64,000 bases of DNA from Chitinophagaceae bacterium PMP191F (GTDB taxonomy: Bacteria > Bacteroidota > Bacteroidia > Chitinophagales > Chitinophagaceae): NCBI GenBank assembly GCA_001302245.1, contig LGYU01000009.1, positions 372,001-436,000 of the forward strand. The letters are read 5' to 3'. The notes beneath the pieces were generated by a model. That model was not told where the DNA came from. It worked only from the letters and a program-made list of their open reading frames with translations, and did not search any database. Below, in pieces: positions 1 through 64,000 of the stretch (positions within the stretch are counted from its first letter, which is position 1; every line of letters begins with the position of its first letter). The translations under genes and the position numbers were made by a program.

Positions 1-527
1 GTAGCAGTAAGGATAATACCCAGCAGACCCAGTCCGCCGAAGTTGGCCCAGAACAGATCGCTGTTCTCTGTACGGGAAGCTGTTACGGTGCGACCATCTG
101 CCAGCAATATGGTAAATGAAATAACACAGTTTACAAATGAGCCGTCAATGTGATGCGCTTTGCCGTGGATATCGTTGGCAATAGCTCCGCCGATGGTAAC
201 GAACTTGGTACCCGGACAGATCATCGGTAACCAGCCTTTGGGAGCAAATACGGAAATGATCTCTTCAAGGCTTACACCTGCCTGACACTCCAATATGCCT
301 TCGGCTTCATTCCAGGAAAGAAAATGGTTGAATTTAGTACAGGTGGCCACGTAGCGGCCCTGGTTAATGGCCTGGTCGCCGTAACTTCTGCCCAATCCGC
401 GTGGTACAATATCTTTTTCAGTCAGCAGTTCAGCGATATCCTGTTCAGAGGCGGGTTTTACTTCAATAGATTCAACCATCGGGAAATTGCCCCATCCGGC
501 AACAGTTGTTTTCTTTCCAGGTAACAT
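1..527 (-). CDS. FAD-binding oxidoreductase (PCMH/DprE1-like), N-terminal part
   Basis: Reading the minus strand from the ATG at 527 gives an open frame of 175 codons that runs off the window edge, so the C-terminus is missing. It encodes the N-terminal FAD domain of the vanillyl-alcohol-oxidase/PCMH family. Visible signs are the GLGRSYGDQA motif (about residues 44-53) and the flavin-binding stretch PGTKFVTIGGAIANDIHGK, which closely resembles the DprE1 group of sugar-lipid oxidases. The family oxidises alcohols or sugar-linked hydroxyls with a flavin; the substrate here cannot be told. No signal peptide, so cytoplasmic. Upstream genes lie divergently. The family is clear, the exact activity is not. 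Confidence 0.85.
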   Translation of the reverse strand, partial: MLPGKKTTVAGWGNFPMVESIEVKPASEQDIAELLTEKDIVPRGLGRSYGDQAINQGRYVATCTKFNHFLSWNEAEGILECQAGVSLEEIISVFAPKGWLPMICPGTKFVTIGGAIANDIHGKAHHIDGSFVNCVISFTILLADGRTVTASRTENSDLFWANFGGLGLLGIILTA

Positions 528-732
528 ACTATTCAATGAATAAGATTAAATAAGGAAACGTTGTATGGGAAGCTAAACGTAAAAAAGGGTATTTATAAGA
601 TATCAGGCAGTAAAAAGTTGCACAAATATATTAAAAATCGTTGCTTATGCTTCTTCGGTCATATTATAACCGGCTTTTGCAGTAAAAAATGCTTTTATTA
701 TTTTACCGGGTAATTAAAAAAGACTTCATTAA

Positions 733-1239
733 GTGTTTGACGAAACAATATACAGGGAAACGGATATTCATGATATTGCACAGCCGGGCGAAGCTATTGG
801 TGATACTTTAGTTGTGAGCCTGAAAAAAGAAAAATATGTAACTGCCAATGTGATCCTGCTGGGTGTGTTGGTATTTCTGCTGGTGATCTGCGTACGGGAG
901 AAGATCCATTTTGCCAGCATTGCTTTAATTATTGCGCTGGTATTATGCTTTTCCGCTTTTCTGCGCAATTATACCAGTCCTGCTGTTGTTTTTTATATTG
1001 ACAGTAATGGCGTGATCATTCATGGAAAAGAAAAACTTCCCTGGCATGCTATTGAACGTGTAGCCCTGCGCAACGATATGCCCGAAGGCCGGGCCGGACA
1101 TATGGTATTTTATTTAAAAGATGGCAGCGTACACACCGCAGCGCTGGATTCCAATATGGACAGATCCATCGGCACTATTGCAGCCTGGATAGTGAAATAT
1201 ACACAACGTCCACAGAGCGATCGTAACGATATAATATAA
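733..1239 (+). CDS. Two-helix membrane protein of unknown function, PH-like C-terminus
   Basis: 168 residues starting at GTG; no ATG lies upstream in frame. Two hydrophobic segments (about residues 37-55 and 58-76) form a helical hairpin, followed by a mostly beta segment (IDSNGVIIHGKEKLPWHAIE, then LRNDM and VFYLKDG). This resembles the small membrane proteins with a bacterial PH-like domain described as the STM3941 type, but the resemblance is by architecture only. It stands alone between a divergent oxidoreductase and a convergent gene 12 bp away. No recognisable Shine-Dalgarno sequence. Function unknown. Confidence 0.6.
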   Translation: MFDETIYRETDIHDIAQPGEAIGDTLVVSLKKEKYVTANVILLGVLVFLLVICVREKIHFASIALIIALVLCFSAFLRNYTSPAVVFYIDSNGVIIHGKEKLPWHAIERVALRNDMPEGRAGHMVFYLKDGSVHTAALDSNMDRSIGTIAAWIVKYTQRPQSDRNDII

Positions 1240-1251
1240 CCGGCTCGGCTA

Positions 1252-1881
1252 CTACAGGTCAAACATCTTTTTCAGACATCCCCATAACAGACCTTTCAAT
1301 TGTTTGCCGCTGGCGGTTTCCTGGTTCAGCTCGTTCAATGGTGGCGTGATCAGGTAGCGTGTACCGGCATATTCCTGTTCTTTGAATTGCGGAAAGCTCA
1401 GGGGTAGATCTATAGCGGTAGGTTCCACGCCCAGTAGCAGTACAAATTTCGGATGTAACTGTTCTTTCAGGGCATTGATCTCGATAGCCTGTGTACTGTT
1501 GTTAAGAATGGCAACATCACCCAGGTTAAGCCGGCAGGCGCCCAGTATTTTAGTGAGAAATTGCAGGTGATTTTCCGGCAAATAGGTTTCGCCGGCAAAA
1601 TCTACGATAATAGACACCTGTTTCTGGTGATTGCCCAGGAATTTGTAGGCAGTACCCAAAGATGGGGGAATGGTGGCTATCGGCGTAGCAACGGGGGCCG
1701 GTTTTTCTGCTACAGGAATGGCTGCAAGTGGTGCTTGTTTTACCGTTTCCGTAGTGGATGGGCGTACCGTTTCTTCTGCCGGTGCCGGTACAAAAACGGC
1801 CGGATTTTCATCTTCAATCAACAGGTTTTTATAAAGATCAGCCATTACCTGGGCTGGTAACTGTATATTTTTTAATGACAT
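1252..1881 (-). CDS. Hypothetical protein with proline/alanine-rich linker
   Basis: 209 residues from the ATG at 1881 (a TTG three codons earlier is less likely; AAAGAG sits about 9 bases before the ATG). An N-terminal helical segment with LPAQVMADLYKNLLIE is followed by a low-complexity Pro/Ala/Val/Thr linker (about residues 30-75), then an alpha/beta domain with strands such as QVSIIVDFAG, KFVLLLGVEP and TRYLITPPL. This pattern is common for a conserved but unnamed Bacteroidota protein. No signal peptide and no catalytic motif that I recognise. It is convergent with the membrane protein gene upstream. Confidence 0.55.
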   Translation of the reverse strand: MSLKNIQLPAQVMADLYKNLLIEDENPAVFVPAPAEETVRPSTTETVKQAPLAAIPVAEKPAPVATPIATIPPSLGTAYKFLGNHQKQVSIIVDFAGETYLPENHLQFLTKILGACRLNLGDVAILNNSTQAIEINALKEQLHPKFVLLLGVEPTAIDLPLSFPQFKEQEYAGTRYLITPPLNELNQETASGKQLKGLLWGCLKKMFDL

Positions 1882-2043
1882 ATAGAACAACTCTTTAGAA
1901 CGTAAAATGCAGTGGGTGAGGCTGCAACCGGATCAGTTTTTTGTATCATGACCAGATCAACTAACAATTGTTAGTAAAAGTTGGCTGGTTTTTTTGTGAC
2001 CCCAAAGTTTGTTTGTTTCTTTGTGATCCAAAAATACTGGATT

Positions 2044-3111
2044 ATGATTGATGCGTACAGTTTACCTGTTACAAAAGTTGAACGGAGTAAGTTGAATGAT
2101 ATTCCGCTGGAAAACATTCCTTTCGGTAAGTACTTTACTGATCACATGCTGGAGGCCGATTATGAAAACGGTGAGTGGAAGAATGCAGAGATCAAGCCTT
2201 ATCAGCCCCTTTTGTTAAGCCCGGCCCTGGCGGCCCTGCATTACGGACAGGCTATTTTTGAAGGTATTAAAGCCTATAAGAACAGCAACGGAGATGCGTT
2301 CATTTTTCGTCCTCAGGCTAATTTCAGGCGTTTTAATATTTCAGCAGAGCGCATGCAGATGCCTCCTGTTCCGGAAGAACTGTTCATTGATGGTATGCGT
2401 CAGTTGATCAGCCTGGATAAGAACTGGATCCCCGCTAAAGAAAATCATTCATTATATATACGTCCTTTCATGTTCTCTTCTGATGAAGTGATAGGCGTAA
2501 AACCTTCTGAAACATATAAATTCCTGATCATCCTCAGTCCTACAGGCCCATACTATGGCGCGCCCATGCGTATCTATGTGGAAGAAAAGTATACCCGTGC
2601 AGCTCCCGGTGGTGTTGGTTTTGCCAAAGTGGCTGGTAACTACGGTGCCAGCATGCTGGTAACGGCAGAAGCCAAAGCACAGGGATATGACCAGGTATTG
2701 TGGACCGATGCCCTTGAACATAAATATGTGCAGGAGATCGGTACTATGAACGTATTCTTTGTACTGAGCGATAATAAAGTGATCACACCCGGACTGGATG
2801 CCGGTACGATCCTGGAAGGGGTTACCCGCGACAGCGCCATCACCATTTTAAAAGAAATGGGGTTGACGGTAGAAGAAAGAGCTGTGAACATTGACGAACT
2901 GATTGAAGCCTACAAAGCCGGCAACCTGAAAGAGGTGTTCGGAACAGGTACAGCGGCTACCATTTCACCCATTAAAGAGCTGAAATACAAAGATTTTGTA
3001 ATGAACTTTAATGTAGACGAATGGAAAACAGCCTTTGAAATGAAGCGCAGACTGGACGATATCCGTGAAGGTCGTACAGCTGATACAAAGGGCTGGATGG
3101 TGAAAGTGTAG
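2044..3111 (+). CDS. ilvE: Branched-chain amino acid aminotransferase
   Basis: 355 residues from the ATG at 2044; the frame stays open upstream, but the extra 21 codons look non-coding and overlap a promoter-like AT-rich region. It belongs to fold-type IV PLP enzymes and transfers the amino group between glutamate and the 2-oxo acids of leucine, isoleucine and valine. The PLP lysine is K195 in GFAKVAGNYGAS; other family signs are HYGQAIFEGIKAY, RFNISAERM and GTGTAATISPI (phosphate-binding turn). The length is typical of the bacterial IlvE group with the longer N-terminus. Monocistronic by context; rpsL follows after 247 bp. Confidence 0.95.
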   Translation: MIDAYSLPVTKVERSKLNDIPLENIPFGKYFTDHMLEADYENGEWKNAEIKPYQPLLLSPALAALHYGQAIFEGIKAYKNSNGDAFIFRPQANFRRFNISAERMQMPPVPEELFIDGMRQLISLDKNWIPAKENHSLYIRPFMFSSDEVIGVKPSETYKFLIILSPTGPYYGAPMRIYVEEKYTRAAPGGVGFAKVAGNYGASMLVTAEAKAQGYDQVLWTDALEHKYVQEIGTMNVFFVLSDNKVITPGLDAGTILEGVTRDSAITILKEMGLTVEERAVNIDELIEAYKAGNLKEVFGTGTAATISPIKELKYKDFVMNFNVDEWKTAFEMKRRLDDIREGRTADTKGWMVKV

Positions 3112-3301
3112 GAGGTTGGAAGTTTTTGGTTATAAGTTACAGGCAGAACACAGAATGCTAAAAGCCTACGCTAATAACTAAAATTGAATAATCGACTATT
3201 GAAAATCAGTGAGATGGAAATAAAAGCCACTCGCAATTCGTCACTCACCACTCACGAAATTAACAATCGGGATAACTTTTTATAATTTCAGATTTTAAAA
3301 A

Positions 3302-3333
3302 TTTGGTATTTCCCATGAGGGAGTTTACCTTTG
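3302..3333 (+). promoter_or_regulatory. Bacteroidota-type promoter of rpsL-rpsG
   Basis: An exact -7 element TACCTTTG at 3326-3333 is preceded by TTTG at 3302-3305 with a 20-base spacer, which matches the Bacteroidota consensus TTTG-N17-23-TAnnTTTG. Transcription would begin about 5 bases downstream, giving a leader of about 20 nt to the rpsL ATG at 3359. Confidence 0.8.
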
Positions 3334-3358
3334 CCGTCCCAAAAATAAAAGGTTTAGA

Positions 3359-3739
3359 ATGCCTACAATACAACAATTGGTAAGAAAAGGAAGAGAGATC
3401 ATTAAAGCAAAAAGTAAATCCAGGGCGTTGGACTCCTGTCCTTTCCGTCGCGGTGTTTGTACCCGCGTATATACAACTACGCCCAAAAAACCTAACTCTG
3501 CTTTGCGCAAAGTTGCTAAAGTACGTTTGACCAACAAGGTAGAGGTGATTGCCTATATACCCGGTGAAGGTCACAACCTGCAGGAGCACTCTATCGTTCT
3601 GGTACGCGGAGGTCGTGTAAAGGATTTACCAGGTGTACGTTACCATATTGTTCGTGGTAGTCTGGATACTGCTGGTGTAAAAGACCGCAAAAAGAGCCGT
3701 TCCAAATACGGTACAAAACGTGAAAAAGCTAAAAAATAG
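3359..3739 (+). CDS. rpsL: 30S ribosomal protein S12
   Basis: 126 residues, full length for uS12. It lies at the decoding centre of the 30S subunit and affects accuracy. The conserved [14 protein letters not shown] and [26 protein letters not shown] loops contain the lysines that mutate in streptomycin resistance. First gene of the truncated str operon, 98 bp before rpsG. Its own promoter lies 26 bp upstream. Confidence 0.98.
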
Positions 3740-3837
3740 TCGTGCAGACTTCGCAGATTATTTGAAGATTTCACAGATATATTTAACAATGACAACACTG
3801 AAACAGGTTCGCCTGGTTCAACTATAAAAGCGACAAA

Positions 3838-4305
3838 ATGAGGAAGACAAAAGCCAAAAAAATTCCTTTAGCAGCAGATCCCCGGTACAATGATGTACTG
3901 GTAACACGCTTCGTGAATAACCTGATGCTGGGTGGCAAAAAGAACACAGCATTTAACATATTTTACGATGCGGTTGACCGTATCGCTAAACAAACCGGTG
4001 AAAACGGTTATGAAATATGGAAAAGAGCATTGAACAACGTTACTCCGGCCGTAGAAGTACGTAGCCGTCGTATCGGTGGTGCTACTTTCCAGATCCCTTC
4101 AGAAGTACGTGCCGACAGAAAAACTTCACTGAGCATTAAATGGCTCATTCGTTACAGCCGTGAAAGAAACGGTCGTAGCATGGCTGAGAAACTGGCCAAC
4201 GAAGTTATCGCTGCCAGCAAAGGTGAGGGTGGTGCTTTCAAAAAGAAAGAAGACACCCACCGTATGGCTGAAGCCAACAAGGCTTTCGCTCACTTCAGAG
4301 TGTAA
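3838..4305 (+). CDS. rpsG: 30S ribosomal protein S7
   Basis: 155 residues, full-length uS7, which nucleates assembly of the 30S head and contacts E-site tRNA. Conserved [17 protein letters not shown] and [18 protein letters not shown] are visible. It normally precedes fusA directly, but here a strong terminator follows at 4331 and fusA lies 4.6 kb away. The spacer to rpsL includes a small hairpin with a TTCG loop near 3803-3819. Confidence 0.98.
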
Positions 4306-4330
4306 CATTCAACTTTTTATATTTCTTCCA

Positions 4331-4360
4331 CCCCATGCTGTTCACAGTGTGGGGTTTTTT
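4331..4360 (+). terminator. Rho-independent terminator after rpsG
   Basis: A 10-bp stem (4331-4340 with 4345-4354, two G-T wobbles) with a TTCA loop is followed by a run of six T. It closes the rpsL-rpsG unit and separates it from the following hypothetical gene. Confidence 0.85.
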
Positions 4361-4410
4361 GTTGCCTGTTATAGTCCGGCACATTATATTTATGGCCATT
4401 TACAACCACA

Positions 4411-4932
4411 ATGATCAGCAAGCTGCATCCTGAAAGATGGCATGGTGAATACGTGTATGGTGAAGGATACCCGGAATCCGTTGCCGGCCAGGCCGCTCCT
4501 TTTGAAATTGATATTACCTGCGCAGACAATAATCATTTTACTGGTTTTTGTTATGATGATATCAGCAGAAGGATGGAAGGAATTCCTGCCGCTATTGAAG
4601 GATATATTGAAAACGATTCTATTTACTTTACCAAACGATATGCCTATGCCACCTACATGTCTGAAAATGGCTTTTCGTGGGCATTTCCCAATCGACCATC
4701 ACACGATGTTCACTATACCGGTAACTGGTATGGTGATATGTATGCAGGTGAGTGGGAGATCTTCACACTTGTAAAAGATGTTGACGGCAGTTATGTTGAG
4801 CAATACTGTACAGGCACCTGGTTTATCCGGAAAGTATTACCGGAAACTTTACAGGATCGTAAACGTACCAACGCAATGGCCTTGTTAAACAAGTTTTTTA
4901 AACGAATATTTGGGAAAAAAGATACCTACTGA
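4411..4932 (+). CDS. Hypothetical protein, beta-rich
   Basis: 173 residues from ATG, with no signal peptide. The sequence is rich in aromatic residues and short alternating strands (RWHGEYVYGEGYP, HFTGFCYDD, SIYFTKRYA, VHYTGNWYGDMYAGEWEI), which suggests a small antiparallel beta-barrel or lipocalin-like fold. The C-terminus is basic and helical. No family recognised and no catalytic motif. It is the first of three genes between rpsG and fusA and is convergent with the S8 peptidase gene, whose stop lies 26 bp downstream. Confidence 0.6.
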   Translation: MISKLHPERWHGEYVYGEGYPESVAGQAAPFEIDITCADNNHFTGFCYDDISRRMEGIPAAIEGYIENDSIYFTKRYAYATYMSENGFSWAFPNRPSHDVHYTGNWYGDMYAGEWEIFTLVKDVDGSYVEQYCTGTWFIRKVLPETLQDRKRTNAMALLNKFFKRIFGKKDTY

Positions 4933-4957
4933 ATATCTGATAACAATTATCCACTGA

Positions 4958-7576
4958 TCAGGACCTGATGATAATGGTTTTAAAACTAACCCTTCCTTCT
5001 TTCACAATCACCAGCCAGTAAATTCCCCTGGCACAACCTGCCAATGACAATTGCAGGGTAGCATTATTCATTGATACCTGCTTTATACATTGTCCCATAC
5101 TGTTGTACAATAATACTGTTCTGGGATGCAGATCATTGCTGCGGATCTGTAATTGCTGGCTGCCATTTACCGGGTTAGGGAACACCAGGTACCCGCTGTT
5201 ATCAAAACTATAAACTGTTTCCGGTGCGCTGTATACAATACTGCCGTTTGCCAGTGTAATGCGGGCGCGATAAATATTGCCGCCTTTGTGCAATGTATTG
5301 TCTGTATACTGGTACAACAGGTTATTAGCCGACTGGAAATCGTAAAGCGATGTAAAACGGTTGTTGATGAATTTCTCCAGCGCAATACCAGTTACCTGGT
5401 ATAGTGAACCCAACGTAAGGGTCAATGCGGCTGTATTGTTGTCTGTCAGTTCCCCAAACAGGTTATTGACATAGCATCCTGCACCCTGTGTGGTATAGTT
5501 AACGGTAAGGGCTTTGATGCCCTGTTTACCTGTTTTGATAACAGGTGCTACTGTATAATGAAGACTGCTTTTGTTTGTTGTGTGCAGTATGATCGCGGTG
5601 TCGGAAATGGTGTTCATAGATTCGAGGTAATTACTACCCAACTGGTACAATGCATAACCTACAGCACCGGATACGGATGGCCAGTACAGCAAAACAGAAT
5701 CGGTGCAATTAAAACCTACGCGCAGGGTGGTGGGTTTTGATACAATACAGGTGTCGGTAAGGTAATTATTACCATTGATGGTCATACGAAAAATGGCTGT
5801 AACAGAGGTGTCCGGCGCCTGCCAACTGGTATATCCTTTGGCAAGATCAGTTGCGTTGCTGATTAGCTGCCAGGTATTCCCTTCGTCAATGCTGTAGTAT
5901 AAAGTACCGGTAGTATTGCTGAATGTGTTTGACCAACGGAGTATATTTTGCTGACCTCCTGTAAGGTAATCAGTGGAAGTGGGGTAGTACCAGGTAAACC
6001 GGTCTGCAGTATCCTGCTGAAAAGCAACATAAAAGTCCTGCGGACCAGTTGCGATATTGTAACCATTCACGCGTACCTGGTAGTTTCCAGCCACAGGATT
6101 TTGCAGGGTGATCTGTTCTATCGTATTCAGGCTGTCTCTTTTACGCGTGGCGGGCAGTAACAATGAATCCCGTTTTGGATAGCCCGAAAGCACCCAGGGC
6201 ATCCAGGTTTCATTGGTGCTGGTATTGACCAGTTGCAGGTCCAGGTCATTTACAAGTGCTTTAGCAGCGTTGGCACTGGCCGGTACATCGTTCCAGCAAA
6301 GCGTGATCTTTACGCTGCGTATTCCAGCCGGAATGGTCAATGAGAATGTTTGTTGCTGTGTATTAGTAGCCGCACCGCTATAGTATTGCTGCTGTTGTAA
6401 TGTTTGCATGGCTTTCCAGGCATTGACCGTGCCATAGCCTGAGCGGAAATCAGGACCGGGTATATCAATGTCTTCTGCACTGTTGATAAGAATGGCTTTG
6501 ATTAAAGCGGCATCCGGTAATTGCTGGTATTGATTTTTGTAGGCATGCTGCAAGGTCAATGCTACCCCGGAAACAATCGCAGCAGCCCCTGAACTACCGT
6601 CCTGGCCAAAAGCCACCAGTTCGGGTTTAATGCGTCCGTCGTAAGCAGGTCCTTTGGAACTTAAAGGAGCTACGTTGTTGAAAGAATCCACTGCGCCAAC
6701 GGTCAGAATATTTTTAGCCATTTTAAAACTGCCGGTAAGATTGGCTGTACTGTCCAGCCCTGCATAAGTGCCGGTACTGTTGCGCAGGCTTCCCGAATTA
6801 CCTGCTGAAAAAACATGCAACAGGACAGGGTTGCTGCGTACGCTGGCGTCGTATGCCAGTGCATCTGCACCGTAATAGTTTTCCAGGGTTGTGCCGTAGG
6901 AGTGATTTTGCACGGAAACATTGTATTTTCTGTAATCGGCATCAGCATCTGGTAATATACTGGCAAATGATGATGATGTGACCGTGGCCTTCGAGGCAAT
7001 GCCCTTGCCGGTATAAAAAGAGTTGCCGCCGCCGGCAATGGTAGTAGCCATAATGGTAGCATGTGTGGTAAGTTCTGTTGGCATCAATGGCGTAACCAGG
7101 AACCTGCCTTTGAAATCTATATCGGCAGTGTCTGGTCTGTTCTCTTTAACAGAAACAACCAGCCCGTTGCCATTCACTGCCGGAAAATTGTGCTGCATGC
7201 TGCTGATGGTGTTTACACTGAAATCCTGTGCATGCACGGCCTGTTCTTCTTTGGGTATGCGTGGTGCATCAATGTACTGGATATGGGGTAAAAACAGTAA
7301 TGAATCTATTATGGCGGCCCGTGCCCGGATCACCATTAAGTGTGCTGCCGGGTATTCCCGGATTATTTCAGCAGGTGTTGATAAACGTAATAACCAGTTT
7401 TTGGTACTGTCTGTTTGTGTGGTAATGATCCACAAAACCTGTTCTGATTCTTTAATTAACGTAACCAGGCGCGTGCGCAGGGCAAGCGAAAGCTTGTCAG
7501 CAACGGAGCGGGTTTGCTGAGCTGCAATAGATGCGGAAAGCCATAGCAGGAAGCTGGTTATGAATAGCTGTTTCAT
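4958..7576 (-). CDS. Secreted S8 family (subtilisin-like) peptidase with T9SS sorting domain
   Basis: 872 residues. A signal peptide (MKQLFITSFLLWLSASIAAQ) is followed by an S8 domain with the His in TTHATIMATTIAGGG (H172), the oxyanion Asn in FSAGNSG (N260) and the Ser in GSSGAAAIVSG (S329). The canonical first motif D-[ST]-G is replaced by VSVKENR (E145 at the Asp position). Next come beta-sandwich domains (about 400-700) and a C-terminal type IX secretion sorting domain with PNPVNGSQQLQIRS, VLLYNSMGQ and ARGIYWLVI. The protein should be exported through the Sec and type IX systems and stay on the surface or be released. Activity is likely but the altered Asp motif leaves doubt. Confidence 0.9.
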   Translation of the reverse strand: MKQLFITSFLLWLSASIAAQQTRSVADKLSLALRTRLVTLIKESEQVLWIITTQTDSTKNWLLRLSTPAEIIREYPAAHLMVIRARAAIIDSLLFLPHIQYIDAPRIPKEEQAVHAQDFSVNTISSMQHNFPAVNGNGLVVSVKENRPDTADIDFKGRFLVTPLMPTELTTHATIMATTIAGGGNSFYTGKGIASKATVTSSSFASILPDADADYRKYNVSVQNHSYGTTLENYYGADALAYDASVRSNPVLLHVFSAGNSGSLRNSTGTYAGLDSTANLTGSFKMAKNILTVGAVDSFNNVAPLSSKGPAYDGRIKPELVAFGQDGSSGAAAIVSGVALTLQHAYKNQYQQLPDAALIKAILINSAEDIDIPGPDFRSGYGTVNAWKAMQTLQQQQYYSGAATNTQQQTFSLTIPAGIRSVKITLCWNDVPASANAAKALVNDLDLQLVNTSTNETWMPWVLSGYPKRDSLLLPATRKRDSLNTIEQITLQNPVAGNYQVRVNGYNIATGPQDFYVAFQQDTADRFTWYYPTSTDYLTGGQQNILRWSNTFSNTTGTLYYSIDEGNTWQLISNATDLAKGYTSWQAPDTSVTAIFRMTINGNNYLTDTCIVSKPTTLRVGFNCTDSVLLYWPSVSGAVGYALYQLGSNYLESMNTISDTAIILHTTNKSSLHYTVAPVIKTGKQGIKALTVNYTTQGAGCYVNNLFGELTDNNTAALTLTLGSLYQVTGIALEKFINNRFTSLYDFQSANNLLYQYTDNTLHKGGNIYRARITLANGSIVYSAPETVYSFDNSGYLVFPNPVNGSQQLQIRSNDLHPRTVLLYNSMGQCIKQVSMNNATLQLSLAGCARGIYWLVIVKEGRVSFKTIIIRS

Positions 7577-7910
7577 ATAACACGGGCAGCCATACAGGCA
7601 AAAAGCACAGTGCTGTAAACTACAACTTTTTATATTGGTCTATAATTATTTTTGTGAAGCTTGCACAAAACCGCTTATTCATCACCGTAATTTTACTATT
7701 GCCGAATTTATTTATTTGCAGACCGACTATGACTGTCAATGGTCAAGATAAGTTCTGCAACGGTGTTGCTATTTTACCACTGGGGTAGCATAAGTATAAG
7801 CTTTAAATTGTATTTGTTTTTTTAGCAACCCCCCGTTAGCGTTAGTATTACTAGCTATGAATGCAAAGCAGTAACAACTAGGCCGATTACTAAGCTTAAA
7901 AAAACATGTT
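7577..7910. other. 334-bp divergent intergenic region
   Basis: It separates the S8 peptidase (minus) from the M57 peptidase (plus). It is AT-rich and holds one exact TAnnTTTG match on the plus strand (TATTTTTG, 7647-7654), about 250 bp before the M57 start and without a well-spaced TTTG partner. I see no gene, terminator or strong repeat. Confidence 0.5.
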
Positions 7911-8711
7911 ATGAGAAAAATTTTAATGAAAGCCGCCATTGCCGTTCTGGCAATAGGTCTGCTGGCTCCTGCCTGTAAAAAACAAGTGAAAGATTCTCCT
8001 GAAAGCGAAATTCCCCAATCTGTTATTGACCGTGTAGCCGAACTGGGCTTTGCCACCGGCGGCATTGTTAAGGAGGGAAATGGCTACATTGTTGAGGGCG
8101 ACATTTACCTGTCTCCCGAGCAGCTTAGCCAGGGCGTTCCTACTACCAAGGAACTTGTAATAGCCAACGAAGAACATTACCGCACCACCAATATAGTAAC
8201 CGGTACTCCCCGTACCATTACTGTATCGCTCAGTTCCGGTGCACCCAGTTACTTCAGTACTGCGCTGAATACTGCAATCAGCCGTTACAATGCGCTGGGA
8301 TTAACGCTTACCTTTTCGCGGGTAAGCAGCGGTGGCAATATCAATGTTGTAACCTTTTACCAGGTAAGCAATACGCTGGGGTCTTCCGGTTTCCCGTCTG
8401 GTGGCAATCCTTATCCCACCATTCAGATGAACACCTACTGGTATAGCTCCAGCACAAATACCAATTATCTGGCAAGCATTATTGCCCATGAAATGGGCCA
8501 TTGCATTGGTTTCCGTCATACAGACTACATGAACCGTGCTTATAGCTGCGGCGGCAGTGCCTATAACGAGGGTACAGCCGGTGTAGGCGCTATCTGGATC
8601 AACGGAACACCTACCGGTGCCAGCGCCAATTCCTGGATGCTGGCCTGTTCAAATGGCTCAGACAGGCCATTTACCAGTGCGGATATAACTGCATTGACCA
8701 CTTTGTATTGA
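7911..8711 (+). CDS. M57-type zinc metalloprotease, predicted lipoprotein
   Basis: 266 residues. The N-terminus (MRKILMKAAIAVLAIGLLAPACKK) has a lipobox ending in Cys23, so it is probably anchored in the outer membrane. The C-terminal half holds the metzincin motif HEMGHCIGFRHTDY (three His ligands and the catalytic Glu) and a Met-turn candidate in SWMLAC. This fits the peptidase M57 (dual-action HEIGH) family common in Bacteroidota. Monocistronic, with a 13-bp-stem terminator right after it. Together with the S8 gene it forms an extracellular protease pair inserted between rpsG and fusA. Confidence 0.88.
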   Translation: MRKILMKAAIAVLAIGLLAPACKKQVKDSPESEIPQSVIDRVAELGFATGGIVKEGNGYIVEGDIYLSPEQLSQGVPTTKELVIANEEHYRTTNIVTGTPRTITVSLSSGAPSYFSTALNTAISRYNALGLTLTFSRVSSGGNINVVTFYQVSNTLGSSGFPSGGNPYPTIQMNTYWYSSSTNTNYLASIIAHEMGHCIGFRHTDYMNRAYSCGGSAYNEGTAGVGAIWINGTPTGASANSWMLACSNGSDRPFTSADITALTTLY

Positions 8712-8743
8712 TAATCATACCCGGATTTAGTTGTTACTGCGTG

Positions 8744-8780
8744 GCAGGGTCCTTCACAAATGAAGGACCCTGCTGTTTTT
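8744..8780 (+). terminator. Strong Rho-independent terminator after the M57 gene
   Basis: A perfect 13-bp stem (8744-8756 with 8761-8773) with a CAAA loop is followed by TGTTTTT. It insulates fusA from upstream transcription. Confidence 0.93.
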
Positions 8781-8844
8781 CGGGGTTACAGACCCTCTCA
8801 CAAATTAACCTTCAGATAATCCCACATTTTGTTGGGAATTTGCT

Positions 8845-8852
8845 TACCTTTG
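8845..8852 (+). promoter_or_regulatory. -7 element of the fusA promoter
   Basis: An exact TACCTTTG, 60 bp before the fusA start and after a strong terminator. The best upstream TTG (8829-8831) is only 13 bases away, shorter than the usual spacer, so the -33 element is weak or unclear. Confidence 0.65.
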
Positions 8853-8912
8853 CGAACTTATTTTCAGGGGCGTGGGCCCGGTTCACACTAAAAAAAGCAA
8901 ATACAAAAAGTC

Positions 8913-11063
8913 ATGGCAGACTTACGATTACAAAGAAACTTTGGTATTGCGGCTCACATTGATGCCGGTAAAACCACTACAACCGAGCGTATATTGCGCT
9001 ATACCGGTATGATTCACAAAATTGGTGAGGTGCATGATGGTGCTGCTACCACCGACTGGATGGAGCAGGAAAAAGAGAGAGGTATTACCATTACCTCCGC
9101 TGCGGTTAGCTGCCAGTGGAACTTCCCTACTGTAAAAGGTAAGGCAGATGCCAACACCAAAAAATACTATTTCAATATTATTGATACTCCGGGCCACGTT
9201 GACTTTACCGTAGAGGTAGAGCGTTCTATGCGTGTACTGGACGGTCTGATTGCCCTGTTTTCTGCTGTTGACGGTGTAGAACCTCAGTCAGAGACTGTAT
9301 GGCGCCAGGCCAACCGCTATAAAGTACCCCGTATCGGTTTCGTTAACAAAATGGACCGTTCCGGTGCTGACTTTCTGATGGTGGTTAAACAGGTAAAAGA
9401 AATGCTGGGTGCAAAAGCTGTTCCCCTGCAGCTACCTATCGGCGCTGAAGACAACTTCAAAGGCGTGGTAGACCTGATCAAAATGAAAGGTATTATCTGG
9501 CACATGGAAACAGAAGGTATGACCTTCGATGAGATCCCTGTTCCTGATGATATGAAAGATGAAGCAGATGAGTGGAGACAGAACCTGATCGAGGCTGTTG
9601 CTGAATACGACGACAAGCTGATGGAAAAATTCTTCGAAGATCCTAACAGTATCACTGAAGAAGAAGTACACGAAGCTATCCGTAAAGCAACCATCGACCT
9701 GAGCATCGTTCCGATGATGTGCGGTTCTTCTTTCAAAAATAAAGGTGTACAGACTGCACTGGATGCGGTTTGTCGTTACCTGCCTTCACCTGTTGATATC
9801 GACGATACTACCGGTGTAAATCCTGATACAGGCGAAACTGAAATCCGTAAAGCTGATCCGAAAGCTCCGTTCGCTGCGTTGGCTTTCAAGATCATGACCG
9901 ATCCTTTCGTTGGTCGTCTGGCATTCTTCCGCTGTTATAGCGGCCACCTCGATGCCGGTTCTTATGTATTGAACGTAAGAAGTGGTAAAAAAGAGCGTAT
10001 CAGCCGTATCATGAAGATGTTTGCCAACAAACAGAACCCGATTGATTTCATTGAAGCTGGTGATATCGCTGCTGCGGTAGGTTTCAAAGAGATCAAAACC
10101 GGTGATACCCTGTGCGATGAGAACCATCCTATCACACTGGAAAACATGTTCATTCCTGAGCCTGTGATCGCTATTGCCGTTGAGCCTAAAACACAGGCTG
10201 ACGTTGATAAAATGGGTATGGCTATCGCTAAACTGGTAGAGGAAGATCCTACCTTACGCGTTAACACCGATGAAGATACCGGTCAAACCATCCTGCGTGG
10301 TATGGGTGAGCTGCACCTGGAGATCATCATCGACCGTATGCGTCGTGAGTTCAAAGTAGAAGTTAACCAGGGTGCTCCCCAGGTTGCTTATAAAGAAACA
10401 TTTAGAAAAACTGTTGAACACCGCGAAACGCTGAAAAAGCAAACCGGTGGTCGTGGTAAGTTCGCTGATATCGTATTCGAATTCGGCCCTGCTGATGAAG
10501 AATGGATTGCAGCAAACCCCAAAGAAAACATGCAGTTTGTCAATGATATCTTCGGTGGATCTATCCCCCGTGAATTTATCGCACCTATACAGAAAGGTTT
10601 CCAGTCTGCTATGGGAACAGGTGTACTGGCCGGCTATCCTGTAGAGCACATGAAAGTGCGCATTTTTGATGGTAGCTATCACCAGGTGGACTCTGACGGT
10701 ATGTCGTTTGAGTTGTGTGCCAGAGCCGGTTTCCGTGAAGCCGGCCGTAAAGCACAGCCTACACTGCTGGAGCCTATCATGAAAGTAGAAGTGATCACTC
10801 CTGAGCAATACATGGGTGATGTAACAGGTGACCTGAACCGTCGTCGTGGTATGCTGGAAGGTATGGATAGCCGTGCAGGAGCACAGGTTATCAAAGCCAA
10901 AGTGCCACTGAGCGAAATGTTTGGTTATGTAACACAACTGCGTAGCTTGTCTTCCGGTCGTGCTACTTCTACCATGGAATTCAGCCACTATTCACCTGCA
11001 CCTAACAACATCGCTGAAGAAGTGATTGCGAAGGCGAAAGGTAAAATGAAAGTGGAAGACTAA
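8913..11063 (+). CDS. fusA: Elongation factor G
   Basis: 716 residues. It is the translocation GTPase of the ribosome. The P-loop [11 protein letters not shown] (residues 14-24), switch I RGITIT, switch [10 protein letters not shown] and the NKMDRSG motif are all intact. Domains II-V follow with [10 protein letters not shown] and a C-terminal [16 protein letters not shown]. It is monocistronic here, with its own promoter and terminator, although in most relatives it follows rpsG directly. Confidence 0.98.
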
Positions 11064-11110
11064 TTGGTATCATATCATCAGTGATTTTTACTGTATGATC
11101 GAGATAATGA

Positions 11111-11142
11111 AAAGGTTCTGTCGCAAGACAGAACCTTTTTTT
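11111..11142 (+). terminator. Rho-independent terminator after fusA
   Basis: A perfect 12-bp stem (11111-11122 with 11127-11138) closed by a GCAA tetraloop and followed by a T run. Confidence 0.95.
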
Positions 11143-11222
11143 ATTACCTGGCAATAATCTTTAGTTGCTGCCAAGTCTCTATATTTGAGCGGAGTTTATG
11201 TGATTTCATAACTGTCCCCATT

Positions 11223-11597
11223 ATGAAGTTGAAATACCTGACAGCGCTGGTATTACTGGCCATTGTTTTTCTATTGTTGTTCAAATATTACAGGGCCGAT
11301 AAACACGGAACTGATATTGATCGGCTTGATACGTTGCTGATGCCCGTAAAAAAGATCATATCTCCCACTTCTGTTATTGGTTTCTGTACAAATGTTCCCA
11401 ACGACAGGGTGAACGAATTGTATTTTAAAACCACGTTGGTCATGGCTCCTGCCATTGTAGAAAAAACACCGGAAGCAGACACCGTGCTGTGTGTACAGCA
11501 TGTGCAATTTCCGGTAAAAGAGCTGCATAATTATGAGTGTGTAGCGAAAGGTTCAGATGGAGAAGTGGCTTATTTTCTAATGGCTTTAAAAAAGTAA
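11223..11597 (+). CDS. Hypothetical membrane-anchored protein
   Basis: 124 residues. One N-terminal hydrophobic segment (KYLTALVLLAIVFLLLF) anchors or exports it; the remainder (about 95 residues) should face the periplasm. No lipobox and no known motif; the only cysteines are scattered. The stop codon is one base before the ATG of the next gene, so the two are surely co-transcribed and probably act together, perhaps in glycan or lipid transfer given the partner. Confidence 0.6.
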   Translation: MKLKYLTALVLLAIVFLLLFKYYRADKHGTDIDRLDTLLMPVKKIISPTSVIGFCTNVPNDRVNELYFKTTLVMAPAIVEKTPEADTVLCVQHVQFPVKELHNYECVAKGSDGEVAYFLMALKK

Positions 11598-11598
11598 T

Positions 11599-12963
11599 AT
11601 GAACCTGTTCTTTGCATTTCTGAACATCATTCTGTTATACCTGACTTTTGCCGGTATTATCCGTAAAACAACCGGTGCCAGTGGCTTTATCAAACACCTG
11701 GGTGCTTTTGCTACTACCGTACTGATGACAGGCTTTTTTTATTACGCAAGCCTGGTGCTATCTATCAGCTTTTCTATCCTGTTGCTGATACTGTCAGTGC
11801 TGAATGCAGTAAGTCTCTGGTTGTTGTACAGGGGTGTTTCCATGCAGCAAAAGGTTCTTGCATCCGGAAAAATTGCGGCGGATCCACGTATTGCTTTTTT
11901 TGTAGTGCTGGCTGTGTTCCTGTTCACTTTTGAGTTTGCCTACACTTCCAGGAAATGGGGTGAGTGGGATGCTTGGGCTATCTGGAGCCTGCATGCAAAA
12001 TTCCTTTTCTATCCTGATTACTGGAGTAATCTCTTCACCGATAAAATTGCGTTTACTCATCCTGATTATCCCTTAATGCTTCCTGCTTTGATCGCTTATT
12101 GCTGGAGAGGCGTTGGTACTATTGCGCCATTTATACCCTACCTGATCGCTTATGTGATATTACTTGCTGTGCCATTAACTATATTTCGTACCATATACCA
12201 GCAGGGAAATGATCTCTTTGCTTTTATAGCATTGTTCATTTTTATAGCCGATATCAGGTTTGTATACGTCGCCAGTTCACAATATGCGGATACATGGGTG
12301 GCTTTTTTTATTCTGATCGCATTCATTTTGTATAAACAGATCCGTAGTGGCGCCAGTGAACAACTGGTGTACCTGCTGGGTTTTATAGCTGCGGGTGCCG
12401 GTTGGGTAAAAAATGAGGGCATGCTTTTTTATATTGTTTTTACAGGTGTGTTCATGTTGTTTAATTATCGCAAGCCTGTATTGATTATAAAATACCTGGT
12501 TGGCTCTGCGTTGCCATTAGCTGCTATTGCATCTTTTAAGCTGTTGTATGCACCACAGAACGATCTGTTGTATGCGGACAGGAAGGAAGCGATCAAAAGC
12601 TTCCTGGTGCAGGGGAAAAGATACCAGATCATTGCACTCTTTTTTATAAAAACGGTTACCCTTTATTTTACCGCTATTATTCTGCTGGTCATATATGCTT
12701 TGATCAGGAAGATAAATCCTTTTAAGTCTTTCTATTTTGTAGTGGTGTTGCTGGTGGTAACAGGTTATTTCTTTGTATACGTTACTACACCCAATGAACT
12801 GAATTGGCATCTTGAATCATCTGCAGACAGGTTGTTCCATCATCTTTACCCGGCAGTGGTGTGCATGTTGCTGTGGCGTATCAGGGATAGTTATGCCTAT
12901 AGTAAACCATTGTCATTGCTTAGTCTCATCAACCATTTGAAGGCTTTGCCAGCCGGTAAATGA
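11599..12963 (+). CDS. Polytopic GT-C type glycosyltransferase-like membrane protein
   Basis: 454 residues with about 11-12 hydrophobic segments across the whole length. The loop GEWDAWAIWSLHAK followed by HPDYPLMLPALIA resembles the first-loop region of glycosyltransferase family 39/ArnT-like GT-C enzymes, which use polyprenyl-phosphate sugars at the outer face of the inner membrane. The acidic pair expected for catalysis (EWD) is present. Acceptor unknown. It is translated right after the small anchored protein, with a 1-bp gap. No terminator seen after it. Confidence 0.75.
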   Translation: MNLFFAFLNIILLYLTFAGIIRKTTGASGFIKHLGAFATTVLMTGFFYYASLVLSISFSILLLILSVLNAVSLWLLYRGVSMQQKVLASGKIAADPRIAFFVVLAVFLFTFEFAYTSRKWGEWDAWAIWSLHAKFLFYPDYWSNLFTDKIAFTHPDYPLMLPALIAYCWRGVGTIAPFIPYLIAYVILLAVPLTIFRTIYQQGNDLFAFIALFIFIADIRFVYVASSQYADTWVAFFILIAFILYKQIRSGASEQLVYLLGFIAAGAGWVKNEGMLFYIVFTGVFMLFNYRKPVLIIKYLVGSALPLAAIASFKLLYAPQNDLLYADRKEAIKSFLVQGKRYQIIALFFIKTVTLYFTAIILLVIYALIRKINPFKSFYFVVVLLVVTGYFFVYVTTPNELNWHLESSADRLFHHLYPAVVCMLLWRIRDSYAYSKPLSLLSLINHLKALPAGK

Positions 12964-13084
12964 TTGGTAAACAATCTTTCTCCAAAATGGTAATGTTACC
13001 TGTAATTCGTTAAAAGGATTTAAAAACCTTTTGCCCGTTAAACCTTGTTGCGCCTGCTGGTTCTATATATAAAATCAATCAATT

Positions 13085-13381
13085 ATGAAAAAGTATATAA
13101 GAACTATAGCGTTGCTTTCTTTATTGGTAGCAGGTGTATCTTTTTCAGCATGTGCACAGGTGTATGTGAACATTCGTCCTGCTGCGCCGGTAATAGTGCG
13201 CCCGGTTGCTCCTTCGCCGCGACATGTATGGGTTGATGGCGGCTGGGCAGTACGTGGCGGTCGTTATGTATGGACAGATGGTTATTGGGTAGTTCCCCGT
13301 CGTGGTCATCATTATATACCCGGTCGTTGGGATCATCGCAGAGGTGGATGGGTATGGGTAGGTGGATATTGGCGTAGGTAA
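13085..13381 (+). CDS. WXXGXW-repeat secreted protein
   Basis: 98 residues with a signal peptide (cleavage probably after ACA, before QVYV). The mature part is made of repeats of the form VWVDGGWAVRGGRYVWTDGYW, matching the YXWGXW/WXXGXW repeat family found in cell-envelope proteins of many Gram-negative bacteria. The function of the family is not known. A strong bidirectional terminator follows at 13462. Confidence 0.85.
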   Translation: MKKYIRTIALLSLLVAGVSFSACAQVYVNIRPAAPVIVRPVAPSPRHVWVDGGWAVRGGRYVWTDGYWVVPRRGHHYIPGRWDHRRGGWVWVGGYWRR

Positions 13382-13461
13382 TTTGAAGATTTGAAAATGG
13401 AATAATAATAAACAGAAAGAAAAACTCAAAGTTGCAGAACCCGCAACCTGAAATACGAAAT

Positions 13462-13494
13462 AAAAAATCCCCTGCCACCGGCAGGGGATTTTTT
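13462..13494. terminator. Symmetric Rho-independent terminator
   Basis: A perfect 15-bp stem (13462-13476 with 13480-13494) with a 3-base loop. It has an A run on one side and a T run on the other, so it can stop transcription from both directions. Confidence 0.93.
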
Positions 13495-13575
13495 ATTGAA
13501 TGGTTGTTGTGTTTGCGTGCAAAATGCTAATTTACTGCCTCCAAAATCTATTGTATGCATATTAACCAAAGGTTG

Positions 13576-15759
13576 ATGAAAATTATCCTTTTGCTTGCTG
13601 TAGTGTGTATCCCGGCCTTTATGAAGGCACAGGGCGGCATACATTGGGCAAAAGATGGCAGCAGCTATTTTGAAGTGAATGAAGGTGACCTGGTACAGTT
13701 TGTATTGCCACAGAATACACGCAATGTAGTATTAACCAAAACACAACTTACACCGGCAGGGCAGGATCGTCCGCTGGCTGTACGTGATTTCAGCTTCACG
13801 GCCGATGATAAAAAGATACTGTTGTTTACCAATACACGTAAAGTATGGCGTTTGCATACGCGTGGTGATTACTGGGTATTTGATCGTAACACCAATACGC
13901 TGCGTCAGTTGGGTAAAGGCAGACCGGTTTCATCCCTTATGTTTGCCAAATTCAGTCCCGATGGACAGAAGGTTGCCTATGTTAGTGAATACAACATCTA
14001 TGTGGAAGACCTGGCTTCAAGAACTATTAAACAACTCACGACCGATGGTAGCCGAAAACTGATCAACGGTACTTTTGACTGGGTGTACGAAGAAGAGTTT
14101 TTCTGTCGTGATGGTTTTCGCTGGAGCCCGGACAGCAAGCAGATCGCTTACTGGCAGATAGACGCCAAGAATACGAAGGATTACCTGATGATCAATAACA
14201 CGGATTCTATTTATCCGTTTGCAATACCGGTAGAATACCCGGTGGCAGGTGAAGCCCCTTCTCCCTTTAAAATTGGTGTTATAGATATTGCTGCAGGTAA
14301 AACCCAGTGGATGAATATTCCTACTGATCCTTTGCTGCAAAGCTATGTGCCACGGATGGAGTGGGCTGCTAATAACACAGAGCTGATTGTACAGCACCTG
14401 AACCGCAAACAGAATGAAAGCAACCTGTTGCTGTGCGATGTAAAAAGCGGTGCTTCGCAAAGCATTTATACAGAAAAGGATTCTGCGTGGATAGATATCC
14501 TGCCTTTGTGGGATGACGATTATATCTGGGGCGGATGGGACTGGCTCAATGGTGGTAAAGAATTTATCTGGCCTTCTGAAAAAGACGGATGGCGTCATTT
14601 GTATCGTGTAAGTCGTGATGGTAAAAAAGAAACGTTGATTACCAATGGCAACTACGATGTAATGGATATTGCGTGCATTGATGAAAAAGGAGGTTATGTT
14701 TATTTCATGGCTTCTCCCACCAATGGCACCCAGAAATACCTGTACCGTACAAAACTGGATGGAAAGGGTAAGGCAGAACTGGTATCGCCTGCCAACCAGC
14801 AGGGTACGCATGAATACAATGTATCGCCCAACGCTTTGTATGCCGAGCATGTATTCTCAAACTATTATACTCCTTATGCCAGTGAGCTTATCTCCCTGAA
14901 AGATCATAAAGGCATCAACGGTACCAATGCGGTGAATGATGCTGTAGCCAAAGCCAGCAAGGAAAGCTCCAAACTGGAGTTCTTTAAAGTGACCAGCAGC
15001 GAAGGTGTGGAAATGGACGGCTGGATGGTGAAACCCGAGCACTTTGATCCCACCAAAAAATACCCGATTGTATTTTATGTATATACTGAACCCTGGGGAC
15101 AGAATGTAAAGGACCAATATGGTGTGGGACGTGATTTCCTGTACCAGGGGAATATGCCGGCAGATGGTTATATATACGTTTCCATTGACAACCGCGGCAC
15201 ACCTGTACCCAAGGGCAGAAACTGGCGTAAAGTGGTTTACCGCAAAATAGGGCAGGTGAATATCCGCGACCAGGCACTGGCAGCCAAAGAGGTATTTAAG
15301 AATTATCCGTTTGTAGATACATCACGTGTAGCGGTGTGGGGATGGAGCGGTGGCGGTTCTGCCACCCTGAACCTGATGTTCCAATACCCGGAGATCTATA
15401 AAACCGGTATTGCCATTGCTGCAGTAGGCAATCAGCTTACTTACGACAATATCTACCAGGAGCGTTATATGGGGCTGCCGCAGGAAAACCGGGAGGATTT
15501 TGTAAAAGGGTCACCGATTACTTATGCTAAATATCTGAAAGGCAACCTGTTGTACATACATGGTACGGGAGACGACAATGTGCATTATTCCAATGCTGAA
15601 ATGCTGATCAATGAGCTGGTGAAATACAACCGCCAGTTCCAACTGATGTCCTACCCCAATAGAACGCACAGCATTAATGAAGGGCAGGGAACTACCCAGC
15701 ACCTGGCTACGCTATATACCCGTTACCTGAAGGAGCATTGTCCTCCTGGAGCGCGTTAA
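13576..15759 (+). CDS. Dipeptidyl-peptidase IV-like S9 family peptidase
   Basis: 727 residues from the ATG at 13576, which puts a clean signal peptide (MKIILLLAVVCIPAFMKAQ) at the N-terminus; an ATG 7 codons upstream is also possible. A beta-propeller carries the double-Glu motif DWVYEEEF typical of DPP-IV, which binds the substrate amino terminus. The alpha/beta-hydrolase domain has Ser591 in GWSGGGS, an Asp in GTGDDNVHYS and His698 in RTHSINEG. The enzyme should remove X-Pro dipeptides in the periplasm. Monocistronic, closed by the terminator at 15785. Confidence 0.93.
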   Translation: MKIILLLAVVCIPAFMKAQGGIHWAKDGSSYFEVNEGDLVQFVLPQNTRNVVLTKTQLTPAGQDRPLAVRDFSFTADDKKILLFTNTRKVWRLHTRGDYWVFDRNTNTLRQLGKGRPVSSLMFAKFSPDGQKVAYVSEYNIYVEDLASRTIKQLTTDGSRKLINGTFDWVYEEEFFCRDGFRWSPDSKQIAYWQIDAKNTKDYLMINNTDSIYPFAIPVEYPVAGEAPSPFKIGVIDIAAGKTQWMNIPTDPLLQSYVPRMEWAANNTELIVQHLNRKQNESNLLLCDVKSGASQSIYTEKDSAWIDILPLWDDDYIWGGWDWLNGGKEFIWPSEKDGWRHLYRVSRDGKKETLITNGNYDVMDIACIDEKGGYVYFMASPTNGTQKYLYRTKLDGKGKAELVSPANQQGTHEYNVSPNALYAEHVFSNYYTPYASELISLKDHKGINGTNAVNDAVAKASKESSKLEFFKVTSSEGVEMDGWMVKPEHFDPTKKYPIVFYVYTEPWGQNVKDQYGVGRDFLYQGNMPADGYIYVSIDNRGTPVPKGRNWRKVVYRKIGQVNIRDQALAAKEVFKNYPFVDTSRVAVWGWSGGGSATLNLMFQYPEIYKTGIAIAAVGNQLTYDNIYQERYMGLPQENREDFVKGSPITYAKYLKGNLLYIHGTGDDNVHYSNAEMLINELVKYNRQFQLMSYPNRTHSINEGQGTTQHLATLYTRYLKEHCPPGAR

Positions 15760-15784
15760 AAGGATTACTTAAACTTATGTAGAG

Positions 15785-15816
15785 CGCTGTCTTCTTTTTG
15801 GGAGGCAGCGTTTTTT
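15785..15816 (+). terminator. Rho-independent terminator after the S9 peptidase gene
   Basis: A 10-bp stem (15785-15794 with 15801-15810, two G-T wobbles), a T-rich loop, and a T run at 15811-15816. Confidence 0.85.
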
Positions 15817-16147
15817 ATGGTAGGTAGTGAGAAGGAAGGCACAAGGGGTAAGGTATAAGCGTAAAGTTTAAAGAAACAAGATACAAGGCACAGAAATCCC
15901 GGCGTAGGGAGGGTATTTACCTGTATAAGTAGGATATCCACATTGGGTTGTCAAAATCTGCATAATTTTGCGGCATTGGAGCGGGCAGGGGGAGTGATTT
16001 AGATTAATTGTTTATTAAATGGTTGATTATCAATTTTTTAATTTTTTTAATATTAAAAAAAGGCTTTTTAGGGGCATGCAGAACAGGCTAATTTGTTGAT
16101 TTATTATTGTTTTTTAATGCAGCGGATTAAAATTTTCTGGAAAATCT

Positions 16148-16178
16148 TTTGTTGATCAGTAAACAACTCATACCTTTG
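16148..16178 (+). promoter_or_regulatory. Promoter of the rpsJ (S10) operon
   Basis: TTTG at 16148-16151, a 19-base spacer, and an exact TACCTTTG at 16171-16178. The bases right after it (CATCCCCG) are shared with the rpsA promoter. The rpsJ start lies 31 bp downstream. Confidence 0.85.
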
Positions 16179-16208
16179 CATCCCCGTTCGAAAAATGGGA
16201 TTTGAACT

Positions 16209-16514
16209 ATGTCTCAACGAATCAGAATAAAATTACAGTCTTACGATCACAACCTGGTAGACAAATCTGCCGAGAAAATCGTAAAAACAGTACGCAGCAC
16301 AGGAGCAGTAGTAACAGGTCCTATTCCTTTACCCACAAGGAAGAAGATCTTCACCGTATTGCGTTCACCCCACGTGAACAAAAAGAGCCGTGAGCAGTTC
16401 CAGTTGTGTACGCACAAACGTTTATTGGATATTTATACTTCTTCCAGCCGTACAGTAGATGCCCTGAGTAAATTGGATCTGCCCAGTGGTGTAGAAGTTG
16501 AGATCAAAGCATGA
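16209..16514 (+). CDS. rpsJ: 30S ribosomal protein S10
   Basis: 101 residues, full-length uS10, a component of the 30S head (NusE in antitermination complexes). Conserved [46 protein letters not shown] and [10 protein letters not shown] are present. No Shine-Dalgarno sequence. It is separated from rplC by an unusually long structured leader, so it may be expressed partly on its own. Confidence 0.98.
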
Positions 16515-16880
16515 TAATGTACGATGAACCTTGCCGGGTTTCAGAAATAACGGCAAGGTTCATTGCTTTATATAAGTTCTTTCAAAACCTATCTGCAAAC
16601 TCTGTCTCTGAGAAGAGTGTACAAACAGATAAAGCAGCGCTGGGTTGTTAAATAGTAAAAAAGCCGGTTTGTAAAAAGGACCGGATTTTAAATAAACTTT
16701 TAAATATGAACTAGCCCTTCGAGGTTAGTTTACTGCCGGTACTTCCCTCATTCGGCATCTGCTCAAGGCAGAAGAGCGAATGAAACAAAGGAAAAGGTCG
16801 TCAGCAAACGGGGATTGAAGTCCTGATGGTCATCATCATTACTGTCTCTTCAACCTTTCGAAGGCAAAAATTGTACAACG
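16515..16880 (+). ncRNA. Candidate structured leader between rpsJ and rplC
   Basis: 366 bases without a gene inside the operon. Seen: a 13-bp perfect stem (16524-16536 with 16551-16563); a TATCTG/CAGATA closing pair (16590-16595 with 16626-16631); a 7-bp stem (16748-16754 with 16777-16783) enclosing a second stem TCTGC/GCAGA; a stem GG(A)TTGAAG/CTTCAACC (16812-16820 with 16848-16855); and a small palindrome CCTTTCGAAGG (16854-16864) just before the rplC start. The density of stems suggests a ribosomal-protein-binding leader that controls rplC onward, comparable in role to the S10 leader of Enterobacteria but at another position. Inference only. Confidence 0.5.
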
Positions 16881-17498
16881 ATGAAAGGAATCATTGGTAA
16901 AAAAATCGGGATGACCAGCATCTTCAGTCCTGATGGTAAGCAAACATCATGCACCATCATTGAAGCAGGTCCCTGTGTAGTTACCCAGGTAAAGACTCTG
17001 GAGTCTGACGGGTATAATGCTGTTCAGTTAGCGTACGGCGACAAGAAAGAAAAGCACACTATCGCTGCTGAAAAAAATCACTTCGCAAAGGCCAATACAA
17101 GCGCCAAGAAATTTGTAAAAGAATTCCGCGATTTCTCTCTCTCTAAAGAATTAGGTGAAGCTATTACTGTTGACATTTTCGCAGAAGGCGATAAAGTTGA
17201 AGTAGTAGGTACTACCAAAGGTAAAGGTTTCCAAGGTGTAGTTAAACGTCATGGTTTTAGTGGTGTTGGTGAGCAATCTCACGGCCAGCACGATCGTCAA
17301 AGAGCTCCCGGTTCTATCGGTAACTCTTCTGACGCTTCCCGCGTTTTCAAAGGTATGCGCATGGCAGGCCGTATGGGTAATGACCGTGTGAAAGTGAAAG
17401 GCTTGAAAGTGCTGAAAGTATTCCCTGATAAGAATTACATCCTGGTTAGCGGATCAGTTCCCGGCCATAACGGAGCAATCGTATTAATTCAGAAATAA
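16881..17498 (+). CDS. rplC: 50S ribosomal protein L3
   Basis: 205 residues, full-length uL3, which binds near the 3' end of 23S rRNA and helps start 50S assembly. Conserved [14 protein letters not shown] and the loop [31 protein letters not shown] region (about 130-165) are visible. First gene after the structured leader; 49 bp before rplD. Confidence 0.98.
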
Positions 17499-17547
17499 CA
17501 ATGTGTAAGGTTGTAAAATCTTACAAGAACTGAAAAAACAGCTTACA

Positions 17548-18186
17548 ATGCAAGTAGACGTATTAAATATAAAAGGTGCCAAAACCGGTCGCTCTGTAGA
17601 GTTGCCTGATGATATTTTTGGAGTAGAACCGAATAACCATGTGATTTACCTGGCTGTAAAACAGTTCCTGGCTGCACAGCGCCAAGGTACGCACAAAGTA
17701 AAAACAAGGTTGGAAGTTAAAGGTTCCAGCAAAAAACTGCACCGTCAAAAGGGTACAGGTGGCAGCCGTAAAGGTAACCTGCGTAACCCCCTGTTTAAAG
17801 GTGGTGGTACTATTTTCGGTCCTAAACCCCGCGATTACGATTTCAAACTGAACCGTAAAGTGAAGGATCTGGCGAAAATAAGCGCACTGTCTCACAAAGC
17901 ACAGGCAAGTGCAATTGTAGTAGTAGAAGACATCAACCTGGAAACTCCTAAAACTAAACAGTTTGTAGAGATCCTGGACAGTCTGAAAATAAATGGTAAA
18001 AAGTCTCTGGTGATTTTCCCTGAGTACAGCGATAACCTGTACCTGAGCCTGCGCAACCTTCCTAAGGTTACCGGCACACCAGTTACTGATATCAATACAT
18101 ATGATATTGTGAATGCTGATGTAGTGGTACTGACTGAAACGGTTGCCAAAATTTTCAGCGATGATGAAGTGGCTGCAGAAGCCTAA
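17548..18186 (+). CDS. rplD: 50S ribosomal protein L4
   Basis: 212 residues, uL4. The long extended loop reaching the exit tunnel is visible (KLHRQKGTGGSRKGNLRNPL and GGGTIFGPKPRDY). In other bacteria L4 represses its own operon, which makes the leader upstream of rplC of interest. The 83-bp spacer to rplW contains the first inverted CAAATTTTC repeat. Confidence 0.98.
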   Translation: MQVDVLNIKGAKTGRSVELPDDIFGVEPNNHVIYLAVKQFLAAQRQGTHKVKTRLEVKGSSKKLHRQKGTGGSRKGNLRNPLFKGGGTIFGPKPRDYDFKLNRKVKDLAKISALSHKAQASAIVVVEDINLETPKTKQFVEILDSLKINGKKSLVIFPEYSDNLYLSLRNLPKVTGTPVTDINTYDIVNADVVVLTETVAKIFSDDEVAAEA

Positions 18187-18187
18187 G

Positions 18188-18261
18188 CAAATTTGAAAAT
18201 GTGCGGATGTGCAATGTGATGATGCAATTTTCAAATGAATCAAATTTCAAATTTTCAAATT
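18188..18261 (+). repeat. Spacer inverted repeat, CAAATTTTC family (rplD-rplW)
   Basis: Left arm CAAATTTGAAAATGTG (18188-18203) two bases after the rplD stop; right arms CAATTTTCAAAT (18225-18236) and CAAATTTTCAAATT (18248-18261). The arms are complementary over about 11 bp. The right arm ends 8 bp before the rplW ATG. Confidence 0.8.
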
Positions 18262-18269
18262 GAGTTAGT

Positions 18270-18569
18270 ATGAAACTCTCAGAAGTACTGATAAAACCAA
18301 TTGTTACCGAGAAAAGCAATAAGCTTTCTGATGCTAGCAGAACTTATGCTTTCCGCGTAAGCCGTAAAGCAAACAAGCTGGAAATTAAAAAGGCTGTTGA
18401 AAGCTTTTATGGGGTAACAGTAACCGAAGTGAACACGATTGTTGTTCCCGGTAAAACAAAAAGCCGCTTTACAAAAGCTGGTTTTATTTCAGGTGTAAAA
18501 CCTGCCTACAAAAAAGCGTATGTGCAGGTTGCAGAAGGTGAAGCCATTGATCTGTACGGCAACATCTAA
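18270..18569 (+). CDS. rplW: 50S ribosomal protein L23
   Basis: 99 residues, uL23, located at the tunnel exit where trigger factor and SRP dock. Conserved LIKPIVTEKSNKL and VNTIVVPGKTKSRFTK are present. Preceded directly by the CAAATTTTC repeat rather than by a Shine-Dalgarno sequence. Confidence 0.97.
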   Translation: MKLSEVLIKPIVTEKSNKLSDASRTYAFRVSRKANKLEIKKAVESFYGVTVTEVNTIVVPGKTKSRFTKAGFISGVKPAYKKAYVQVAEGEAIDLYGNI

Positions 18570-18648
18570 ACCTGACAAATAAATAGAATGGCGCGTCAAA
18601 CGCCGCGAAGTATTGACAATTATTAGTAAACTGAATAAGAAGATAAAA

Positions 18649-19488
18649 ATGGCACTGAAAAAATACAAACCGATTACAGCCGGTACACGTTGGAGAATCG
18701 GTAATGCATATGCAGAGATCACAACTAACGAGCCGGAGAAAAGCCTGTTAGAGCGTAAAAACTCTACTGGTGGTCGTAACGTACAGGGTAGAAGATCTAT
18801 GCGCTATATGGGTGGTGGACATAAAAAACACTACCGTATCATCGACTTTAAAAGAAACAAGAAAAATATTCCTGCAACTGTAGCTTCTATCGAGTACGAT
18901 CCTAACCGTACAGCTTTCATCGCTCTGTTGAACTATACAGATGGCGAGAAAAGATATATCCTGGCTCCCCAGGGTTTACAGGTTGGTGCTACTGTTCAGG
19001 CAGGTGATACTGTTGCCCCTGAGGTTGGTAATGCTCTTCAGATGAAGAACATGCCGCTGGGTACCAACATTCACAACATTGAAATGCAGCCTGGTCAGGG
19101 TGGCAAACTGGTACGCAGTGCCGGTACTTCAGCCCAGCTGACCAACAAAGAAGAAAAATACGCTGTATTGAAAATGCCTTCAGGCGAATTGAGAAAGGTG
19201 TTGATCAATTGCTATGCTACGGTAGGTGTGGTGAGCAATGGTGATCATAACCTGGAAATGATGGGTAAAGCTGGTCGTAACCGTTGGAGAGGTATCCGCC
19301 CCCGAAACCGTGGTGTAGCGATGAACCCTGTAGATCACCCAATGGGTGGTGGTGAAGGTAGAGCTTCAGGTGGTCACCCACGCTCCAGAACCGGTAAATA
19401 CGCTAAAGGTCTGAAAACCCGCAAGTCTGGTAAAGGCAGCGACAAACTGATTATTCAGCGTAAAAACGGTAAAAAACTAGCTAAATAA
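18649..19488 (+). CDS. rplB: 50S ribosomal protein L2
   Basis: 279 residues from the ATG at 18649 ([15 protein letters not shown]), which is the expected family start; the open frame continues 12 codons upstream to a TTG that is not conserved. uL2 is part of the peptidyl-transferase region and bridges the subunits. Conserved [38 protein letters not shown] and [16 protein letters not shown] (with the functional His) are present. Confidence 0.98.
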
Positions 19489-19489
19489 T

Positions 19490-19510
19490 CAAATTCCAAA
19501 TTTTCAAATT
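19490..19510 (+). repeat. Single right-arm CAAATTTTC repeat (rplB-rpsS)
   Basis: Only the right-hand word occurs (CCAAATTTTCAAATT, 19496-19510) in this 33-bp spacer, 11 bases before the rpsS ATG, with a degenerate CAAATT before it. No left arm is present. Confidence 0.6.
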
Positions 19511-19521
19511 AACTCGTCAAT

Positions 19522-19794
19522 ATGGCTCGTTCAATTAAAAAAGGTCCTTATGTAGCCGCTAAACTTGAGAAGAAAGTGTTGGCTATTAATGAAGGAAAGT
19601 CAAAAAAGGGTGTGGTGAAAACCTGGAGCCGTCGTTCTACCATTACCCCGGATTTCGTAGGTCATACTTTTGCTGTGCACAACGGTAACAAGTTCATACC
19701 TGTATATGTAACCGAATTTATGGTAGGTCACAAACTGGGTGAATTTGCACCAACGCGCAACTTTAAAGGACACTCAAGTAAAAAAGTAGCTTAA
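19522..19794 (+). CDS. rpsS: 30S ribosomal protein S19
   Basis: 90 residues, uS19, in the 30S head with S13. [41 protein letters not shown] and [15 protein letters not shown] are typical. 68 bp before rplV; that spacer contains AAGGTTTAAG- and ACCAGAAA-type words without a clear complementary arm. Confidence 0.98.
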
Positions 19795-19862
19795 CAAGGT
19801 TTAAGATTTAAGGTACAAGGCGCAAGCTGAGACCGGAAATCAGAAACCAGAAATAATAAATA

Positions 19863-20210
19863 ATGGAAGCAGTAGCTAAACTTAAAAATTATCCTACATC
19901 ACCCCGCAGAATGCGTTTGCTGGCTGATGAGATCCGTGGTGTAGAAGTAGAAAAAGCATTGGCGTTGCTGGAGCATCATCCGCAACACTCTGCTACACCT
20001 TTGTACAAACTGTTGAAGAGCGCTATCAGCAACTGGGAACAGAAGAATGAAGGAAGCAGTGCAGCTGATGCCGGTTTAGTGGTAAAAACGATTTTTGTTG
20101 ACGGTGCTCGCACACTGAAAAGAATGTTGCCGGCTCCGCAGGGAAGAGCTTACCGCTTACGCAAGCGCAGCAACCATGTGACAATCATTGTAGATGCTAA
20201 ATCAAATTAA
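19863..20210 (+). CDS. rplV: 50S ribosomal protein L22
   Basis: 115 residues, uL22. Its beta-hairpin lines the exit tunnel beside L4. [19 protein letters not shown] and the hairpin region with [22 protein letters not shown] are present. 20 bp before rpsC, with a CATTTTCAAATTTT word (20213-20226) in between. Confidence 0.97.
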
Positions 20211-20230
20211 ACATTTTCAAATTTTAATAA

Positions 20231-21019
20231 ATGGGTCAGAAAACAAATCCTATTGGTGCCAGGTTAGGAATCATCCGCGGTTGGGAATCTAACTGGTATG
20301 GTAACAAAAAAGATTTTTCTACCAAGTTGATCGAGGACAACAAAATCAGAACCTATCTGAATGCCCGTATCAATAAAGGTGGTATTTCCAAAATCGTTAT
20401 TGAGCGCACGCTGAATAAGCTAATTGTTACTATCCATACTTCCAAGCCTGGTATTATCATAGGTAAAGGTGGTAATGAGGTAGACCGTATTAAAGAAGAG
20501 CTGAAGAAATTAACCGGTAAAGAAGACGTTCAGATCAACATCCTGGAGATCCGTCGTCCTGAACTGGATGCGATGATTGTAGGTGATACCATTGCCCGTC
20601 AGATCGAGAATCGTATTAACTATAAGAGAGCTATTAAAATGGCTATCGCTTCTGCACTGCGCATGGGTGCTGAAGGTATCAAAATAAAAATCAGCGGTCG
20701 CTTGGGTGGTGCTGAAATTGCGCGCACTGAAGAAATCAAGCAAGGACGCACTCCGCTGCACACACTGCGTATGGATATTGACTACGCTAACGTGTTTGCA
20801 CTGACCGTATATGGAAAAATTGGTATCAAGGTGTGGATATGTAAAGGTGAAGTTCTTGGCAAACGTGACCTGAATCCCAACCTGATCGGTGGTAAAGAAG
20901 GTGATAACAGAAGAGAAGGTGGTGGTGAAAGGAGAGAAGGTGGCGACCGCCGTGGTGGTGGAGACAGAAGAGGTGGCGGTGATCGTCGTGGCGGCGGAGA
21001 CCGTGGACCAAGAAGATAG
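20231..21019 (+). CDS. rpsC: 30S ribosomal protein S3 with glycine/arginine-rich tail
   Basis: 262 residues. The core (about 1-215) is a normal uS3: [20 protein letters not shown], a KH domain with [18 protein letters not shown], and a C-terminal domain with [19 protein letters not shown]. It sits at the mRNA entry channel. From about residue 218 the chain continues with a repetitive tail of about 40 residues built on GGERREGG and DRRGGG units (20888-21016). Such RGG-like tails bind RNA in other proteins; whether this one does is not known. Confidence 0.97.
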
Positions 21020-21030
21020 TTAATTAACCA

Positions 21031-21101
21031 ATGTGCGAATTTGTAAATGTGTGAATTAAGATCACATTTTCAAATTGACAAATTTTCAAATTTTCAAATT
21101 G
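21031..21101 (+). repeat. Spacer inverted repeat, CAAATTTTC family (rpsC-rplP)
   Basis: Left arm GTGCGAATTTGTAAATGTG (21033-21051), right arm CACATTTTCAAATT (21063-21076) with one mismatch, then two more CAAATTTTC copies to 21101. It ends 9 bp before the rplP ATG. Confidence 0.8.
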
Positions 21102-21110
21102 TAATAAACA

Positions 21111-21530
21111 ATGTTACAGCCTAAAAGAACGAAACACAGGAAAGCGCAGAAAGGCCGCATCCGCGAAGTAGCCAAGCGTGGTTCTACCATTGCCTTTGGT
21201 TCTTTCGGATTGAAAGCCCTGGAGCCTATCTGGTTAACAAACCGCCAGATTGAAGCTGCGCGCCAGGCTATGACCCGTGCAATGAAACGTGAAGGTAATG
21301 TTTGGATTCGCGTTTTCCCTGATAAACCTGTAACCCGCAAACCTTTAGAGGTGAGGATGGGTAAAGGTAAAGGTAACCCTGAATTCTGGGCTGCTGTTAT
21401 TGAACCAGGTCGTATCTTATTTGAGTGCGATGGTGTTCCTGTAGCAGTTGCAAAAGAAGCGCTGGAACTGGCAGCACAGAAACTGCCTATCAAAACCAGG
21501 TTTATTGTACGCAGGGATTATTCCGCATAA
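21111..21530 (+). CDS. rplP: 50S ribosomal protein L16
   Basis: 139 residues, uL16, which organises the A-site tRNA region of the 50S subunit. [37 protein letters not shown] and [15 protein letters not shown] (with the conserved Arg region) are present. Confidence 0.98.
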
Positions 21531-21532
21531 TA

Positions 21533-21627
21533 TGTGAATTTGAAAATGTGCTTTGTGCGAAGGAAAAACTGGTCGTGAGCAGTGCGGGTGCATCTTCAGA
21601 TTTTCAAATTATTAAAATTTTCAAATT
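21533..21627 (+). repeat. Spacer inverted repeat, CAAATTTTC family (rplP-rpmC)
   Basis: Left arm TGTGAATTTGAAAATGTG (21533-21550) begins two bases after the rplP stop; right arm ATTTTCAAATT (21600-21610) is perfectly complementary over 11 bases and a second copy AAATTTTCAAATT (21615-21627) follows. The rpmC ATG is 6 bp further. Confidence 0.82.
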
Positions 21628-21633
21628 ACAATC

Positions 21634-21840
21634 ATGTCAAAGAGAATTGATTTTGTAAAAAGCCTGAAGGATATCAGCGAAGCTGACCTGAAAGCGAGAA
21701 TAGGTGAAGATGAGCTGCGCCTGAAAAAGCTGGAGTTTGCCCATGCAATCTCTCCGCTGGAGAACCCGATGAGCATCCGTAGCCTGCGCAAAGAACTGGC
21801 ACGCCTGAAAACCGAATTGCGTAAAAGGGAACTAGCATAA
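21634..21840 (+). CDS. rpmC: 50S ribosomal protein L29
   Basis: 68 residues, uL29, a two-helix protein at the tunnel exit next to L23. FVKSLKDISEADLKARIGE and NPMSIRSLRKELARLKTEL are typical. Confidence 0.96.
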   Translation: MSKRIDFVKSLKDISEADLKARIGEDELRLKKLEFAHAISPLENPMSIRSLRKELARLKTELRKRELA

Positions 21841-21849
21841 CATGCACAA

Positions 21850-21941
21850 TGTGCGAATTTGAAAATGTGTAAATGTGAGGATAAGGATTTAAGGGCAGAG
21901 CGGATACATTTTCAAATTTTCAAATTATCAAAATATCAAAT
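21850..21941 (+). repeat. Spacer inverted repeat, CAAATTTTC family (rpmC-rpsQ)
   Basis: Left arm TGTGCGAATTTGAAAATGTG (21850-21869); right arm ACATTTTCAAATT (21906-21918), a perfect 13-base complement, followed by further CAAATT words to 21941. The rpsQ ATG is 8 bp later. Confidence 0.83.
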
Positions 21942-21949
21942 TAGCGACA

Positions 21950-22207
21950 ATGTCTGAAAGAAATTTGCGTAAAACAAGAACCGGGGTAGTTACCAGCAAC
22001 AAAATGGTTAAAACCATTACCGTTGCGGTTGAAAGAAAAGTAAAACACCCCATTTACGGTAAGTTCGTAAAAAAGACTACCAAATTCCATGCACACGATG
22101 AGAAAAATGAGTGTGCAATTGGCGATGTGGTGCGCATCATGGAAACACGTCCTCTGAGCAAAACAAAACGCTGGAGACTGGTTGAGGTGGTAGAAAAAGC
22201 GAAATAG
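21950..22207 (+). CDS. rpsQ: 30S ribosomal protein S17
   Basis: 85 residues, uS17, an early 16S rRNA-binding OB-fold protein. [25 protein letters not shown] region and [33 protein letters not shown] region are as expected. Confidence 0.97.
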
Positions 22208-22213
22208 TAAATA

Positions 22214-22304
22214 AGCTGTGAGCTACGAGCAGCCAGCTACGAGCCACGTACTTGAAAATAAAGTTTTTAATTGCTAGAAGCTCGAAGCTGATAGCTCAAA
22301 GCTT
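22214..22304 (+). repeat. Spacer inverted repeat, GAGCTACGAGC family (rpsQ-rplN)
   Basis: Left part has two copies of GAGCTACGAGC-like words (22218-22245); right part has the complementary GCTCGAAGCT and ATAGCTCAAAGCTT (22279-22303). The same layout as the CAAATTTTC spacers but with a different word. Confidence 0.7.
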
Positions 22305-22310
22305 AAAAAT

Positions 22311-22679
22311 ATGATTCAGCAAGAAAGCAGATTGAATGTAGCTGATAACAGCGGTGCTAAAGAAGTACTGTGCATCCGCGTACTGGGTAACAGCGGACAG
22401 GATTATGCTAAAATCGGCGATAAAATTGTTGTTACCGTTAAGGATGCGATCCCTTCCGGAGGTATCAAAAAAGGTACTGTTACCAAAGCGGTAATTGTTC
22501 GTACCAAAAACAAACTGCGTCGTAAAGACGGTTCTTATATCCGTTTCGACGACAACGCAGTTGTACTGTTGAACCAGGCAGAAGAGCCCCGTGGTACACG
22601 TATTTTCGGCCCTGTTGCCCGCGAATTGCGTGACAAGGGATACATGAAAATCATTTCACTGGCTCCGGAAGTATTATAA
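22311..22679 (+). CDS. rplN: 50S ribosomal protein L14
   Basis: 122 residues, uL14, part of the intersubunit bridge and factor-binding face. [39 protein letters not shown] and [21 protein letters not shown] are family signatures. Confidence 0.98.
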
Positions 22680-22683
22680 AGCC

Positions 22684-22766
22684 AAACGCTGAAGGCCGAA
22701 AGCAAAACGCTGAACGCCTCATGCTCAAAATATTTTCAAATTGCGTATTTGCGTTAAGCGTTTCGC
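22684..22766 (+). repeat. Spacer inverted repeat, AACGC family (rplN-rplX)
   Basis: Left words AAACGCTGAAGGCC and AAACGCTGAACGCC (22684-22718), right words GCGTATTTGCGTTAAGCG and GTTTCGC (22743-22766). AACGCTGAACGC and GCGTTAAGCGTT are complementary at 11 of 12 positions. One CAAATTTTC-type word lies between them. Confidence 0.72.
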
Positions 22767-22781
22767 ACAAAGCTTAGAAAA

Positions 22782-23120
22782 ATGAGTAACAGATTTAAAC
22801 CGAAGTTTAATATTAAGAAAGGTGACACCGTTGTGGTGATTACCGGTGATGATAAAGACGTAACCAAGCCACGTAAAGTGCTGGAAGTATTTCCGGACGA
22901 TTCACGTGTATTGATCGAAGGCGTGAACATCATTACCAAACACACCAAACCTTCTGCTACCAACACTAAAGGTGGTATTGTAAAGAAGGAAGCTCCCATT
23001 CACATCTCTAACGTAATGTTGTGGGATGCCAAAAAAGGTGCTGCAACAAAAGTTAAACGTACCAGAGAGAATGGCAAGTTGGTGCGTATTGCAAAAAAAT
23101 CCGGTGAGACTATTAAATAA
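22782..23120 (+). CDS. rplX: 50S ribosomal protein L24
   Basis: 112 residues, uL24, an assembly initiator with an N-terminal KOW motif ([17 protein letters not shown]) followed by [16 protein letters not shown]. 8 bp before rplE. Confidence 0.97.
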
Positions 23121-23128
23121 TTATCCAG

Positions 23129-23692
23129 ATGAGCACAACTAAATATACTCCGAGATTAGCAGATAAGTACAAAAAAGATGTTGTACCTGCTTTAATGAAG
23201 CGCTTCACTTACAAAAGTGTGATGCAGGTTCCACGTTTGGAGAAGATCTGCCTGAACCGTGGTGTGAACGGTGCCGTAACTGATAAGAAGCTGGTAGATG
23301 TTGCTGTAGACGAGCTGACACTGGTTACTGGCCAGAAAGCAGTGCCTACAATGTCTAAAAAAGATATCTCTAATTTCAAGTTGCGTAAAGCCATGCCAAT
23401 TGGTGCCCGCGTTACACTGCGTGGTACTAAAATGTATGAGTTCCTGGACAGGCTGATCGCTACCGCTTTACCGCGCGTGCGTGACTTTAAAGGAATTAAT
23501 GAGAAAGCTTTTGATGGCCGTGGTAACTATACCCTGGGCATTACAGAGCAGATCATCTTCCCCGAGGTTGACATCGACAAAGTAAACCGCATTACCGGTC
23601 TGGATATCACTTTCGTGACCACTGCAGGTACAAACGAAGAAGCGTTTGAACTGTTGAAAGAACTGGGAATGCCTTTCAGGAAGAAAGATTAA
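23129..23692 (+). CDS. rplE: 50S ribosomal protein L5
   Basis: 187 residues, uL5, which carries 5S rRNA into the central protuberance. [37 protein letters not shown] and [19 protein letters not shown] are typical. The gap to rplX is only 8 bp, so this pair escaped spacer expansion. Confidence 0.98.
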
Positions 23693-23759
23693 TTGCCTGA
23701 GGTAATCCAAAGAAGTACGAAATCTTAAAATTTCGAAATCTCTAAAATAAAAATATAAT

Positions 23760-24029
23760 ATGGCTAAAGAGTCAGTAAAGGCCAGACAAAGGAAAAGAGA
23801 ACGCATGGTTGAGCAGTATGCTGAAAAACGTGCTACTCTTAAAGCAGCCGGTGATTGGAAAGCATTGGACGAATTACCAAAAAATTCTTCCAAAGTGAGA
23901 CTGAAAAACCGTTGCCAGCTTACCGGTCGTCCTAAAGGATATATCCGTTATTTCGGTATCTCCAGGGTAACCTTCCGTGATATGGCATTGGCCGGTAAAA
24001 TACCGGGAGTAAGAAAAGCTTCCTGGTAA
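23760..24029 (+). CDS. rpsN: 30S ribosomal protein S14 (zinc-free form)
   Basis: 89 residues, uS14 of the long type without the CXXC zinc motif. [39 protein letters not shown] and [11 protein letters not shown] are present. The preceding spacer has a small inverted pair CGAAAT/ATTTCG (23719-23736). Confidence 0.97.
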
Positions 24030-24035
24030 TTACCA

Positions 24036-24087
24036 GGGATACCAGATACGCAGATGTGGGATCTTGTTATTACCTGTCGTGTATCCC
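24036..24087 (+). repeat. Spacer inverted repeat (rpsN-rpsH)
   Basis: GGGATAC (24036-24042) and GTATCCC (24081-24087) are perfect complements framing a 38-base loop between rpsN and rpsH. The words differ from the CAAATTTTC family. Confidence 0.5.
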
Positions 24088-24137
24088 GGTCCCGAAACAT
24101 GAACAACATTGTGAACTGATTTTAATTTAAATAAAAA

Positions 24138-24536
24138 ATGGTAACTGATCCTATCGCAGATTTTCTGACAAGGGTTCGTAACGCACAGATGGCAGGCCAT
24201 CGTATTGTTGAAATCCCTGCTTCAAACCTTAAAAAACGTATCACAGAGATCCTGTACGATCAGGGTTATATTCTGAAGTACAAGTTTGAAGATGATAACA
24301 AACAAGGCTTGATCAAGATTGCGTTGAAATATGACGCAGCAAGCAAAGAGCCTGCTATTAAATCACTGGAAAGAATCAGCCGTCCCGGTTTACGTCAGTA
24401 CGCCAGCCCTGCTGAATTCAAAAGAGTGAAAAATGGTTTGGGTGTAGCTATCATCAGCACTTCTAAAGGTGTTATGACAGACAAACAAGCCAAAGCTCAG
24501 AACGTAGGTGGCGAAGTACTTTGCTACATTTACTAA
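24138..24536 (+). CDS. rpsH: 30S ribosomal protein S8
   Basis: 132 residues, uS8, which binds the central domain of 16S rRNA and represses the spc operon in E. coli. DPIADFLTRVRNAQMAGH, KRVKNGLGVAIISTSKGVMTD and GGEVLCYIY are typical. Confidence 0.98.
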   Translation: MVTDPIADFLTRVRNAQMAGHRIVEIPASNLKKRITEILYDQGYILKYKFEDDNKQGLIKIALKYDAASKEPAIKSLERISRPGLRQYASPAEFKRVKNGLGVAIISTSKGVMTDKQAKAQNVGGEVLCYIY

Positions 24537-24683
24537 TAATTGAATGTGTAAAGCGTCTGTCTTGTTCCATTGTACAACAACAGCGTTTGCACAGGGTAAT
24601 CTGATACATTAAGCTCTTACCTATAGGGGCTGACCGGTTAGAAGACCTTTAATATCAAACTTGAACTTTCAAACTCATTAATT

Positions 24684-25238
24684 ATGTCACGTATAGGAAA
24701 ACAGCCCGTTACATTACCTGCAGGCGTTACTGTTACTGTTGGTAAAGACAATGTGCTGGGCGTAAAAGGCCCTAAAGGCGAACTGAAACAAGCTATCGAC
24801 CGCGATATCGTAATAAAAGTTGAGAACAACGAAGTTACTTTCAGCCGTCCTACCGATCAGATCCGTCACCGTGCGATGCACGGTTTGTACCGCGCGCTGG
24901 TTGCAAACATGGTAAAAGGTGTAACTGAAGGATACAAAAAACAGCTGGAACTGGTGGGTGTAGGTTTCAAAGCCTCTAACCAGGGTAACCTGCTGGATCT
25001 GTCTCTCGGTTACTCTCACAATATTGTATTTGAAATTCCTTCTGAGCTGAAAGTTGCTACTGCACAGGAAAAAGGGGAGAACCCTAAAATTACCCTGGAA
25101 GGCATTGACAAACAATTGCTGGGTCAGGTAGCTGCTAAACTGCGCAGCCTGCGTAAGCCAGAGCCTTACAAAGGTAAAGGTGTTAAATACGTTGGTGAAG
25201 TTATCCGTCGTAAAGCGGGTAAAGCAGCCGGTAAATAA
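24684..25238 (+). CDS. rplF: 50S ribosomal protein L6
   Basis: 184 residues, uL6, near the sarcin-ricin loop. MSRIGKQPVTLPAGVTV, the repeated L6 fold and the C-terminal RKPEPYKGKGVKYVGEVIRRKAGKA region are present. The 147-bp spacer before it has no clear inverted repeat. Confidence 0.98.
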   Translation: MSRIGKQPVTLPAGVTVTVGKDNVLGVKGPKGELKQAIDRDIVIKVENNEVTFSRPTDQIRHRAMHGLYRALVANMVKGVTEGYKKQLELVGVGFKASNQGNLLDLSLGYSHNIVFEIPSELKVATAQEKGENPKITLEGIDKQLLGQVAAKLRSLRKPEPYKGKGVKYVGEVIRRKAGKAAGK

Positions 25239-25239
25239 T

Positions 25240-25341
25240 TTTCAATTTGAAAATTTGAGAATGTGTCAATCTGCAAATATTGGCCGGATGGTAAGAGCAT
25301 TCAATTTTCAATTTTTCAAATTCTTTAAATTTTCAAATTTG
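25240..25341 (+). repeat. Spacer inverted repeat, CAAATTTTC family (rplF-rplR)
   Basis: Left arm CAATTTGAAAATTTGAGAAT (25243-25262) plus GTG; right arms TCAATTTTCAATTTTTCAAA (25301-25320) and AAATTTTCAAATTT (25327-25340). The complementary core AATTTGAAAATTT/AAATTTTCAAATT is perfect. Confidence 0.8.
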
Positions 25342-25376
25342 CGCCTGGCAGTATCAGGAGCATAAAATAAAGCAAG

Positions 25377-25730
25377 ATGAAGACTAAACTTGAAAGAAGG
25401 CAGAATATACGCTACAGAATTCGTAAGAAAGTAGCGGGTACTGCACAAAAGCCCCGGTTAGCTGTTTTCCGCAGCAATACTGAGATCTATGTTCAGATCA
25501 TTGACGATGTGGACGGAAAAACACTGGCTGCTGCTTCTTCAAAAGATAAAGAGATCAGCGCTCAGAAAGTTACCAAAACTGAGAAAAGCAAACTGGTAGG
25601 TCAGATTATTGCCCGTAAAGCAAAAGATCTGGGAATTACTACTATCGTTTTCGATCGTGGTGGTAACCTGTACCATGGCCGTGTAAAAGCTATTGCAGAA
25701 GGAGCCCGTGAAGGCGGATTAGAATTCTAA
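25377..25730 (+). CDS. rplR: 50S ribosomal protein L18
   Basis: 117 residues, uL18, which binds 5S rRNA with L5. [34 protein letters not shown] and [25 protein letters not shown] regions are typical. Confidence 0.98.
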
Positions 25731-25760
25731 TTTCAAAACTTACATTTTCAAATTGAAATA

Positions 25761-26279
25761 ATGGCAAAAGTTAATTTAAACAGGGTTAAAGCCGGTGACC
25801 TTGAGTTGAAAGAAAAAGTGGTTGCTATCAACCGCGTTGTAAAAACAACCAAAGGTGGTCGTGCTTTCAGTTTCTCTGCATTGGTGGTAGTTGGTAATGA
25901 AAATGGCGTGGTAGGTCATGGTCTGGGTAAGGCCAAAGAGGTACAGGAAGCTATTACCAAGGGTATCGAAGATGCCAAGAAAAACCTGATCAAAGTGCCT
26001 ATTATGCACGGAACCATTCCTCACGACCAGCTCGCTAAGGAAGGTGCTGCTAAAGTATTGATCAAGCCTGCTGCACACGGTACCGGTGTAATTGCCGGAG
26101 GTAGCATGCGTGCAGTACTGGAAAGCGCCGGTGTTACCGACGTATTGGCTAAATCACTCGGATCTGCCAACCCGCACAATGTGGTAAAAGCTACTTTCAG
26201 AGCTCTGGCCCTTTTGCGTGAACCAGTTACTGTTGCCCGTCAACGTAAACTGAACCTGAAAAAAGTATTCAACGGATAA
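25761..26279 (+). CDS. rpsE: 30S ribosomal protein S5
   Basis: 172 residues, uS5, at the mRNA entry and decoding site. The N-terminal dsRNA-binding-like domain ([31 protein letters not shown]) and C-terminal [19 protein letters not shown] are intact. The 30-bp spacer before it has a right-arm word ACATTTTCAAATTG (25742-25755). Confidence 0.98.
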
Positions 26280-26283
26280 TGTT

Positions 26284-26340
26284 ACTGGTTGCTGCATACT
26301 GGTAGTTTCACCAGAATAACCAGGAACCAAAACCAGAAAC
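26284..26340 (+). repeat. Spacer inverted repeat, CCAG/CTGG family (rpsE-rpmD)
   Basis: Left words ACTGGTTGC and ACTGGTAGTTTC (26284-26309), right words ACCAGAATAACCAGGAACC and AAAACCAGAAAC (26310-26340). CTGGTT and AACCAG words are complementary, the same paired design with another word. Confidence 0.6.
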
Positions 26341-26350
26341 TTTTTATACA

Positions 26351-26533
26351 ATGAAAAAGATTAAGATTACATTAGTGAAGAGTCCTATTGACAGACCAGA
26401 GCGTCAGAAGTTAACCCTGCAGGCGCTGGGACTGAATAAGACTAATTCTTCCAAAGAAGTAGAAGCAACTCCGCAGATTTTAGGTATGGTTCGTACAGTG
26501 AACCACCTGTTGAAAATTGAGGAATTAGCTTAA
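26351..26533 (+). CDS. rpmD: 50S ribosomal protein L30
   Basis: 60 residues, uL30, usual length. KKIKITLVKSPIDRPERQK and ILGMVRTVNHLLKIEEL are family signatures. Confidence 0.96.
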   Translation: MKKIKITLVKSPIDRPERQKLTLQALGLNKTNSSKEVEATPQILGMVRTVNHLLKIEELA

Positions 26534-26612
26534 ATAATTTGAAAATTTGAGAATGTGTTAATTTGAAAAATATTAGCACTTCGTTGTCAGGTTTTCAAAT
26601 TGAATAATTATT
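26534..26612 (+). repeat. Spacer inverted repeat, CAAATTTTC family (rpmD-rplO)
   Basis: Left arm AATAATTTGAAAATTTGAG (26534-26552) begins at the rpmD stop; right arm GGTTTTCAAATTGAATAATT (26590-26609). AATTTGAAAA and TTTTCAAATT pair perfectly over 10 bases. Confidence 0.78.
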
Positions 26613-26667
26613 ACATTAACAAACAGCGAGCCCTGGCTTTTAGGGCGTTGAGTAAAAAAGTAAAGCA

Positions 26668-27117
26668 ATGAAACTGCATGAATTAAGGCCCGCAAAAGGC
26701 GCTACACATAAAGAGAAAAGATTAGGTCGTGGTGAAGCTTCCGGTAAAGGTGGTACTTCTACCAAAGGTAACAAAGGTGGACAGAGCCGCGCCGGTTACC
26801 AACGTAAACTGGCCCACGAAGGTGGACAGATGCCTATTCAGCGTCGTGTTCCCAAACGTGGTTTTAACAACATTCACCGTGTTGAGTACAAAGTGTTTAA
26901 TCTGGGTCAGGTTGAGCAGTTGGTTGAAAAATACGAACTGAGCGAATTCTCACTGGAAAACCTGTACATCAATGGCCTGGTTGGCAGAACAGACCTGGTT
27001 AAAGTATTGGGTAACGGCGAATTGAAAAGCAAAGTGGTTTTCAAAATTAATGCAGTAAGCGATAAAGCCAAAGCTGCTATTGAAGCCGCCGGCGGTTCAG
27101 TAGAAATTATCAAGTAA
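26668..27117 (+). CDS. rplO: 50S ribosomal protein L15
   Basis: 149 residues, uL15, a late assembly protein. MKLHELRPAKGATHKEKRLG, the glycine-rich RGEASGKGGTSTKGNKGGQS loop and GGQMPIQRRVPKRGF are typical. A terminator follows, which separates it from secY. Confidence 0.98.
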   Translation: MKLHELRPAKGATHKEKRLGRGEASGKGGTSTKGNKGGQSRAGYQRKLAHEGGQMPIQRRVPKRGFNNIHRVEYKVFNLGQVEQLVEKYELSEFSLENLYINGLVGRTDLVKVLGNGELKSKVVFKINAVSDKAKAAIEAAGGSVEIIK

Positions 27118-27134
27118 TTTTCTGTAACTTGCAT

Positions 27135-27159
27135 AGACGCATTTATTGCGTCTTTTTTT
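27135..27159 (+). terminator. Rho-independent terminator between rplO and secY
   Basis: A 7-bp stem (AGACGCA 27135-27141 with TGCGTCT 27147-27153) and a run of seven T. It could be an attenuator, since secY normally shares the spc transcript. Confidence 0.8.
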
Positions 27160-27285
27160 GTTTGGAACAGAAGTTATTTGAAGCTTTATTACCAGAACAG
27201 GTTTGCAAAAGAGGAAATTATTTCTATCGCAAACCTGTTACTTGTTTTTCAAAATAGGCCCATAAATTAAAAATTACTGCAATCT

Positions 27286-28620
27286 GTGAAAAAGTTCGTT
27301 CAAACGCTTAAAAATATCTGGAGTATCGAAGAACTGAGGAGCAAGATACTGGTTACCATTACCCTGGTGGCAGTTTATCGTCTTGGTACACACATTGTGT
27401 TGCCAGGTATTGATCCCTCTAAAATCAATACCTCCGGATCCAGCGGTGGTATTCTTGGTCTGATTGATGCTTTTGCCGGTGGTGCCTTTTCCCAGGCTTC
27501 TATCCTGGCACTGGGTATCATGCCTTACATTTCTGCTTCTATCTTTATTCAGTTAATGACTATTCTGTATCCTCCCTTTCAGAAACTGCAGAAAGAAGGT
27601 GACAGTGGCAGAAAGAAGATCAACCAGTATACCCGTTACCTGACCGTTGCGGTAGCGTGTCTGCAGGCAAGCGCTTATGTTGCTTACCTGAACCAAACTA
27701 ACCACGAGGCGATGTTGCCTGCCTATGCATCTTATTTCTGGTTATCTACTACTTTAATATTGACTGCCGGTACCCTGTTTGTAATGTGGCTGGGTGAAAA
27801 GATCACCGATAAAGGCCTCGGTAACGGTAGCTCTGTTATCATCATGGTTGGTATCCTTGCCCGTTTGCCACAGGCTATCTGGCAGGAATGGTCTTCCAAA
27901 TCGAACAGAGGTGGTGGCGGATTGCTGGTTTTTGTAATCGAAATCGCTATCCTCGTTGCTATCATCATGGGATTGATCGTATTGATCCAGGGTGTTCGCA
28001 AAGTGCCTGTTCAATATGCCAAACAAATTGTAGGTAACAGGCAGTTTGGCGGTGCCCGTCAGTTTCTGCCCCTGAAAGTGAACAGTGCCGGTGTAATGCC
28101 TATTATCTTTGCACAGGCTATAATGTTCCTGCCTACTTTGTTGTCAAATTTCGATTCTACCAAAGGTTTAGCCCGCGTATTTGGTGATCACAGTAACTAC
28201 TGGTATATGGTTATCTATGCTGTGATGGTAATTGGTTTTACCTTTCTTTACACTGCATTGATCTTCAATCCCAAACAAATTGCAGACGACCTGAAACGCA
28301 ACAATGGCTTTATCCCCGGCGTAAAACCCGGCCAACCTACTGCCGATTATATCGGTGCAGTAATGGATAAGATCACTTTACCAGGCGCGGTATTACTGGC
28401 CCTGGTTGGTATACTGCCCGGTTTTGCACAACGCCTGAATGTACAGCAGATCTTCTCTTCTTTCTTTGGAGGAACTTCTCTGCTGATCATGGTAGGTGTT
28501 ATCCTTGATACCCTGCAACAGATCGAAACCCAGTTATTGATGCGTCAATACGATGGTTTGATGAAAAGCGGCAGGATCCAGGGACGCCAGACCAGCAGCG
28601 CTACCCCTGCGTCTATGTAA
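27286..28620 (+). CDS. secY: Preprotein translocase subunit SecY
   Basis: 444 residues starting at GTG, with ten predicted membrane helices. It is the channel of the Sec translocase. GIMPYISASIFIQLM, the periplasmic/cytosolic loops with QRLNVQQIFSSFFGGTSLLIMVG near the end, and FNPKQIADDLKRNNGFIPG (the C4-C5 region that binds SecA and ribosomes) are visible. Terminators lie on both sides, so its level may be set apart from the ribosomal proteins. Confidence 0.97.
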   Translation: MKKFVQTLKNIWSIEELRSKILVTITLVAVYRLGTHIVLPGIDPSKINTSGSSGGILGLIDAFAGGAFSQASILALGIMPYISASIFIQLMTILYPPFQKLQKEGDSGRKKINQYTRYLTVAVACLQASAYVAYLNQTNHEAMLPAYASYFWLSTTLILTAGTLFVMWLGEKITDKGLGNGSSVIIMVGILARLPQAIWQEWSSKSNRGGGGLLVFVIEIAILVAIIMGLIVLIQGVRKVPVQYAKQIVGNRQFGGARQFLPLKVNSAGVMPIIFAQAIMFLPTLLSNFDSTKGLARVFGDHSNYWYMVIYAVMVIGFTFLYTALIFNPKQIADDLKRNNGFIPGVKPGQPTADYIGAVMDKITLPGAVLLALVGILPGFAQRLNVQQIFSSFFGGTSLLIMVGVILDTLQQIETQLLMRQYDGLMKSGRIQGRQTSSATPASM

Positions 28621-28644
28621 TGAATAAGAAATCTCACAATACTG

Positions 28645-28688
28645 AAACCTGACAACTGCATCAAAGCATGGTTGTCAGGTTTTGTTTT
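28645..28688 (+). terminator. Rho-independent terminator between secY and map
   Basis: A perfect 12-bp stem (28645-28656 with 28671-28682) followed by TGTTTT. Confidence 0.88.
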
Positions 28689-28714
28689 AGTAAAAGAATG
28701 AAGGAGCAATTATA

Positions 28715-29518
28715 ATGGTATATTATAAAACGGAAGCTGAAATTGAAATAATGCGTCAAAGCGCATTACTGGTAAGTAAAACATTGACCGAAGTAGCGAA
28801 GATCATTAAACCCGGCATCACCACCCTGTCTCTTGACAAAATGATCGGTGAGTTCATCCGCGATAATGGCGCGGTTCCTTCCTTTCTCAATTATCACGGT
28901 TATCCTTTTAATTCCTGTATTTCTGTAAATGATGTGGTGGTACACGGATTTCCCAATGAGAAAGAATTGAAAGAAGGTGATATCGTTTCTGTGGATGTAG
29001 GTGTATACAAAAACAGTTTTCATGGCGATCATGCCTATACATTTATACTGGGTGATCCCGGAGAAGCAATTGTTCAACTGGTACGTGTTACCAAAGAATC
29101 ACTGTACAAAGGCATTGAAAAAGCAGTAGCCGGCAATCGTGTGGGCGATATCAGTAATGCCATCCAGGAGCATACAGAAAAGAAATACAAATATGGCGTA
29201 GTGCGTGAACTGGTAGGTCATGGATTGGGCAGAAGTATGCACGAAGATCCGCAGGTGCCCAATTATGGCAAACGTGGCTCCGGACCGGTTATGAAAGAAG
29301 GATTGGTATTGGCTATTGAGCCTATGATCAACATGGGTACAAAAGACGTATTCACTGAAGATGATGGCTGGACAGTGCGTACCGAAGATGGAAAGCCTTC
29401 TGTTCATTTTGAACATGATGTATGTATCCGCAAAGGAAAAGCTGATATTCTGTCTGATTACAAACCGATTGAGGAAGCGGAAAAAGCAAATCCTAATTTA
29501 AAGTCTGATTATTATTAA
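28715..29518 (+). CDS. map: Methionine aminopeptidase, type I
   Basis: 267 residues. It removes the initiator methionine from new proteins after deformylation. The metal ligands are visible: D in VSVDVGVYKNSFHGD and HGDHAYTF, H in ELVGHGLGRSMHEDP, E in LAIEPMINMG, and E in VHFEHDV. It has one of the few clear Shine-Dalgarno sequences in the window (AAGGAG, 8 bases before ATG). In relatives infA and the alpha operon follow; here a terminator and an unrelated gene do. Confidence 0.96.
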   Translation: MVYYKTEAEIEIMRQSALLVSKTLTEVAKIIKPGITTLSLDKMIGEFIRDNGAVPSFLNYHGYPFNSCISVNDVVVHGFPNEKELKEGDIVSVDVGVYKNSFHGDHAYTFILGDPGEAIVQLVRVTKESLYKGIEKAVAGNRVGDISNAIQEHTEKKYKYGVVRELVGHGLGRSMHEDPQVPNYGKRGSGPVMKEGLVLAIEPMINMGTKDVFTEDDGWTVRTEDGKPSVHFEHDVCIRKGKADILSDYKPIEEAEKANPNLKSDYY

Positions 29519-29590
29519 GATAAAGCCTTAGAGCAGGAAGGCACAAAGCAACACTAAGTTATTTGTACTGTTTTTAATAACTAAACACAT

Positions 29591-29619
29591 TAAACCCTCT
29601 TCCGGAGGGTTTATTTTTT
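29591..29619 (+). terminator. Rho-independent terminator after map
   Basis: A perfect 9-bp stem (29591-29599 with 29605-29613), TTCCG loop, then six T. It ends the superoperon. Confidence 0.92.
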
Positions 29620-29642
29620 CTGATATAAAGCCCGGATATTGA

Positions 29643-30896
29643 ATGACACAAAAAAGTAAAAGACTGGTTGTAATTGGCGGAGGCGCCGCAGGGTTTTTCT
29701 GTGCAGTGAATGCTGCGCGGTTGCAACCCGGTCTGGAAGTGATCATCCTGGAGAAAACAAGCAAGGTATTATCAAAGGTAAAGGTATCCGGTGGCGGACG
29801 TTGTAACGTAACACATGCCTGTTTCAGTATCAGCGAAATGATCCGCAGGTATCCACGTGGACAGCATTTTCTGAAAAAAACATTCCACCATTTCTTTACC
29901 ACTGATACCATTGACTGGTTTAAGGAAAGAGGTGTAGCGTTAAAGAAAGAAGCTGACGGACGTATGTTCCCCGTAACAGATTCATCTCAGACCGTAATAG
30001 ACTGTTTGTTGCGCGAAGTGAACAGGTATGGGGTAGAGATAAGGATGATGAGTGAGGTTAAAAGTATGAAGTATGAGGAGGCGGCAGGAGCGTTCAGGCT
30101 GGTATTGTCAGGAGACAGAGAACTGAGCGCTGATTTTGTTTGTGTAGCCTGTGGCGGTTATCCTAAAACTGCCATGTTTGACTGGTTGTTACAATTGGGA
30201 CATACTATTGAAGAACCCGTTCCTTCCCTGTTTACTTTTAATATGCCGGGCAATGCAGTTACACAACTGATGGGGGTTGCTGTGCCAGATGCGCAGGTGA
30301 AAATTGCAGGTAGTAAGCTGGTGGAGCAGGGGCCAGTGTTGATAACCCATTGGGGAATGAGCGGACCTGCTATATTGCGGCTTTCTGCATGGGGAGCCAG
30401 GGAGCTGGCAACCCAGCATTACAGGTTTACCGCTATTGTAAACTGGTTGCCTGGTTATAACGAACAGCGTTTAAGGGATAAACTACAGCAACTGCGTTTT
30501 GAAACTGCCGCGCAAAAAACAGGAAATAAAAGTCCTTTCGGTTTACCGCAACGGTTATGGTTACATCTTTTAGAGCAATCGGGTATAAATCCTGATACAC
30601 GCTGGGCCGATCTGCCGGCGAAAGAACAGAATAAGCTGGTAAAAAACTGTTGCGCGCAGGAATTTGCCGTGAACGGAAAAACAACTTTTAAAGAAGAGTT
30701 TGTAACTGCAGGAGGAGTAAAACTTTCTGAAATTGATGCCAACACTATGCAAAGCAAACTGCATCCCGGTTTATTTTTTGCCGGTGAAATTGCAGATGTG
30801 GACGGTGTAACCGGTGGGTTTAATTTTCAACACGCCTGGACCAGCGGTTTTATTGCAGCAAAAGCAATTCAGGCAACGATGCAAGATGCGGGTTGA
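29643..30896 (+). CDS. HI0933/YhiN family NAD(P)/FAD-dependent oxidoreductase
   Basis: 417 residues. A Rossmann FAD-binding N-terminus (VVIGGGAAGFFCAVNAA, residues 9-25) is followed by the family motif SKVKVSGGGRCNVTH, and the C-terminus has GVKLSEIDANTMQSK and FFAGEIADVDGVTGGFNFQHAWTSG, typical of the HI0933 flavoprotein group. The physiological reaction is not established; some members are linked to tRNA or thiol redox. Cytoplasmic, monocistronic. Confidence 0.92.
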   Translation: MTQKSKRLVVIGGGAAGFFCAVNAARLQPGLEVIILEKTSKVLSKVKVSGGGRCNVTHACFSISEMIRRYPRGQHFLKKTFHHFFTTDTIDWFKERGVALKKEADGRMFPVTDSSQTVIDCLLREVNRYGVEIRMMSEVKSMKYEEAAGAFRLVLSGDRELSADFVCVACGGYPKTAMFDWLLQLGHTIEEPVPSLFTFNMPGNAVTQLMGVAVPDAQVKIAGSKLVEQGPVLITHWGMSGPAILRLSAWGARELATQHYRFTAIVNWLPGYNEQRLRDKLQQLRFETAAQKTGNKSPFGLPQRLWLHLLEQSGINPDTRWADLPAKEQNKLVKNCCAQEFAVNGKTTFKEEFVTAGGVKLSEIDANTMQSKLHPGLFFAGEIADVDGVTGGFNFQHAWTSGFIAAKAIQATMQDAG

Positions 30897-30952
30897 TTGA
30901 ATTGTTACCGTAATTGTACCTCTGATACAGACGCGCTGACTGTATTACCGGA

Positions 30953-31390
30953 TTACAAAGATTGTTTGTGGTAAAGGATCTGTCCACGGTAATTGGCCAC
31001 CTGCAGCAACAGGTGCATCAGGAACATTTCAGTACTCATGGGTTCGCCAAACACCTGGATAGGATATTCTTTTTCCATCTCTTTTTTAGAGAGTTGCTCC
31101 AGTGTATCTTTTACAGTGCTTTTAGCAGCAGCCAGTTCATCCAGTAATTTCTGACGGCTGATATTTTTCAGGGTAAATTCTGCATTGGCGTTCCTGGTGA
31201 AACCGGACTCGTTTAAAACAGAACCCAGATAGTATTGCAGCTCGCCTACAATACGCAAAACGAAATTGCCGCCGGCAGGAATGCCTTCTTTACTTGTCCA
31301 GAGACTTTTCTCGTCTGTATACGCGTTGATATCGGCTGTAACCTGGTCTAATTCTCTTTCGAAGAGACGAATTAAAATGGGAGTGATCAT
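30953..31390 (-). CDS. DinB-like four-helix protein
   Basis: 145 residues, all helical, with the DUF1572/DinB layout (NFVLRIVGELQYYLGSVL, ESGFTRNANAEF, HLLLQVANYRGQILYHKQ). DinB proteins of this type normally bind a metal through three histidines. Here the first (HL in the second helix) is Arg and the middle position of the last motif is Asn, so metal binding is doubtful. It lies opposite rpsA with a 180-bp divergent region. No function can be assigned; some DinB proteins are thiol transferases. Confidence 0.75.
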   Translation of the reverse strand: MITPILIRLFERELDQVTADINAYTDEKSLWTSKEGIPAGGNFVLRIVGELQYYLGSVLNESGFTRNANAEFTLKNISRQKLLDELAAAKSTVKDTLEQLSKKEMEKEYPIQVFGEPMSTEMFLMHLLLQVANYRGQILYHKQSL

Positions 31391-31549
31391 AAAATTAGTC
31401 AGTTAGCAAAGGGCGCAAAGTAAAAGAAAACATTCAATAGATACAACCCTTTTATTACAACATAACAAAACGTTATTGCCATGGATGTTTTGCCATTGCC
31501 GGTTTTTAATAATAAGTTATTGATAATCAGCATGCAAAAAACGACTGTT

Positions 31550-31583
31550 TTTGTCAGGTTTCTGGTAATTTGACGTATCTTTG
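31550..31583 (+). promoter_or_regulatory. Promoter of rpsA
   Basis: TTTG at 31550-31553, a 22-base spacer, and TATCTTTG at 31576-31583, followed by CATCCCC as at the rpsJ promoter. The leader to the rpsA ATG is about 35 nt. Confidence 0.8.
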
Positions 31584-31623
31584 CATCCCCCGAAATCAAA
31601 ACCCTTCGGGGAGTTTATTTATC

Positions 31624-33534
31624 ATGTTAATGAATTTCATTGTTAAACAACTAAACGCTGATGCTCAGGAGTCTGGCGCTGTTGCCGAGACTACAGCGAC
31701 AACAAATGCACCTGTAGCAGCTCCGGAAGTTGAAACCGCACACGACGATTTCGACTGGAGTATTGACAAACGTAATGTTGCTACTTACAGCAAAGAACAG
31801 AAAGAAAAGTACGATGCTGTTTACGAAGGCACATTCAAAGCTGTTACCGACGGCGAACTGGTAAAAGGCCTGGTAGTAGCGCTGACTAAAACAGATGTTG
31901 TTATCAACATTGGTTTTAAAAGCGACGGTCTTGTTTCTTTGAACGAGTTCCGTGATATGCCTACCCTGAAAACAGGTGATGAGGTAGAAGTAATGGTAGT
32001 GGAAAAAGAGGACAGGGAAGGTCACCTGAACCTCAGCCGCAAACAGGCACGTATTACCCGTGCATGGGAAAGAATTGTGGAAGTACACAAAACTGGAGAA
32101 GTTATTACTGGTACTGTTACCTCTAAAACAAAAGGTGGCCTGATCGTAGACGTATTCGGTATGGAAACATTCTTACCGGGTTCTCAGATCGACGTGAAAC
32201 CTGTAACTGATTACGACCAGTTTGTAGGAAAAACTATGGAATTCAAAGTGGTGAAGATCAACGAAACCATCAAGAATGCTGTAGTATCTCACAAAGCCCT
32301 GATTGAAAGTGATATTGAAGCACAACGCGCTGAGATCATGAGTAAACTGGAAAGAGGTCAGGTACTGGAAGGAACTATCAAGAATATTACCGACTTCGGT
32401 GCCTTTATGGACCTGGGCGGTCTGGACGGTCTGCTGTATATTACAGATATCAGCTGGGGACGTATCAGCCATCCGAGCGAGGTGCTGAAACTGGATCAGA
32501 AACTGAAAGTGGTTGTATTAGACTTCGATGATGAGAAAAAACGCATCAGCCTGGGTCTGAAACAACTGACTCCACATCCGTGGGATATTCTGCCAGAAAA
32601 TATTCACGAAGGTTCTGTAGTGAAAGGCAAAGTGGTGAATATTGAAGATTACGGTGCATTCCTGGAAATCATGCCTGGTGTAGAAGGTCTGGTACACGTT
32701 AGCGAAATTACATGGGCTAATACCCCAATCAACGCCAAAGAGTTCTTCAAACTGGGTGATGAGTATGAAGCTAAGATCGTGACCCTCGACAAAGACAATC
32801 GCAAAATGAGTTTGTCTATCAAACAAATGAGCGAAGATCCCTGGAGCACTATCGAAAACAAATTCCCTGAAGGCAGCCGTCATACCGGCCTGGTAAAAAA
32901 CATCACTCCTTACGGCGTGTTTGTTGAACTGGCTCCTGGTATCGGTGGTATGATCCATATCAGCGACCTGAGCTGGCTGAAACGTTTCAACCATCCTTCT
33001 GAGTACACCAAAGTTGGTTCTAACATCGACGTAGTGATCCTGGGAATTGACAAAGAGAACCGTAAACTGCAACTTGGTCATAAACAACTGGAAGAAGATC
33101 CCTGGAACGCACTGCAGGATACATTTGCTGTAGGCTCAGTGCATGAAGGAACTGTTATCCGTCGTGATGACAAAGGTGGTATCGTTCAGTTACCTTACGG
33201 CCTGGAAGGCTTTGCGCCTAACCGTCACCTGGTAAAAGAAGACGGTAAAGCCATTGGTGCTGATGAAACTGCACAGTTCATGGTAATCGAATTTGACCGC
33301 AACGAAAAACGCATCGTAGTATCTCATACCCGTCTGTGGGAACAGGCAAAGGTAGAAGAGAAAGAAGCTGTTCGTAAAGAAGCCCGTGTAGAAGCTGATA
33401 AAACGAAGAAAGCGGTTAAAAACATCCAGAACAAAGTTGAAAAAGCAACCCTGGGTGATCTAGGTGCATTAGCTGAAATTAAAGAAAAGCTGAAGCAGGA
33501 AGAGAAACAAGGTGGCGAAGGTCAGGAAGGTTAA
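31624..33534 (+). CDS. rpsA: 30S ribosomal protein S1
   Basis: 636 residues from the ATG at 31624 (a second ATG two codons later is equally possible); upstream in-frame codons overlap the promoter. It binds mRNA and helps initiation, important in a lineage without Shine-Dalgarno sites. Six S1 OB domains are recognisable (for example GTIKNITDFGAFMDLGGLDG, GKVVNIEDYGAFLEIMPGV, GLVKNITPYGVFVELAPGI), preceded by an acidic extension of about 75 residues and followed by a highly charged Lys/Glu tail of about 60. The terminator at 33563 follows. Confidence 0.96.
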   Translation: MLMNFIVKQLNADAQESGAVAETTATTNAPVAAPEVETAHDDFDWSIDKRNVATYSKEQKEKYDAVYEGTFKAVTDGELVKGLVVALTKTDVVINIGFKSDGLVSLNEFRDMPTLKTGDEVEVMVVEKEDREGHLNLSRKQARITRAWERIVEVHKTGEVITGTVTSKTKGGLIVDVFGMETFLPGSQIDVKPVTDYDQFVGKTMEFKVVKINETIKNAVVSHKALIESDIEAQRAEIMSKLERGQVLEGTIKNITDFGAFMDLGGLDGLLYITDISWGRISHPSEVLKLDQKLKVVVLDFDDEKKRISLGLKQLTPHPWDILPENIHEGSVVKGKVVNIEDYGAFLEIMPGVEGLVHVSEITWANTPINAKEFFKLGDEYEAKIVTLDKDNRKMSLSIKQMSEDPWSTIENKFPEGSRHTGLVKNITPYGVFVELAPGIGGMIHISDLSWLKRFNHPSEYTKVGSNIDVVILGIDKENRKLQLGHKQLEEDPWNALQDTFAVGSVHEGTVIRRDDKGGIVQLPYGLEGFAPNRHLVKEDGKAIGADETAQFMVIEFDRNEKRIVVSHTRLWEQAKVEEKEAVRKEARVEADKTKKAVKNIQNKVEKATLGDLGALAEIKEKLKQEEKQGGEGQEG

Positions 33535-33562
33535 TCCCTTTCTACTTCTCACTCACTGATAC

Positions 33563-33594
33563 AAGCGTCTCTGCGTAAGCAGAGGCGCTTTTTT
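33563..33594 (+). terminator. Rho-independent terminator after rpsA
   Basis: A 12-bp stem (33563-33574 with 33579-33590, one wobble), GTAA tetraloop, T run. Confidence 0.92.
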
Positions 33595-33605
33595 ATTTGC
33601 TATGC

Positions 33606-33676
33606 TAAACGCGGAACGTAAAACGCTTAACGCAAAACGTGTACAATGTATTGGGCGTTCGGCATTAGGCGTTGAG
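33606..33676. repeat. Inverted repeat, AACGC family (rpsA / HAD 3' ends)
   Basis: Left words AAACGCGGAACG and AAACGCTTAACGC (33606-33640), right words GGGCGTTCGGCATTAGGCG and TTGAGC (33652-33676) in the complementary sense. The right arm overlaps the last codons and stop of the HAD phosphatase gene, so its final LNA residues are encoded by the repeat. The same words occur between rplN and rplX. Confidence 0.7.
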
Positions 33677-34330
33677 CTTATTAAGCTTTTCCTCATCAAA
33701 CAGCTCCAGTCTTTTCATTTTCAGATCTGCTGCATCCCATCTTGTTTCGTCGTGTTGTTCGGGAGCGGGTACTACTACACAACGCATGCGTGCTGCTTTT
33801 GCTGCGATCATGCCATTGAAGGAATCTTCAAAACAGATACAGGCGGTAGGAGCTACCTGCAGTTGTGTTGCACAGTCAAGGAATACCTGCGGATGTGGTT
33901 TGCCGTAAGGTAAAAACTCTGCAGAGCTGATAGCTGATAAGAATGGTCTGATATGCAGTTTATCTACTACCGTATTGATCAGTACCAGGGGAGAAGAAGA
34001 AGCCAGGCCTATTTTGAAACCTTTTGTTTTAAAAAACTCCATGATGTAATGCACACCGGGTAATGCAGTGCCTTTTGCACTGATCTTTTCCAACGCCAGT
34101 GCCAGTATTTTGTCTACAGCTTCCGCTGCGTGTTGTTTGTCGATGTTAAAATGGGTGAACCAGTGGTCAATCCATTCCGGTGTACGCAACCCTGTAGTAC
34201 TGTGGTATTGCTGAGTGGTAAGTGATACACCGTAATGCTGCATGGTTTCAGTGCCTGCTTCCTGCCAGAGGGGTTCGGAATCTATCAAAAGGCCATCCAT
34301 ATCGAAAATAGCGGAAGAGAATTTATTCAT
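33665..34330 (-). CDS. HAD-superfamily phosphatase, HxpB/YniC-like
   Basis: 221 residues. Motif I FDMDGLLIDSEPLW supplies the nucleophile and acid/base Asp; motif II is LASSSP, motif III GKPHPQVF, motif IV CICFEDSFNGMIAAKAA. This arrangement matches hexitol/2-deoxyglucose-6-phosphate phosphatases and beta-phosphoglucomutases; the lack of the mutase cap signature favours phosphatase. Cytoplasmic. Convergent with rpsA. Confidence 0.9.
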   Translation of the reverse strand: MNKFSSAIFDMDGLLIDSEPLWQEAGTETMQHYGVSLTTQQYHSTTGLRTPEWIDHWFTHFNIDKQHAAEAVDKILALALEKISAKGTALPGVHYIMEFFKTKGFKIGLASSSPLVLINTVVDKLHIRPFLSAISSAEFLPYGKPHPQVFLDCATQLQVAPTACICFEDSFNGMIAAKAARMRCVVVPAPEQHDETRWDAADLKMKRLELFDEEKLNKLNA

Positions 34331-34560
34331 CCCCTAAAGGTAGTTGTGAATCGGCAGACGGCAATCGTGAAACGTGAATATAAGCTGAGGGCTTTGAGCT
34401 ACAAATTGCCAGCAAATTCAGTAATCTGCCCTTAATTCTAACTTCATACTTCTATTTTACGCCTTGTCCCCCTGATCCTTGCGTCTTTCTTCCCGACTTA
34501 CATTTACCTCAAGCGCACTTAAAAGCTACAGCTTATAACTTACAACCCAAATTTACACAC

Positions 34561-34568
34561 TACCTTCG
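34561..34568 (+). promoter_or_regulatory. Possible -7 element of ruvX
   Basis: TACCTTCG, one mismatch from the consensus, ends only 4 bases before the ruvX ATG. If used, the transcript would have almost no leader. Confidence 0.4.
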
Positions 34569-34572
34569 CCAT

Positions 34573-34989
34573 ATGCCTCGTATCATTGCTATTGACTATG
34601 GATTGAAAAGGACCGGTATTGCCGTAACTGACCCGTTGAAGATCATTGCACAAGGGTTAACCACTATTGAATCGCCCAAACTGATAATCTTTCTGAAAGA
34701 TTATATGCAGAAAGAGCCTGTGGAGTTGATCATTATTGGCGAACCAAAGAACTGGGATGATACTGATACACATGCTACACCGCTGGTACGAAAGATCATA
34801 CAACGGCTGACCAAAGAATTCCCTGCTATTCCACTGAAAACCGTAGATGAACGCTATACTTCCAAAATGGCCTCCCGGGCTATGATTGATATGGGCCTCA
34901 GCAAAAAACAACGCCAGAATAAAGCACTGGTAGATGAAATTGCTGCGACCATTATGTTGCAGGAATACCTTCAGCAAACAGGTGGATAG
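34573..34989 (+). CDS. ruvX: Putative pre-16S rRNA nuclease / Holliday junction resolvase-like
   Basis: 138 residues of the YqgF family, RNase H fold. IAIDYGLKRTGIAVTDP carries the first catalytic Asp; VDERYTSKMA and LVDEIAATIMLQEYL carry the others. In E. coli the homologue helps mature the 5' end of 16S rRNA. Length usual. def follows 76 bp later under its own promoter. Confidence 0.93.
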   Translation: MPRIIAIDYGLKRTGIAVTDPLKIIAQGLTTIESPKLIIFLKDYMQKEPVELIIIGEPKNWDDTDTHATPLVRKIIQRLTKEFPAIPLKTVDERYTSKMASRAMIDMGLSKKQRQNKALVDEIAATIMLQEYLQQTGG

Positions 34990-35005
34990 CTGTTGCAGAC
35001 AGTTG

Positions 35006-35036
35006 TTGTCAGATTGTTGATTTGGAAGTAAATTTG
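35006..35036 (+). promoter_or_regulatory. Promoter of def
   Basis: TTG at 35006-35008, a 20-base spacer and an exact TAnnTTTG match, TAAATTTG, at 35029-35036, 29 bp before the def ATG. Confidence 0.7.
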
Positions 35037-35065
35037 CAGTTTGAGTAAATTCTAATTCAGTAAGC

Positions 35066-35644
35066 ATGATTTTACCGATAGTTGCGTATGGAGCACCCAT
35101 TCTGCGGTCTGTAAGCAAGGATATTACCCCCGATCATCCCGGGCTGGAGAAGTTCATTGCTGATATGTGGGAAACCATGTATGCCAGCAACGGCGTTGGC
35201 CTGGCTGCTCCGCAGGTGAATAAAGATATCCGTGTATTTGTGGTAGACAGCGCCCAGATATTTGAGAACCTGGATGATGATGAAGTGGGTAAATACCCTG
35301 ATGAGCCTGGTGTAAAACAGGTGTTTATCAATGCACATATTGTAGAACTAAATGGTGAGGAATGGGCTTATAACGAAGGTTGTTTAAGTATTCCGAAGAT
35401 CCGTGAAGACGTATACCGTAACGAAACGGTAACCCTGGAATATGTAGATGAGCATTTTCAGCCACACACTACTACTTTCCGTGGCATTACTGCCCGTGTG
35501 ATCCTGCATGAATACGATCATATTGAAGGCAAACTATTTATTGATTACCTGAAGCCCCTGAAGAAAAAGATGCTGAAAGGTAAACTGGAAGATATTTCTA
35601 AAGGAAAGGTACGTGTGGATTATAAAATGGTTTTTCCCAAATAA
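35066..35644 (+). CDS. def: Peptide deformylase
   Basis: 192 residues. It removes the formyl group from the initiator methionine. All three family motifs are intact: GVGLAAPQV, EGCLSIP (metal Cys) and HEYDHIEG (two metal His and the catalytic Glu position). Probably co-transcribed with the secreted hypothetical gene 36 bp downstream. Confidence 0.96.
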   Translation: MILPIVAYGAPILRSVSKDITPDHPGLEKFIADMWETMYASNGVGLAAPQVNKDIRVFVVDSAQIFENLDDDEVGKYPDEPGVKQVFINAHIVELNGEEWAYNEGCLSIPKIREDVYRNETVTLEYVDEHFQPHTTTFRGITARVILHEYDHIEGKLFIDYLKPLKKKMLKGKLEDISKGKVRVDYKMVFPK

Positions 35645-35680
35645 TTATTTCGTTTCTGTAATGAATAAACTATAAAGGTT

Positions 35681-36616
35681 ATGAAAAGGAGCGTGTTACT
35701 AAGTGTATGGCTTCTGTTCATAACCTTTTCTGCATTTGCACAGGACGCTTCTGTTACTATAGAGAAAAAAGTAATAACTCTGAAAGAAGTAGTGGTGCGC
35801 AGCAACCTGAATGTGCAGGCTTTTATCAAACGGGTTGAGAATGATACTACTTTCTATAAAGCATTCCGCAATCTTCGTGTGCTGGGTTATTCTTCACTGA
35901 ATGATGTGCGCATGATGGACAAGAAGGGGCAGATCAAAGCATCACTGAGCAGTAAAACCAAACAACAGGTAAATCATGGTTGTCGCTGGATGCAGGTATT
36001 GGAAGAACAAACTACCGGTGATCTGTATGACAATAAACGCCAGTTCAATTATTACACGCCCGAACTATATGCTTCATTGTTCTTTACACGTGATACCATT
36101 TGTGGTGAAACCAATATTGTAACGGGCAATAGTTTTACCACGCAGGGGAAAGGCGGTATGGAAAAACATAAAGAGCAGTTGAAAATGTTGTTCTTTAATC
36201 CCGGTAAAAGAATACCCGGTATTCCTTTCATCGGTAATAAAATAGCACTGTTTGATGATAAAGTAGCTGCACGATACGACTTCCAGGTAGATATGGATGC
36301 CTTTAAAGGCGAAATGTGTTATGTGTTCAAAATAACGCCACGAACAGATCTGACCGACGATGAAAAGAACGAGATCGTGATCAATGAACTGACCACCTGG
36401 TTTCGTATTGATACCTGGGAAATCGTTGCCCGCACCTATGATCTGAGTTATAAAGCCGGTGTATATGATTTTGATGTGCACATGCAGGCTGAAATGACCA
36501 AAGTGGGAGACTACCTTGTTCCTAAAGTATTACACTACAATGGTACCTGGAATGTGATCTTCAAAAAACGCGAAAGAACTGTGTTTACTGCAACGCTGTT
36601 TGATTTTGAGCTTTGA
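35681..36616 (+). CDS. Secreted protein of unknown function
   Basis: 311 residues with a clear signal peptide (MKRSVLLSVWLLFITFSAFAQ). The start of the mature part (ITLKEVVVRSNLNVQAFIKRV, DTTFYKAFRNLRVLGY) resembles the region found after the regulatory domain in large Bacteroidota outer-membrane DUF5686-type proteins, but the rest is shorter. Beta-rich C-terminal half with VAARYDFQVDMDAFKGEMCYVF and TWFRIDTWEIVARTYDLSY. Periplasmic or outer-membrane associated. Function unknown. Confidence 0.6.
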   Translation: MKRSVLLSVWLLFITFSAFAQDASVTIEKKVITLKEVVVRSNLNVQAFIKRVENDTTFYKAFRNLRVLGYSSLNDVRMMDKKGQIKASLSSKTKQQVNHGCRWMQVLEEQTTGDLYDNKRQFNYYTPELYASLFFTRDTICGETNIVTGNSFTTQGKGGMEKHKEQLKMLFFNPGKRIPGIPFIGNKIALFDDKVAARYDFQVDMDAFKGEMCYVFKITPRTDLTDDEKNEIVINELTTWFRIDTWEIVARTYDLSYKAGVYDFDVHMQAEMTKVGDYLVPKVLHYNGTWNVIFKKRERTVFTATLFDFEL

Positions 36617-36825
36617 GGTTGAAGTCTAATGTCCGAAGCCTGAAAAGGCGCAAAGGACAAGGTGCAAGGTTTAAGATCGAAATACGAAGTATGATTTTGT
36701 TTCCATTGCAGCTTTGCGATACTTTGCTGTCTTTGCTTGAAATAGCTATGGGCTTTGAGCCACGGGTATGAACAGCGGCCTTTACTCACGATTTACGAAC
36801 CCGAAAGCCCAAACCCGCAACAGTC
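36617..36825. repeat. Word-rich intergenic copy A (related to 38743-39047)
   Basis: Contains AAGGCGCAAAGGACAAGG and AAGGTGCAAGG words, then a block at 36693-36770 (TTTCCATTG, ATACTTTGCTGTCTTTGC, TGAAATA, GAGCCACG) that recurs with changes at 38885-38947. Confidence 0.6.
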
Positions 36826-37920
36826 TTACTCTCCCGTAATAATATTCTTAGCTTTTACATACACCCGCCATTTGTCAATAACGGTTTGCATGTCTTTGGG
36901 AATTTCGCTGTTGAACTCTATTTCCTTGCGACTGCGTGGATGGATAAAGCCCAGTGTTTTGGCGTGCAACGCATGACGTGGACATATATCGAAGCAATTA
37001 TCTACAAACTGTTTGTATTTGGTGAATACTGTTCCCTTTACAATTCTGTCGCCGCCGTATAATTCATCATTGAACAAGGGATGACCGATGGACTTCATGT
37101 GTACACGGATCTGGTGTGTACGGCCTGTTTCCAGCTCACACTGGATCAGGGTTACATATCCAAAACGCTCCAGTACTTTATAATGTGTAACGGCGTCTTT
37201 GCCGTATTCTCCATCGGGATAGGCATCGAATATTTTACGGAAACGCTGATGCCGGCCTACGTGCGCGCGGATGGTGCCGCTTTCTTCAGCTACATCACCC
37301 CATACCAATGCCACATACTGACGATGAATGGTATGATGGAAAAATTCTTTTGCCAGAGAGCTGACAGCTTTTTCAGTTTTTGCCAGTACCATCAGGCCGC
37401 TGGTATTTTTATCAATACGGTGTACCAGTCCGAAACGGGGCAGGGTATCGGCAGTAATGTCTTTATTCTGTTGTTGCAGGTGATAGGCAACACCATTGAT
37501 CAGCGTACCATCGGGGTTACCACTGGCAGGGTGAACTACCAAACCTACAGGTTTATTGATGATGAGAATATCTTCATCTTCAAACACAATGTTCAGGGCC
37601 ATTTTCTGGGGAACGATCTCTTCGCCCGGAGCGGCTTTGTCGGAGTATACCGTGATCTCTTCTCCCGGTTTTATTTTGTGGTTGGATTGTACCTGTTTGC
37701 CATTGATCAGCACACGACCATTTTCGATGGCCTGTTGTATTTTGTTACGGGAAGCGTTTTCGATACGGGCTGTTAAAAATTTATCCAGCCGCATGGGTTC
37801 CTGGCCCCGGTCTACTATCAGGTTCATCCTTTCGTATAGTTCCTCAGGGCCGTCGGCGTTGTCATCGGTTCCGGCATTCAGTTCAATATCTTCTTCGTGT
37901 ATATCTTGTTTGTGCTGCAT
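36826..37920 (-). CDS. rluD: Large-subunit pseudouridine synthase RluD-like
   Basis: 364 residues from the ATG at 37920 (or 366 from 37926); the frame is open far upstream but that part lies over lipB and has no family similarity. An acidic N-terminus is followed by an S4 RNA-binding domain (MRLDKFLTARIENASRNKIQ) and the catalytic motif HRIDKNTSGLMVLAK with the nucleophilic Asp. It modifies 23S rRNA helix 69 or a related site. The promoter -7 element ends only 2-8 bases upstream of the start. Confidence 0.93.
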   Translation of the reverse strand: MQHKQDIHEEDIELNAGTDDNADGPEELYERMNLIVDRGQEPMRLDKFLTARIENASRNKIQQAIENGRVLINGKQVQSNHKIKPGEEITVYSDKAAPGEEIVPQKMALNIVFEDEDILIINKPVGLVVHPASGNPDGTLINGVAYHLQQQNKDITADTLPRFGLVHRIDKNTSGLMVLAKTEKAVSSLAKEFFHHTIHRQYVALVWGDVAEESGTIRAHVGRHQRFRKIFDAYPDGEYGKDAVTHYKVLERFGYVTLIQCELETGRTHQIRVHMKSIGHPLFNDELYGGDRIVKGTVFTKYKQFVDNCFDICPRHALHAKTLGFIHPRSRKEIEFNSEIPKDMQTVIDKWRVYVKAKNIITGE

Positions 37921-37927
37921 TTGCATG

Positions 37928-37935
37928 CAAAGGTA
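37928..37935 (-). promoter_or_regulatory. -7 element of rluD, start-proximal
   Basis: An exact TACCTTTG on the minus strand. With the usual distance, transcription would start near 37922-37923, between the two candidate ATG codons. The mRNA would be leaderless or have only 2-3 bases before ATG 37920. Confidence 0.6.
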
Positions 37936-37964
37936 AGCTATCGTAAGGAGTCGTGCTAAAATGG

Positions 37965-37972
37965 TACATTTG
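37965..37972 (+). promoter_or_regulatory. -7 element of lipB, start-proximal
   Basis: TACATTTG, a full TAnnTTTG match, ending 8 bases before the lipB ATG at 37981. A transcript would carry a leader of about 3-4 bases. Confidence 0.55.
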
Positions 37973-37980
37973 TAGTTGCT

Positions 37981-38742
37981 ATGGATACAAGTATAAGGCA
38001 ATCTGTTCATTTTCAGGATCTCGGGAAGATGGATTATCAGGCTGCCTGGGATTACCAGGAACAGTTGCTGCAGCAGAATGTAATGGTGAAAACCCTGGCC
38101 CGCAACCTGCAGGATGGCGTACTGATCGGCGACCAGTTTGCCCGTACTACCACAGTACCTGCTACCGCACACCATTTATTGTTTGTAGAACATCCTCCTG
38201 TATACACACTTGGCAAAAGCGGTCATATAGAGAATGTTCTGATCAGCGAAACGGAACGTGAGCAGAAAGGCATCAGTTTTTTCCGGAGCAACCGGGGTGG
38301 TGATATTACTTTTCACGGACCGGAACAACTGGTTGGATACCCCATTTTTGATCTTGAATGTTTTGGAACCGATATCGGCAAATACCTGCGCAACCTGGAG
38401 GAGGTGGTAATACGTGTAATGGCTGATTATGGTCTTTCAGGCGAACGTTCTGAAGGTGAAACAGGTGTATGGCTCGACCCCGGTGTGCATGGAAAAGAAC
38501 GTAAGATATGCGCTATCGGAGTGCGTTGCAGTCGCTGGATCACCATGCATGGCTTTGCCTTGAATGTAAATACGGATCTCTCTTATTTCAATTATATCAT
38601 TCCCTGCGGTATACAGAATAAACAGGTTACTTCTCTGCAACATGAGCTGGGCCGTAATGTACCTATGGAGGAAGTAAAGGAAAAGGTGAAGTTTTATTTT
38701 GAAGAAGTGTTTGGGGTGACTATTGCGGAAGCGGCAATTTGA
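37981..38742 (+). CDS. lipB: Octanoyl-[acyl-carrier-protein]:protein octanoyltransferase
   Basis: 253 residues. It moves octanoate from ACP to lipoyl domains, the first step of lipoate synthesis; the E2 protein at 54198 is a likely target. Family signs are EHPPVYTLGKSGH, RGGDITFHGPEQLVGYPI, the Lys in RKICAIGVRCSRWITMHGFA and the catalytic Cys in IIPCGI. The N-terminus is longer than in E. coli. Divergent from rluD with only 54 bp between the two start regions. Confidence 0.95.
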   Translation: MDTSIRQSVHFQDLGKMDYQAAWDYQEQLLQQNVMVKTLARNLQDGVLIGDQFARTTTVPATAHHLLFVEHPPVYTLGKSGHIENVLISETEREQKGISFFRSNRGGDITFHGPEQLVGYPIFDLECFGTDIGKYLRNLEEVVIRVMADYGLSGERSEGETGVWLDPGVHGKERKICAIGVRCSRWITMHGFALNVNTDLSYFNYIIPCGIQNKQVTSLQHELGRNVPMEEVKEKVKFYFEEVFGVTIAEAAI

Positions 38743-39047
38743 AAATGACAGACTATTTGATGGTTGAGAAAAAAATTAAGTCGGAAGTCTGAGCTCTGAA
38801 AAGGTTCAAAGCGCAAGGTTCAAGGGAAGTCCAAAGACAATACCCGTCCGGCTGGCTCGTCCGGGCGTGCGGACTGCGGAATACGGATTCGTTTCATTGT
38901 GTCTTTACAATACTTCGCTGTCTTTGCGTGAAATAAGCCACGAGCGGCTAGTAAATACTGCAGCAATTACTCATGACTGACGATTCACATTTCACCTTTC
39001 ACAAAACAAATACAGGCAGCAATAGCAACGATCATTGACACTTCCCG
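38743..39047. repeat. 305-bp word-rich intergenic region, copy B
   Basis: No gene. It starts with a GAAAATGACAG tail of the CAAATTTTC family, then AAGGTTCAAAGCGCAAGG and TTCAAGG words, a GC-rich inner segment (38847-38885) with CCGG and GGAC repeats, and the block 38885-38947 shared with 36693-36770. It lies between the convergent lipB and the minus-strand hypothetical gene. Confidence 0.6.
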
Positions 39048-39905
39048 CTAAAAATCCTTAGGAATAACAAACTTATTTTTCTCTTTCAATTTACCATCTT
39101 CATACAGTTCGAACAGGAATGTACCTGCATGAATAAAGTTCACCTTGTCAATGATGAGAGCAGGACCTTTTAGTTGCTTGATCTCAAAAACAAAGCTATT
39201 GTTCTCTTCAAAGAATTTTACTGAATAATGGTGTTCGGACGATACCGGGATCTGTACAATTACATTTCCTTCTTTATCGGAGTGAATATATTTGGAAGGC
39301 ACTACCACTTCCTTGGGCGGTTTGGCAGAAAAAGGTTTGATATAAAAAGTATCACCATGCCGTGAAGACAGGGTGTCTTTGGTTTTGTACATGATGGAGT
39401 CACGCAGTTTTTTGAAATCTTTTTCCGGAATCAGTTGTACAACGGTATCCCTGCGTTTGATGATCAGTAAGCCCGGGGCAATTACATCTTTTTTACCTGG
39501 GTCTTTAACGGTATTTACAGCACTGGCAATGACCTGTGGCCGGGCAATTTCCTGTGAGGTAGTATCCAGCCGGGCCCTTTTGGCCGGTGTAAAAATATAA
39601 TTACCACTACTGTCCAGTACAATAAAAAGACGGTAGAACATATTCCCATTGGGTGCTTTAGTATCTGCAAAGCCGTTTTGCGGTACGTTGGGATCGGGAA
39701 CTGTAAGGATGGTTTTGAAATTGCGTGTACTATCAAAGGAGCGTTGTACGCTGATCTGTGTAACAGAAGGATAGTTGTTGCTCCAGCTGATAATGATCTT
39801 GTTATTGCCGCGGGTAGTTGCCGAAAAATTGGGCAACGTATCCTGGGCATAACTGGTTATAAGCATACTTTGTATCAGTACTAATATAGCTATACGCTTC
39901 ATCAT
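39048..39905 (-). CDS. Secreted protein, fibronectin-III-like N-terminus, unknown function
   Basis: 285 residues from the first of two tandem ATG codons (39905 and 39902); the frame is open ten codons further but those are unlikely. A signal peptide (MKRIAILVLIQSMLITSYAQ) is followed by a beta-sandwich of FN3 type (residues about 25-105; NKIIISWSNNYPSVTQISVQ, NMFYRLFIVLDSSGNY), a linker, and a second beta domain (VIVQIPVSSEHHYSVKFFEE, LFELYEDGKLKEK). No catalytic motif. Probably periplasmic or surface-located. Confidence 0.6.
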   Translation of the reverse strand: MMKRIAILVLIQSMLITSYAQDTLPNFSATTRGNNKIIISWSNNYPSVTQISVQRSFDSTRNFKTILTVPDPNVPQNGFADTKAPNGNMFYRLFIVLDSSGNYIFTPAKRARLDTTSQEIARPQVIASAVNTVKDPGKKDVIAPGLLIIKRRDTVVQLIPEKDFKKLRDSIMYKTKDTLSSRHGDTFYIKPFSAKPPKEVVVPSKYIHSDKEGNVIVQIPVSSEHHYSVKFFEENNSFVFEIKQLKGPALIIDKVNFIHAGTFLFELYEDGKLKEKNKFVIPKDF

Positions 39906-40022
39906 AAGGTATCCGCACGGGTTTATAAGCCGCATTCTGTAAACAGGGGTGCTGTTTCATAGATCTGGATCGGGGGAATTAACAGGATTGGATTCTGACG
40001 ATGGCGCTAAAAATAATTGCTT

Positions 40023-40946
40023 TTAAAAAAGCAGTGTTCCGGTTGGCAGAGAACGGTTGCCCTGCAGTCCGCCGCTGTGTATCAGCAACAGCCTGCTGCC
40101 TTCCGGTATAGTGCCTTTTTGTATCATATCTGTTATTCCGTACAACAGTTTTCCTGTATATACGAAATCCGTAGGCAAATGATGTTGGGAATATACACTA
40201 TTCATGCCATTTATTAATTCCTGGTTCTTACGAGCGTATCCGCCAAAATGATAACCGGTATGAATATGAAAATTAGCTTTCTGGGTATGCTGCCGGATGA
40301 AAGTTATGATACTGTTATCAGTTGCATTGCCCAGTTTCAGGCTGCTGATACCGATCACCTGCTGGTGCAAAGCACTTGCCTGCAAAATACCGGCCAGCAT
40401 CGTACCTGTACCTACTGCGCAGGCGATATGGGTATACGAAGCAAAATCCGGTACCAATGGCAAAATGCCTGCTGCACCGCGAACGCCGGTAGCGCCTTCA
40501 CCACCTTGTGGCACCAGCAGGTATTCCGGGTTTTGCTGCCGCAGTAATGCCTGTTGTACCGGATCGGTGTAGCTGTTTCTGTGAACAAACTGCAACTGCA
40601 TTCCATATTGCTGTGCATCCTGCAGGGTATGGGCATATATTGCCGGTTCTTCACCCCGTACAATGCCTGTTGCCTGTAAACCGGTGAGTGCGCATGCGTA
40701 AGCAGTTGCCACCAGGTGGTTAGACCAGGCCCCGCCAAACGTAAGGATACCTTTTTTGCCGGTTTGTAGTGCTTCTTCCAGGTAATATTGCAGTTTGAAC
40801 CATTTATTGCCCGATATAACAGGATGAATGCGGTCCAGCCGTAAAACAGATACTGTAATCTGTTTCTGGTGCCATAGTGGCTGTTGCAACTGCTGAACAA
40901 TGGCCTTGCCAATGTCAACAGGCTGGTATATGGTTGGAGAAAACAA
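40023..40946 (-). CDS. D-cysteine desulfhydrase / ACC deaminase family PLP enzyme
   Basis: 307 residues from a TTG codon; no ATG or GTG is available before conserved sequence begins. Fold-type II PLP enzyme: the lysine in PVISGNKWFKLQYY binds PLP, GGAWSNHLVATAYA is the substrate loop, and AVGTGTMLAGIL holds the phosphate. Homologues release pyruvate and sulfide from D-cysteine or degrade 1-aminocyclopropane-1-carboxylate; sequence alone does not decide. Divergent from the nucleotidyltransferase gene. Confidence 0.88.
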   Translation of the reverse strand: MFSPTIYQPVDIGKAIVQQLQQPLWHQKQITVSVLRLDRIHPVISGNKWFKLQYYLEEALQTGKKGILTFGGAWSNHLVATAYACALTGLQATGIVRGEEPAIYAHTLQDAQQYGMQLQFVHRNSYTDPVQQALLRQQNPEYLLVPQGGEGATGVRGAAGILPLVPDFASYTHIACAVGTGTMLAGILQASALHQQVIGISSLKLGNATDNSIITFIRQHTQKANFHIHTGYHFGGYARKNQELINGMNSVYSQHHLPTDFVYTGKLLYGITDMIQKGTIPEGSRLLLIHSGGLQGNRSLPTGTLLF

Positions 40947-41001
40947 GGTTTCTTTTGACTTCTTTTTTTATATTTTCGTGCCTGATTTTAAAATTACGAC
41001 A

Positions 41002-41901
41002 ATGCAACCAACTCTTTTAATACTGGCAGCAGGCATGGCATCCCGCTACGGTAGTATGAAACAGATCCAGGCTTTCGGCCCCGGCGGTGAAACTATCATG
41101 GATTATTCTATTTATGATGCTATCCGCGCCGGTTTCAAAAAAGTAGTGTTTATTATTCGCAAAGATTTTGCCAGCGATTTTAAAGCTATTGTTGAACCTC
41201 CGCTGGAAGGTAAAATTGAAATTGATTACGTATACCAGGATCTGCATGCCTTTACTGAAGGTTTTGATATTCCTGCAGACCGTACCAAACCCTGGGGTAC
41301 TGCACATGCTATTCTGTGCGCCAAAGATGCGATTAAAGAACCTTTTGCGGTGATCAATGCAGACGATTTTTACGGAAGGGATGCTTTTGAAAAAGCATAC
41401 AAATTCCTGACTACCGACTGCAATGAGAAAGTGTATTCTATTATCGGTTATGAATTGTTGAAAACATTGTCTGACAATGGTACTGTAAACCGTGGTGTAT
41501 GCCAGGTTGATGGTGAGGGCAACCTTACTGCCATTGCAGAGCGTTTGAATATTTCACAGAAAGACGGCAAGATCATTTGTGATGATGATCAGCAGCCCAA
41601 AGAACTGCCACTTGATTCAAGCGTGTCTATGAACTTCTGGTGTTTTGATCCCGCTGTATTTACTTATACTGAAAAACTGTTCAAAGAGTTCCTGGCTGCC
41701 AATGCACAGGTACCTAAAGCAGAGTTTTTCATTCCTATTGTTGGTGATAAATTCATTAACGATAAGCTGGGTGTTATTAAAGTAATTCCTACTTCTGCAC
41801 AGTGGTTTGGTGTTACGTATAAAGAAGATGCACCTGAAGTAAAAGCCAGCCTGAATAAACTGGTAGATGGAGGAGAGTATCCTGCGAAGCTGTGGAAATA
41901 G
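41002..41901 (+). CDS. Sugar-phosphate nucleotidyltransferase family protein
   Basis: 299 residues from the ATG at 41002 (the frame is open upstream across the divergent promoter). The N-terminal signature LAAGMASRYGSMKQIQAFG is the NTP-binding loop of GT-A-fold nucleotidyltransferases; INADDFYGRDAF carries the metal-binding Asp. It should make an NDP-sugar from a sugar phosphate, sugar unknown. Monocistronic, with a strong symmetric terminator downstream. Confidence 0.88.
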   Translation: MQPTLLILAAGMASRYGSMKQIQAFGPGGETIMDYSIYDAIRAGFKKVVFIIRKDFASDFKAIVEPPLEGKIEIDYVYQDLHAFTEGFDIPADRTKPWGTAHAILCAKDAIKEPFAVINADDFYGRDAFEKAYKFLTTDCNEKVYSIIGYELLKTLSDNGTVNRGVCQVDGEGNLTAIAERLNISQKDGKIICDDDQQPKELPLDSSVSMNFWCFDPAVFTYTEKLFKEFLAANAQVPKAEFFIPIVGDKFINDKLGVIKVIPTSAQWFGVTYKEDAPEVKASLNKLVDGGEYPAKLWK

Positions 41902-41994
41902 TTATAGGTTGTAAGTTGTAGGTTTGTTTGCCATGATAGCGGTTTTGCCTACAGTTTTTACGTTTTGCATGCAGGTAATAAACCTAAAACTTAT
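41902..41994. repeat. Intergenic inverted repeat, GTAAGTTGTAGG family
   Basis: GTAAGTTGTAGGTTT (41911-41925), directly after the stop codon, pairs with AAACCTAAAACTTAT (41980-41994) at 13 of 15 positions. A further TTAAAACTT word follows. Confidence 0.6.
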
Positions 41995-42016
41995 CACTTA
42001 AAACTTCAAGAAATAG

Positions 42017-42052
42017 AAAACGGCTGTTTCCGCAAGAGAAACAGCCGTTTTT
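42017..42052. terminator. Symmetric terminator between convergent genes
   Basis: A perfect 14-bp stem (42017-42030 with 42038-42051), 7-base loop, A run on one side and T run on the other. It serves the nucleotidyltransferase gene (plus) and the protease gene (minus). Confidence 0.93.
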
Positions 42053-42085
42053 GTTTTTAGTTGCCTGGTCTTTGTACAATGTCGC

Positions 42086-43198
42086 TTAGTAGCTTTTTAC
42101 CATGAACATACAATCCTTGATCTTTTCGATCAGTTGTACCCTGTCAAGATCTTTGGGTGCATGATTGCCCGGTAAACGGATATGTTCATTATTGGCAGTG
42201 TCTTTTCTGATCTCGTTCAATGCTGCATAGATATTTTTGGATCTGCTGGAGAATACCACACCTTCGGCAGTAGTTTGTTTGCCGCTCAGGATACCAATTA
42301 CATCACCTGTATGGTTAAAGATGGGACCACCAGAGTTACCAGGGTTGGCTGAAATAGCCAACTGGTAAGTGAGGGTATCGCCATTGTAACCTGTCTGCGC
42401 ACTCAGGTATCCGCGGTTGTATACAATTTCAGAACTGGGTCTTGGAAAGCCAAGCGTAAAGATTTCTTCGCCCAGATCGGCAGGAGATTTATAAATGCTG
42501 TAAGGCAGGTTTCTTACCGGCTGGTAACGGCTGTCTGTAATTTTCAGTACAGCGATATCGGTTTGCCTGTTAATATACAGGGTAGAAACCTTGAAATAAT
42601 ATCCTTTGGTGCTCTGAATATATACAGAGTCTGCATTGGCTACCACGTGTGCACTGGTAATAAGATAACCTTTACCATCTACCAGGAAGCCGGTTCCACC
42701 TACTTTGGCAGGAGCATTGGGTTGTGCAAATGCTGCTGAATTATTTTTCAGGTGGTTGAGCTCCTTATTGGTTTGCTGTTGTGAATTTTTTACTTCTTTC
42801 AGTTCCTGCGACAACTGCCTGATCTCAGACACATTGTTGCGCGGAGTGAAATACCAGGTAATAACGCTGGTAGTAATGGCGGTAATACCGGCAATCGAAG
42901 CGGCAACTGCCACCACGCGTTTGTATTTGTTCCACAACTGTAATACGGTTGCTTTGGGAGCTTTTTCCCTGATCTCGCCGGATTCCAGTAACTGGTTGTG
43001 TACTTCGTTCAGGGTGGATTTGAAATTTTTCCAATCGCTGAACTGGTTCACCTGTTGCAGGAACATCATGTGTTCAACCACAAACTGGTCAACCTCGGGA
43101 TTATTTTTACGCAGTTGTTCAAAATGTGCTGTTTCTTCGGGTGACATTTCACCGCGGAAATAGCGTTCAACTGCATCTAATAATTGTAATTCCTCCAT
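42086..43198 (-). CDS. Anti-sigma-like membrane protein fused to a trypsin-like protease
   Basis: 370 residues. Residues 1-93 are cytoplasmic and begin with LLDAVERYFRGEMSPEETAHFEQL, the usual opening of Bacteroidota anti-sigma or sigma-partner proteins. One membrane helix spans about 95-117, a short coiled coil about 121-153, and a chymotrypsin-fold protease domain of HtrA type about 165-330 with H184 (LITSAHVV), D214 (QTDIAVLK) and S289 (ANPGNSGGP). No PDZ domain. The ATG shares one base with the TGA of the sigma gene (TGATG), so the two are translationally coupled. The protease domain should face the periplasm. A role as an envelope-stress sensor is inferred. Confidence 0.85.
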   Translation of the reverse strand: MEELQLLDAVERYFRGEMSPEETAHFEQLRKNNPEVDQFVVEHMMFLQQVNQFSDWKNFKSTLNEVHNQLLESGEIREKAPKATVLQLWNKYKRVVAVAASIAGITAITTSVITWYFTPRNNVSEIRQLSQELKEVKNSQQQTNKELNHLKNNSAAFAQPNAPAKVGGTGFLVDGKGYLITSAHVVANADSVYIQSTKGYYFKVSTLYINRQTDIAVLKITDSRYQPVRNLPYSIYKSPADLGEEIFTLGFPRPSSEIVYNRGYLSAQTGYNGDTLTYQLAISANPGNSGGPIFNHTGDVIGILSGKQTTAEGVVFSSRSKNIYAALNEIRKDTANNEHIRLPGNHAPKDLDRVQLIEKIKDCMFMVKSY

Positions 43199-43767
43199 CA
43201 CACATTATTATTTTTATACTCAGCAAAGAATAATTTTTTCAAACGTGCCAGGCATTTGTATTTCTGGTTTTTGGCATTATCTGCATTGGTGTATCCGAAA
43301 TGACTTGCTATATCAGTCATTTTTCGTTTCTGCAGGTAAAATGCTTCCAACAGGCTCCGGCAGGGTTCTCCCAGGTGCTGCATGGCTTTTTCCATCAGGT
43401 GCAGTTCTGCGTTCAGTTGTCCGTGGGCGTCCACATCTTCTTCAACAGGAACTGTTTCTGCAAGGCCATTCAACTCGGGAAAGAACTTTTGCTGCTGTTG
43501 TAACCTTTTGAGCCACAATCGCCTACATACTGAATAAATATAGGTTTTCAACTGGCAGTTCAATTCAAAGGTTCCGGATTTTGCCTTTTCATACAGTACG
43601 ATCATGGCTTCCTGGAAAATATCCTGGGCGTCATCCTGCGTACCATTATTATTGATAACCAATGCCTGTACCATTTTATAATGCTGTTTATAAATGGTTT
43701 TAACGGCATGCTGGTCATTCCTGGCCAATTCTTTTAATAAAGCTATTTCTGTAGGATCTGTTTTCAC
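43198..43767 (-). CDS. ECF-type RNA polymerase sigma-70 factor
   Basis: 189 residues if it starts at the GTG at 43767 (VKTDPTEIALLKEL), with AAAAGG 10 bases upstream; the frame is open 16 codons further to a TTG. Region 2 is NDQHAVKTIYKQHYKMVQALV with DAQDIFQEAMIVLYEKA and LKTYIYSVCRRLWLKRL; region 4 is CRSLLEAFYLQKRKMTDIASHFGYTNADNAKNQKYKCLARLK. It directs polymerase to a small regulon. First gene of a two-gene unit with the fused anti-sigma/protease. Confidence 0.92.
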   Translation of the reverse strand: MKTDPTEIALLKELARNDQHAVKTIYKQHYKMVQALVINNNGTQDDAQDIFQEAMIVLYEKAKSGTFELNCQLKTYIYSVCRRLWLKRLQQQQKFFPELNGLAETVPVEEDVDAHGQLNAELHLMEKAMQHLGEPCRSLLEAFYLQKRKMTDIASHFGYTNADNAKNQKYKCLARLKKLFFAEYKNNNV

Positions 43768-43970
43768 ACGCAAGTGACCTTTTATTAATACCGAATTTAA
43801 GTAGAAGTAACCCAAAAGGGCGGCAAAAATACCGGTACAAGCGTTAATTTTTCCCGGATGACGTTAAAAAGAAAAAAAAGTGAAAAAAAAGTTCAACCGG
43901 CAGGTTACCTTTTTTACTTCCCCGTATTAACTATCATAAATCATTCGTTAACAAACTTAAAAACGGTACA

Positions 43971-44168
43971 ATGAAAAAGTTTTTGTTAGTTCTGGCTATT
44001 GGCGCTTTCGTAGCTTCTTGTAATGACAGTGGTTCTACTCAGGAAACTAAAGCAACAGATTCTGCTGCTCCTGCTACTGCACCAGTAGACAGCCTGAAAA
44101 CTACTCCTGATTCTCTGGCAAAACCAGTTGATTCTCTGGCAAAACCAGTTGACACTCTGAAAAAATAA
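43971..44168 (+). CDS. Small repetitive lipoprotein
   Basis: 65 residues. A lipoprotein signal (MKKFLLVLAIGAFVASCNDS, lipobox ending at Cys17) is followed by a Thr/Ala/Pro-rich, disordered chain with near repeats PDSLAKPVDSLAKPVDTLKK. At the DNA level a 21-bp unit (CTGGCAAAACCAGTTGA plus four bases) occurs twice in tandem near 44117-44158. Likely a flexible envelope protein; function unknown. It lies divergent from the sigma operon and has its own terminator. Confidence 0.75.
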   Translation: MKKFLLVLAIGAFVASCNDSGSTQETKATDSAAPATAPVDSLKTTPDSLAKPVDSLAKPVDTLKK

Positions 44169-44254
44169 GTTTTTTCATAAATGGCAAGCAATTGTCAGAG
44201 GCCTGTTCTGTAATACAGAAAGTTCTCTTTCATATTTCTCCTGCCATGAGTCGG

Positions 44255-44296
44255 ACAGGTTTAGTATATCCCGGATATACTAAACCTGTTTTTTTA
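44255..44296 (+). terminator. Strong Rho-independent terminator after the small lipoprotein
   Basis: A perfect 16-bp stem (44255-44270 with 44274-44289), 3-base loop and eight T. Confidence 0.93.
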
Positions 44297-44330
44297 TGCC
44301 CATATTTGAACGCCGGAAAGTAAATGGAAT

Positions 44331-44357
44331 AAAAAAAGGCTACCCGGAGGTAACCTT
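44331..44357 (-). terminator. Terminator of the 45-residue lipoprotein gene
   Basis: On the minus strand a 9-bp stem (44357-44349 with 44344-44336, one wobble) is followed by seven T. It lies 28 bp after the stop codon. Confidence 0.8.
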
Positions 44358-44384
44358 AAATATCATTCGTTTGCTTGTTAAAGA

Positions 44385-44522
44385 TTAACGACCGCCACCG
44401 TATCCATATCCGATAAAACCTTTATTCATTTTACAACCACCACTACCGCGGGAAGCAGTGCAAGAGGTTAATGAAACAACTGCTAATGCAATAAAAGCAA
44501 CGATAATAAAGATCCTTTTCAT
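44385..44522 (-). CDS. 45-residue glycine-rich lipoprotein
   Basis: A very short frame: ATG at 44522, stop at 44385. The product starts with MKRIFIIVAFIALAVVSLTS and a lipobox Cys21, so the mature peptide has about 25 residues, beginning CTASRGSGGCKMNKG and ending IGYGYGGGR. The signal, a terminator right after the stop, and AAAAATG context support a real gene. Unknown function; tiny Gly/Tyr-rich lipoproteins are common in Bacteroidota. Confidence 0.75.
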   Translation of the reverse strand: MKRIFIIVAFIALAVVSLTSCTASRGSGGCKMNKGFIGYGYGGGR

Positions 44523-44730
44523 TTTTGTGGTATTTAAAATTTAGAAATAAGCCTGATGAATTGAAAAGGGGTAAAAAAACGATCACCAGGAATTTCAAAG
44601 GAAAACGGACTAATTAAAAAAGTAAAGCACGAAGTTTCTAAAGGATGGGTGGATGTAGTGGAGTGATGGCTCAAAGGAACAAAGAAAATCTGGTTTATGC
44701 AAGTGTCCCGGTCACAAAAAGCAAATAATT

Positions 44731-44761
44731 TTTGGCAATCCATTGACCTTAAATACTTTTA
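44731..44761 (+). promoter_or_regulatory. Probable promoter of the Mpl-like ligase gene
   Basis: TTTG at 44731-44734, 19-base spacer, TACTTTTA at 44754-44761 (last base differs from the consensus), 17 bp before the ATG. Confidence 0.5.
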
Positions 44762-44778
44762 GCTGATAAAAGCAATTA

Positions 44779-46137
44779 ATGAGGGTTCATTTTATAGCAA
44801 TAGGGGGAAGTGTAATGCACCAGCTTGCACTGGCATTGCATCGCAAGGGGTACCAGGTAACAGGCAGCGACGATGAAATTTTTGAACCTGCCTTGTCAAA
44901 TCTGCAGCAGGAAGGACTGCTGCCCAAGGCCATCGGCTGGTTTCCTGAAAAGATCACTCCGGAGACAGATGCCGTAATACTGGGTATGCATGCTAAACAG
45001 GACAATCCTGAATTACTGAAAGCAAAGGAATTGGGCATACCCGTATATTCGTTCCCTGAATACATTTACCAGGAAAGCAGGAATAAAACCCGGATAGTAG
45101 TAGGTGGCAGTCATGGAAAAACCACTACTACAGCTATGATAATGCATGTGTTGCGCAAGGCGCAGCGCAATTTTGACTACCTGGTAGGTGCCAGACTGGA
45201 AGGTTTCAGCCAATCGGTGAATATTACCGATGCCCCCCTGATTGTTTGTGAGGGAGATGAATATCCTGCCAGTGTAATAGAAAAACGCCCCAAATTTCAT
45301 TTTCTCTTTCCCCATATCGCCATCCTGACCGGTATTGCCTGGGATCATATTAATGTATTTCCCACTTTTGATTTTTACCTGGAACAGTTTGTTATATTTA
45401 TTAATAAGATTGAGCCCGGCGGCATCCTGATCTATAATGAAACAGATGAGGTGCTGGCTAAACTGGTAGCAGAACATAAACGTGATGATATCCGTTATCA
45501 GCCCTACGGTCTGCCTCAGCATGTTATTAATAAAGGGAAAACAACTATTACATTAGAAGGCCATACAGGTGTTTTAAGTGTATTTGGTAATCACAATCTG
45601 CTGAATTTGCATGCGGCGTGGTATGCATGCAAAGAATCAGGCATTGATGTTGCGGTTTTTGTGGATGCCATCAGTTCTTTTACAGGAGCTGCCAAGAGAT
45701 TGGAATTATTGGCGTCTAATAATGAAACGACCGTTTACCGCGATTTTGCCCATGCGCCTTCCAAGGTCAGGGCAACAATAGATGCGGTAAAACAACAATA
45801 CCCGGACAGAAAACTGATCGCTGTGCTGGAATTGCATACCTACAGTAGCCTGAACGAGCAGTTTATGCAGGAGTATAAAGGGGCGATGGAACAGGCAGAT
45901 GAAGCTGCTGTATTTTATTCAGGTCATGCACTTGCATTGAAAAGATTGCCGGAGTTGCCTGCTGAAAAAGTGTATGCAGGCTTTGCCAAAGAAGGGTTGC
46001 AGGTATTTACGCATGCGCAGGATCTGTTACAATGGTTGCAGTTGAGAACGTACCCGAACAGTAACCTGCTTTTAATGAGTTCCGGTAATTATGATGGAAC
46101 AGATATGCTTACATTTGCAAAGAGCGTGACACAATAG
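44779..46137 (+). CDS. mpl: Mur ligase, UDP-N-acetylmuramate:murein-peptide ligase (Mpl-like)
   Basis: 452 residues with the three Mur-ligase domains: N-terminal HFIAIGGSVMHQLALAL, the ATP-binding P-loop VVGGSHGKTTTTAM (109-116 core), ILTGIAWDHINVFPTF (His of the central domain), and the C-terminal RDFAHAPSKVRATIDAVK. The absence of the MurC-type G-x-G-G-x-G-M-S start and the shape of the N-terminus fit the Mpl branch, which re-uses murein tripeptide in cell-wall recycling. Cytoplasmic. Confidence 0.85.
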   Translation: MRVHFIAIGGSVMHQLALALHRKGYQVTGSDDEIFEPALSNLQQEGLLPKAIGWFPEKITPETDAVILGMHAKQDNPELLKAKELGIPVYSFPEYIYQESRNKTRIVVGGSHGKTTTTAMIMHVLRKAQRNFDYLVGARLEGFSQSVNITDAPLIVCEGDEYPASVIEKRPKFHFLFPHIAILTGIAWDHINVFPTFDFYLEQFVIFINKIEPGGILIYNETDEVLAKLVAEHKRDDIRYQPYGLPQHVINKGKTTITLEGHTGVLSVFGNHNLLNLHAAWYACKESGIDVAVFVDAISSFTGAAKRLELLASNNETTVYRDFAHAPSKVRATIDAVKQQYPDRKLIAVLELHTYSSLNEQFMQEYKGAMEQADEAAVFYSGHALALKRLPELPAEKVYAGFAKEGLQVFTHAQDLLQWLQLRTYPNSNLLLMSSGNYDGTDMLTFAKSVTQ

Positions 46138-46210
46138 GATAGTCCTGGTAAAGTGTGATAATAGATAGCAGATAAGTCAGTAAAAAGTTTATAACCAATA
46201 TCGAAGTTGA

Positions 46211-46978
46211 ATGTTACAATTAACAAGGCCCCTGGCCATTATTGATCTGGAAACTACAGGGGTAAATCTCGGTGTAGACCGTATTGTTGAGATTGCGATT
46301 GTTAAAATTCACCAGGACGGCAAGCAGCAGGTAAAACGCAAATTGATCAATCCTGAAATGCCCATTTCTGCTACCTCTGTTGAGGTGCATGGTATTAGTA
46401 ATGAAATGGTGAAAGACGCGCCTACCTTTAAGCAGGCTGCCAATGAGATAAAACAGTTCCTTGAGAACTGTGATCTGGCTGGTTATAACTCCAATCGTTT
46501 TGATATTCCCTTACTGGCTGAAGAGTTTCTGCGTGTAGGTCTGGACTTCGATTTCAAAGGTCGCAGACTGGTGGATGTGCAGAGAATATTTCACATGATG
46601 GAGCAGCGTACATTGAGCGCAGCTTATAAATTCTATTGTAATAAATCGCTGGAATCGGCACACAGTGCAGAGGCAGATGCTTCCGCAACCTGGGAGGTGC
46701 TGGTAGCACAGGTAGGTAAATATCCTCAATTGGGTACTACCATCGAAAGCATTCTGCAGGTAACAGGTGAAGAAGCGATTGTGGATTTTGCACGCAGAAT
46801 GGTATTTGAAAATGGGGTTGAGGTATTCAATTTTGGTAAACATAAAGGCCGCCCGGTAACCGAAGTGCTGAAAGCCGAACCGCAGTATTACGACTGGATG
46901 ATGAGAGGTGATTTTCCCTTGCACACCAAGCAGAAACTTACCGAGATCTTCAATCGGAGCCTGTTAAAAAAGGGCTAA
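46211..46978 (+). CDS. DEDDh 3'-5' exonuclease family protein
   Basis: 255 residues. The N-terminal exonuclease domain shows ExoI AIIDLETTGVN (D12, E14), ExoII with NSNRFDIPLLAEEF and ExoIII HSAEADASAT, as in DNA polymerase III epsilon. The C-terminal part (about 195-255; FNFGKHKGRPVTEVLKAEPQYYDWMM) is a DUF3820-like module. It may act as a proofreading or repair nuclease. No polymerase gene nearby. Confidence 0.9.
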   Translation: MLQLTRPLAIIDLETTGVNLGVDRIVEIAIVKIHQDGKQQVKRKLINPEMPISATSVEVHGISNEMVKDAPTFKQAANEIKQFLENCDLAGYNSNRFDIPLLAEEFLRVGLDFDFKGRRLVDVQRIFHMMEQRTLSAAYKFYCNKSLESAHSAEADASATWEVLVAQVGKYPQLGTTIESILQVTGEEAIVDFARRMVFENGVEVFNFGKHKGRPVTEVLKAEPQYYDWMMRGDFPLHTKQKLTEIFNRSLLKKG

Positions 46979-47058
46979 AAACGGTATGTTACCAAAATGT
47001 AACAATGGCGCCCGTTTAATTATTGTAAATTAGCGTTTTAAACATCCGGTTCCTTGCT

Positions 47059-47844
47059 TTGGAAAAAGTAGTTATCATACCGACCTACAACGAAAAGGAA
47101 AATATAGCCAATATCATTGAAGCCATATTTTCGCTGCAACAGCAGTTCCATGTCCTCGTCATAGATGATGGTTCTCCTGACGGCACAGCGCAGATCGTAA
47201 AAACATTACAGGCAAAATATCCCGGTGAACTGTTTCTGGAAGAAAGAACAGGTAAGCTTGGTTTAGGTACCGCATATATACACGGTTTCAAATGGTCACT
47301 GGCCAAAGGCTATGCGTTCATTTTTGAAATGGATGCCGATTTTTCGCACAATCCTGCCGATCTGCAGCGTTTGTATGAAGCCTGTAAACACAATGGTGCC
47401 GATGTGGCCATCGGTTCACGCTATGTAAAAGGTGGCGGTACTGTTAACTGGCCCTGGGACAGAATATTGCTGTCGAAAGGTGGCTCACTCTATACGCGCC
47501 TCATCACCTGGATGCCGGTACATGATACTACTGCTGGTTTTGTTTGTTACAGACGTCAGGTACTGGAAGCGATCAATCTTGATGAGATTGAATTCCTGGG
47601 ATATGCATTCCAGATAGAAATGAAATTTGCATCCTGGAAACTGGGTTTTGCCATCCGTGAAGTACCTATTATTTTTGAAGATCGTAAATATGGTGCTTCC
47701 AAAATGCATAAAGGCATTGTAAAGGAAGGCATACTGGGTGTATTGAAACTGCGCTGGTACAGCCTGTTCAAAGACTACCGTGCGCGTGTTAAAAAAACAC
47801 AGTCGCCCGGTGTATTCCCATCCCTCTCGCACGAAGAAGTTTAA
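47059..47844 (+). CDS. Polyprenol-phosphate mannosyltransferase-like GT2 enzyme
   Basis: 261 residues. The start is a TTG (TTG-GAA-AAA), because no ATG or GTG occurs in frame before VVIIPTYNEKENI. The dolichol-phosphate-mannose synthase motifs VIIPTYNEKENIANII, VIDDGSPDGTAQIV and EMDADFSHNP are clear; there is no C-terminal membrane domain, so it is the soluble one-domain type. It would load a sugar on a polyprenyl phosphate, a possible donor for GT-C enzymes like the one at 11599. Confidence 0.9.
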   Translation: MEKVVIIPTYNEKENIANIIEAIFSLQQQFHVLVIDDGSPDGTAQIVKTLQAKYPGELFLEERTGKLGLGTAYIHGFKWSLAKGYAFIFEMDADFSHNPADLQRLYEACKHNGADVAIGSRYVKGGGTVNWPWDRILLSKGGSLYTRLITWMPVHDTTAGFVCYRRQVLEAINLDEIEFLGYAFQIEMKFASWKLGFAIREVPIIFEDRKYGASKMHKGIVKEGILGVLKLRWYSLFKDYRARVKKTQSPGVFPSLSHEEV

Positions 47845-47944
47845 TAAACATTTGTACAATCATTATAGCAATTGCACTGGTTCTGTAAAGGGGCAGTGCA
47901 ATTGTACTTTTATAACGATATATCAGCAACTGCTTGCCGGTAAG

Positions 47945-47952
47945 TATCTTTG
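47945..47952 (+). promoter_or_regulatory. -7 element of the EamA transporter gene
   Basis: TATCTTTG, a full match, 28 bp before the ATG at 47980. No well-spaced -33 element seen. Confidence 0.5.
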
Positions 47953-47979
47953 GTCTCTAATCATTATTTCTGTTTATTT

Positions 47980-48885
47980 ATGCGTAAGGCATTTATTCAA
48001 CTTCATATAGCTGTTTTATTGGCTGGTTTAACCGGTGTGCTGGGACGATTGATTACCCTGAATGAAGGTTTGCTGGTGTGGTACCGGATGTTGTTCTCTT
48101 CAATTGCTTTATGGGTATTGTTTGCATTTACAAAGAAGCTGAAAAGGCTTGCGGTAAAAGACATACTGACCATTATTGCTGCCGGCGCCGTAGTGGCATT
48201 GCATTGGGTAGCTTTTTATGGCAGCATTAAATATTCCAATGTATCGGTAAGCCTGGTCTGTTTTTCAGCTATCGGCTTTTTTACAGCAATCTTTGAACCG
48301 ATGATTGTTGGAACGCCTTTTAAGCGCAGTGAAATATTACTGGGACTACTGGTAATAGCAGGTATTGCATTGATCTTTCATTTCGATACGCAGTATAAAA
48401 CCGGCATCATTATCGGGCTGATCTCTGCCGTGCTGGGAAGCCTGTTTCCTGTAATGAATCGTAAATTATTACAACGGTTTGACCCTGAAACGGTGACGTT
48501 GTACGAGATTACGGGAGGATTTCTTTTCCTGTCGGCTGTTATGCCATTGTACCTGTTGTATGTACCTGCCAGTCATGTTGTGCCTACACTGAACGATACA
48601 TTGTGGTTGCTGGTATTATCCTTACTGTGTACGGTACTGGCGTTTAATCTTTCCATGAAAGCCCTGAAAAAGATCTCGGCGTTTACAGTTAACCTGACCT
48701 ACAACCTGGAACCTTTGTATGGTATTGCGCTGGCATTTGTATTGTATAGAGAGGATAAATTATTGACGCGGAATTTCTATATTGGTATGTTGCTGATCGC
48801 TATATCTGTAATATGGCAAACCTGGCTGGTATACCGCTGGCATACCAATACAAAAAAAGTGGCCGTAACACCCATGCAACAGTAG
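47980..48885 (+). CDS. EamA family (drug/metabolite) transporter
   Basis: 301 residues from the ATG at 47980; ten upstream codons are open but include the promoter. Ten membrane helices in two EamA repeats, with ALHWVAFYGSIKYSNVSVSLVCFSA in the first and AFTVNLTYNLEPLYGIALAF in the second. It moves small metabolites across the inner membrane, substrate unknown. Confidence 0.9.
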   Translation: MRKAFIQLHIAVLLAGLTGVLGRLITLNEGLLVWYRMLFSSIALWVLFAFTKKLKRLAVKDILTIIAAGAVVALHWVAFYGSIKYSNVSVSLVCFSAIGFFTAIFEPMIVGTPFKRSEILLGLLVIAGIALIFHFDTQYKTGIIIGLISAVLGSLFPVMNRKLLQRFDPETVTLYEITGGFLFLSAVMPLYLLYVPASHVVPTLNDTLWLLVLSLLCTVLAFNLSMKALKKISAFTVNLTYNLEPLYGIALAFVLYREDKLLTRNFYIGMLLIAISVIWQTWLVYRWHTNTKKVAVTPMQQ

Positions 48886-48938
48886 CAGCTAAAGTTTAGT
48901 CATTATACGAACAACCTTATTTAAACCAAAGATCACTT

Positions 48939-49580
48939 ATGAAAAGAATATTCCTTACGTTGATTGCAGGTATAGCCATTAACGCTGCATTTTCACAGGT
49001 TCGCCTGGGAGTAGAAGCCGGGTTGAATCTTGCCAATCAGCATGTCAAAGCATCCGTTGGTGGTTTTTCTGCAGGCCAGACCGGCAACACGATCGCCAGC
49101 TTTCACCTGGGTTTTGTAGCAGATGCTGAAATTGCTAAAAACCTGTATGTACGGCCCAGGCTGCTATTATCCGGAAAGGGCTCATGCTTTAAGAACACCT
49201 CTGGTACTCCGGGCGTGGGCAGCAATGTTACTTTCAGACCTTATTACCTTGAATTACCTATCAATGTAGTGTACAAGTATCCATTGCCCAATCATATGAA
49301 AGTATTTGCGGGCTTTGGTCCCAATTTCGCATTCGGCATTTTTGGCAATGCAAAATCGGGCGATATGAAGGATGATGTGTTTCAGAAAGACGGGTTTAAA
49401 CGTTTTGATTTCGGACTCGAATACCTGGCAGGAGTGGAATTAACGCGCAACATTGTTGCCAGTATTCACTACACCCAGGGACTGTCTAACATTTACAACG
49501 GCAGCAATACCGGTATAACCTCCATTAACTGGAAGAACCGACTATTCGGTATTTCTTTTGGATATATGTTTGATAAATAA
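48939..49580 (+). CDS. Outer-membrane beta-barrel protein (PorT-like)
   Basis: 213 residues with a signal peptide (MKRIFLTLIAGIAINAAFSQ). The mature protein begins VRLGVEAGLNLANQ and alternates strands (YVRPRLLLSGKG, YYLELPINVVYKY, VFAGFGPNFAFGIFG) and ends in FGISFGYMF, as in eight-stranded barrels of the PorT/OMP_b-brl_2 family. Role unknown. A terminator follows at 49604. Confidence 0.85.
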   Translation: MKRIFLTLIAGIAINAAFSQVRLGVEAGLNLANQHVKASVGGFSAGQTGNTIASFHLGFVADAEIAKNLYVRPRLLLSGKGSCFKNTSGTPGVGSNVTFRPYYLELPINVVYKYPLPNHMKVFAGFGPNFAFGIFGNAKSGDMKDDVFQKDGFKRFDFGLEYLAGVELTRNIVASIHYTQGLSNIYNGSNTGITSINWKNRLFGISFGYMFDK

Positions 49581-49885
49581 TAATCATTATATCTCTATTG
49601 GGCGATGGTGTTTAACAAGCGTTATACACCATCTTTTTTTATAGCTATGTTATACAAAGCTTTTCAGATGTCAATTTTCCATATATCGGAATTTTATAAG
49701 AAGCCTTTTTGCTGTCGGGAGTTTTACACACATCATATATTAAGTAGTATTGATAGGTACCAGCCACATATCCCTTCCTGCAACTGCCCCAACTTTGTAT
49801 GAACGGTAATAAGGTTGGATATGTAAAACCGGTAAGTAGTGTCTTTATGGTAATTTTAACACTCAATCTAACTTAAGAAACTATT
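49581..49885. other. 305-bp intergenic region
   Basis: It contains the terminator at 49604-49640. The remaining bases are AT-rich without a promoter match, repeat or open frame that I can support. Confidence 0.5.
49604..49640 (+). terminator. Rho-independent terminator after the barrel gene
   Basis: An 8-bp stem (49604-49611 with 49626-49633), extended by four more pairs after one mismatch, AAGC loop, then seven T. Confidence 0.88.
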
Positions 49886-52800
49886 ATGCGGAAATTCCTT
49901 TACCTGACTGCGGGGTTGTTAAGCTGTGCTATTGCAGAGGCACAGAAAAAGCCCCTGGATCATTCAGTGTACGATGGCTGGCAATCAGTAGCCGAGCGCA
50001 ATATCAGTAATAACGGAAAGTATGTGGTTTACACCATTACGCCACAGGAAGGTGATGGCAACCTGGTGATACAGGCCGCCGACAATTCTTATAAAAAAGA
50101 AGTGCCCCGCGGATACAATGCCACCATTACAGAAGACAGCCGTTTTGTAATATTCAAGATCCGTCCTTTCTTTAAGGACACACGCGAGGCCCGCATTAAG
50201 AAAAAGAGCCCTGCCGACATGCCGAAAGACACCCTGGCTATTATTGAGCTGGGAAAGGACTCTGTAAAAAAGATCCCCAACATTAAATCATATAAAACGC
50301 CTGATAAAGGAACTGGTTTGTGGATGGCCTACCTGCTGGAGAAAGCTCCTGCAGATAATGGTTCCCGCACACGCACTCCCGAGCCGGATTCTTTAACACG
50401 TTTGAACAATATGCTGCGCATGGCAGATAGCCTGGCCCGTATTGCAGACAGCGTGCGTAACAAAGCCAATGAGGCTAAATTGAAAGGACTGGCTGTATTA
50501 CAAGTTGCTCCCAGGCCACAGGCTCCCCGTACTGAGCCCGGAGCAGGCGGTGCGCCAACCGCTCCTGCAACAGCGGGTGTGGCCGGAAGACCAGGTGCCG
50601 GCGGAGCTGCCGGTGGTCGCGGTGGCCGCGGTGGAGCAGGCAGTGCAGGATTCTCTGCAGTCGCTGACCCGGTGGAAGAAGGTACTGAACTGATATTGTA
50701 CAACCTGTATACCGGTGAAACAAAGCATTATAAACTGGTAAACGATTATGCTTTCAGCAAACAAGGCAATGTATTGCTGGTTAAAACAACCCGTAAAACG
50801 GGCGACAGCACTTCTTATGCTGCATTGACCTGGATTTCACTGCCCGATGGTAAAGCTGATACTGTGATCCGCCGCTTTAATGATCTGAAAAGCATCGCTT
50901 TCAATGATGATGCTACACAGGTTGCATTTGTGGCTGAGCGCGACAGTGTTTCCAAAGCATTGCAGAAATTCTATAAGTTATATACTTACAAACCCGGTAC
51001 TGATAGTGCACGCCTGCGTGTAGACAGAAAAACCAGTGGAGTACCTACCGGATTTTCTGTAAGCGAAAACTCTAATCTTACTTACAGCAAAGACGGTAAA
51101 AAACTGTTCTTTGGTCTTGCACCTATCCGTCGTCCGAAAGACACTACGCTGGTTGATTTTGAAACCGCACGCCTGGATGTATGGCATTATAACGATGATT
51201 ATCTGCAACCCCAGCAGTTGGTGCAACTGAATGCTGAACTGCGCAGAAGCTTTATGACCGTTCTGAATGGTGACGATGATAAAGTGATCAAACTGGGTGC
51301 TGATGATGCAGAGAACATTACCCTGGTAGACGAAGGCAATGCTGATTATGTACTGGCTACTTCTACCAAAGGCAACCGTATTGAATCACAATGGGAAGGT
51401 TTTTCACGCCAGACCGGTTATATCATTTCTACTGTTGACGGATCTCGTAAACTGATCAAGGATAAAAAACGTGGTTTCTTCAGCATTTCACCCAAAGGAA
51501 AATATGTGATCTGGTATGATCAGCCAACAAGACAGTATTATACGTATACAGTAGCAGATGGTTCTTCCAGGAACATTACACAGAAGATCACTGTTCCTTT
51601 ATATGATGATGAAGACGATCATCCCGATGACCCCCCTGCGTTTGGTACTGCAGGCTGGTTGCAGAACGATGATGCTGTACTGATAAACGATCGGTACGAT
51701 ATCTGGCAGGTAGACCCCACTGGCGTTAAAGCACCTGTAAATGTAACCAACGCTTATGGCCGCAAAAATAAAATTGTATTGCGTGCACTGCGTTTTGACA
51801 GGGAAGAGCGCTTTATTAAATCCGGCGATCAACTGGTACTGGATGCATTTTACCGTGGTAATAAATACAACGGTTACTTTACTAAAAAGCTGGACGTTCC
51901 CGGCGATCCTGTACTGTTAAGTGCTGGTGCTTATGCTACAGTTAATCCTGTAAAGGCAAAAGATGCTGAAGTATATATTCTGGGCAAAATGACGCCGCAG
52001 GAATCTGCTAACGTGTACAGCACTGCTGATTTCAAAAATTACACACAGCTTAGTGCTATCAACCCACAGCAGAAAGACTATAACTGGCTGACTGCTGAAC
52101 TGGTTAAATGGAAAATGTTTGATGGCAAAGAATCTGAAGGTCTCCTGTACAAACCTGAGAACTTCGATCCTAAAAAGAAATATCCTGTTATCTTCTATTT
52201 CTATGAGAAAGATGCAGACGGTCTGTACAATTACCGTGCTCCGGCTCCCAGCGCATCTACTGTAAACATTCCTTATTTTGTAAGTAACGGATACCTGGTA
52301 TTTGACCCCAACATTTCTTATAAGAACGGAGAGCCTGGTGAAAGTGCCTACAACTCTGTAGTATCTGCTGCAAAACACCTGTCGAAAATGCCATGGGTTG
52401 ATTCAACCAAAATGGCTATCCAGGGACAAAGCTGGGGTGGCTACCAGGTAGCTTACCTGGTAACACGTACCAAGATTTTCGCTGCTGCCGGTGCCGGTGC
52501 ACCTGTAGCCAACATGACCAGTGCCTATGGCGGTATCCGTTGGGGTTCTGGTATGAACAGGCAGTTCCAGTACGAGCATACACAAAGCCGTATCGGTGCT
52601 ACCCTGTGGCAGAAACCGGATCTGTACCTGAAAAACTCTCCTTTGTTCAAAGCTGATAAAGTAACTACTCCGTTGCTGATCATGCACAATGATGCTGATG
52701 GTGCTGTACCCTGGTATCAGGGTATTGAGTACTTCACTGCATTGCGTCGTCTGGGCAAAAAAGTATGGATGCTGCAATACAATGGAGAAGATCATAACCT

Positions 52801-52969
52801 GGTGGAAAGAAGGAACCGTAAGGACCTAAGCATCCGCCTGGGGCAGTTCTTCGATTATTACCTGAAAGGTGCTGCTCCGGCAAAATGGATCACTGATGGT
52901 GTTCCTGCTACTTTGAAAGGTGTTGATTGGGGAACCGAAGTTCCTGCTGATGAAAAGAAATCGTTCTAA
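49886..52969 (+). CDS. Large S9 (prolyl oligopeptidase) family peptidase
   Basis: 1027 residues, with a signal peptide (MRKFLYLTAGLLSCAIAEAQ). A long propeller-like region is interrupted at about residues 210-256 by a Pro/Ala/Gly-rich insert ending in GGRGGRGGAGSAG. The C-terminal alpha/beta-hydrolase has Ser849 in GQSWGGYQ, Asp at 936 or 938 in HNDADGAVPW and His970 in GEDHNL. Such enzymes are periplasmic peptidases acting on peptides or glutamyl/acyl amino acids. It is a second S9 enzyme, not a close copy of the DPP-IV type at 13576. Confidence 0.92.
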   Translation: MRKFLYLTAGLLSCAIAEAQKKPLDHSVYDGWQSVAERNISNNGKYVVYTITPQEGDGNLVIQAADNSYKKEVPRGYNATITEDSRFVIFKIRPFFKDTREARIKKKSPADMPKDTLAIIELGKDSVKKIPNIKSYKTPDKGTGLWMAYLLEKAPADNGSRTRTPEPDSLTRLNNMLRMADSLARIADSVRNKANEAKLKGLAVLQVAPRPQAPRTEPGAGGAPTAPATAGVAGRPGAGGAAGGRGGRGGAGSAGFSAVADPVEEGTELILYNLYTGETKHYKLVNDYAFSKQGNVLLVKTTRKTGDSTSYAALTWISLPDGKADTVIRRFNDLKSIAFNDDATQVAFVAERDSVSKALQKFYKLYTYKPGTDSARLRVDRKTSGVPTGFSVSENSNLTYSKDGKKLFFGLAPIRRPKDTTLVDFETARLDVWHYNDDYLQPQQLVQLNAELRRSFMTVLNGDDDKVIKLGADDAENITLVDEGNADYVLATSTKGNRIESQWEGFSRQTGYIISTVDGSRKLIKDKKRGFFSISPKGKYVIWYDQPTRQYYTYTVADGSSRNITQKITVPLYDDEDDHPDDPPAFGTAGWLQNDDAVLINDRYDIWQVDPTGVKAPVNVTNAYGRKNKIVLRALRFDREERFIKSGDQLVLDAFYRGNKYNGYFTKKLDVPGDPVLLSAGAYATVNPVKAKDAEVYILGKMTPQESANVYSTADFKNYTQLSAINPQQKDYNWLTAELVKWKMFDGKESEGLLYKPENFDPKKKYPVIFYFYEKDADGLYNYRAPAPSASTVNIPYFVSNGYLVFDPNISYKNGEPGESAYNSVVSAAKHLSKMPWVDSTKMAIQGQSWGGYQVAYLVTRTKIFAAAGAGAPVANMTSAYGGIRWGSGMNRQFQYEHTQSRIGATLWQKPDLYLKNSPLFKADKVTTPLLIMHNDADGAVPWYQGIEYFTALRRLGKKVWMLQYNGEDHNLVERRNRKDLSIRLGQFFDYYLKGAAPAKWITDGVPATLKGVDWGTEVPADEKKSF

Positions 52970-52994
52970 CCGATAAACGATCATTGTATCCTGG

Positions 52995-53033
52995 CCGGGA
53001 AGTTTACTATGTAAGCTTCCCGGTTTTGTTTTT
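52995..53033 (+). terminator. Rho-independent terminator after the large S9 gene
   Basis: A 13-bp stem (52995-53007 with 53011-53023, one wobble) with a 3-base loop and a T-rich tail. Confidence 0.9.
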
Positions 53034-53193
53034 TGGGGAAGTGGTGAATTAGTGAGTGGTGAATAGTGAATGCCCGCTGCGAGATTGCTGATTTTAGGGA
53101 TCTATTGATTCTGGGATTTCATAACAGCGAACGCCAACCTTCAGATACTACCCGCACCGGCCGGGATAGTGCTAAAATAATACGCCGGTAATA

Positions 53194-53910
53194 TTACGCA
53201 ACTGCTGAAATATATCTTACCAGGCTTCTTTTGGCTATTGGTAATAATGTTTCATCTACCGGGAAGGACAGATCTGTTTCAATACTGTATACAGCAGGGT
53301 TGGGCAGTTCTTTCTTTTGTTTGATGAGTGTTGCCTTGATGCTTTCGTAAGTATTGACGATGGTGCGATGCCATTCGTCTACATATTCTGTTTTAATAGC
53401 GCGATAGCGGGTATCCTGTTTATCAAAAAAACTCATTTTGTACTGGTATACCCGGGTTTGTTTGTTGGTTCCTTTGCTCAGGAAAAAATAGCCTTCATCG
53501 GTATTCAATGGAACCAATCCTACCGGAAATATAGTGAGCTTATCTTCTACAAATTCATAGATCTCTGTACCGCTGGTAATGGTGTTTTTCATTTTGCCTT
53601 CTGAAAAGCTGATAATGTCTTCCAGTTCCTGCATCAGTTCATCGTCTTCAATCAATTGCTCGTACAGTAATTGCAAACGTTCCATTTGAATACCGGTCAG
53701 CGTTTTAGGAAATTGTTCCTGCAGGTATTGTTTATTTGTTTTAAAGGCAACAAGGTTGTTGTAATGGAAGATGAGATCTGATAGCTGCGGGTAGAGTTTG
53801 TTTTCATTGAAATACCTGGTCACTTCCTGCAGATATGCGAGTAAAGTATACTTTTTCAGTTCATAATCAATTCTGCCTTCGGCAAACCAGGTTTCAGATA
53901 GCGTTTTCAT
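53194..53910 (-). CDS. Hypothetical cytoplasmic protein
   Basis: 238 residues from the ATG at 53910 (an ATG two codons earlier is possible). Helical N-terminal half (ELKKYTLLAYLQEVTRYFNE, MERLQLLYEQLIEDDELMQEL) and a beta-containing C-terminal half (IFPVGLVPLNTDEGYFFL, TRVYQYKMSFF). No signal peptide and no motif known to me. It appears to be a conserved Bacteroidota protein of unknown role. Its 3' side has a word-rich stretch with GTGAATTAGTGAGTGG and GTGAATAGTGAATG (53041-53072). Confidence 0.6.
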   Translation of the reverse strand: MKTLSETWFAEGRIDYELKKYTLLAYLQEVTRYFNENKLYPQLSDLIFHYNNLVAFKTNKQYLQEQFPKTLTGIQMERLQLLYEQLIEDDELMQELEDIISFSEGKMKNTITSGTEIYEFVEDKLTIFPVGLVPLNTDEGYFFLSKGTNKQTRVYQYKMSFFDKQDTRYRAIKTEYVDEWHRTIVNTYESIKATLIKQKKELPNPAVYSIETDLSFPVDETLLPIAKRSLVRYISAVA

Positions 53911-54146
53911 GAGCATTTGATTTAGGTGTTGGCAACGTATGTATCATGCTGCAATTGCAACATTTTCTACTATTAATTTACAAAAAAAAGCGTGCTATTC
54001 AAAATGTGACCGGCAGTGAATTGTTAAAAGTGGTGCAGGGGCTAAAAACGGCTGGTATGGAGAGGTATCAATAATATACAGATATTGATACGTATACGGA
54101 TGACCGAGATAAAATCGGAAAAAACAGGTTGACGGGATTACAATAA

Positions 54147-54176
54147 AAAAGCACAGATCATACAATCTGTGCTTTT
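54147..54176. terminator. Terminator downstream of the E2 gene
   Basis: A perfect 12-bp stem (54147-54158 with 54165-54176), 6-base loop, T run on the minus strand. It ends the E2 transcript. Confidence 0.9.
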
Positions 54177-54197
54177 GACATATAGCAAATGATAATA

Positions 54198-55544
54198 TTA
54201 GAACTCTCTTTCGGGATTGAAATTTTCCAGCTCTTTTGCTACCGCGTTGAGGAAGGTAGCGCCTAATGCTCCGTCAATAATACGGTGGTCGTACGACATT
54301 GACAGGTACATCATGTGCCTGATGGCAATAGAATCGCCCTGGTCAGTTTCAATTACTACTGGTCTCTTTTTAATGGCACCTACAGCCAGGATAGCTACCT
54401 GCGGCTGGTTGATGATGGGAGTACCCATCAGGCTGCCAAAAGTACCTACGTTGGTCAGTGTGAAAGTGCCGCCTTGCGTATCGTCGGGTTTCAGTTTGTT
54501 CTGACGTGCTGCATTGGCCAGTCCGTTCACCTGTTTGGTCAGTCCTACCAGGTTGAGCTGGTCTGCATGCTTAATAACGGGTACAATCAGGTTTCCACTG
54601 GGCAACGCAGTTGCCATACCGATATTGATATCTTTTTTAACGATCAGTTTATCGCCGTCAATACTGCTATTGAGCCAGGGGTATTTTTTGATGCAACGCA
54701 CAATGGCTTCAATGAACAATGGGGTGAATGTAAGCTTTTCACCTTCGCGTTTTTCAAAAGGCTTTTTAGCTTTTTCGCGCCATAGTACCATATTGGTTAC
54801 ATCGGCTTCTGTAAAACTGGTAACATGCGGGCTGGTATGTTTGCTGCGCACCATATGATCTGCGATCAGTTTGCGCATGCGGTCCATTTCCACAATCTCC
54901 ACATTGCCGCCATAATTCACAGGCTCACTTTTCTGTGCTGCGGGTGGTGTATAAGTAGTGGCAACCTGTTGTGTAGCAGGCTGGTGAACAGGAACTGAAC
55001 CGGTAGCCGGTGCATGGCCTGATCTTTTAGCCTGTACATATTGCAGGATATCTTTTTTGGTAACACGGCCTTCAGTGCCGGTACCGGGAATATTTTCCAG
55101 TTCCTGCATATTTACGCCTTCGCTGGCGGCAATATTCAATACCAATGGAGAGTAAAAACGATTTACTGTACCATTATTCTGTGCAGGGGCTGTTTTGTAT
55201 TCTGCTAGGGGTTGCGCAACTGCAGGCTGCTGTTCGTGTGTGTGGACTGCTGTAGCTGCGGGAGCTACTAAAGGTGCTGTGGTTGTGCCGGCAGGTTCTT
55301 CTGTGCCGGTGCGTATGCGGGCAATAACGGCACCTACAGGCACCACATCATTTACGCTGAACAGGATAGCATCTATAACGCCTGCTGCGGTGGAAGGAAC
55401 TTCACTGTCAACCTTGTCGGTTGCAATTTCCAGTACGGTTTCGTCCATTTTCACCGGGTCGCCGGGATTTTTGTGCCACTTCAGAATGGTGGCTTCCATA
55501 ATACTTTCACCCATCTTCGGCATTACCAGATCAACTAAAGCCAT
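54198..55544 (-). CDS. 2-oxo acid dehydrogenase E2 component (dihydrolipoyl acyltransferase)
   Basis: 448 residues. A lipoyl domain (residues 1-78) with the lipoyl Lys in EIATDKVDSEVPS, a Pro/Ala/Thr-rich linker, an E3/E1-binding domain (FYSPLVLNIAASEGVNMQEL, GRVTKKDIL), a second linker, and the catalytic core ending with SYDHRIIDGALG (active His and Asp). It transfers acyl groups to CoA in a 2-oxo acid dehydrogenase complex; sequence resembles the branched-chain/2-oxoglutarate type more than pyruvate. No E1 or E3 gene is adjacent. Confidence 0.93.
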   Translation of the reverse strand: MALVDLVMPKMGESIMEATILKWHKNPGDPVKMDETVLEIATDKVDSEVPSTAAGVIDAILFSVNDVVPVGAVIARIRTGTEEPAGTTTAPLVAPAATAVHTHEQQPAVAQPLAEYKTAPAQNNGTVNRFYSPLVLNIAASEGVNMQELENIPGTGTEGRVTKKDILQYVQAKRSGHAPATGSVPVHQPATQQVATTYTPPAAQKSEPVNYGGNVEIVEMDRMRKLIADHMVRSKHTSPHVTSFTEADVTNMVLWREKAKKPFEKREGEKLTFTPLFIEAIVRCIKKYPWLNSSIDGDKLIVKKDINIGMATALPSGNLIVPVIKHADQLNLVGLTKQVNGLANAARQNKLKPDDTQGGTFTLTNVGTFGSLMGTPIINQPQVAILAVGAIKKRPVVIETDQGDSIAIRHMMYLSMSYDHRIIDGALGATFLNAVAKELENFNPEREF

Positions 55545-55665
55545 AATCAGTTACAGGTTTTGCTCCCGAACGTACCGGGAATAGAATTAGTTAATTTATT
55601 TATCGCCTACAAACTAATATACTATCAGATTGACAATATCTGCTGTTAGCAGGTACCGGAAGTGC

Positions 55666-55673
55666 CAAAGGTA
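55666..55673 (-). promoter_or_regulatory. -7 element of the E2 gene promoter
   Basis: An exact TACCTTTG on the minus strand, about 120 bp upstream of the E2 start. The nearest TTG is 13 bases further upstream, so the -33 match is imperfect. Confidence 0.5.
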
Positions 55674-55707
55674 ATGATTTTACTAACAATCGTTCGCCTA
55701 ACGCGGA

Positions 55708-56964
55708 TTAACTATTTTCTGCAATCAATTTTCGCAGCAGGTCCATTGCATACGAAGCCGTTAAATCGATATTGCGCTGACGATCAAACCGCAATTGTAA
55801 AAATTTGGTATAGGTATGTGTGCGATTACCGGCAGCGATCCATACGGTGCCTACAGGTTTTTCGGGCGTACCGCCGTCGGGTCCCATAATACCGGAAGTG
55901 GCTACTACATAATCAACATTCAACGCTGTCAATGCACCTTGCACCATTTGCTGTACAGTTGCTTCGCTTACTGCGCCGTACTGTTGCAATGTGTTGTGCT
56001 GAACATGCAGCACATTTTCTTTTATTTCGTTGGCATAGCTAACAATACTGCCTTTGTAGTAAGCGCTGGAACCGGGTATGCCGGTGATGAGGTGCGCTAT
56101 GTAGCCGCCTGTACAACTTTCTGCCGTACCCATAGTGCGGTTCTGTGCTTTCAGCAATTGCCCGATGGCCTGCTGCAGGGGAATATCTTCGTCTACCACC
56201 AGCCATTCTTTTACCAATATTTTCAGTTTGGCAAACTCATCGTCCAGGGTCTGGTTCAATACATTATTGTTGGGATCTGAGGCGGTGATGCGCAAACGTA
56301 CCATGCCGTAATTAGGCAGGTAGGCCAGCTTGCAATTGGCTGGTAACTGTTCTTCCCATTGCTGTATAACATCTGCCAGCATAGATTCACCAATGCCGGC
56401 CGTAAGCAATGTACGGTGGGCAATAAAAGGCATGGTGAAATGCTGTTTTAAACGGGGCAGCACTTCTTTCAGCATCAGCCCTTTCATTTCGTGGGGAACA
56501 CCCGGCAGGGATACAAAGATCTTCCCGTCTTTTTCAAACCACATACCCGGTGCCGTACCTCTTTCATTGTGCAATATGGTACATACATCGGGCACTTCGG
56601 CCTGTTTGCGGTTTCGTTCTGTAAAAGGGCGACGGAATACTTTTTCAAAGAGATACTGAACATGGTCCAGCACCTGTTGGTTCACTACCAGTTTGCCACC
56701 AAAATATTCTGCCAGTACCGGTTTGGTAATATCATCGGCAGTGGGTCCCAGCCCACCGGTGATGAGGATAATGGGAACATCGCGACTTTCTTCGTTCAGT
56801 GCACTAACGATCTCTTCTTTGTTATCGCCTACAGAAACCCTGCGTTTCAGCCAGATACCGGCTTTATTGAGTTCCTGTGCCATCCACGCACTGTTGGTAT
56901 CAATAACCTGACCTATCAGCAATTCATCGCCAATAGTGATAATCGTAGCATAAACTTGTTCCAT
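55708..56964 (-). CDS. cinA: CinA family protein (nicotinamide-nucleotide amidase type)
   Basis: 418 residues. The N-terminal COG1058/MoaB-like domain (ATIITIGDELLIGQVIDTNS, ITGGLGPTADDITK) is joined to a C-terminal CinA amidase domain (TMGTAESCTGGYIAHLI with the catalytic Ser, IPGSSAYYKGSIVSYAN). The full two-domain form hydrolyses damaged pyridine nucleotides. 93 bp upstream lies the CNNM-type gene in the same direction. Confidence 0.93.
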   Translation of the reverse strand: MEQVYATIITIGDELLIGQVIDTNSAWMAQELNKAGIWLKRRVSVGDNKEEIVSALNEESRDVPIILITGGLGPTADDITKPVLAEYFGGKLVVNQQVLDHVQYLFEKVFRRPFTERNRKQAEVPDVCTILHNERGTAPGMWFEKDGKIFVSLPGVPHEMKGLMLKEVLPRLKQHFTMPFIAHRTLLTAGIGESMLADVIQQWEEQLPANCKLAYLPNYGMVRLRITASDPNNNVLNQTLDDEFAKLKILVKEWLVVDEDIPLQQAIGQLLKAQNRTMGTAESCTGGYIAHLITGIPGSSAYYKGSIVSYANEIKENVLHVQHNTLQQYGAVSEATVQQMVQGALTALNVDYVVATSGIMGPDGGTPEKPVGTVWIAAGNRTHTYTKFLQLRFDRQRNIDLTASYAMDLLRKLIAENS

Positions 56965-57056
56965 GGTGTTGAAGAAGATGTCTTTATAGCTGTTAGCAAA
57001 AAGAAGAATGGAGGTGATGTGTCTGTATATACCGGTCTGTTACTGGCTGCGAAGGA

Positions 57057-58355
57057 TCACTCGTCGTCCATATTTTCCTTGAGCTCTTCTGAAATATGCA
57101 CCAGCACCTTGTCAATACGCTGGGCATCCATGTCAATAATTTCAAAATGGAAACCCTTCCAGTCCAGCTTATCGCCGGTATGGGGAATACGTTCCAGGCG
57201 ATGCAGGATAAAACCGGCAATGGTATCAAATTCCTGCTCACCTTCGTTCATCCATTCGGTTTTATCGAACCAGCTCAGGAAGTCGTAGAAAGGTATCTGT
57301 GCATCAATCAGGTACGACCCATCTTCACGTTTTACAATTTCGTAATCGTCAATATGGGGCTCAGGCATTTCACCGATCAATGCTTCAAGAATGTCGTTCA
57401 TGGTGATCATTCCCTGCACACTGCCATACTCATCTACTATAAAACAGAAATTCAGACGTTGTTGTTTAAATTTCTCCAGCAATTTGTACGCGGTAATATT
57501 TTCCGGGACAAACAATGCCGGGCGCATGATCTGTTTGAAAAGCGTAAGGTCATTGCTTACATACAGGTCTTTCAGTGATACAATGCCTTTAATATTGTCA
57601 ATATCGCCATCACAAATGGGATATACAGAATGTGGTTCGCGTACTATTTTGTCTTTGATGGACTCTTCGTTGTCATTCAGGTTGAACCAGATGATATCGC
57701 TGCGGTGTGTCATCAGCGAGGTGATATTGCGATCGCCCAGGTGGAATACACGCTCAATGATCTCCTGCTCGGCTTCTTCAATAGAGCCCTGCTCGGTACC
57801 TTCACTGATGATGGCTTTGATATCTTCTTCTGTTACAGAGCTGTCCTGCGAAGGCGTAATATTAAATAATTTGAACAGCAGGTTACTGCTTTTATTCAGC
57901 AGCCATACAAAAGGGTGGGTGAGTTTGGCAAAATACACTACCGGCAATGCTACCAGTCGCGCTATTTTTTCTGCACTCAGCAACCCCAGGCGTTTGGGGA
58001 TCAGTTCGCCCAGTACAATTGACAGGTATGTAACGATCACAACGATCAGGGTAGTGGAAACAGTACTGGCGTACGGTTTCAGTAACGTGATCTTTTCAAC
58101 GTAAGGCTGAAGGTCCTTGCCGAATTTTTCGCCGGAGTACACACCCGTCAGGATAGAAATGAGGGTGATGCCTATCTGAACGGCGGATAAAAAAGTTTCG
58201 GGGTTATTCGCTAATTCCAGGGCTGTTCTTGAACGCTTATCTCCTTTATTGGCCCTGTTTTCCAAACGTGCTTTGCGTGCAGATACCAACGCAATTTCAG
58301 ACATCGTAAATAAACCGTTTAGAAAAATCAGTACCAGTAATATAAATATATCCAT
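57057..58355 (-). CDS. CNNM/CorC-type hemolysin-family membrane protein
   Basis: 432 residues. An N-terminal DUF21 domain with four membrane segments (IFILLVLIFLNGLFTMSEIA is the typical start), two CBS domains (MTHRSDIIWFNLND, FCFIVDEYGSVQGMITMNDIL) and a C-terminal CorC_HlyC FAD-like domain (IDAQIPFYDFLSWF, FDTIAGFILHRL). Relatives export Mg or Co ions or regulate their flux. Old name hemolysin is historical. Confidence 0.93.
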   Translation of the reverse strand: MDIFILLVLIFLNGLFTMSEIALVSARKARLENRANKGDKRSRTALELANNPETFLSAVQIGITLISILTGVYSGEKFGKDLQPYVEKITLLKPYASTVSTTLIVVIVTYLSIVLGELIPKRLGLLSAEKIARLVALPVVYFAKLTHPFVWLLNKSSNLLFKLFNITPSQDSSVTEEDIKAIISEGTEQGSIEEAEQEIIERVFHLGDRNITSLMTHRSDIIWFNLNDNEESIKDKIVREPHSVYPICDGDIDNIKGIVSLKDLYVSNDLTLFKQIMRPALFVPENITAYKLLEKFKQQRLNFCFIVDEYGSVQGMITMNDILEALIGEMPEPHIDDYEIVKREDGSYLIDAQIPFYDFLSWFDKTEWMNEGEQEFDTIAGFILHRLERIPHTGDKLDWKGFHFEIIDMDAQRIDKVLVHISEELKENMDDE

Positions 58356-58381
58356 TTAACCGGTCGGTTTGAATTTTGCAT

Positions 58382-58990
58382 CTAAGATACGGTAAGCAAG
58401 CCGATCTGTTTATGAAACATTTTGGTTATTGCGAAACCAATTCCACTTCCCAGCAGAGCGCCGCAAAATACATCGAAGGGATAATGCACGCCCACATATA
58501 CCTGCGTATAGGCAATGGCTGCCGCCCAAACGATAAAAAGCCACGACCAGCGGCCTATTACAGACCGCAGGGTACTGAACATAAACACGCCCTGGGCAAA
58601 ATAGGTGGTGGCATGCGAAGAGGTAAAACTGGAGCTTTGCGGGCAATAATTAATAAAAAAACGTAATTGACTGGCCACATCTGCATCCTGGCAGGGACGT
58701 ACCCGCATGATGTGTTGTTTAATGATCTGGCTGCTGATAATATCACTCAGGGCGGCGGCCAGCGCCACGCCTATGATCCACCACACGCCTTTTGTCTTAA
58801 AATTGAGAATAACAAACAACATCAGGAACAAATACAGGGGTATCCAGAAAAGGGTTTCCCTTAAATAGGGTAAAACGGTGTCAAATACTACATTTCCCCA
58901 GTTCTGGTTAATGTGTGTGATCAGCCACTTGTCTACAGGCTGAATGTGTTGCCAGAATGTTAATAAGTGGCTTCCGGAATTGAAAATCAT
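58382..58990 (-). CDS. PAP2 family phosphatase
   Basis: 202 residues with about five membrane helices. The three PAP2 motifs are visible: KQHIMRVRPC, SSFTSSHATTYF and TQVYVGVHYPFDVF. Likely an undecaprenyl-pyrophosphate or lipid phosphatase of the inner membrane. 26 bp downstream of the CNNM start, same strand. Confidence 0.88.
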   Translation of the reverse strand: MIFNSGSHLLTFWQHIQPVDKWLITHINQNWGNVVFDTVLPYLRETLFWIPLYLFLMLFVILNFKTKGVWWIIGVALAAALSDIISSQIIKQHIMRVRPCQDADVASQLRFFINYCPQSSSFTSSHATTYFAQGVFMFSTLRSVIGRWSWLFIVWAAAIAYTQVYVGVHYPFDVFCGALLGSGIGFAITKMFHKQIGLLTVS

Positions 58991-59043
58991 AAGTGCAAAA
59001 ATAAATACTATAATTTTAGCGCCTGTTTTATTAAGAAATTGCT

Positions 59044-61020
59044 ATGAAAAAGTTACCTAAGCTCATTCGATGGATAGTATCGGTCGGATTCATTTTTCTT
59101 GTGTTGTTTACCCTGATGCGTATTGGCCTTTTTGCTTTTTTCAGCAGGCAGAACCATAGCCTGGGAGATGTTAAAGATGCTTTTTTTCTGGGGTTAAGAT
59201 ACGATTTACGGATCATATCCCTCATATTAGTCGTAATGTTGATATTGGGCAGCATTACCTGGCTGTCGCCTTTCCGCAGCCGCAGGGCCGGAAATATCTG
59301 GACGGGTGTGTTGGCTGTTGTGACGACCCTGGTATTGCTGTTGTTTATGATTGATTTTGCGCATTATGCCTACCTGGTACAGCGCCTGAATGCCAGTGTG
59401 ATGAACTACCTGAACGACACGGGTATTTCAATGAACATGGTCTGGGAATCGTATCCCGTGATCTGGCTGGCACTGGGACTTATTATTGCAACTGTGTTTA
59501 TAGTGTGGTTGTTCAGGCTTTCTTACCGTCGCATTAGTAACGATGGCACTAAGCCCGTTCGCAGGGTGTGGGTCATTTCATTTATTGTAACATTCCTGGT
59601 AACCGGTTTTTTCATTTTCGGGAAATTTAACCAGTACCCCCTTCGCTGGAGCGACGCTTTTAACCTGGGTAGTGATTACAAAGCCAACCTGGCCCTGAAC
59701 CCGTTTGAATCTTTTTTCAATACGTTGAAATTCCGCCACAGTGGTTATGACGAGCAGAAAGTAAAGGATGGTTATACGGTACTGGCACCTTATTATAATC
59801 TGCCGGCATCGGGGGAGGCCAGTCTCAACTACACCCGCATAGTTGCTCCCAAAACTGGCAGCATCAATACCAAACCCAATATTGTGCTGGTGATCTGCGA
59901 ATCGTTCAGCGCTTACAAAAGTTCCATGTGGGGCAATCCTTTGGGCACCACACCGTTTATGGACACACTTTGTAAAAACGGTATTTTTTTTGACCGCTGC
60001 TTTACTCCTACCTACGGTACAGCACGTGGGGTATGGGCTACCATTACGGGCACTCCTGATGTGGAAACGCCTACCACTGCCAGCCGTAATCCGCTGGCTG
60101 TAGATCAGCATACTATCATCAACAATTTTGAAGGGTATGAAAAGTTCTACTTTATCGGCGGCAGCTCTAGTTGGGCCAATATCCGCGGATTGCTGAAGAA
60201 CAATATTCGCAACCTGAACCTGTACGAAGGAGGTGATTATAAAGCTTCTGCCATTGATGTATGGGGTATCAGCGATAAAAATCTTTTCCTGGAATCGAAT
60301 GGTGTGCTGGCTCAACAGCAGAAGCCCTTCTTTGCTGTTATTCAAACGGCTGATAACCATCGTCCATATACCATCCCGGAAGAAGACAGGGCCGAGTTTA
60401 GCATCAAAAAAATGCCGAAAGATTCTTTGCGTAAATATGGGTTTGAGTCAGAAGATGAAATGAATGCCTTCCGCTATACGGATTTCTGTTTCCGCAAATT
60501 CATCGAGGCAGCTAAGAAGGAGAAGTATTTTGACAATACCATTTTTGTGTTTATTGGTGATCATGGTATTCCCGGGGATGCAGGGAATATGTTTCCCAAA
60601 GCATGGACTGCACAAAAGCTTACTGCAGAACACGTGCCCCTGGTATTCTATTCGCCGGCATTGTTGCAGCCACGCAGATGGGATGTGCCCTGTTCGCAGG
60701 TGGATGTATTGCCTACCATTGCAGGTTTGTGTAATATACAATACACCAATTCTACATTGGGAAGAGATATACTGGATTCCGCTACCCGTCACTTTGCGTT
60801 TATATTCGATCCGGATTTCAGCATCACCGGTGTGGTGCAGGGAAATTATTTTTACAGACGTCAATACACTACCAATAAAGAAGAACTGGTTTCGGTAGTT
60901 GATAACAGTATACCTGACAAAGACTCTACGGCAGTACAGCGACAGGAGATGAAAAAACTTACTGATGCTTTATTTGAAACTGCGAAGTATATGATACTGC
61001 ATAATAAAAAGGATAAATAA
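59044..61020 (+). CDS. LTA-synthase-family sulfatase (membrane phosphoglycerol/phosphoethanolamine transferase-like)
   Basis: 658 residues. Five N-terminal membrane helices (to about residue 205), then an extracytoplasmic sulfatase-fold domain. Metal and nucleophile sites are IVLVICESFSAYKSS, the Thr in FTPTYGTARGVWATI and FIGDHGIPGDAG. Family members move phosphoglycerol or phosphoethanolamine to envelope glycans. Convergent with the methyltransferase gene. Confidence 0.9.
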   Translation: MKKLPKLIRWIVSVGFIFLVLFTLMRIGLFAFFSRQNHSLGDVKDAFFLGLRYDLRIISLILVVMLILGSITWLSPFRSRRAGNIWTGVLAVVTTLVLLLFMIDFAHYAYLVQRLNASVMNYLNDTGISMNMVWESYPVIWLALGLIIATVFIVWLFRLSYRRISNDGTKPVRRVWVISFIVTFLVTGFFIFGKFNQYPLRWSDAFNLGSDYKANLALNPFESFFNTLKFRHSGYDEQKVKDGYTVLAPYYNLPASGEASLNYTRIVAPKTGSINTKPNIVLVICESFSAYKSSMWGNPLGTTPFMDTLCKNGIFFDRCFTPTYGTARGVWATITGTPDVETPTTASRNPLAVDQHTIINNFEGYEKFYFIGGSSSWANIRGLLKNNIRNLNLYEGGDYKASAIDVWGISDKNLFLESNGVLAQQQKPFFAVIQTADNHRPYTIPEEDRAEFSIKKMPKDSLRKYGFESEDEMNAFRYTDFCFRKFIEAAKKEKYFDNTIFVFIGDHGIPGDAGNMFPKAWTAQKLTAEHVPLVFYSPALLQPRRWDVPCSQVDVLPTIAGLCNIQYTNSTLGRDILDSATRHFAFIFDPDFSITGVVQGNYFYRRQYTTNKEELVSVVDNSIPDKDSTAVQRQEMKKLTDALFETAKYMILHNKKDK

Positions 61021-61034
61021 GAATTAAGACACAG

Positions 61035-61135
61035 TTTTAAGGTGCAGGATTCAAGGTGCAAGGCGTTGTATGTGCAGCATGCTTTTGTTTGATTAGCATT
61101 TTGCCGGTGCAGCGCCTTACACTTTGTGCTTTAAA
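61035..61135. repeat. Inverted repeat, AAGGTGCAAGG family, between convergent genes
   Basis: Left words TTTTAAGGTGCAGG and TTCAAGGTGCAAGGCG (61035-61066), right words GCGCCTTACACTTTGTGC and TTTAAA (61112-61135). The arms are imperfectly complementary and could form a long hairpin between two 3' ends. Confidence 0.65.
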
Positions 61136-61145
61136 TTATTTGAAT

Positions 61146-61892
61146 CTATACTTTCTTCGCGATCAGGATCAGGCGGGGAGACTTTTTGATATCATAGGTG
61201 TTGAAATGATAGTCGCCAAAAACTTCCTGGATCTGTAAACCGTGGAAAGAGAACATGTCGTTGAAATCACCCAGTGAAAATTTAGCAACCCGCTCTACGT
61301 GTTCAATAGGAACTTCAAGATTGTCGTCTTCCACTTCTATTTTTTTATAGAAATAATCTTCATCAAACCACTTGGTGATATAGTAGTTGATGTTGTCAAC
61401 TTCCTTTTCCTGTTTGTGTACGAGGTGATCTTCGGCATAGTGTACATTCAGGTAATCCAGTACAAGTGTTCCTTGCGGACGTAAAGCGTTGGCAATAGTG
61501 CGGATGGCATTGTAATGCTCACGTTCCGTTCTGAAATATCCGAAGCTGGTGAAGAAATTGAAAGCGTACTCAAAATAATTTACACGAAAAGGCAGCCGCA
61601 TATCGTGCTGAAAAAACTGCAGATGTTCATGCGCACTTTGCTGTGCAAAGGCAATGCTATCGAATGAAAGATCAATACCTGTAACATCGAAACCATGCGA
61701 AGCCAGGAAGCGGGAATGCCGGCCTTTACCGCAGGCTACATCCAGCATGGTAGCGCCGGGCTGCGGATGTAAATGCTGAATCAATCCTTCGATAAAATCT
61801 GCGGCTTCCTGTTCGTCTCTTTCAAAATACAATTTGTGGTAATAGGGAGAATTAAACCAATCTCTGAACCAGTTCGATGCGACAATGGCCAT
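61146..61892 (-). CDS. Class I SAM-dependent methyltransferase
   Basis: 248 residues from the ATG at 61892; an in-frame ATG 8 codons upstream is less likely. Motif I is TMLDVACGKGRHSRFLA, followed by VTGIDLSFDSIAFA, DMRLPF and NALRPQGTLVLDYLN, as in small-molecule methyltransferases of Bacteroidota. Substrate unknown. Cytoplasmic. Confidence 0.9.
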   Translation of the reverse strand: MAIVASNWFRDWFNSPYYHKLYFERDEQEAADFIEGLIQHLHPQPGATMLDVACGKGRHSRFLASHGFDVTGIDLSFDSIAFAQQSAHEHLQFFQHDMRLPFRVNYFEYAFNFFTSFGYFRTEREHYNAIRTIANALRPQGTLVLDYLNVHYAEDHLVHKQEKEVDNINYYITKWFDEDYFYKKIEVEDDNLEVPIEHVERVAKFSLGDFNDMFSFHGLQIQEVFGDYHFNTYDIKKSPRLILIAKKV

Positions 61893-62100
61893 ACTAATGA
61901 AAAATATTTTGGGCAAAATTACATGACGAACTGTATCCGCAACCGGTTGTATATTGATTGTTAATATCTAATGAATAACAAACTTATCTTTGGCATTTTA
62001 GTTGAGGTTAAATAAATATTCATCTTCATATTCAAATCTTTTTTAATTTCCGGTCCCGTTTTTACGATCCCATCCTGTAAAATACCCTAAAGTGGTAATT

Positions 62101-62128
62101 TTTGTTGTTCGTCAAACCTATATTTTTG
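62101..62128 (+). promoter_or_regulatory. Promoter of the glmM-type gene
   Basis: TTTG at 62101-62104, a 16-base spacer and TATTTTTG (exact TAnnTTTG) at 62121-62128. The leader to the GTG start is about 20 nt and carries GAGGG as a possible Shine-Dalgarno sequence. Confidence 0.65.
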
Positions 62129-62153
62129 AACAGACTAAACTGAGGGAACTTCT

Positions 62154-63533
62154 GTGGCATTGATTAAAAGTATATCAGGCATCCGGGGAACAATCGGTGG
62201 GCTGCCAGGTGATAACCTTACACCCCTTGACATTGTAAAATTTGCAGCTGCTTATGGTAGCTGGATACTGGAAAAGGGAAATAATCGCAAAATTGTTATT
62301 GGTCGTGATGGACGTATCAGCGGCGCCATGGTTCAGCAACTGGTGGTGAATACACTCATCGGTTTGGGCATTGATGTGGTAGATGTTGGCTTATCCACTA
62401 CGCCTACTGTAGAACTGGCTGTAGTATGGGAAAAAGCAGCGGGTGGTATCATTATTACAGCCAGTCATAATCCCCGTGAATGGAATGCGTTGAAACTACT
62501 CAACGAACAGGGTGAGTTTATCAGCGGTGAAGATGGTGCCATAGTGCTGGAAAAGGCACAGAAAGATGACTTTTCTTTTACCGGTGTTGAAAAGCTGGGT
62601 ACTTACGCTACCAACGATACTTATCTGCAACAGCATATTGATACCATCGTTCAATATCCGCTGGTGGAAGTGGAAACTATTAAAAAGAAACAATACAAAG
62701 CCGTGGTAGATGTGGTTAACTCTACCGGAGCCTTATGTATACCGGCATTGTTAAAGGCATTGGGTGTGGAAGACGTGATTGTACTGAATGGAGAAGTGAA
62801 TGGTCGCTTTGCACACAACCCCGAGCCATTGCCGGAAAACCTGACCGAACTGAGTGCTGCTGTACGTGCGCACAAAGCTGATATCGGTATTGCTGTAGAT
62901 CCGGATGTAGACCGTCTTTGTTTTGTTTGTGAAGATGGCAGCATGTTTGGTGAAGAATATACCCTGGTAGCAGTTGCTGATTATGTACTGAGCCGCAGGC
63001 CCGGTAATACGGTAAGTAATATGAGCAGCACCAAGGCGCTGAAAGAGATCACCCTGAAACATGGTGGTCAGTATTTTCCATCTGCAGTAGGAGAAGTGAA
63101 CGTGGTGCAGAAAATGAAAGCTGTACAGGCTGTGATCGGTGGCGAAGGCAACGGCGGTATCATTGTACCCGATCTGCACTATGGCAGGGATGCACTGATC
63201 GGTATCGGTTTGTTCCTGAGTTCACTGGCCTCTCATAAAAATGGCATGCGTTCTTTCCGTGCAAAATATCCTGACTACTTTATTTCCAAGAATAAAATAG
63301 AACTGGAAAAAGGCATTGATGTACGCGGCATTTTTGAAAAAATTAAAAAGAAGTACCGCAACCAGCCGGTGAATAATGAAGACGGACTGAAAATTGAGTT
63401 TGATTCAGACTGGGTACACCTGCGTACTTCCAACACAGAACCTATTATCAGGATCTATGCGGAAAGTAATTTTGAAACCACTGCCAATAACATAGCTCAC
63501 CGCCTGATGCAGGATATCCGGGAGTTTATGTAA
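62154..63533 (+). CDS. glmM: Phosphoglucosamine mutase / phosphohexomutase
   Basis: 459 residues starting at GTG, with GAGGG 8 bases upstream. SGIRGTIGG, the phosphoserine loop IITASHNPREWNALK, the metal loop DPDVDRLCF, the sugar loop GEGNGGII and the C-terminal phosphate loop RTSNTEPIIRIYAE are all present. It interconverts hexose-6- and hexose-1-phosphates; GlmM (for UDP-GlcNAc) is the likeliest, but phosphomannomutase is possible. Confidence 0.88.
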   Translation: MALIKSISGIRGTIGGLPGDNLTPLDIVKFAAAYGSWILEKGNNRKIVIGRDGRISGAMVQQLVVNTLIGLGIDVVDVGLSTTPTVELAVVWEKAAGGIIITASHNPREWNALKLLNEQGEFISGEDGAIVLEKAQKDDFSFTGVEKLGTYATNDTYLQQHIDTIVQYPLVEVETIKKKQYKAVVDVVNSTGALCIPALLKALGVEDVIVLNGEVNGRFAHNPEPLPENLTELSAAVRAHKADIGIAVDPDVDRLCFVCEDGSMFGEEYTLVAVADYVLSRRPGNTVSNMSSTKALKEITLKHGGQYFPSAVGEVNVVQKMKAVQAVIGGEGNGGIIVPDLHYGRDALIGIGLFLSSLASHKNGMRSFRAKYPDYFISKNKIELEKGIDVRGIFEKIKKKYRNQPVNNEDGLKIEFDSDWVHLRTSNTEPIIRIYAESNFETTANNIAHRLMQDIREFM

Positions 63534-63626
63534 GCTGTCATTGGCACATGACTTTACGCTGGTTGGCCGGTATTTATCTTGTATCGTTAAAAAAGCGCCG
63601 GTTTAAAAATATTTTCTGAATTTTGC

Positions 63627-63656
63627 GGCTCCGCTTACGGCGGAGCCTTTTATTTT
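63627..63656 (+). terminator. Terminator-like hairpin before the cysteine desulfurase gene
   Basis: An 8-bp GC-rich stem (63627-63634 with 63640-63647) followed by TTTTATTTT. It ends about 13 bp before the next ATG, so it may end glmM transcripts and also sit in the leader of the next gene. Confidence 0.7.
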
Positions 63657-63668
63657 AAAACCGATGTA

Positions 63669-64000
63669 ATGACTACACCTGCCCAACGGATCTATTTTGA
63701 TAATGCAGCTACTACCGCCCTGGATGCCAGTGTTTTGGAAGCGATGATGCCCTATCTCACGAACAAGTTCGGAAATCCTTCTTCTATTTACTCGTATGGA
63801 AGGGAAAGCAGGCTGGCCATTGAAAATGCACGTAAATCGGTTGCAAAAATTCTCAATGCACATCCGGCCGAGATCTTTTTTACATCTGGCGGTACAGAAA
63901 GTTCCAATACAGCCATCAATGCAGCAGTGCGTGATCTGGGATGCAAACACATCATTACATCATCTATTGAACACCACGCTACTTTACATACAGTAGAAAA
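63669..64000 (+). CDS. Cysteine desulfurase (NifS/IscS type), N-terminal part
   Basis: 110 codons, cut by the window edge. [19 protein letters not shown] is the class V aminotransferase start, [33 protein letters not shown] and [15 protein letters not shown] include the PLP-stacking His region. It should release sulfur from cysteine for Fe-S clusters or tRNA thiolation. The PLP lysine and catalytic Cys lie beyond the window. Confidence 0.92.

Follow-up and report, generated by a model that had tools for sequence, protein, structure and literature searches.

The window considered here, meaning the whole stretch of 64,000 nucleotides that was analysed, carries on its minus strand an ECF sigma factor gene and, directly downstream, the gene of a protein that combines an anti-sigma-like part, a membrane helix and a trypsin-type protease domain. 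A small lipoprotein is encoded divergently on the plus strand. The features of the locus are listed below, with the evidence for each in brackets.

42089..43198, minus strand: fusion protein of 370 aa that joins an anti-sigma-like part, a membrane helix and a trypsin-type protease; stop codon at 42086-42088 (reading frame, Pfam, AlphaFold)
42920..43198, minus strand: N-terminal helical domain, residues 1-93, probably sigma-binding (anti-sigma) (AlphaFold, fold matches, recurrence)
42848..42937, minus strand: single membrane helix, about residues 88-117, with an invariant XAA at residues 98-100 (AlphaFold, hydropathy, conservation)
42734..42832, minus strand: predicted long helix, residues 123-155 (AlphaFold)
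42290..42697, minus strand: Trypsin_2 / S1-type protease domain, residues 168-303, with H184, D214 and S289 (Pfam, PDB match)
42089..42142, minus strand: conserved tail at the C-terminus, from about residue 353 to 370, made up of a helix and a strand (family conservation, AlphaFold)
43201..43767, minus strand: ECF sigma factor gene, 189 aa, GTG start (TIGR02937 and PF04542 matches, adjacent orthologues)
43785..43812, minus strand: probable autoregulatory sigma promoter GGTTAC-N15-GTATTAA (conserved motif upstream of the sigma gene)
43903..43930, plus strand: divergent copy of the same promoter (conserved divergent motif)
43971..44168, plus strand: small lipoprotein of low complexity, 65 aa, probably the main gene under sigma control (frame behind the divergent motif)

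The sigma protein is a short two-domain protein which scores above the curated cut-offs of both models (61.5 bits against 42.9 for TIGR02937, 35.6 against 24 for PF04542) and thus belongs to the ECF sigma factors. In its partner, Pfam and AlphaFold give the order of a helical N-terminal domain, a single membrane helix, a long helix, the trypsin-type domain and the tail. The full-length AlphaFold model (mean pLDDT 87.6, pTM 0.59) consists of helices between residues 2 and 73, a helix at residues 88-117, a further helix at 123-155, which could possibly form a coiled coil, and the trypsin-type domain. The first-pass annotation of this DNA had described a single polypeptide with an anti-sigma-like N-terminal part, a membrane helix and a protease, whose ATG overlaps the sigma stop codon. 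The domain order and the gene positions are as claimed, and the overlap is true, with one base of the window sequence shared between the ATG and the TGA of the sigma gene (TGATG).

The protease domain and its linkage to sigma genes

The Pfam model Trypsin_2 (PF13365) matches residues 168-303 with 82.2 bits, against a cut-off of 27.6. The catalytic residues are those named at the outset, and the triad of H184, D214 and S289 is invariant in 36 of 36 family members and in all 144 distinct homologues, the invariance of S289 being partly built in for 80 loci, since the search pattern held the active-site motif. With an H-D-S triad in a chymotrypsin fold, the domain is of the trypsin-like (S1) type, and the top PDB match of the AlphaFold model is DegS without the PDZ domain (E 1.4e-12). 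Such invariance of the triad favours catalysis, and on this ground the fused domain is very probably an active protease. The protein falls outside the HtrA/DegS proteases, as it has no PDZ domain and reaches only 53.7 bits against the TIGR02038 cut-off of 422.95. The absence of PDZ had been noticed earlier and is upheld by Pfam, which gives no PDZ match in the window protein at E up to 1 and, with the limit set at E 0.01, none in any of the 36 family members. The conserved C-terminal tail sits where HtrA proteases have PDZ and may stand in for it; the tail is also aligned in protease-only relatives.

Among 59 whole genomes, an orthologue is present in the window genome and in all 35 other genomes of the family Chitinophagaceae (36/36); some of these matches covered only part of the protein, yet every one of the 36 frames proved to be full-length. 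In the 23 genomes from elsewhere in the order, matches are confined to the protease domain where there are any. The sigma gene lies directly upstream in each of the 36, at distances from a 14-base overlap to a 12-base gap, with one exception at 49. The profile search of 247 genomes of the class gave at least 35 with full-length matches, of which 5 belong to the same family and 30 to 8 families of other orders; this is a lower bound, as the class and phylum searches covered sampled genomes with a limited number of candidates scored in each. The search of 198 sampled genomes of the phylum added 3 further family genomes with a match and gave no full-length match outside the class. The genome contigs were scanned as well, with no match for a single sequence and, for the profile, with 80 named loci, which are the best 80 of 501 relatives.

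The loci from the family, class, phylum and profile-scan searches were pooled into 148 loci with 144 distinct full-length proteins. The first-pass annotation had stated that its reading would fall if this protease family were never linked to sigma genes in other genomes. The opposite was observed: a sigma gene adjoins upstream in 141 of the 141 homologues whose contig reaches far enough, the remaining 3 being truncated by a contig end, and the pair is kept together across many soil and water bacteria. The spread is patchy, comprising the whole examined family and 8 families of other orders, with the other sampled families of its own order devoid of a full-length match; both loss and transfer may explain this pattern.

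Relatives that share only the trypsin domain and the same tail form a second group. The sample of 19 comprises 15 of the 27 hits listed in the class search (E up to about 1e-38) and 4 of the 5 in the phylum search. The N-terminal domain is found in 0 of these 19, and an adjacent sigma gene likewise in 0. The N-terminal parts in these loci (L117-L131 and L228-L231) are varied, and several of the proteins are apparently secreted.

The N-terminal domain and the membrane helix

Folded alone with AlphaFold, residues 1-93 give three main helices with a pLDDT of 86.3. A Foldseek search against 350,542 PDB chains returned 14 matches, none of them significant (E about 8), and the pair with the highest probability was formed by the anti-sigma domains of RsiW and RslA. 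After realignment both are weak matches, with Z 6.3 for RsiW (69 aligned residues, rmsd 4.2) and Z 5.0 for RslA (63 aligned, rmsd 5.7); the remaining matches have Z 3.1 or less. This similarity is merely suggestive, because small helical bundles match easily. Sequence models behave in a similar way: with Pfam at E up to 1, zf-HC2 is matched weakly in 5 of 36 family members (best E 0.013) and RskA_N in one of the 36 (E 0.0036), and the unrelated Hemerythrin model also appears in 5 of 36, with a better best value (0.00058). The HxxxCxxC zinc-binding motif, which occurs in many class I anti-sigma factors and not in all, is present in 0 of 144 homologues. The general layout is that of the class I anti-sigma factors, namely an adjacent sigma gene, an N-terminal cytoplasmic domain and a single membrane helix. 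The listed Pfam and NCBIfam matches of the window protein include no RsgI model, and the partner sigma factor is of the ECF type.

A better sign of an anti-sigma module than the fold match is the recurrence of the N-terminal domain after a paralogous sigma gene, joined to TPR. Elsewhere in the same genome, a paralogous ECF sigma gene (L217, G000:C6:204597-205115) is followed by a frame of 242 aa, the N-terminus of which matches the N-terminal domain profile (9.4e-11). The encoded protein aligns with the whole-protein profile at positions 8-122 only, that is over the N-terminal domain and the membrane helix, and this helix also contains an IAA. Its C-terminal part matches TPR_19 with 26 bits against a cut-off of 25. 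Going by the sequences, this pair is a sister switch with another sensor. Another paralogous ECF sigma gene of the genome (L216, G000:C64:125899-126378) precedes a reading frame, some 114 aa long, that resembles the N-terminal domain profile weakly (E 0.0016); the gene after this frame is presumably ClpP-like, which we take to be a second sigma/protease neighbourhood.

The anti-sigma role which had been proposed for residues 1-93 is thereby supported, short of proof, both by the weak RsiW and RslA folds together with the TPR-fused recurrence and by the 19 protease-only relatives examined, all of which lack the N-terminal domain together with the sigma gene. Judged from these comparisons and from the predicted fold, the N-terminal domain very probably binds the sigma factor.

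The helix at residues 88-117 is the one strong hydrophobic stretch of the protein (hydropathy 2.09). A99 and A100 are kept in 144 of 144 homologues and are the sole invariant columns before the protease domain; the runner-up positions of the membrane helix reach 112 of 148 loci. Position 98 is occupied by I in 76 of the 144 homologues, by V in 55, by A in 5 and by L and M in 4 each. The protein thus has the XAA of anti-sigma factors that are released by regulated intramembrane proteolysis. The window genome also has a gene of the M50 family (175.8 bits), to which RseP belongs. By analogy, the invariant alanine pair and the M50 gene make release by intramembrane proteolysis likely; the pair may also serve packing, because alanine pairs are common in membrane helices. 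For the RsgI factors of Clostridium thermocellum, recognition of the membrane-helix XAA by ClpXP after RseP cleavage is described (PMC12203970).

Two observations together place the protease in the periplasm: the charge at the membrane helix follows the positive-inside rule in 132 of 144 homologues, and 9 of the 19 protease-only relatives have a strongly hydrophobic, signal-sequence-like stretch in their first 25 residues. In the juxtamembrane region, which is poorly conserved, no cleavage site is visible.

The promoter motif and its probable targets

The motif GGTTAC-N15/16-GTATTAA precedes the sigma gene at 128 of 138 usable loci, against 0 of 138 for the reversed control, and several of the 10 loci without the strict motif have one-base variants. 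The divergent copy is found at 116 of 136 usable loci (reversed control 0/136), and behind it a small frame with a lipobox follows at 115 of the 116 loci that have it. In these counts the -10 part was relaxed, its first three letters being G, then A, T or G, then A. Three loci for the promoter and 5 for the divergent copy were left out, as their upstream sequence was too short, and one locus (L177), at which the sigma gene is cut by the contig end, stands outside the promoter counts. The divergent lipoprotein is of low complexity and its sequence is variable between loci. In the window (43767-43812), the -10 box and the sigma GTG are 17 bases apart, and in several relatives the distance is only 2-3 bases. 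Such a short distance suggests that the transcript may be nearly leaderless or that the start codon lies further in.

The stricter form GGTTAC-N15/16-GTATWAA gives 117 sites in the 36 family genomes, against 60 for the reversed control. The loci themselves account for 55 of the 117, and the remaining 62 are at the chance level set by the 60 of the control. This points to a very narrow regulon. In the 23 genomes from elsewhere in the order, 15 strict sites stand against 22 in the control, and a wide regulon as a general feature was rejected on these two comparisons. The window genome has 4 sites (control 2), two of them at the locus; behind another that was examined (L062) nothing convincing is found.

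The first-pass annotation had pointed to two small lipoproteins near which the regulon might be sought. The one at 43971-44168 on the plus strand indeed lies behind the motif; the other small lipoprotein frames nearby do not. A second lipoprotein-like frame of 45 aa, at 44385-44522 of the window on the minus strand, has no sigma motif and is perhaps the other lipoprotein that was meant. At three other loci (L020, L023 and L030) the divergent lipoprotein gene is succeeded by another small one, which at L023 has its own exact motif.

For some members of the family the narrow regulon has an exception, a further target indicated by a 96-aa AMPK1_CBM-like gene, for which 20 matches were found in 19 genomes. 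The motif was looked at for 8 of the 20 matches, the 7 close ones and a distant one. All 7 matches with at least 67% identity have it upstream (5 exact, 2 with one mismatch), starting 45-130 bases before the gene, and for the distant one, in G008 (33%), an exact site lies some 30 bases upstream. This AMPK1_CBM/CBM48-like protein starts without an evident signal peptide and is probably under the control of the sigma factor in 7 genera (L045, L047, L048, L057, L093, L097 and L098). At L044, L046 and L051, proteins of 140-155 aa with a start resembling a secretion signal lie 112-221 bases behind a motif; Pfam gave no useful name for the two of them that were searched, and they are possible further targets or chance occurrences.

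Proposed release of the sigma factor and comparison with known systems

The architecture, the intact triad, the one membrane helix, the strict linkage to the sigma gene, the promoter motifs and their narrow distribution are direct results of the computation. The best explanation overall, which we hold with slightly more confidence than doubt, is an envelope-signal switch in which an anti-sigma factor carries its own site-1 protease within a narrow autoregulated circuit. The cytoplasmic N-terminal domain would bind and silence the ECF sigma factor encoded just upstream, and the membrane helix would place the active trypsin-type protease in the periplasm. Upon an envelope signal, the protease domain would act as the site-1 enzyme on its own juxtamembrane region, either within one molecule or from one copy to another. 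Next, an RseP-type protease would cut the membrane helix near the invariant alanine pair, and ClpXP would degrade the XAA-ended fragment, leaving the sigma factor free. The free sigma factor would transcribe its own operon and the one divergent lipoprotein gene, and in some genera also the small carbohydrate-binding-like gene.

The covalent link to the sigma-binding part suggests that the protein cuts itself or a neighbouring molecule of the same kind. The assignment of the fused domain as the site-1 protease is evenly balanced, and the full reading, in which one polypeptide acts as anti-sigma factor, sensor and self-cutting site-1 protease and serves an almost exclusive regulon, made up of its operon and a single lipoprotein gene, is more tentative, its probability lying somewhat below even. 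A serious rival to self-cleavage, unlikely as it appears by comparison, keeps the anti-sigma factor and makes the protease domain a sensor or effector, which binds or degrades damaged envelope proteins within the response in the manner of DegP; another protease or a change of shape would then free the sigma factor. The protease gene itself stands behind the sigma promoter motif, as an effector gene would, and the genome has two more trypsin-domain frames (512 and 534 aa), so that another protease could act in trans. The peptidase-like domain of RsgI9 is described as polysaccharide-binding (PMC12203970), which also fits an effector. However, a full triad is needless for a pure binding domain and is kept in 144 of 144 homologues (S289 partly built in for 80 loci), and the link between the sigma-binding part and the protease is unbroken across the full-length set, a set chosen for it.

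In a second and improbable alternative, the tethered protease is held inactive, and the divergent lipoprotein or the C-terminus of an outer-membrane protein is its ligand or substrate. The lipoprotein would report on outer-membrane traffic and feed back on the protease, and the sigma factor would restore its level. In favour of this, no partner target is more constant than the lipoprotein (divergent motif 116/136, lipobox frame 115/116), and away from the locus the motif does not exceed the control; against it, a low-complexity, variable protein is unlike a specific ligand, and the divergent motif is missing at 20 of 136 loci. FecR-type partners can act positively on sigma factors, and several of the proteins after paralogous sigma genes in this genome look FecR-like and have weakly similar N-termini. 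Even so, a reading in which the N-terminal domain serves the sigma factor as a positive tether or pro-sigma-like helper and activation requires the protease is very improbable, as the best fold matches, weak as they are, are inhibitory anti-sigma domains in sigma complexes and an autoregulated positive loop with no inhibitor would presumably be unstable.

The sigma-E system of E. coli employs the anti-sigma factor RseA and the protease DegS as separate proteins. The present locus resembles the sigma-E/RseA/DegS/RseP system in its ECF sigma factor, its membrane-bound anti-sigma-like partner, its HtrA-type protease domain and the M50-family gene of the genome. It differs in that the protease and the anti-sigma-like domain form one polypeptide with no PDZ, and in that the promoter motif is found chiefly at the operon itself and at a single lipoprotein gene. 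If the favoured switch is true, a stress-sensing job for which E. coli uses two proteins is done by one, and if its self-cutting form is true, a self-contained counterpart of DegS/RseA exists across several orders of Bacteroidia. Combining a defined motif, one target gene and a proteolytic switch made of a single protein, such a compact system would allow one to ask what activates an HtrA-type domain that lacks PDZ and for what reason the switch has a lipoprotein as its output.

The class I factors RsiW and RslA share with this protein the gene position directly downstream of the sigma gene, and its N-terminal helical domain fits their fold weakly, whereas here the HxxxCxxC zinc motif is lacking in 144 of 144 homologues and the sequence models match weakly. 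A survey from 2020 reports a class I anti-sigma gene near 6% of Bacteroidetes ECF sigma factors against 32% for all phyla (PMC7406223). A strictly linked partner which is barely touched by the Pfam anti-sigma models suggests that part of this gap may be one of detection. The protease-only relatives of the same phylum align over the protease domain and the tail, whereas their N-terminal parts are different and 19 of 19 have no sigma gene. In the search, which was limited to open-licence papers, no published description of a fused anti-sigma/trypsin protein family or of the motif was recognised.

The nearest fusion found is RsgI9 of Clostridium thermocellum, of another sigma family. This anti-sigma factor likewise has a protease-like (S1C) ectodomain, a single membrane helix and an XAA motif (PMC12203970). 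The passages on it implicate ClpXP, report autocleavage for the periplasmic domains of RsgI proteins, RsgI9 among them, without assigning it to the peptidase-like domain, describe the latter as cellulose- or carbohydrate-binding and call RsgI9 an orphan. Unlike RsgI9, a member of the SigI/RsgI family, the present protein has an ECF sigma factor as its partner, a strict linkage to it and an invariant triad. The system is thus composed of known parts in an unusual fusion, with unusually strict conservation and a nearly private regulon.
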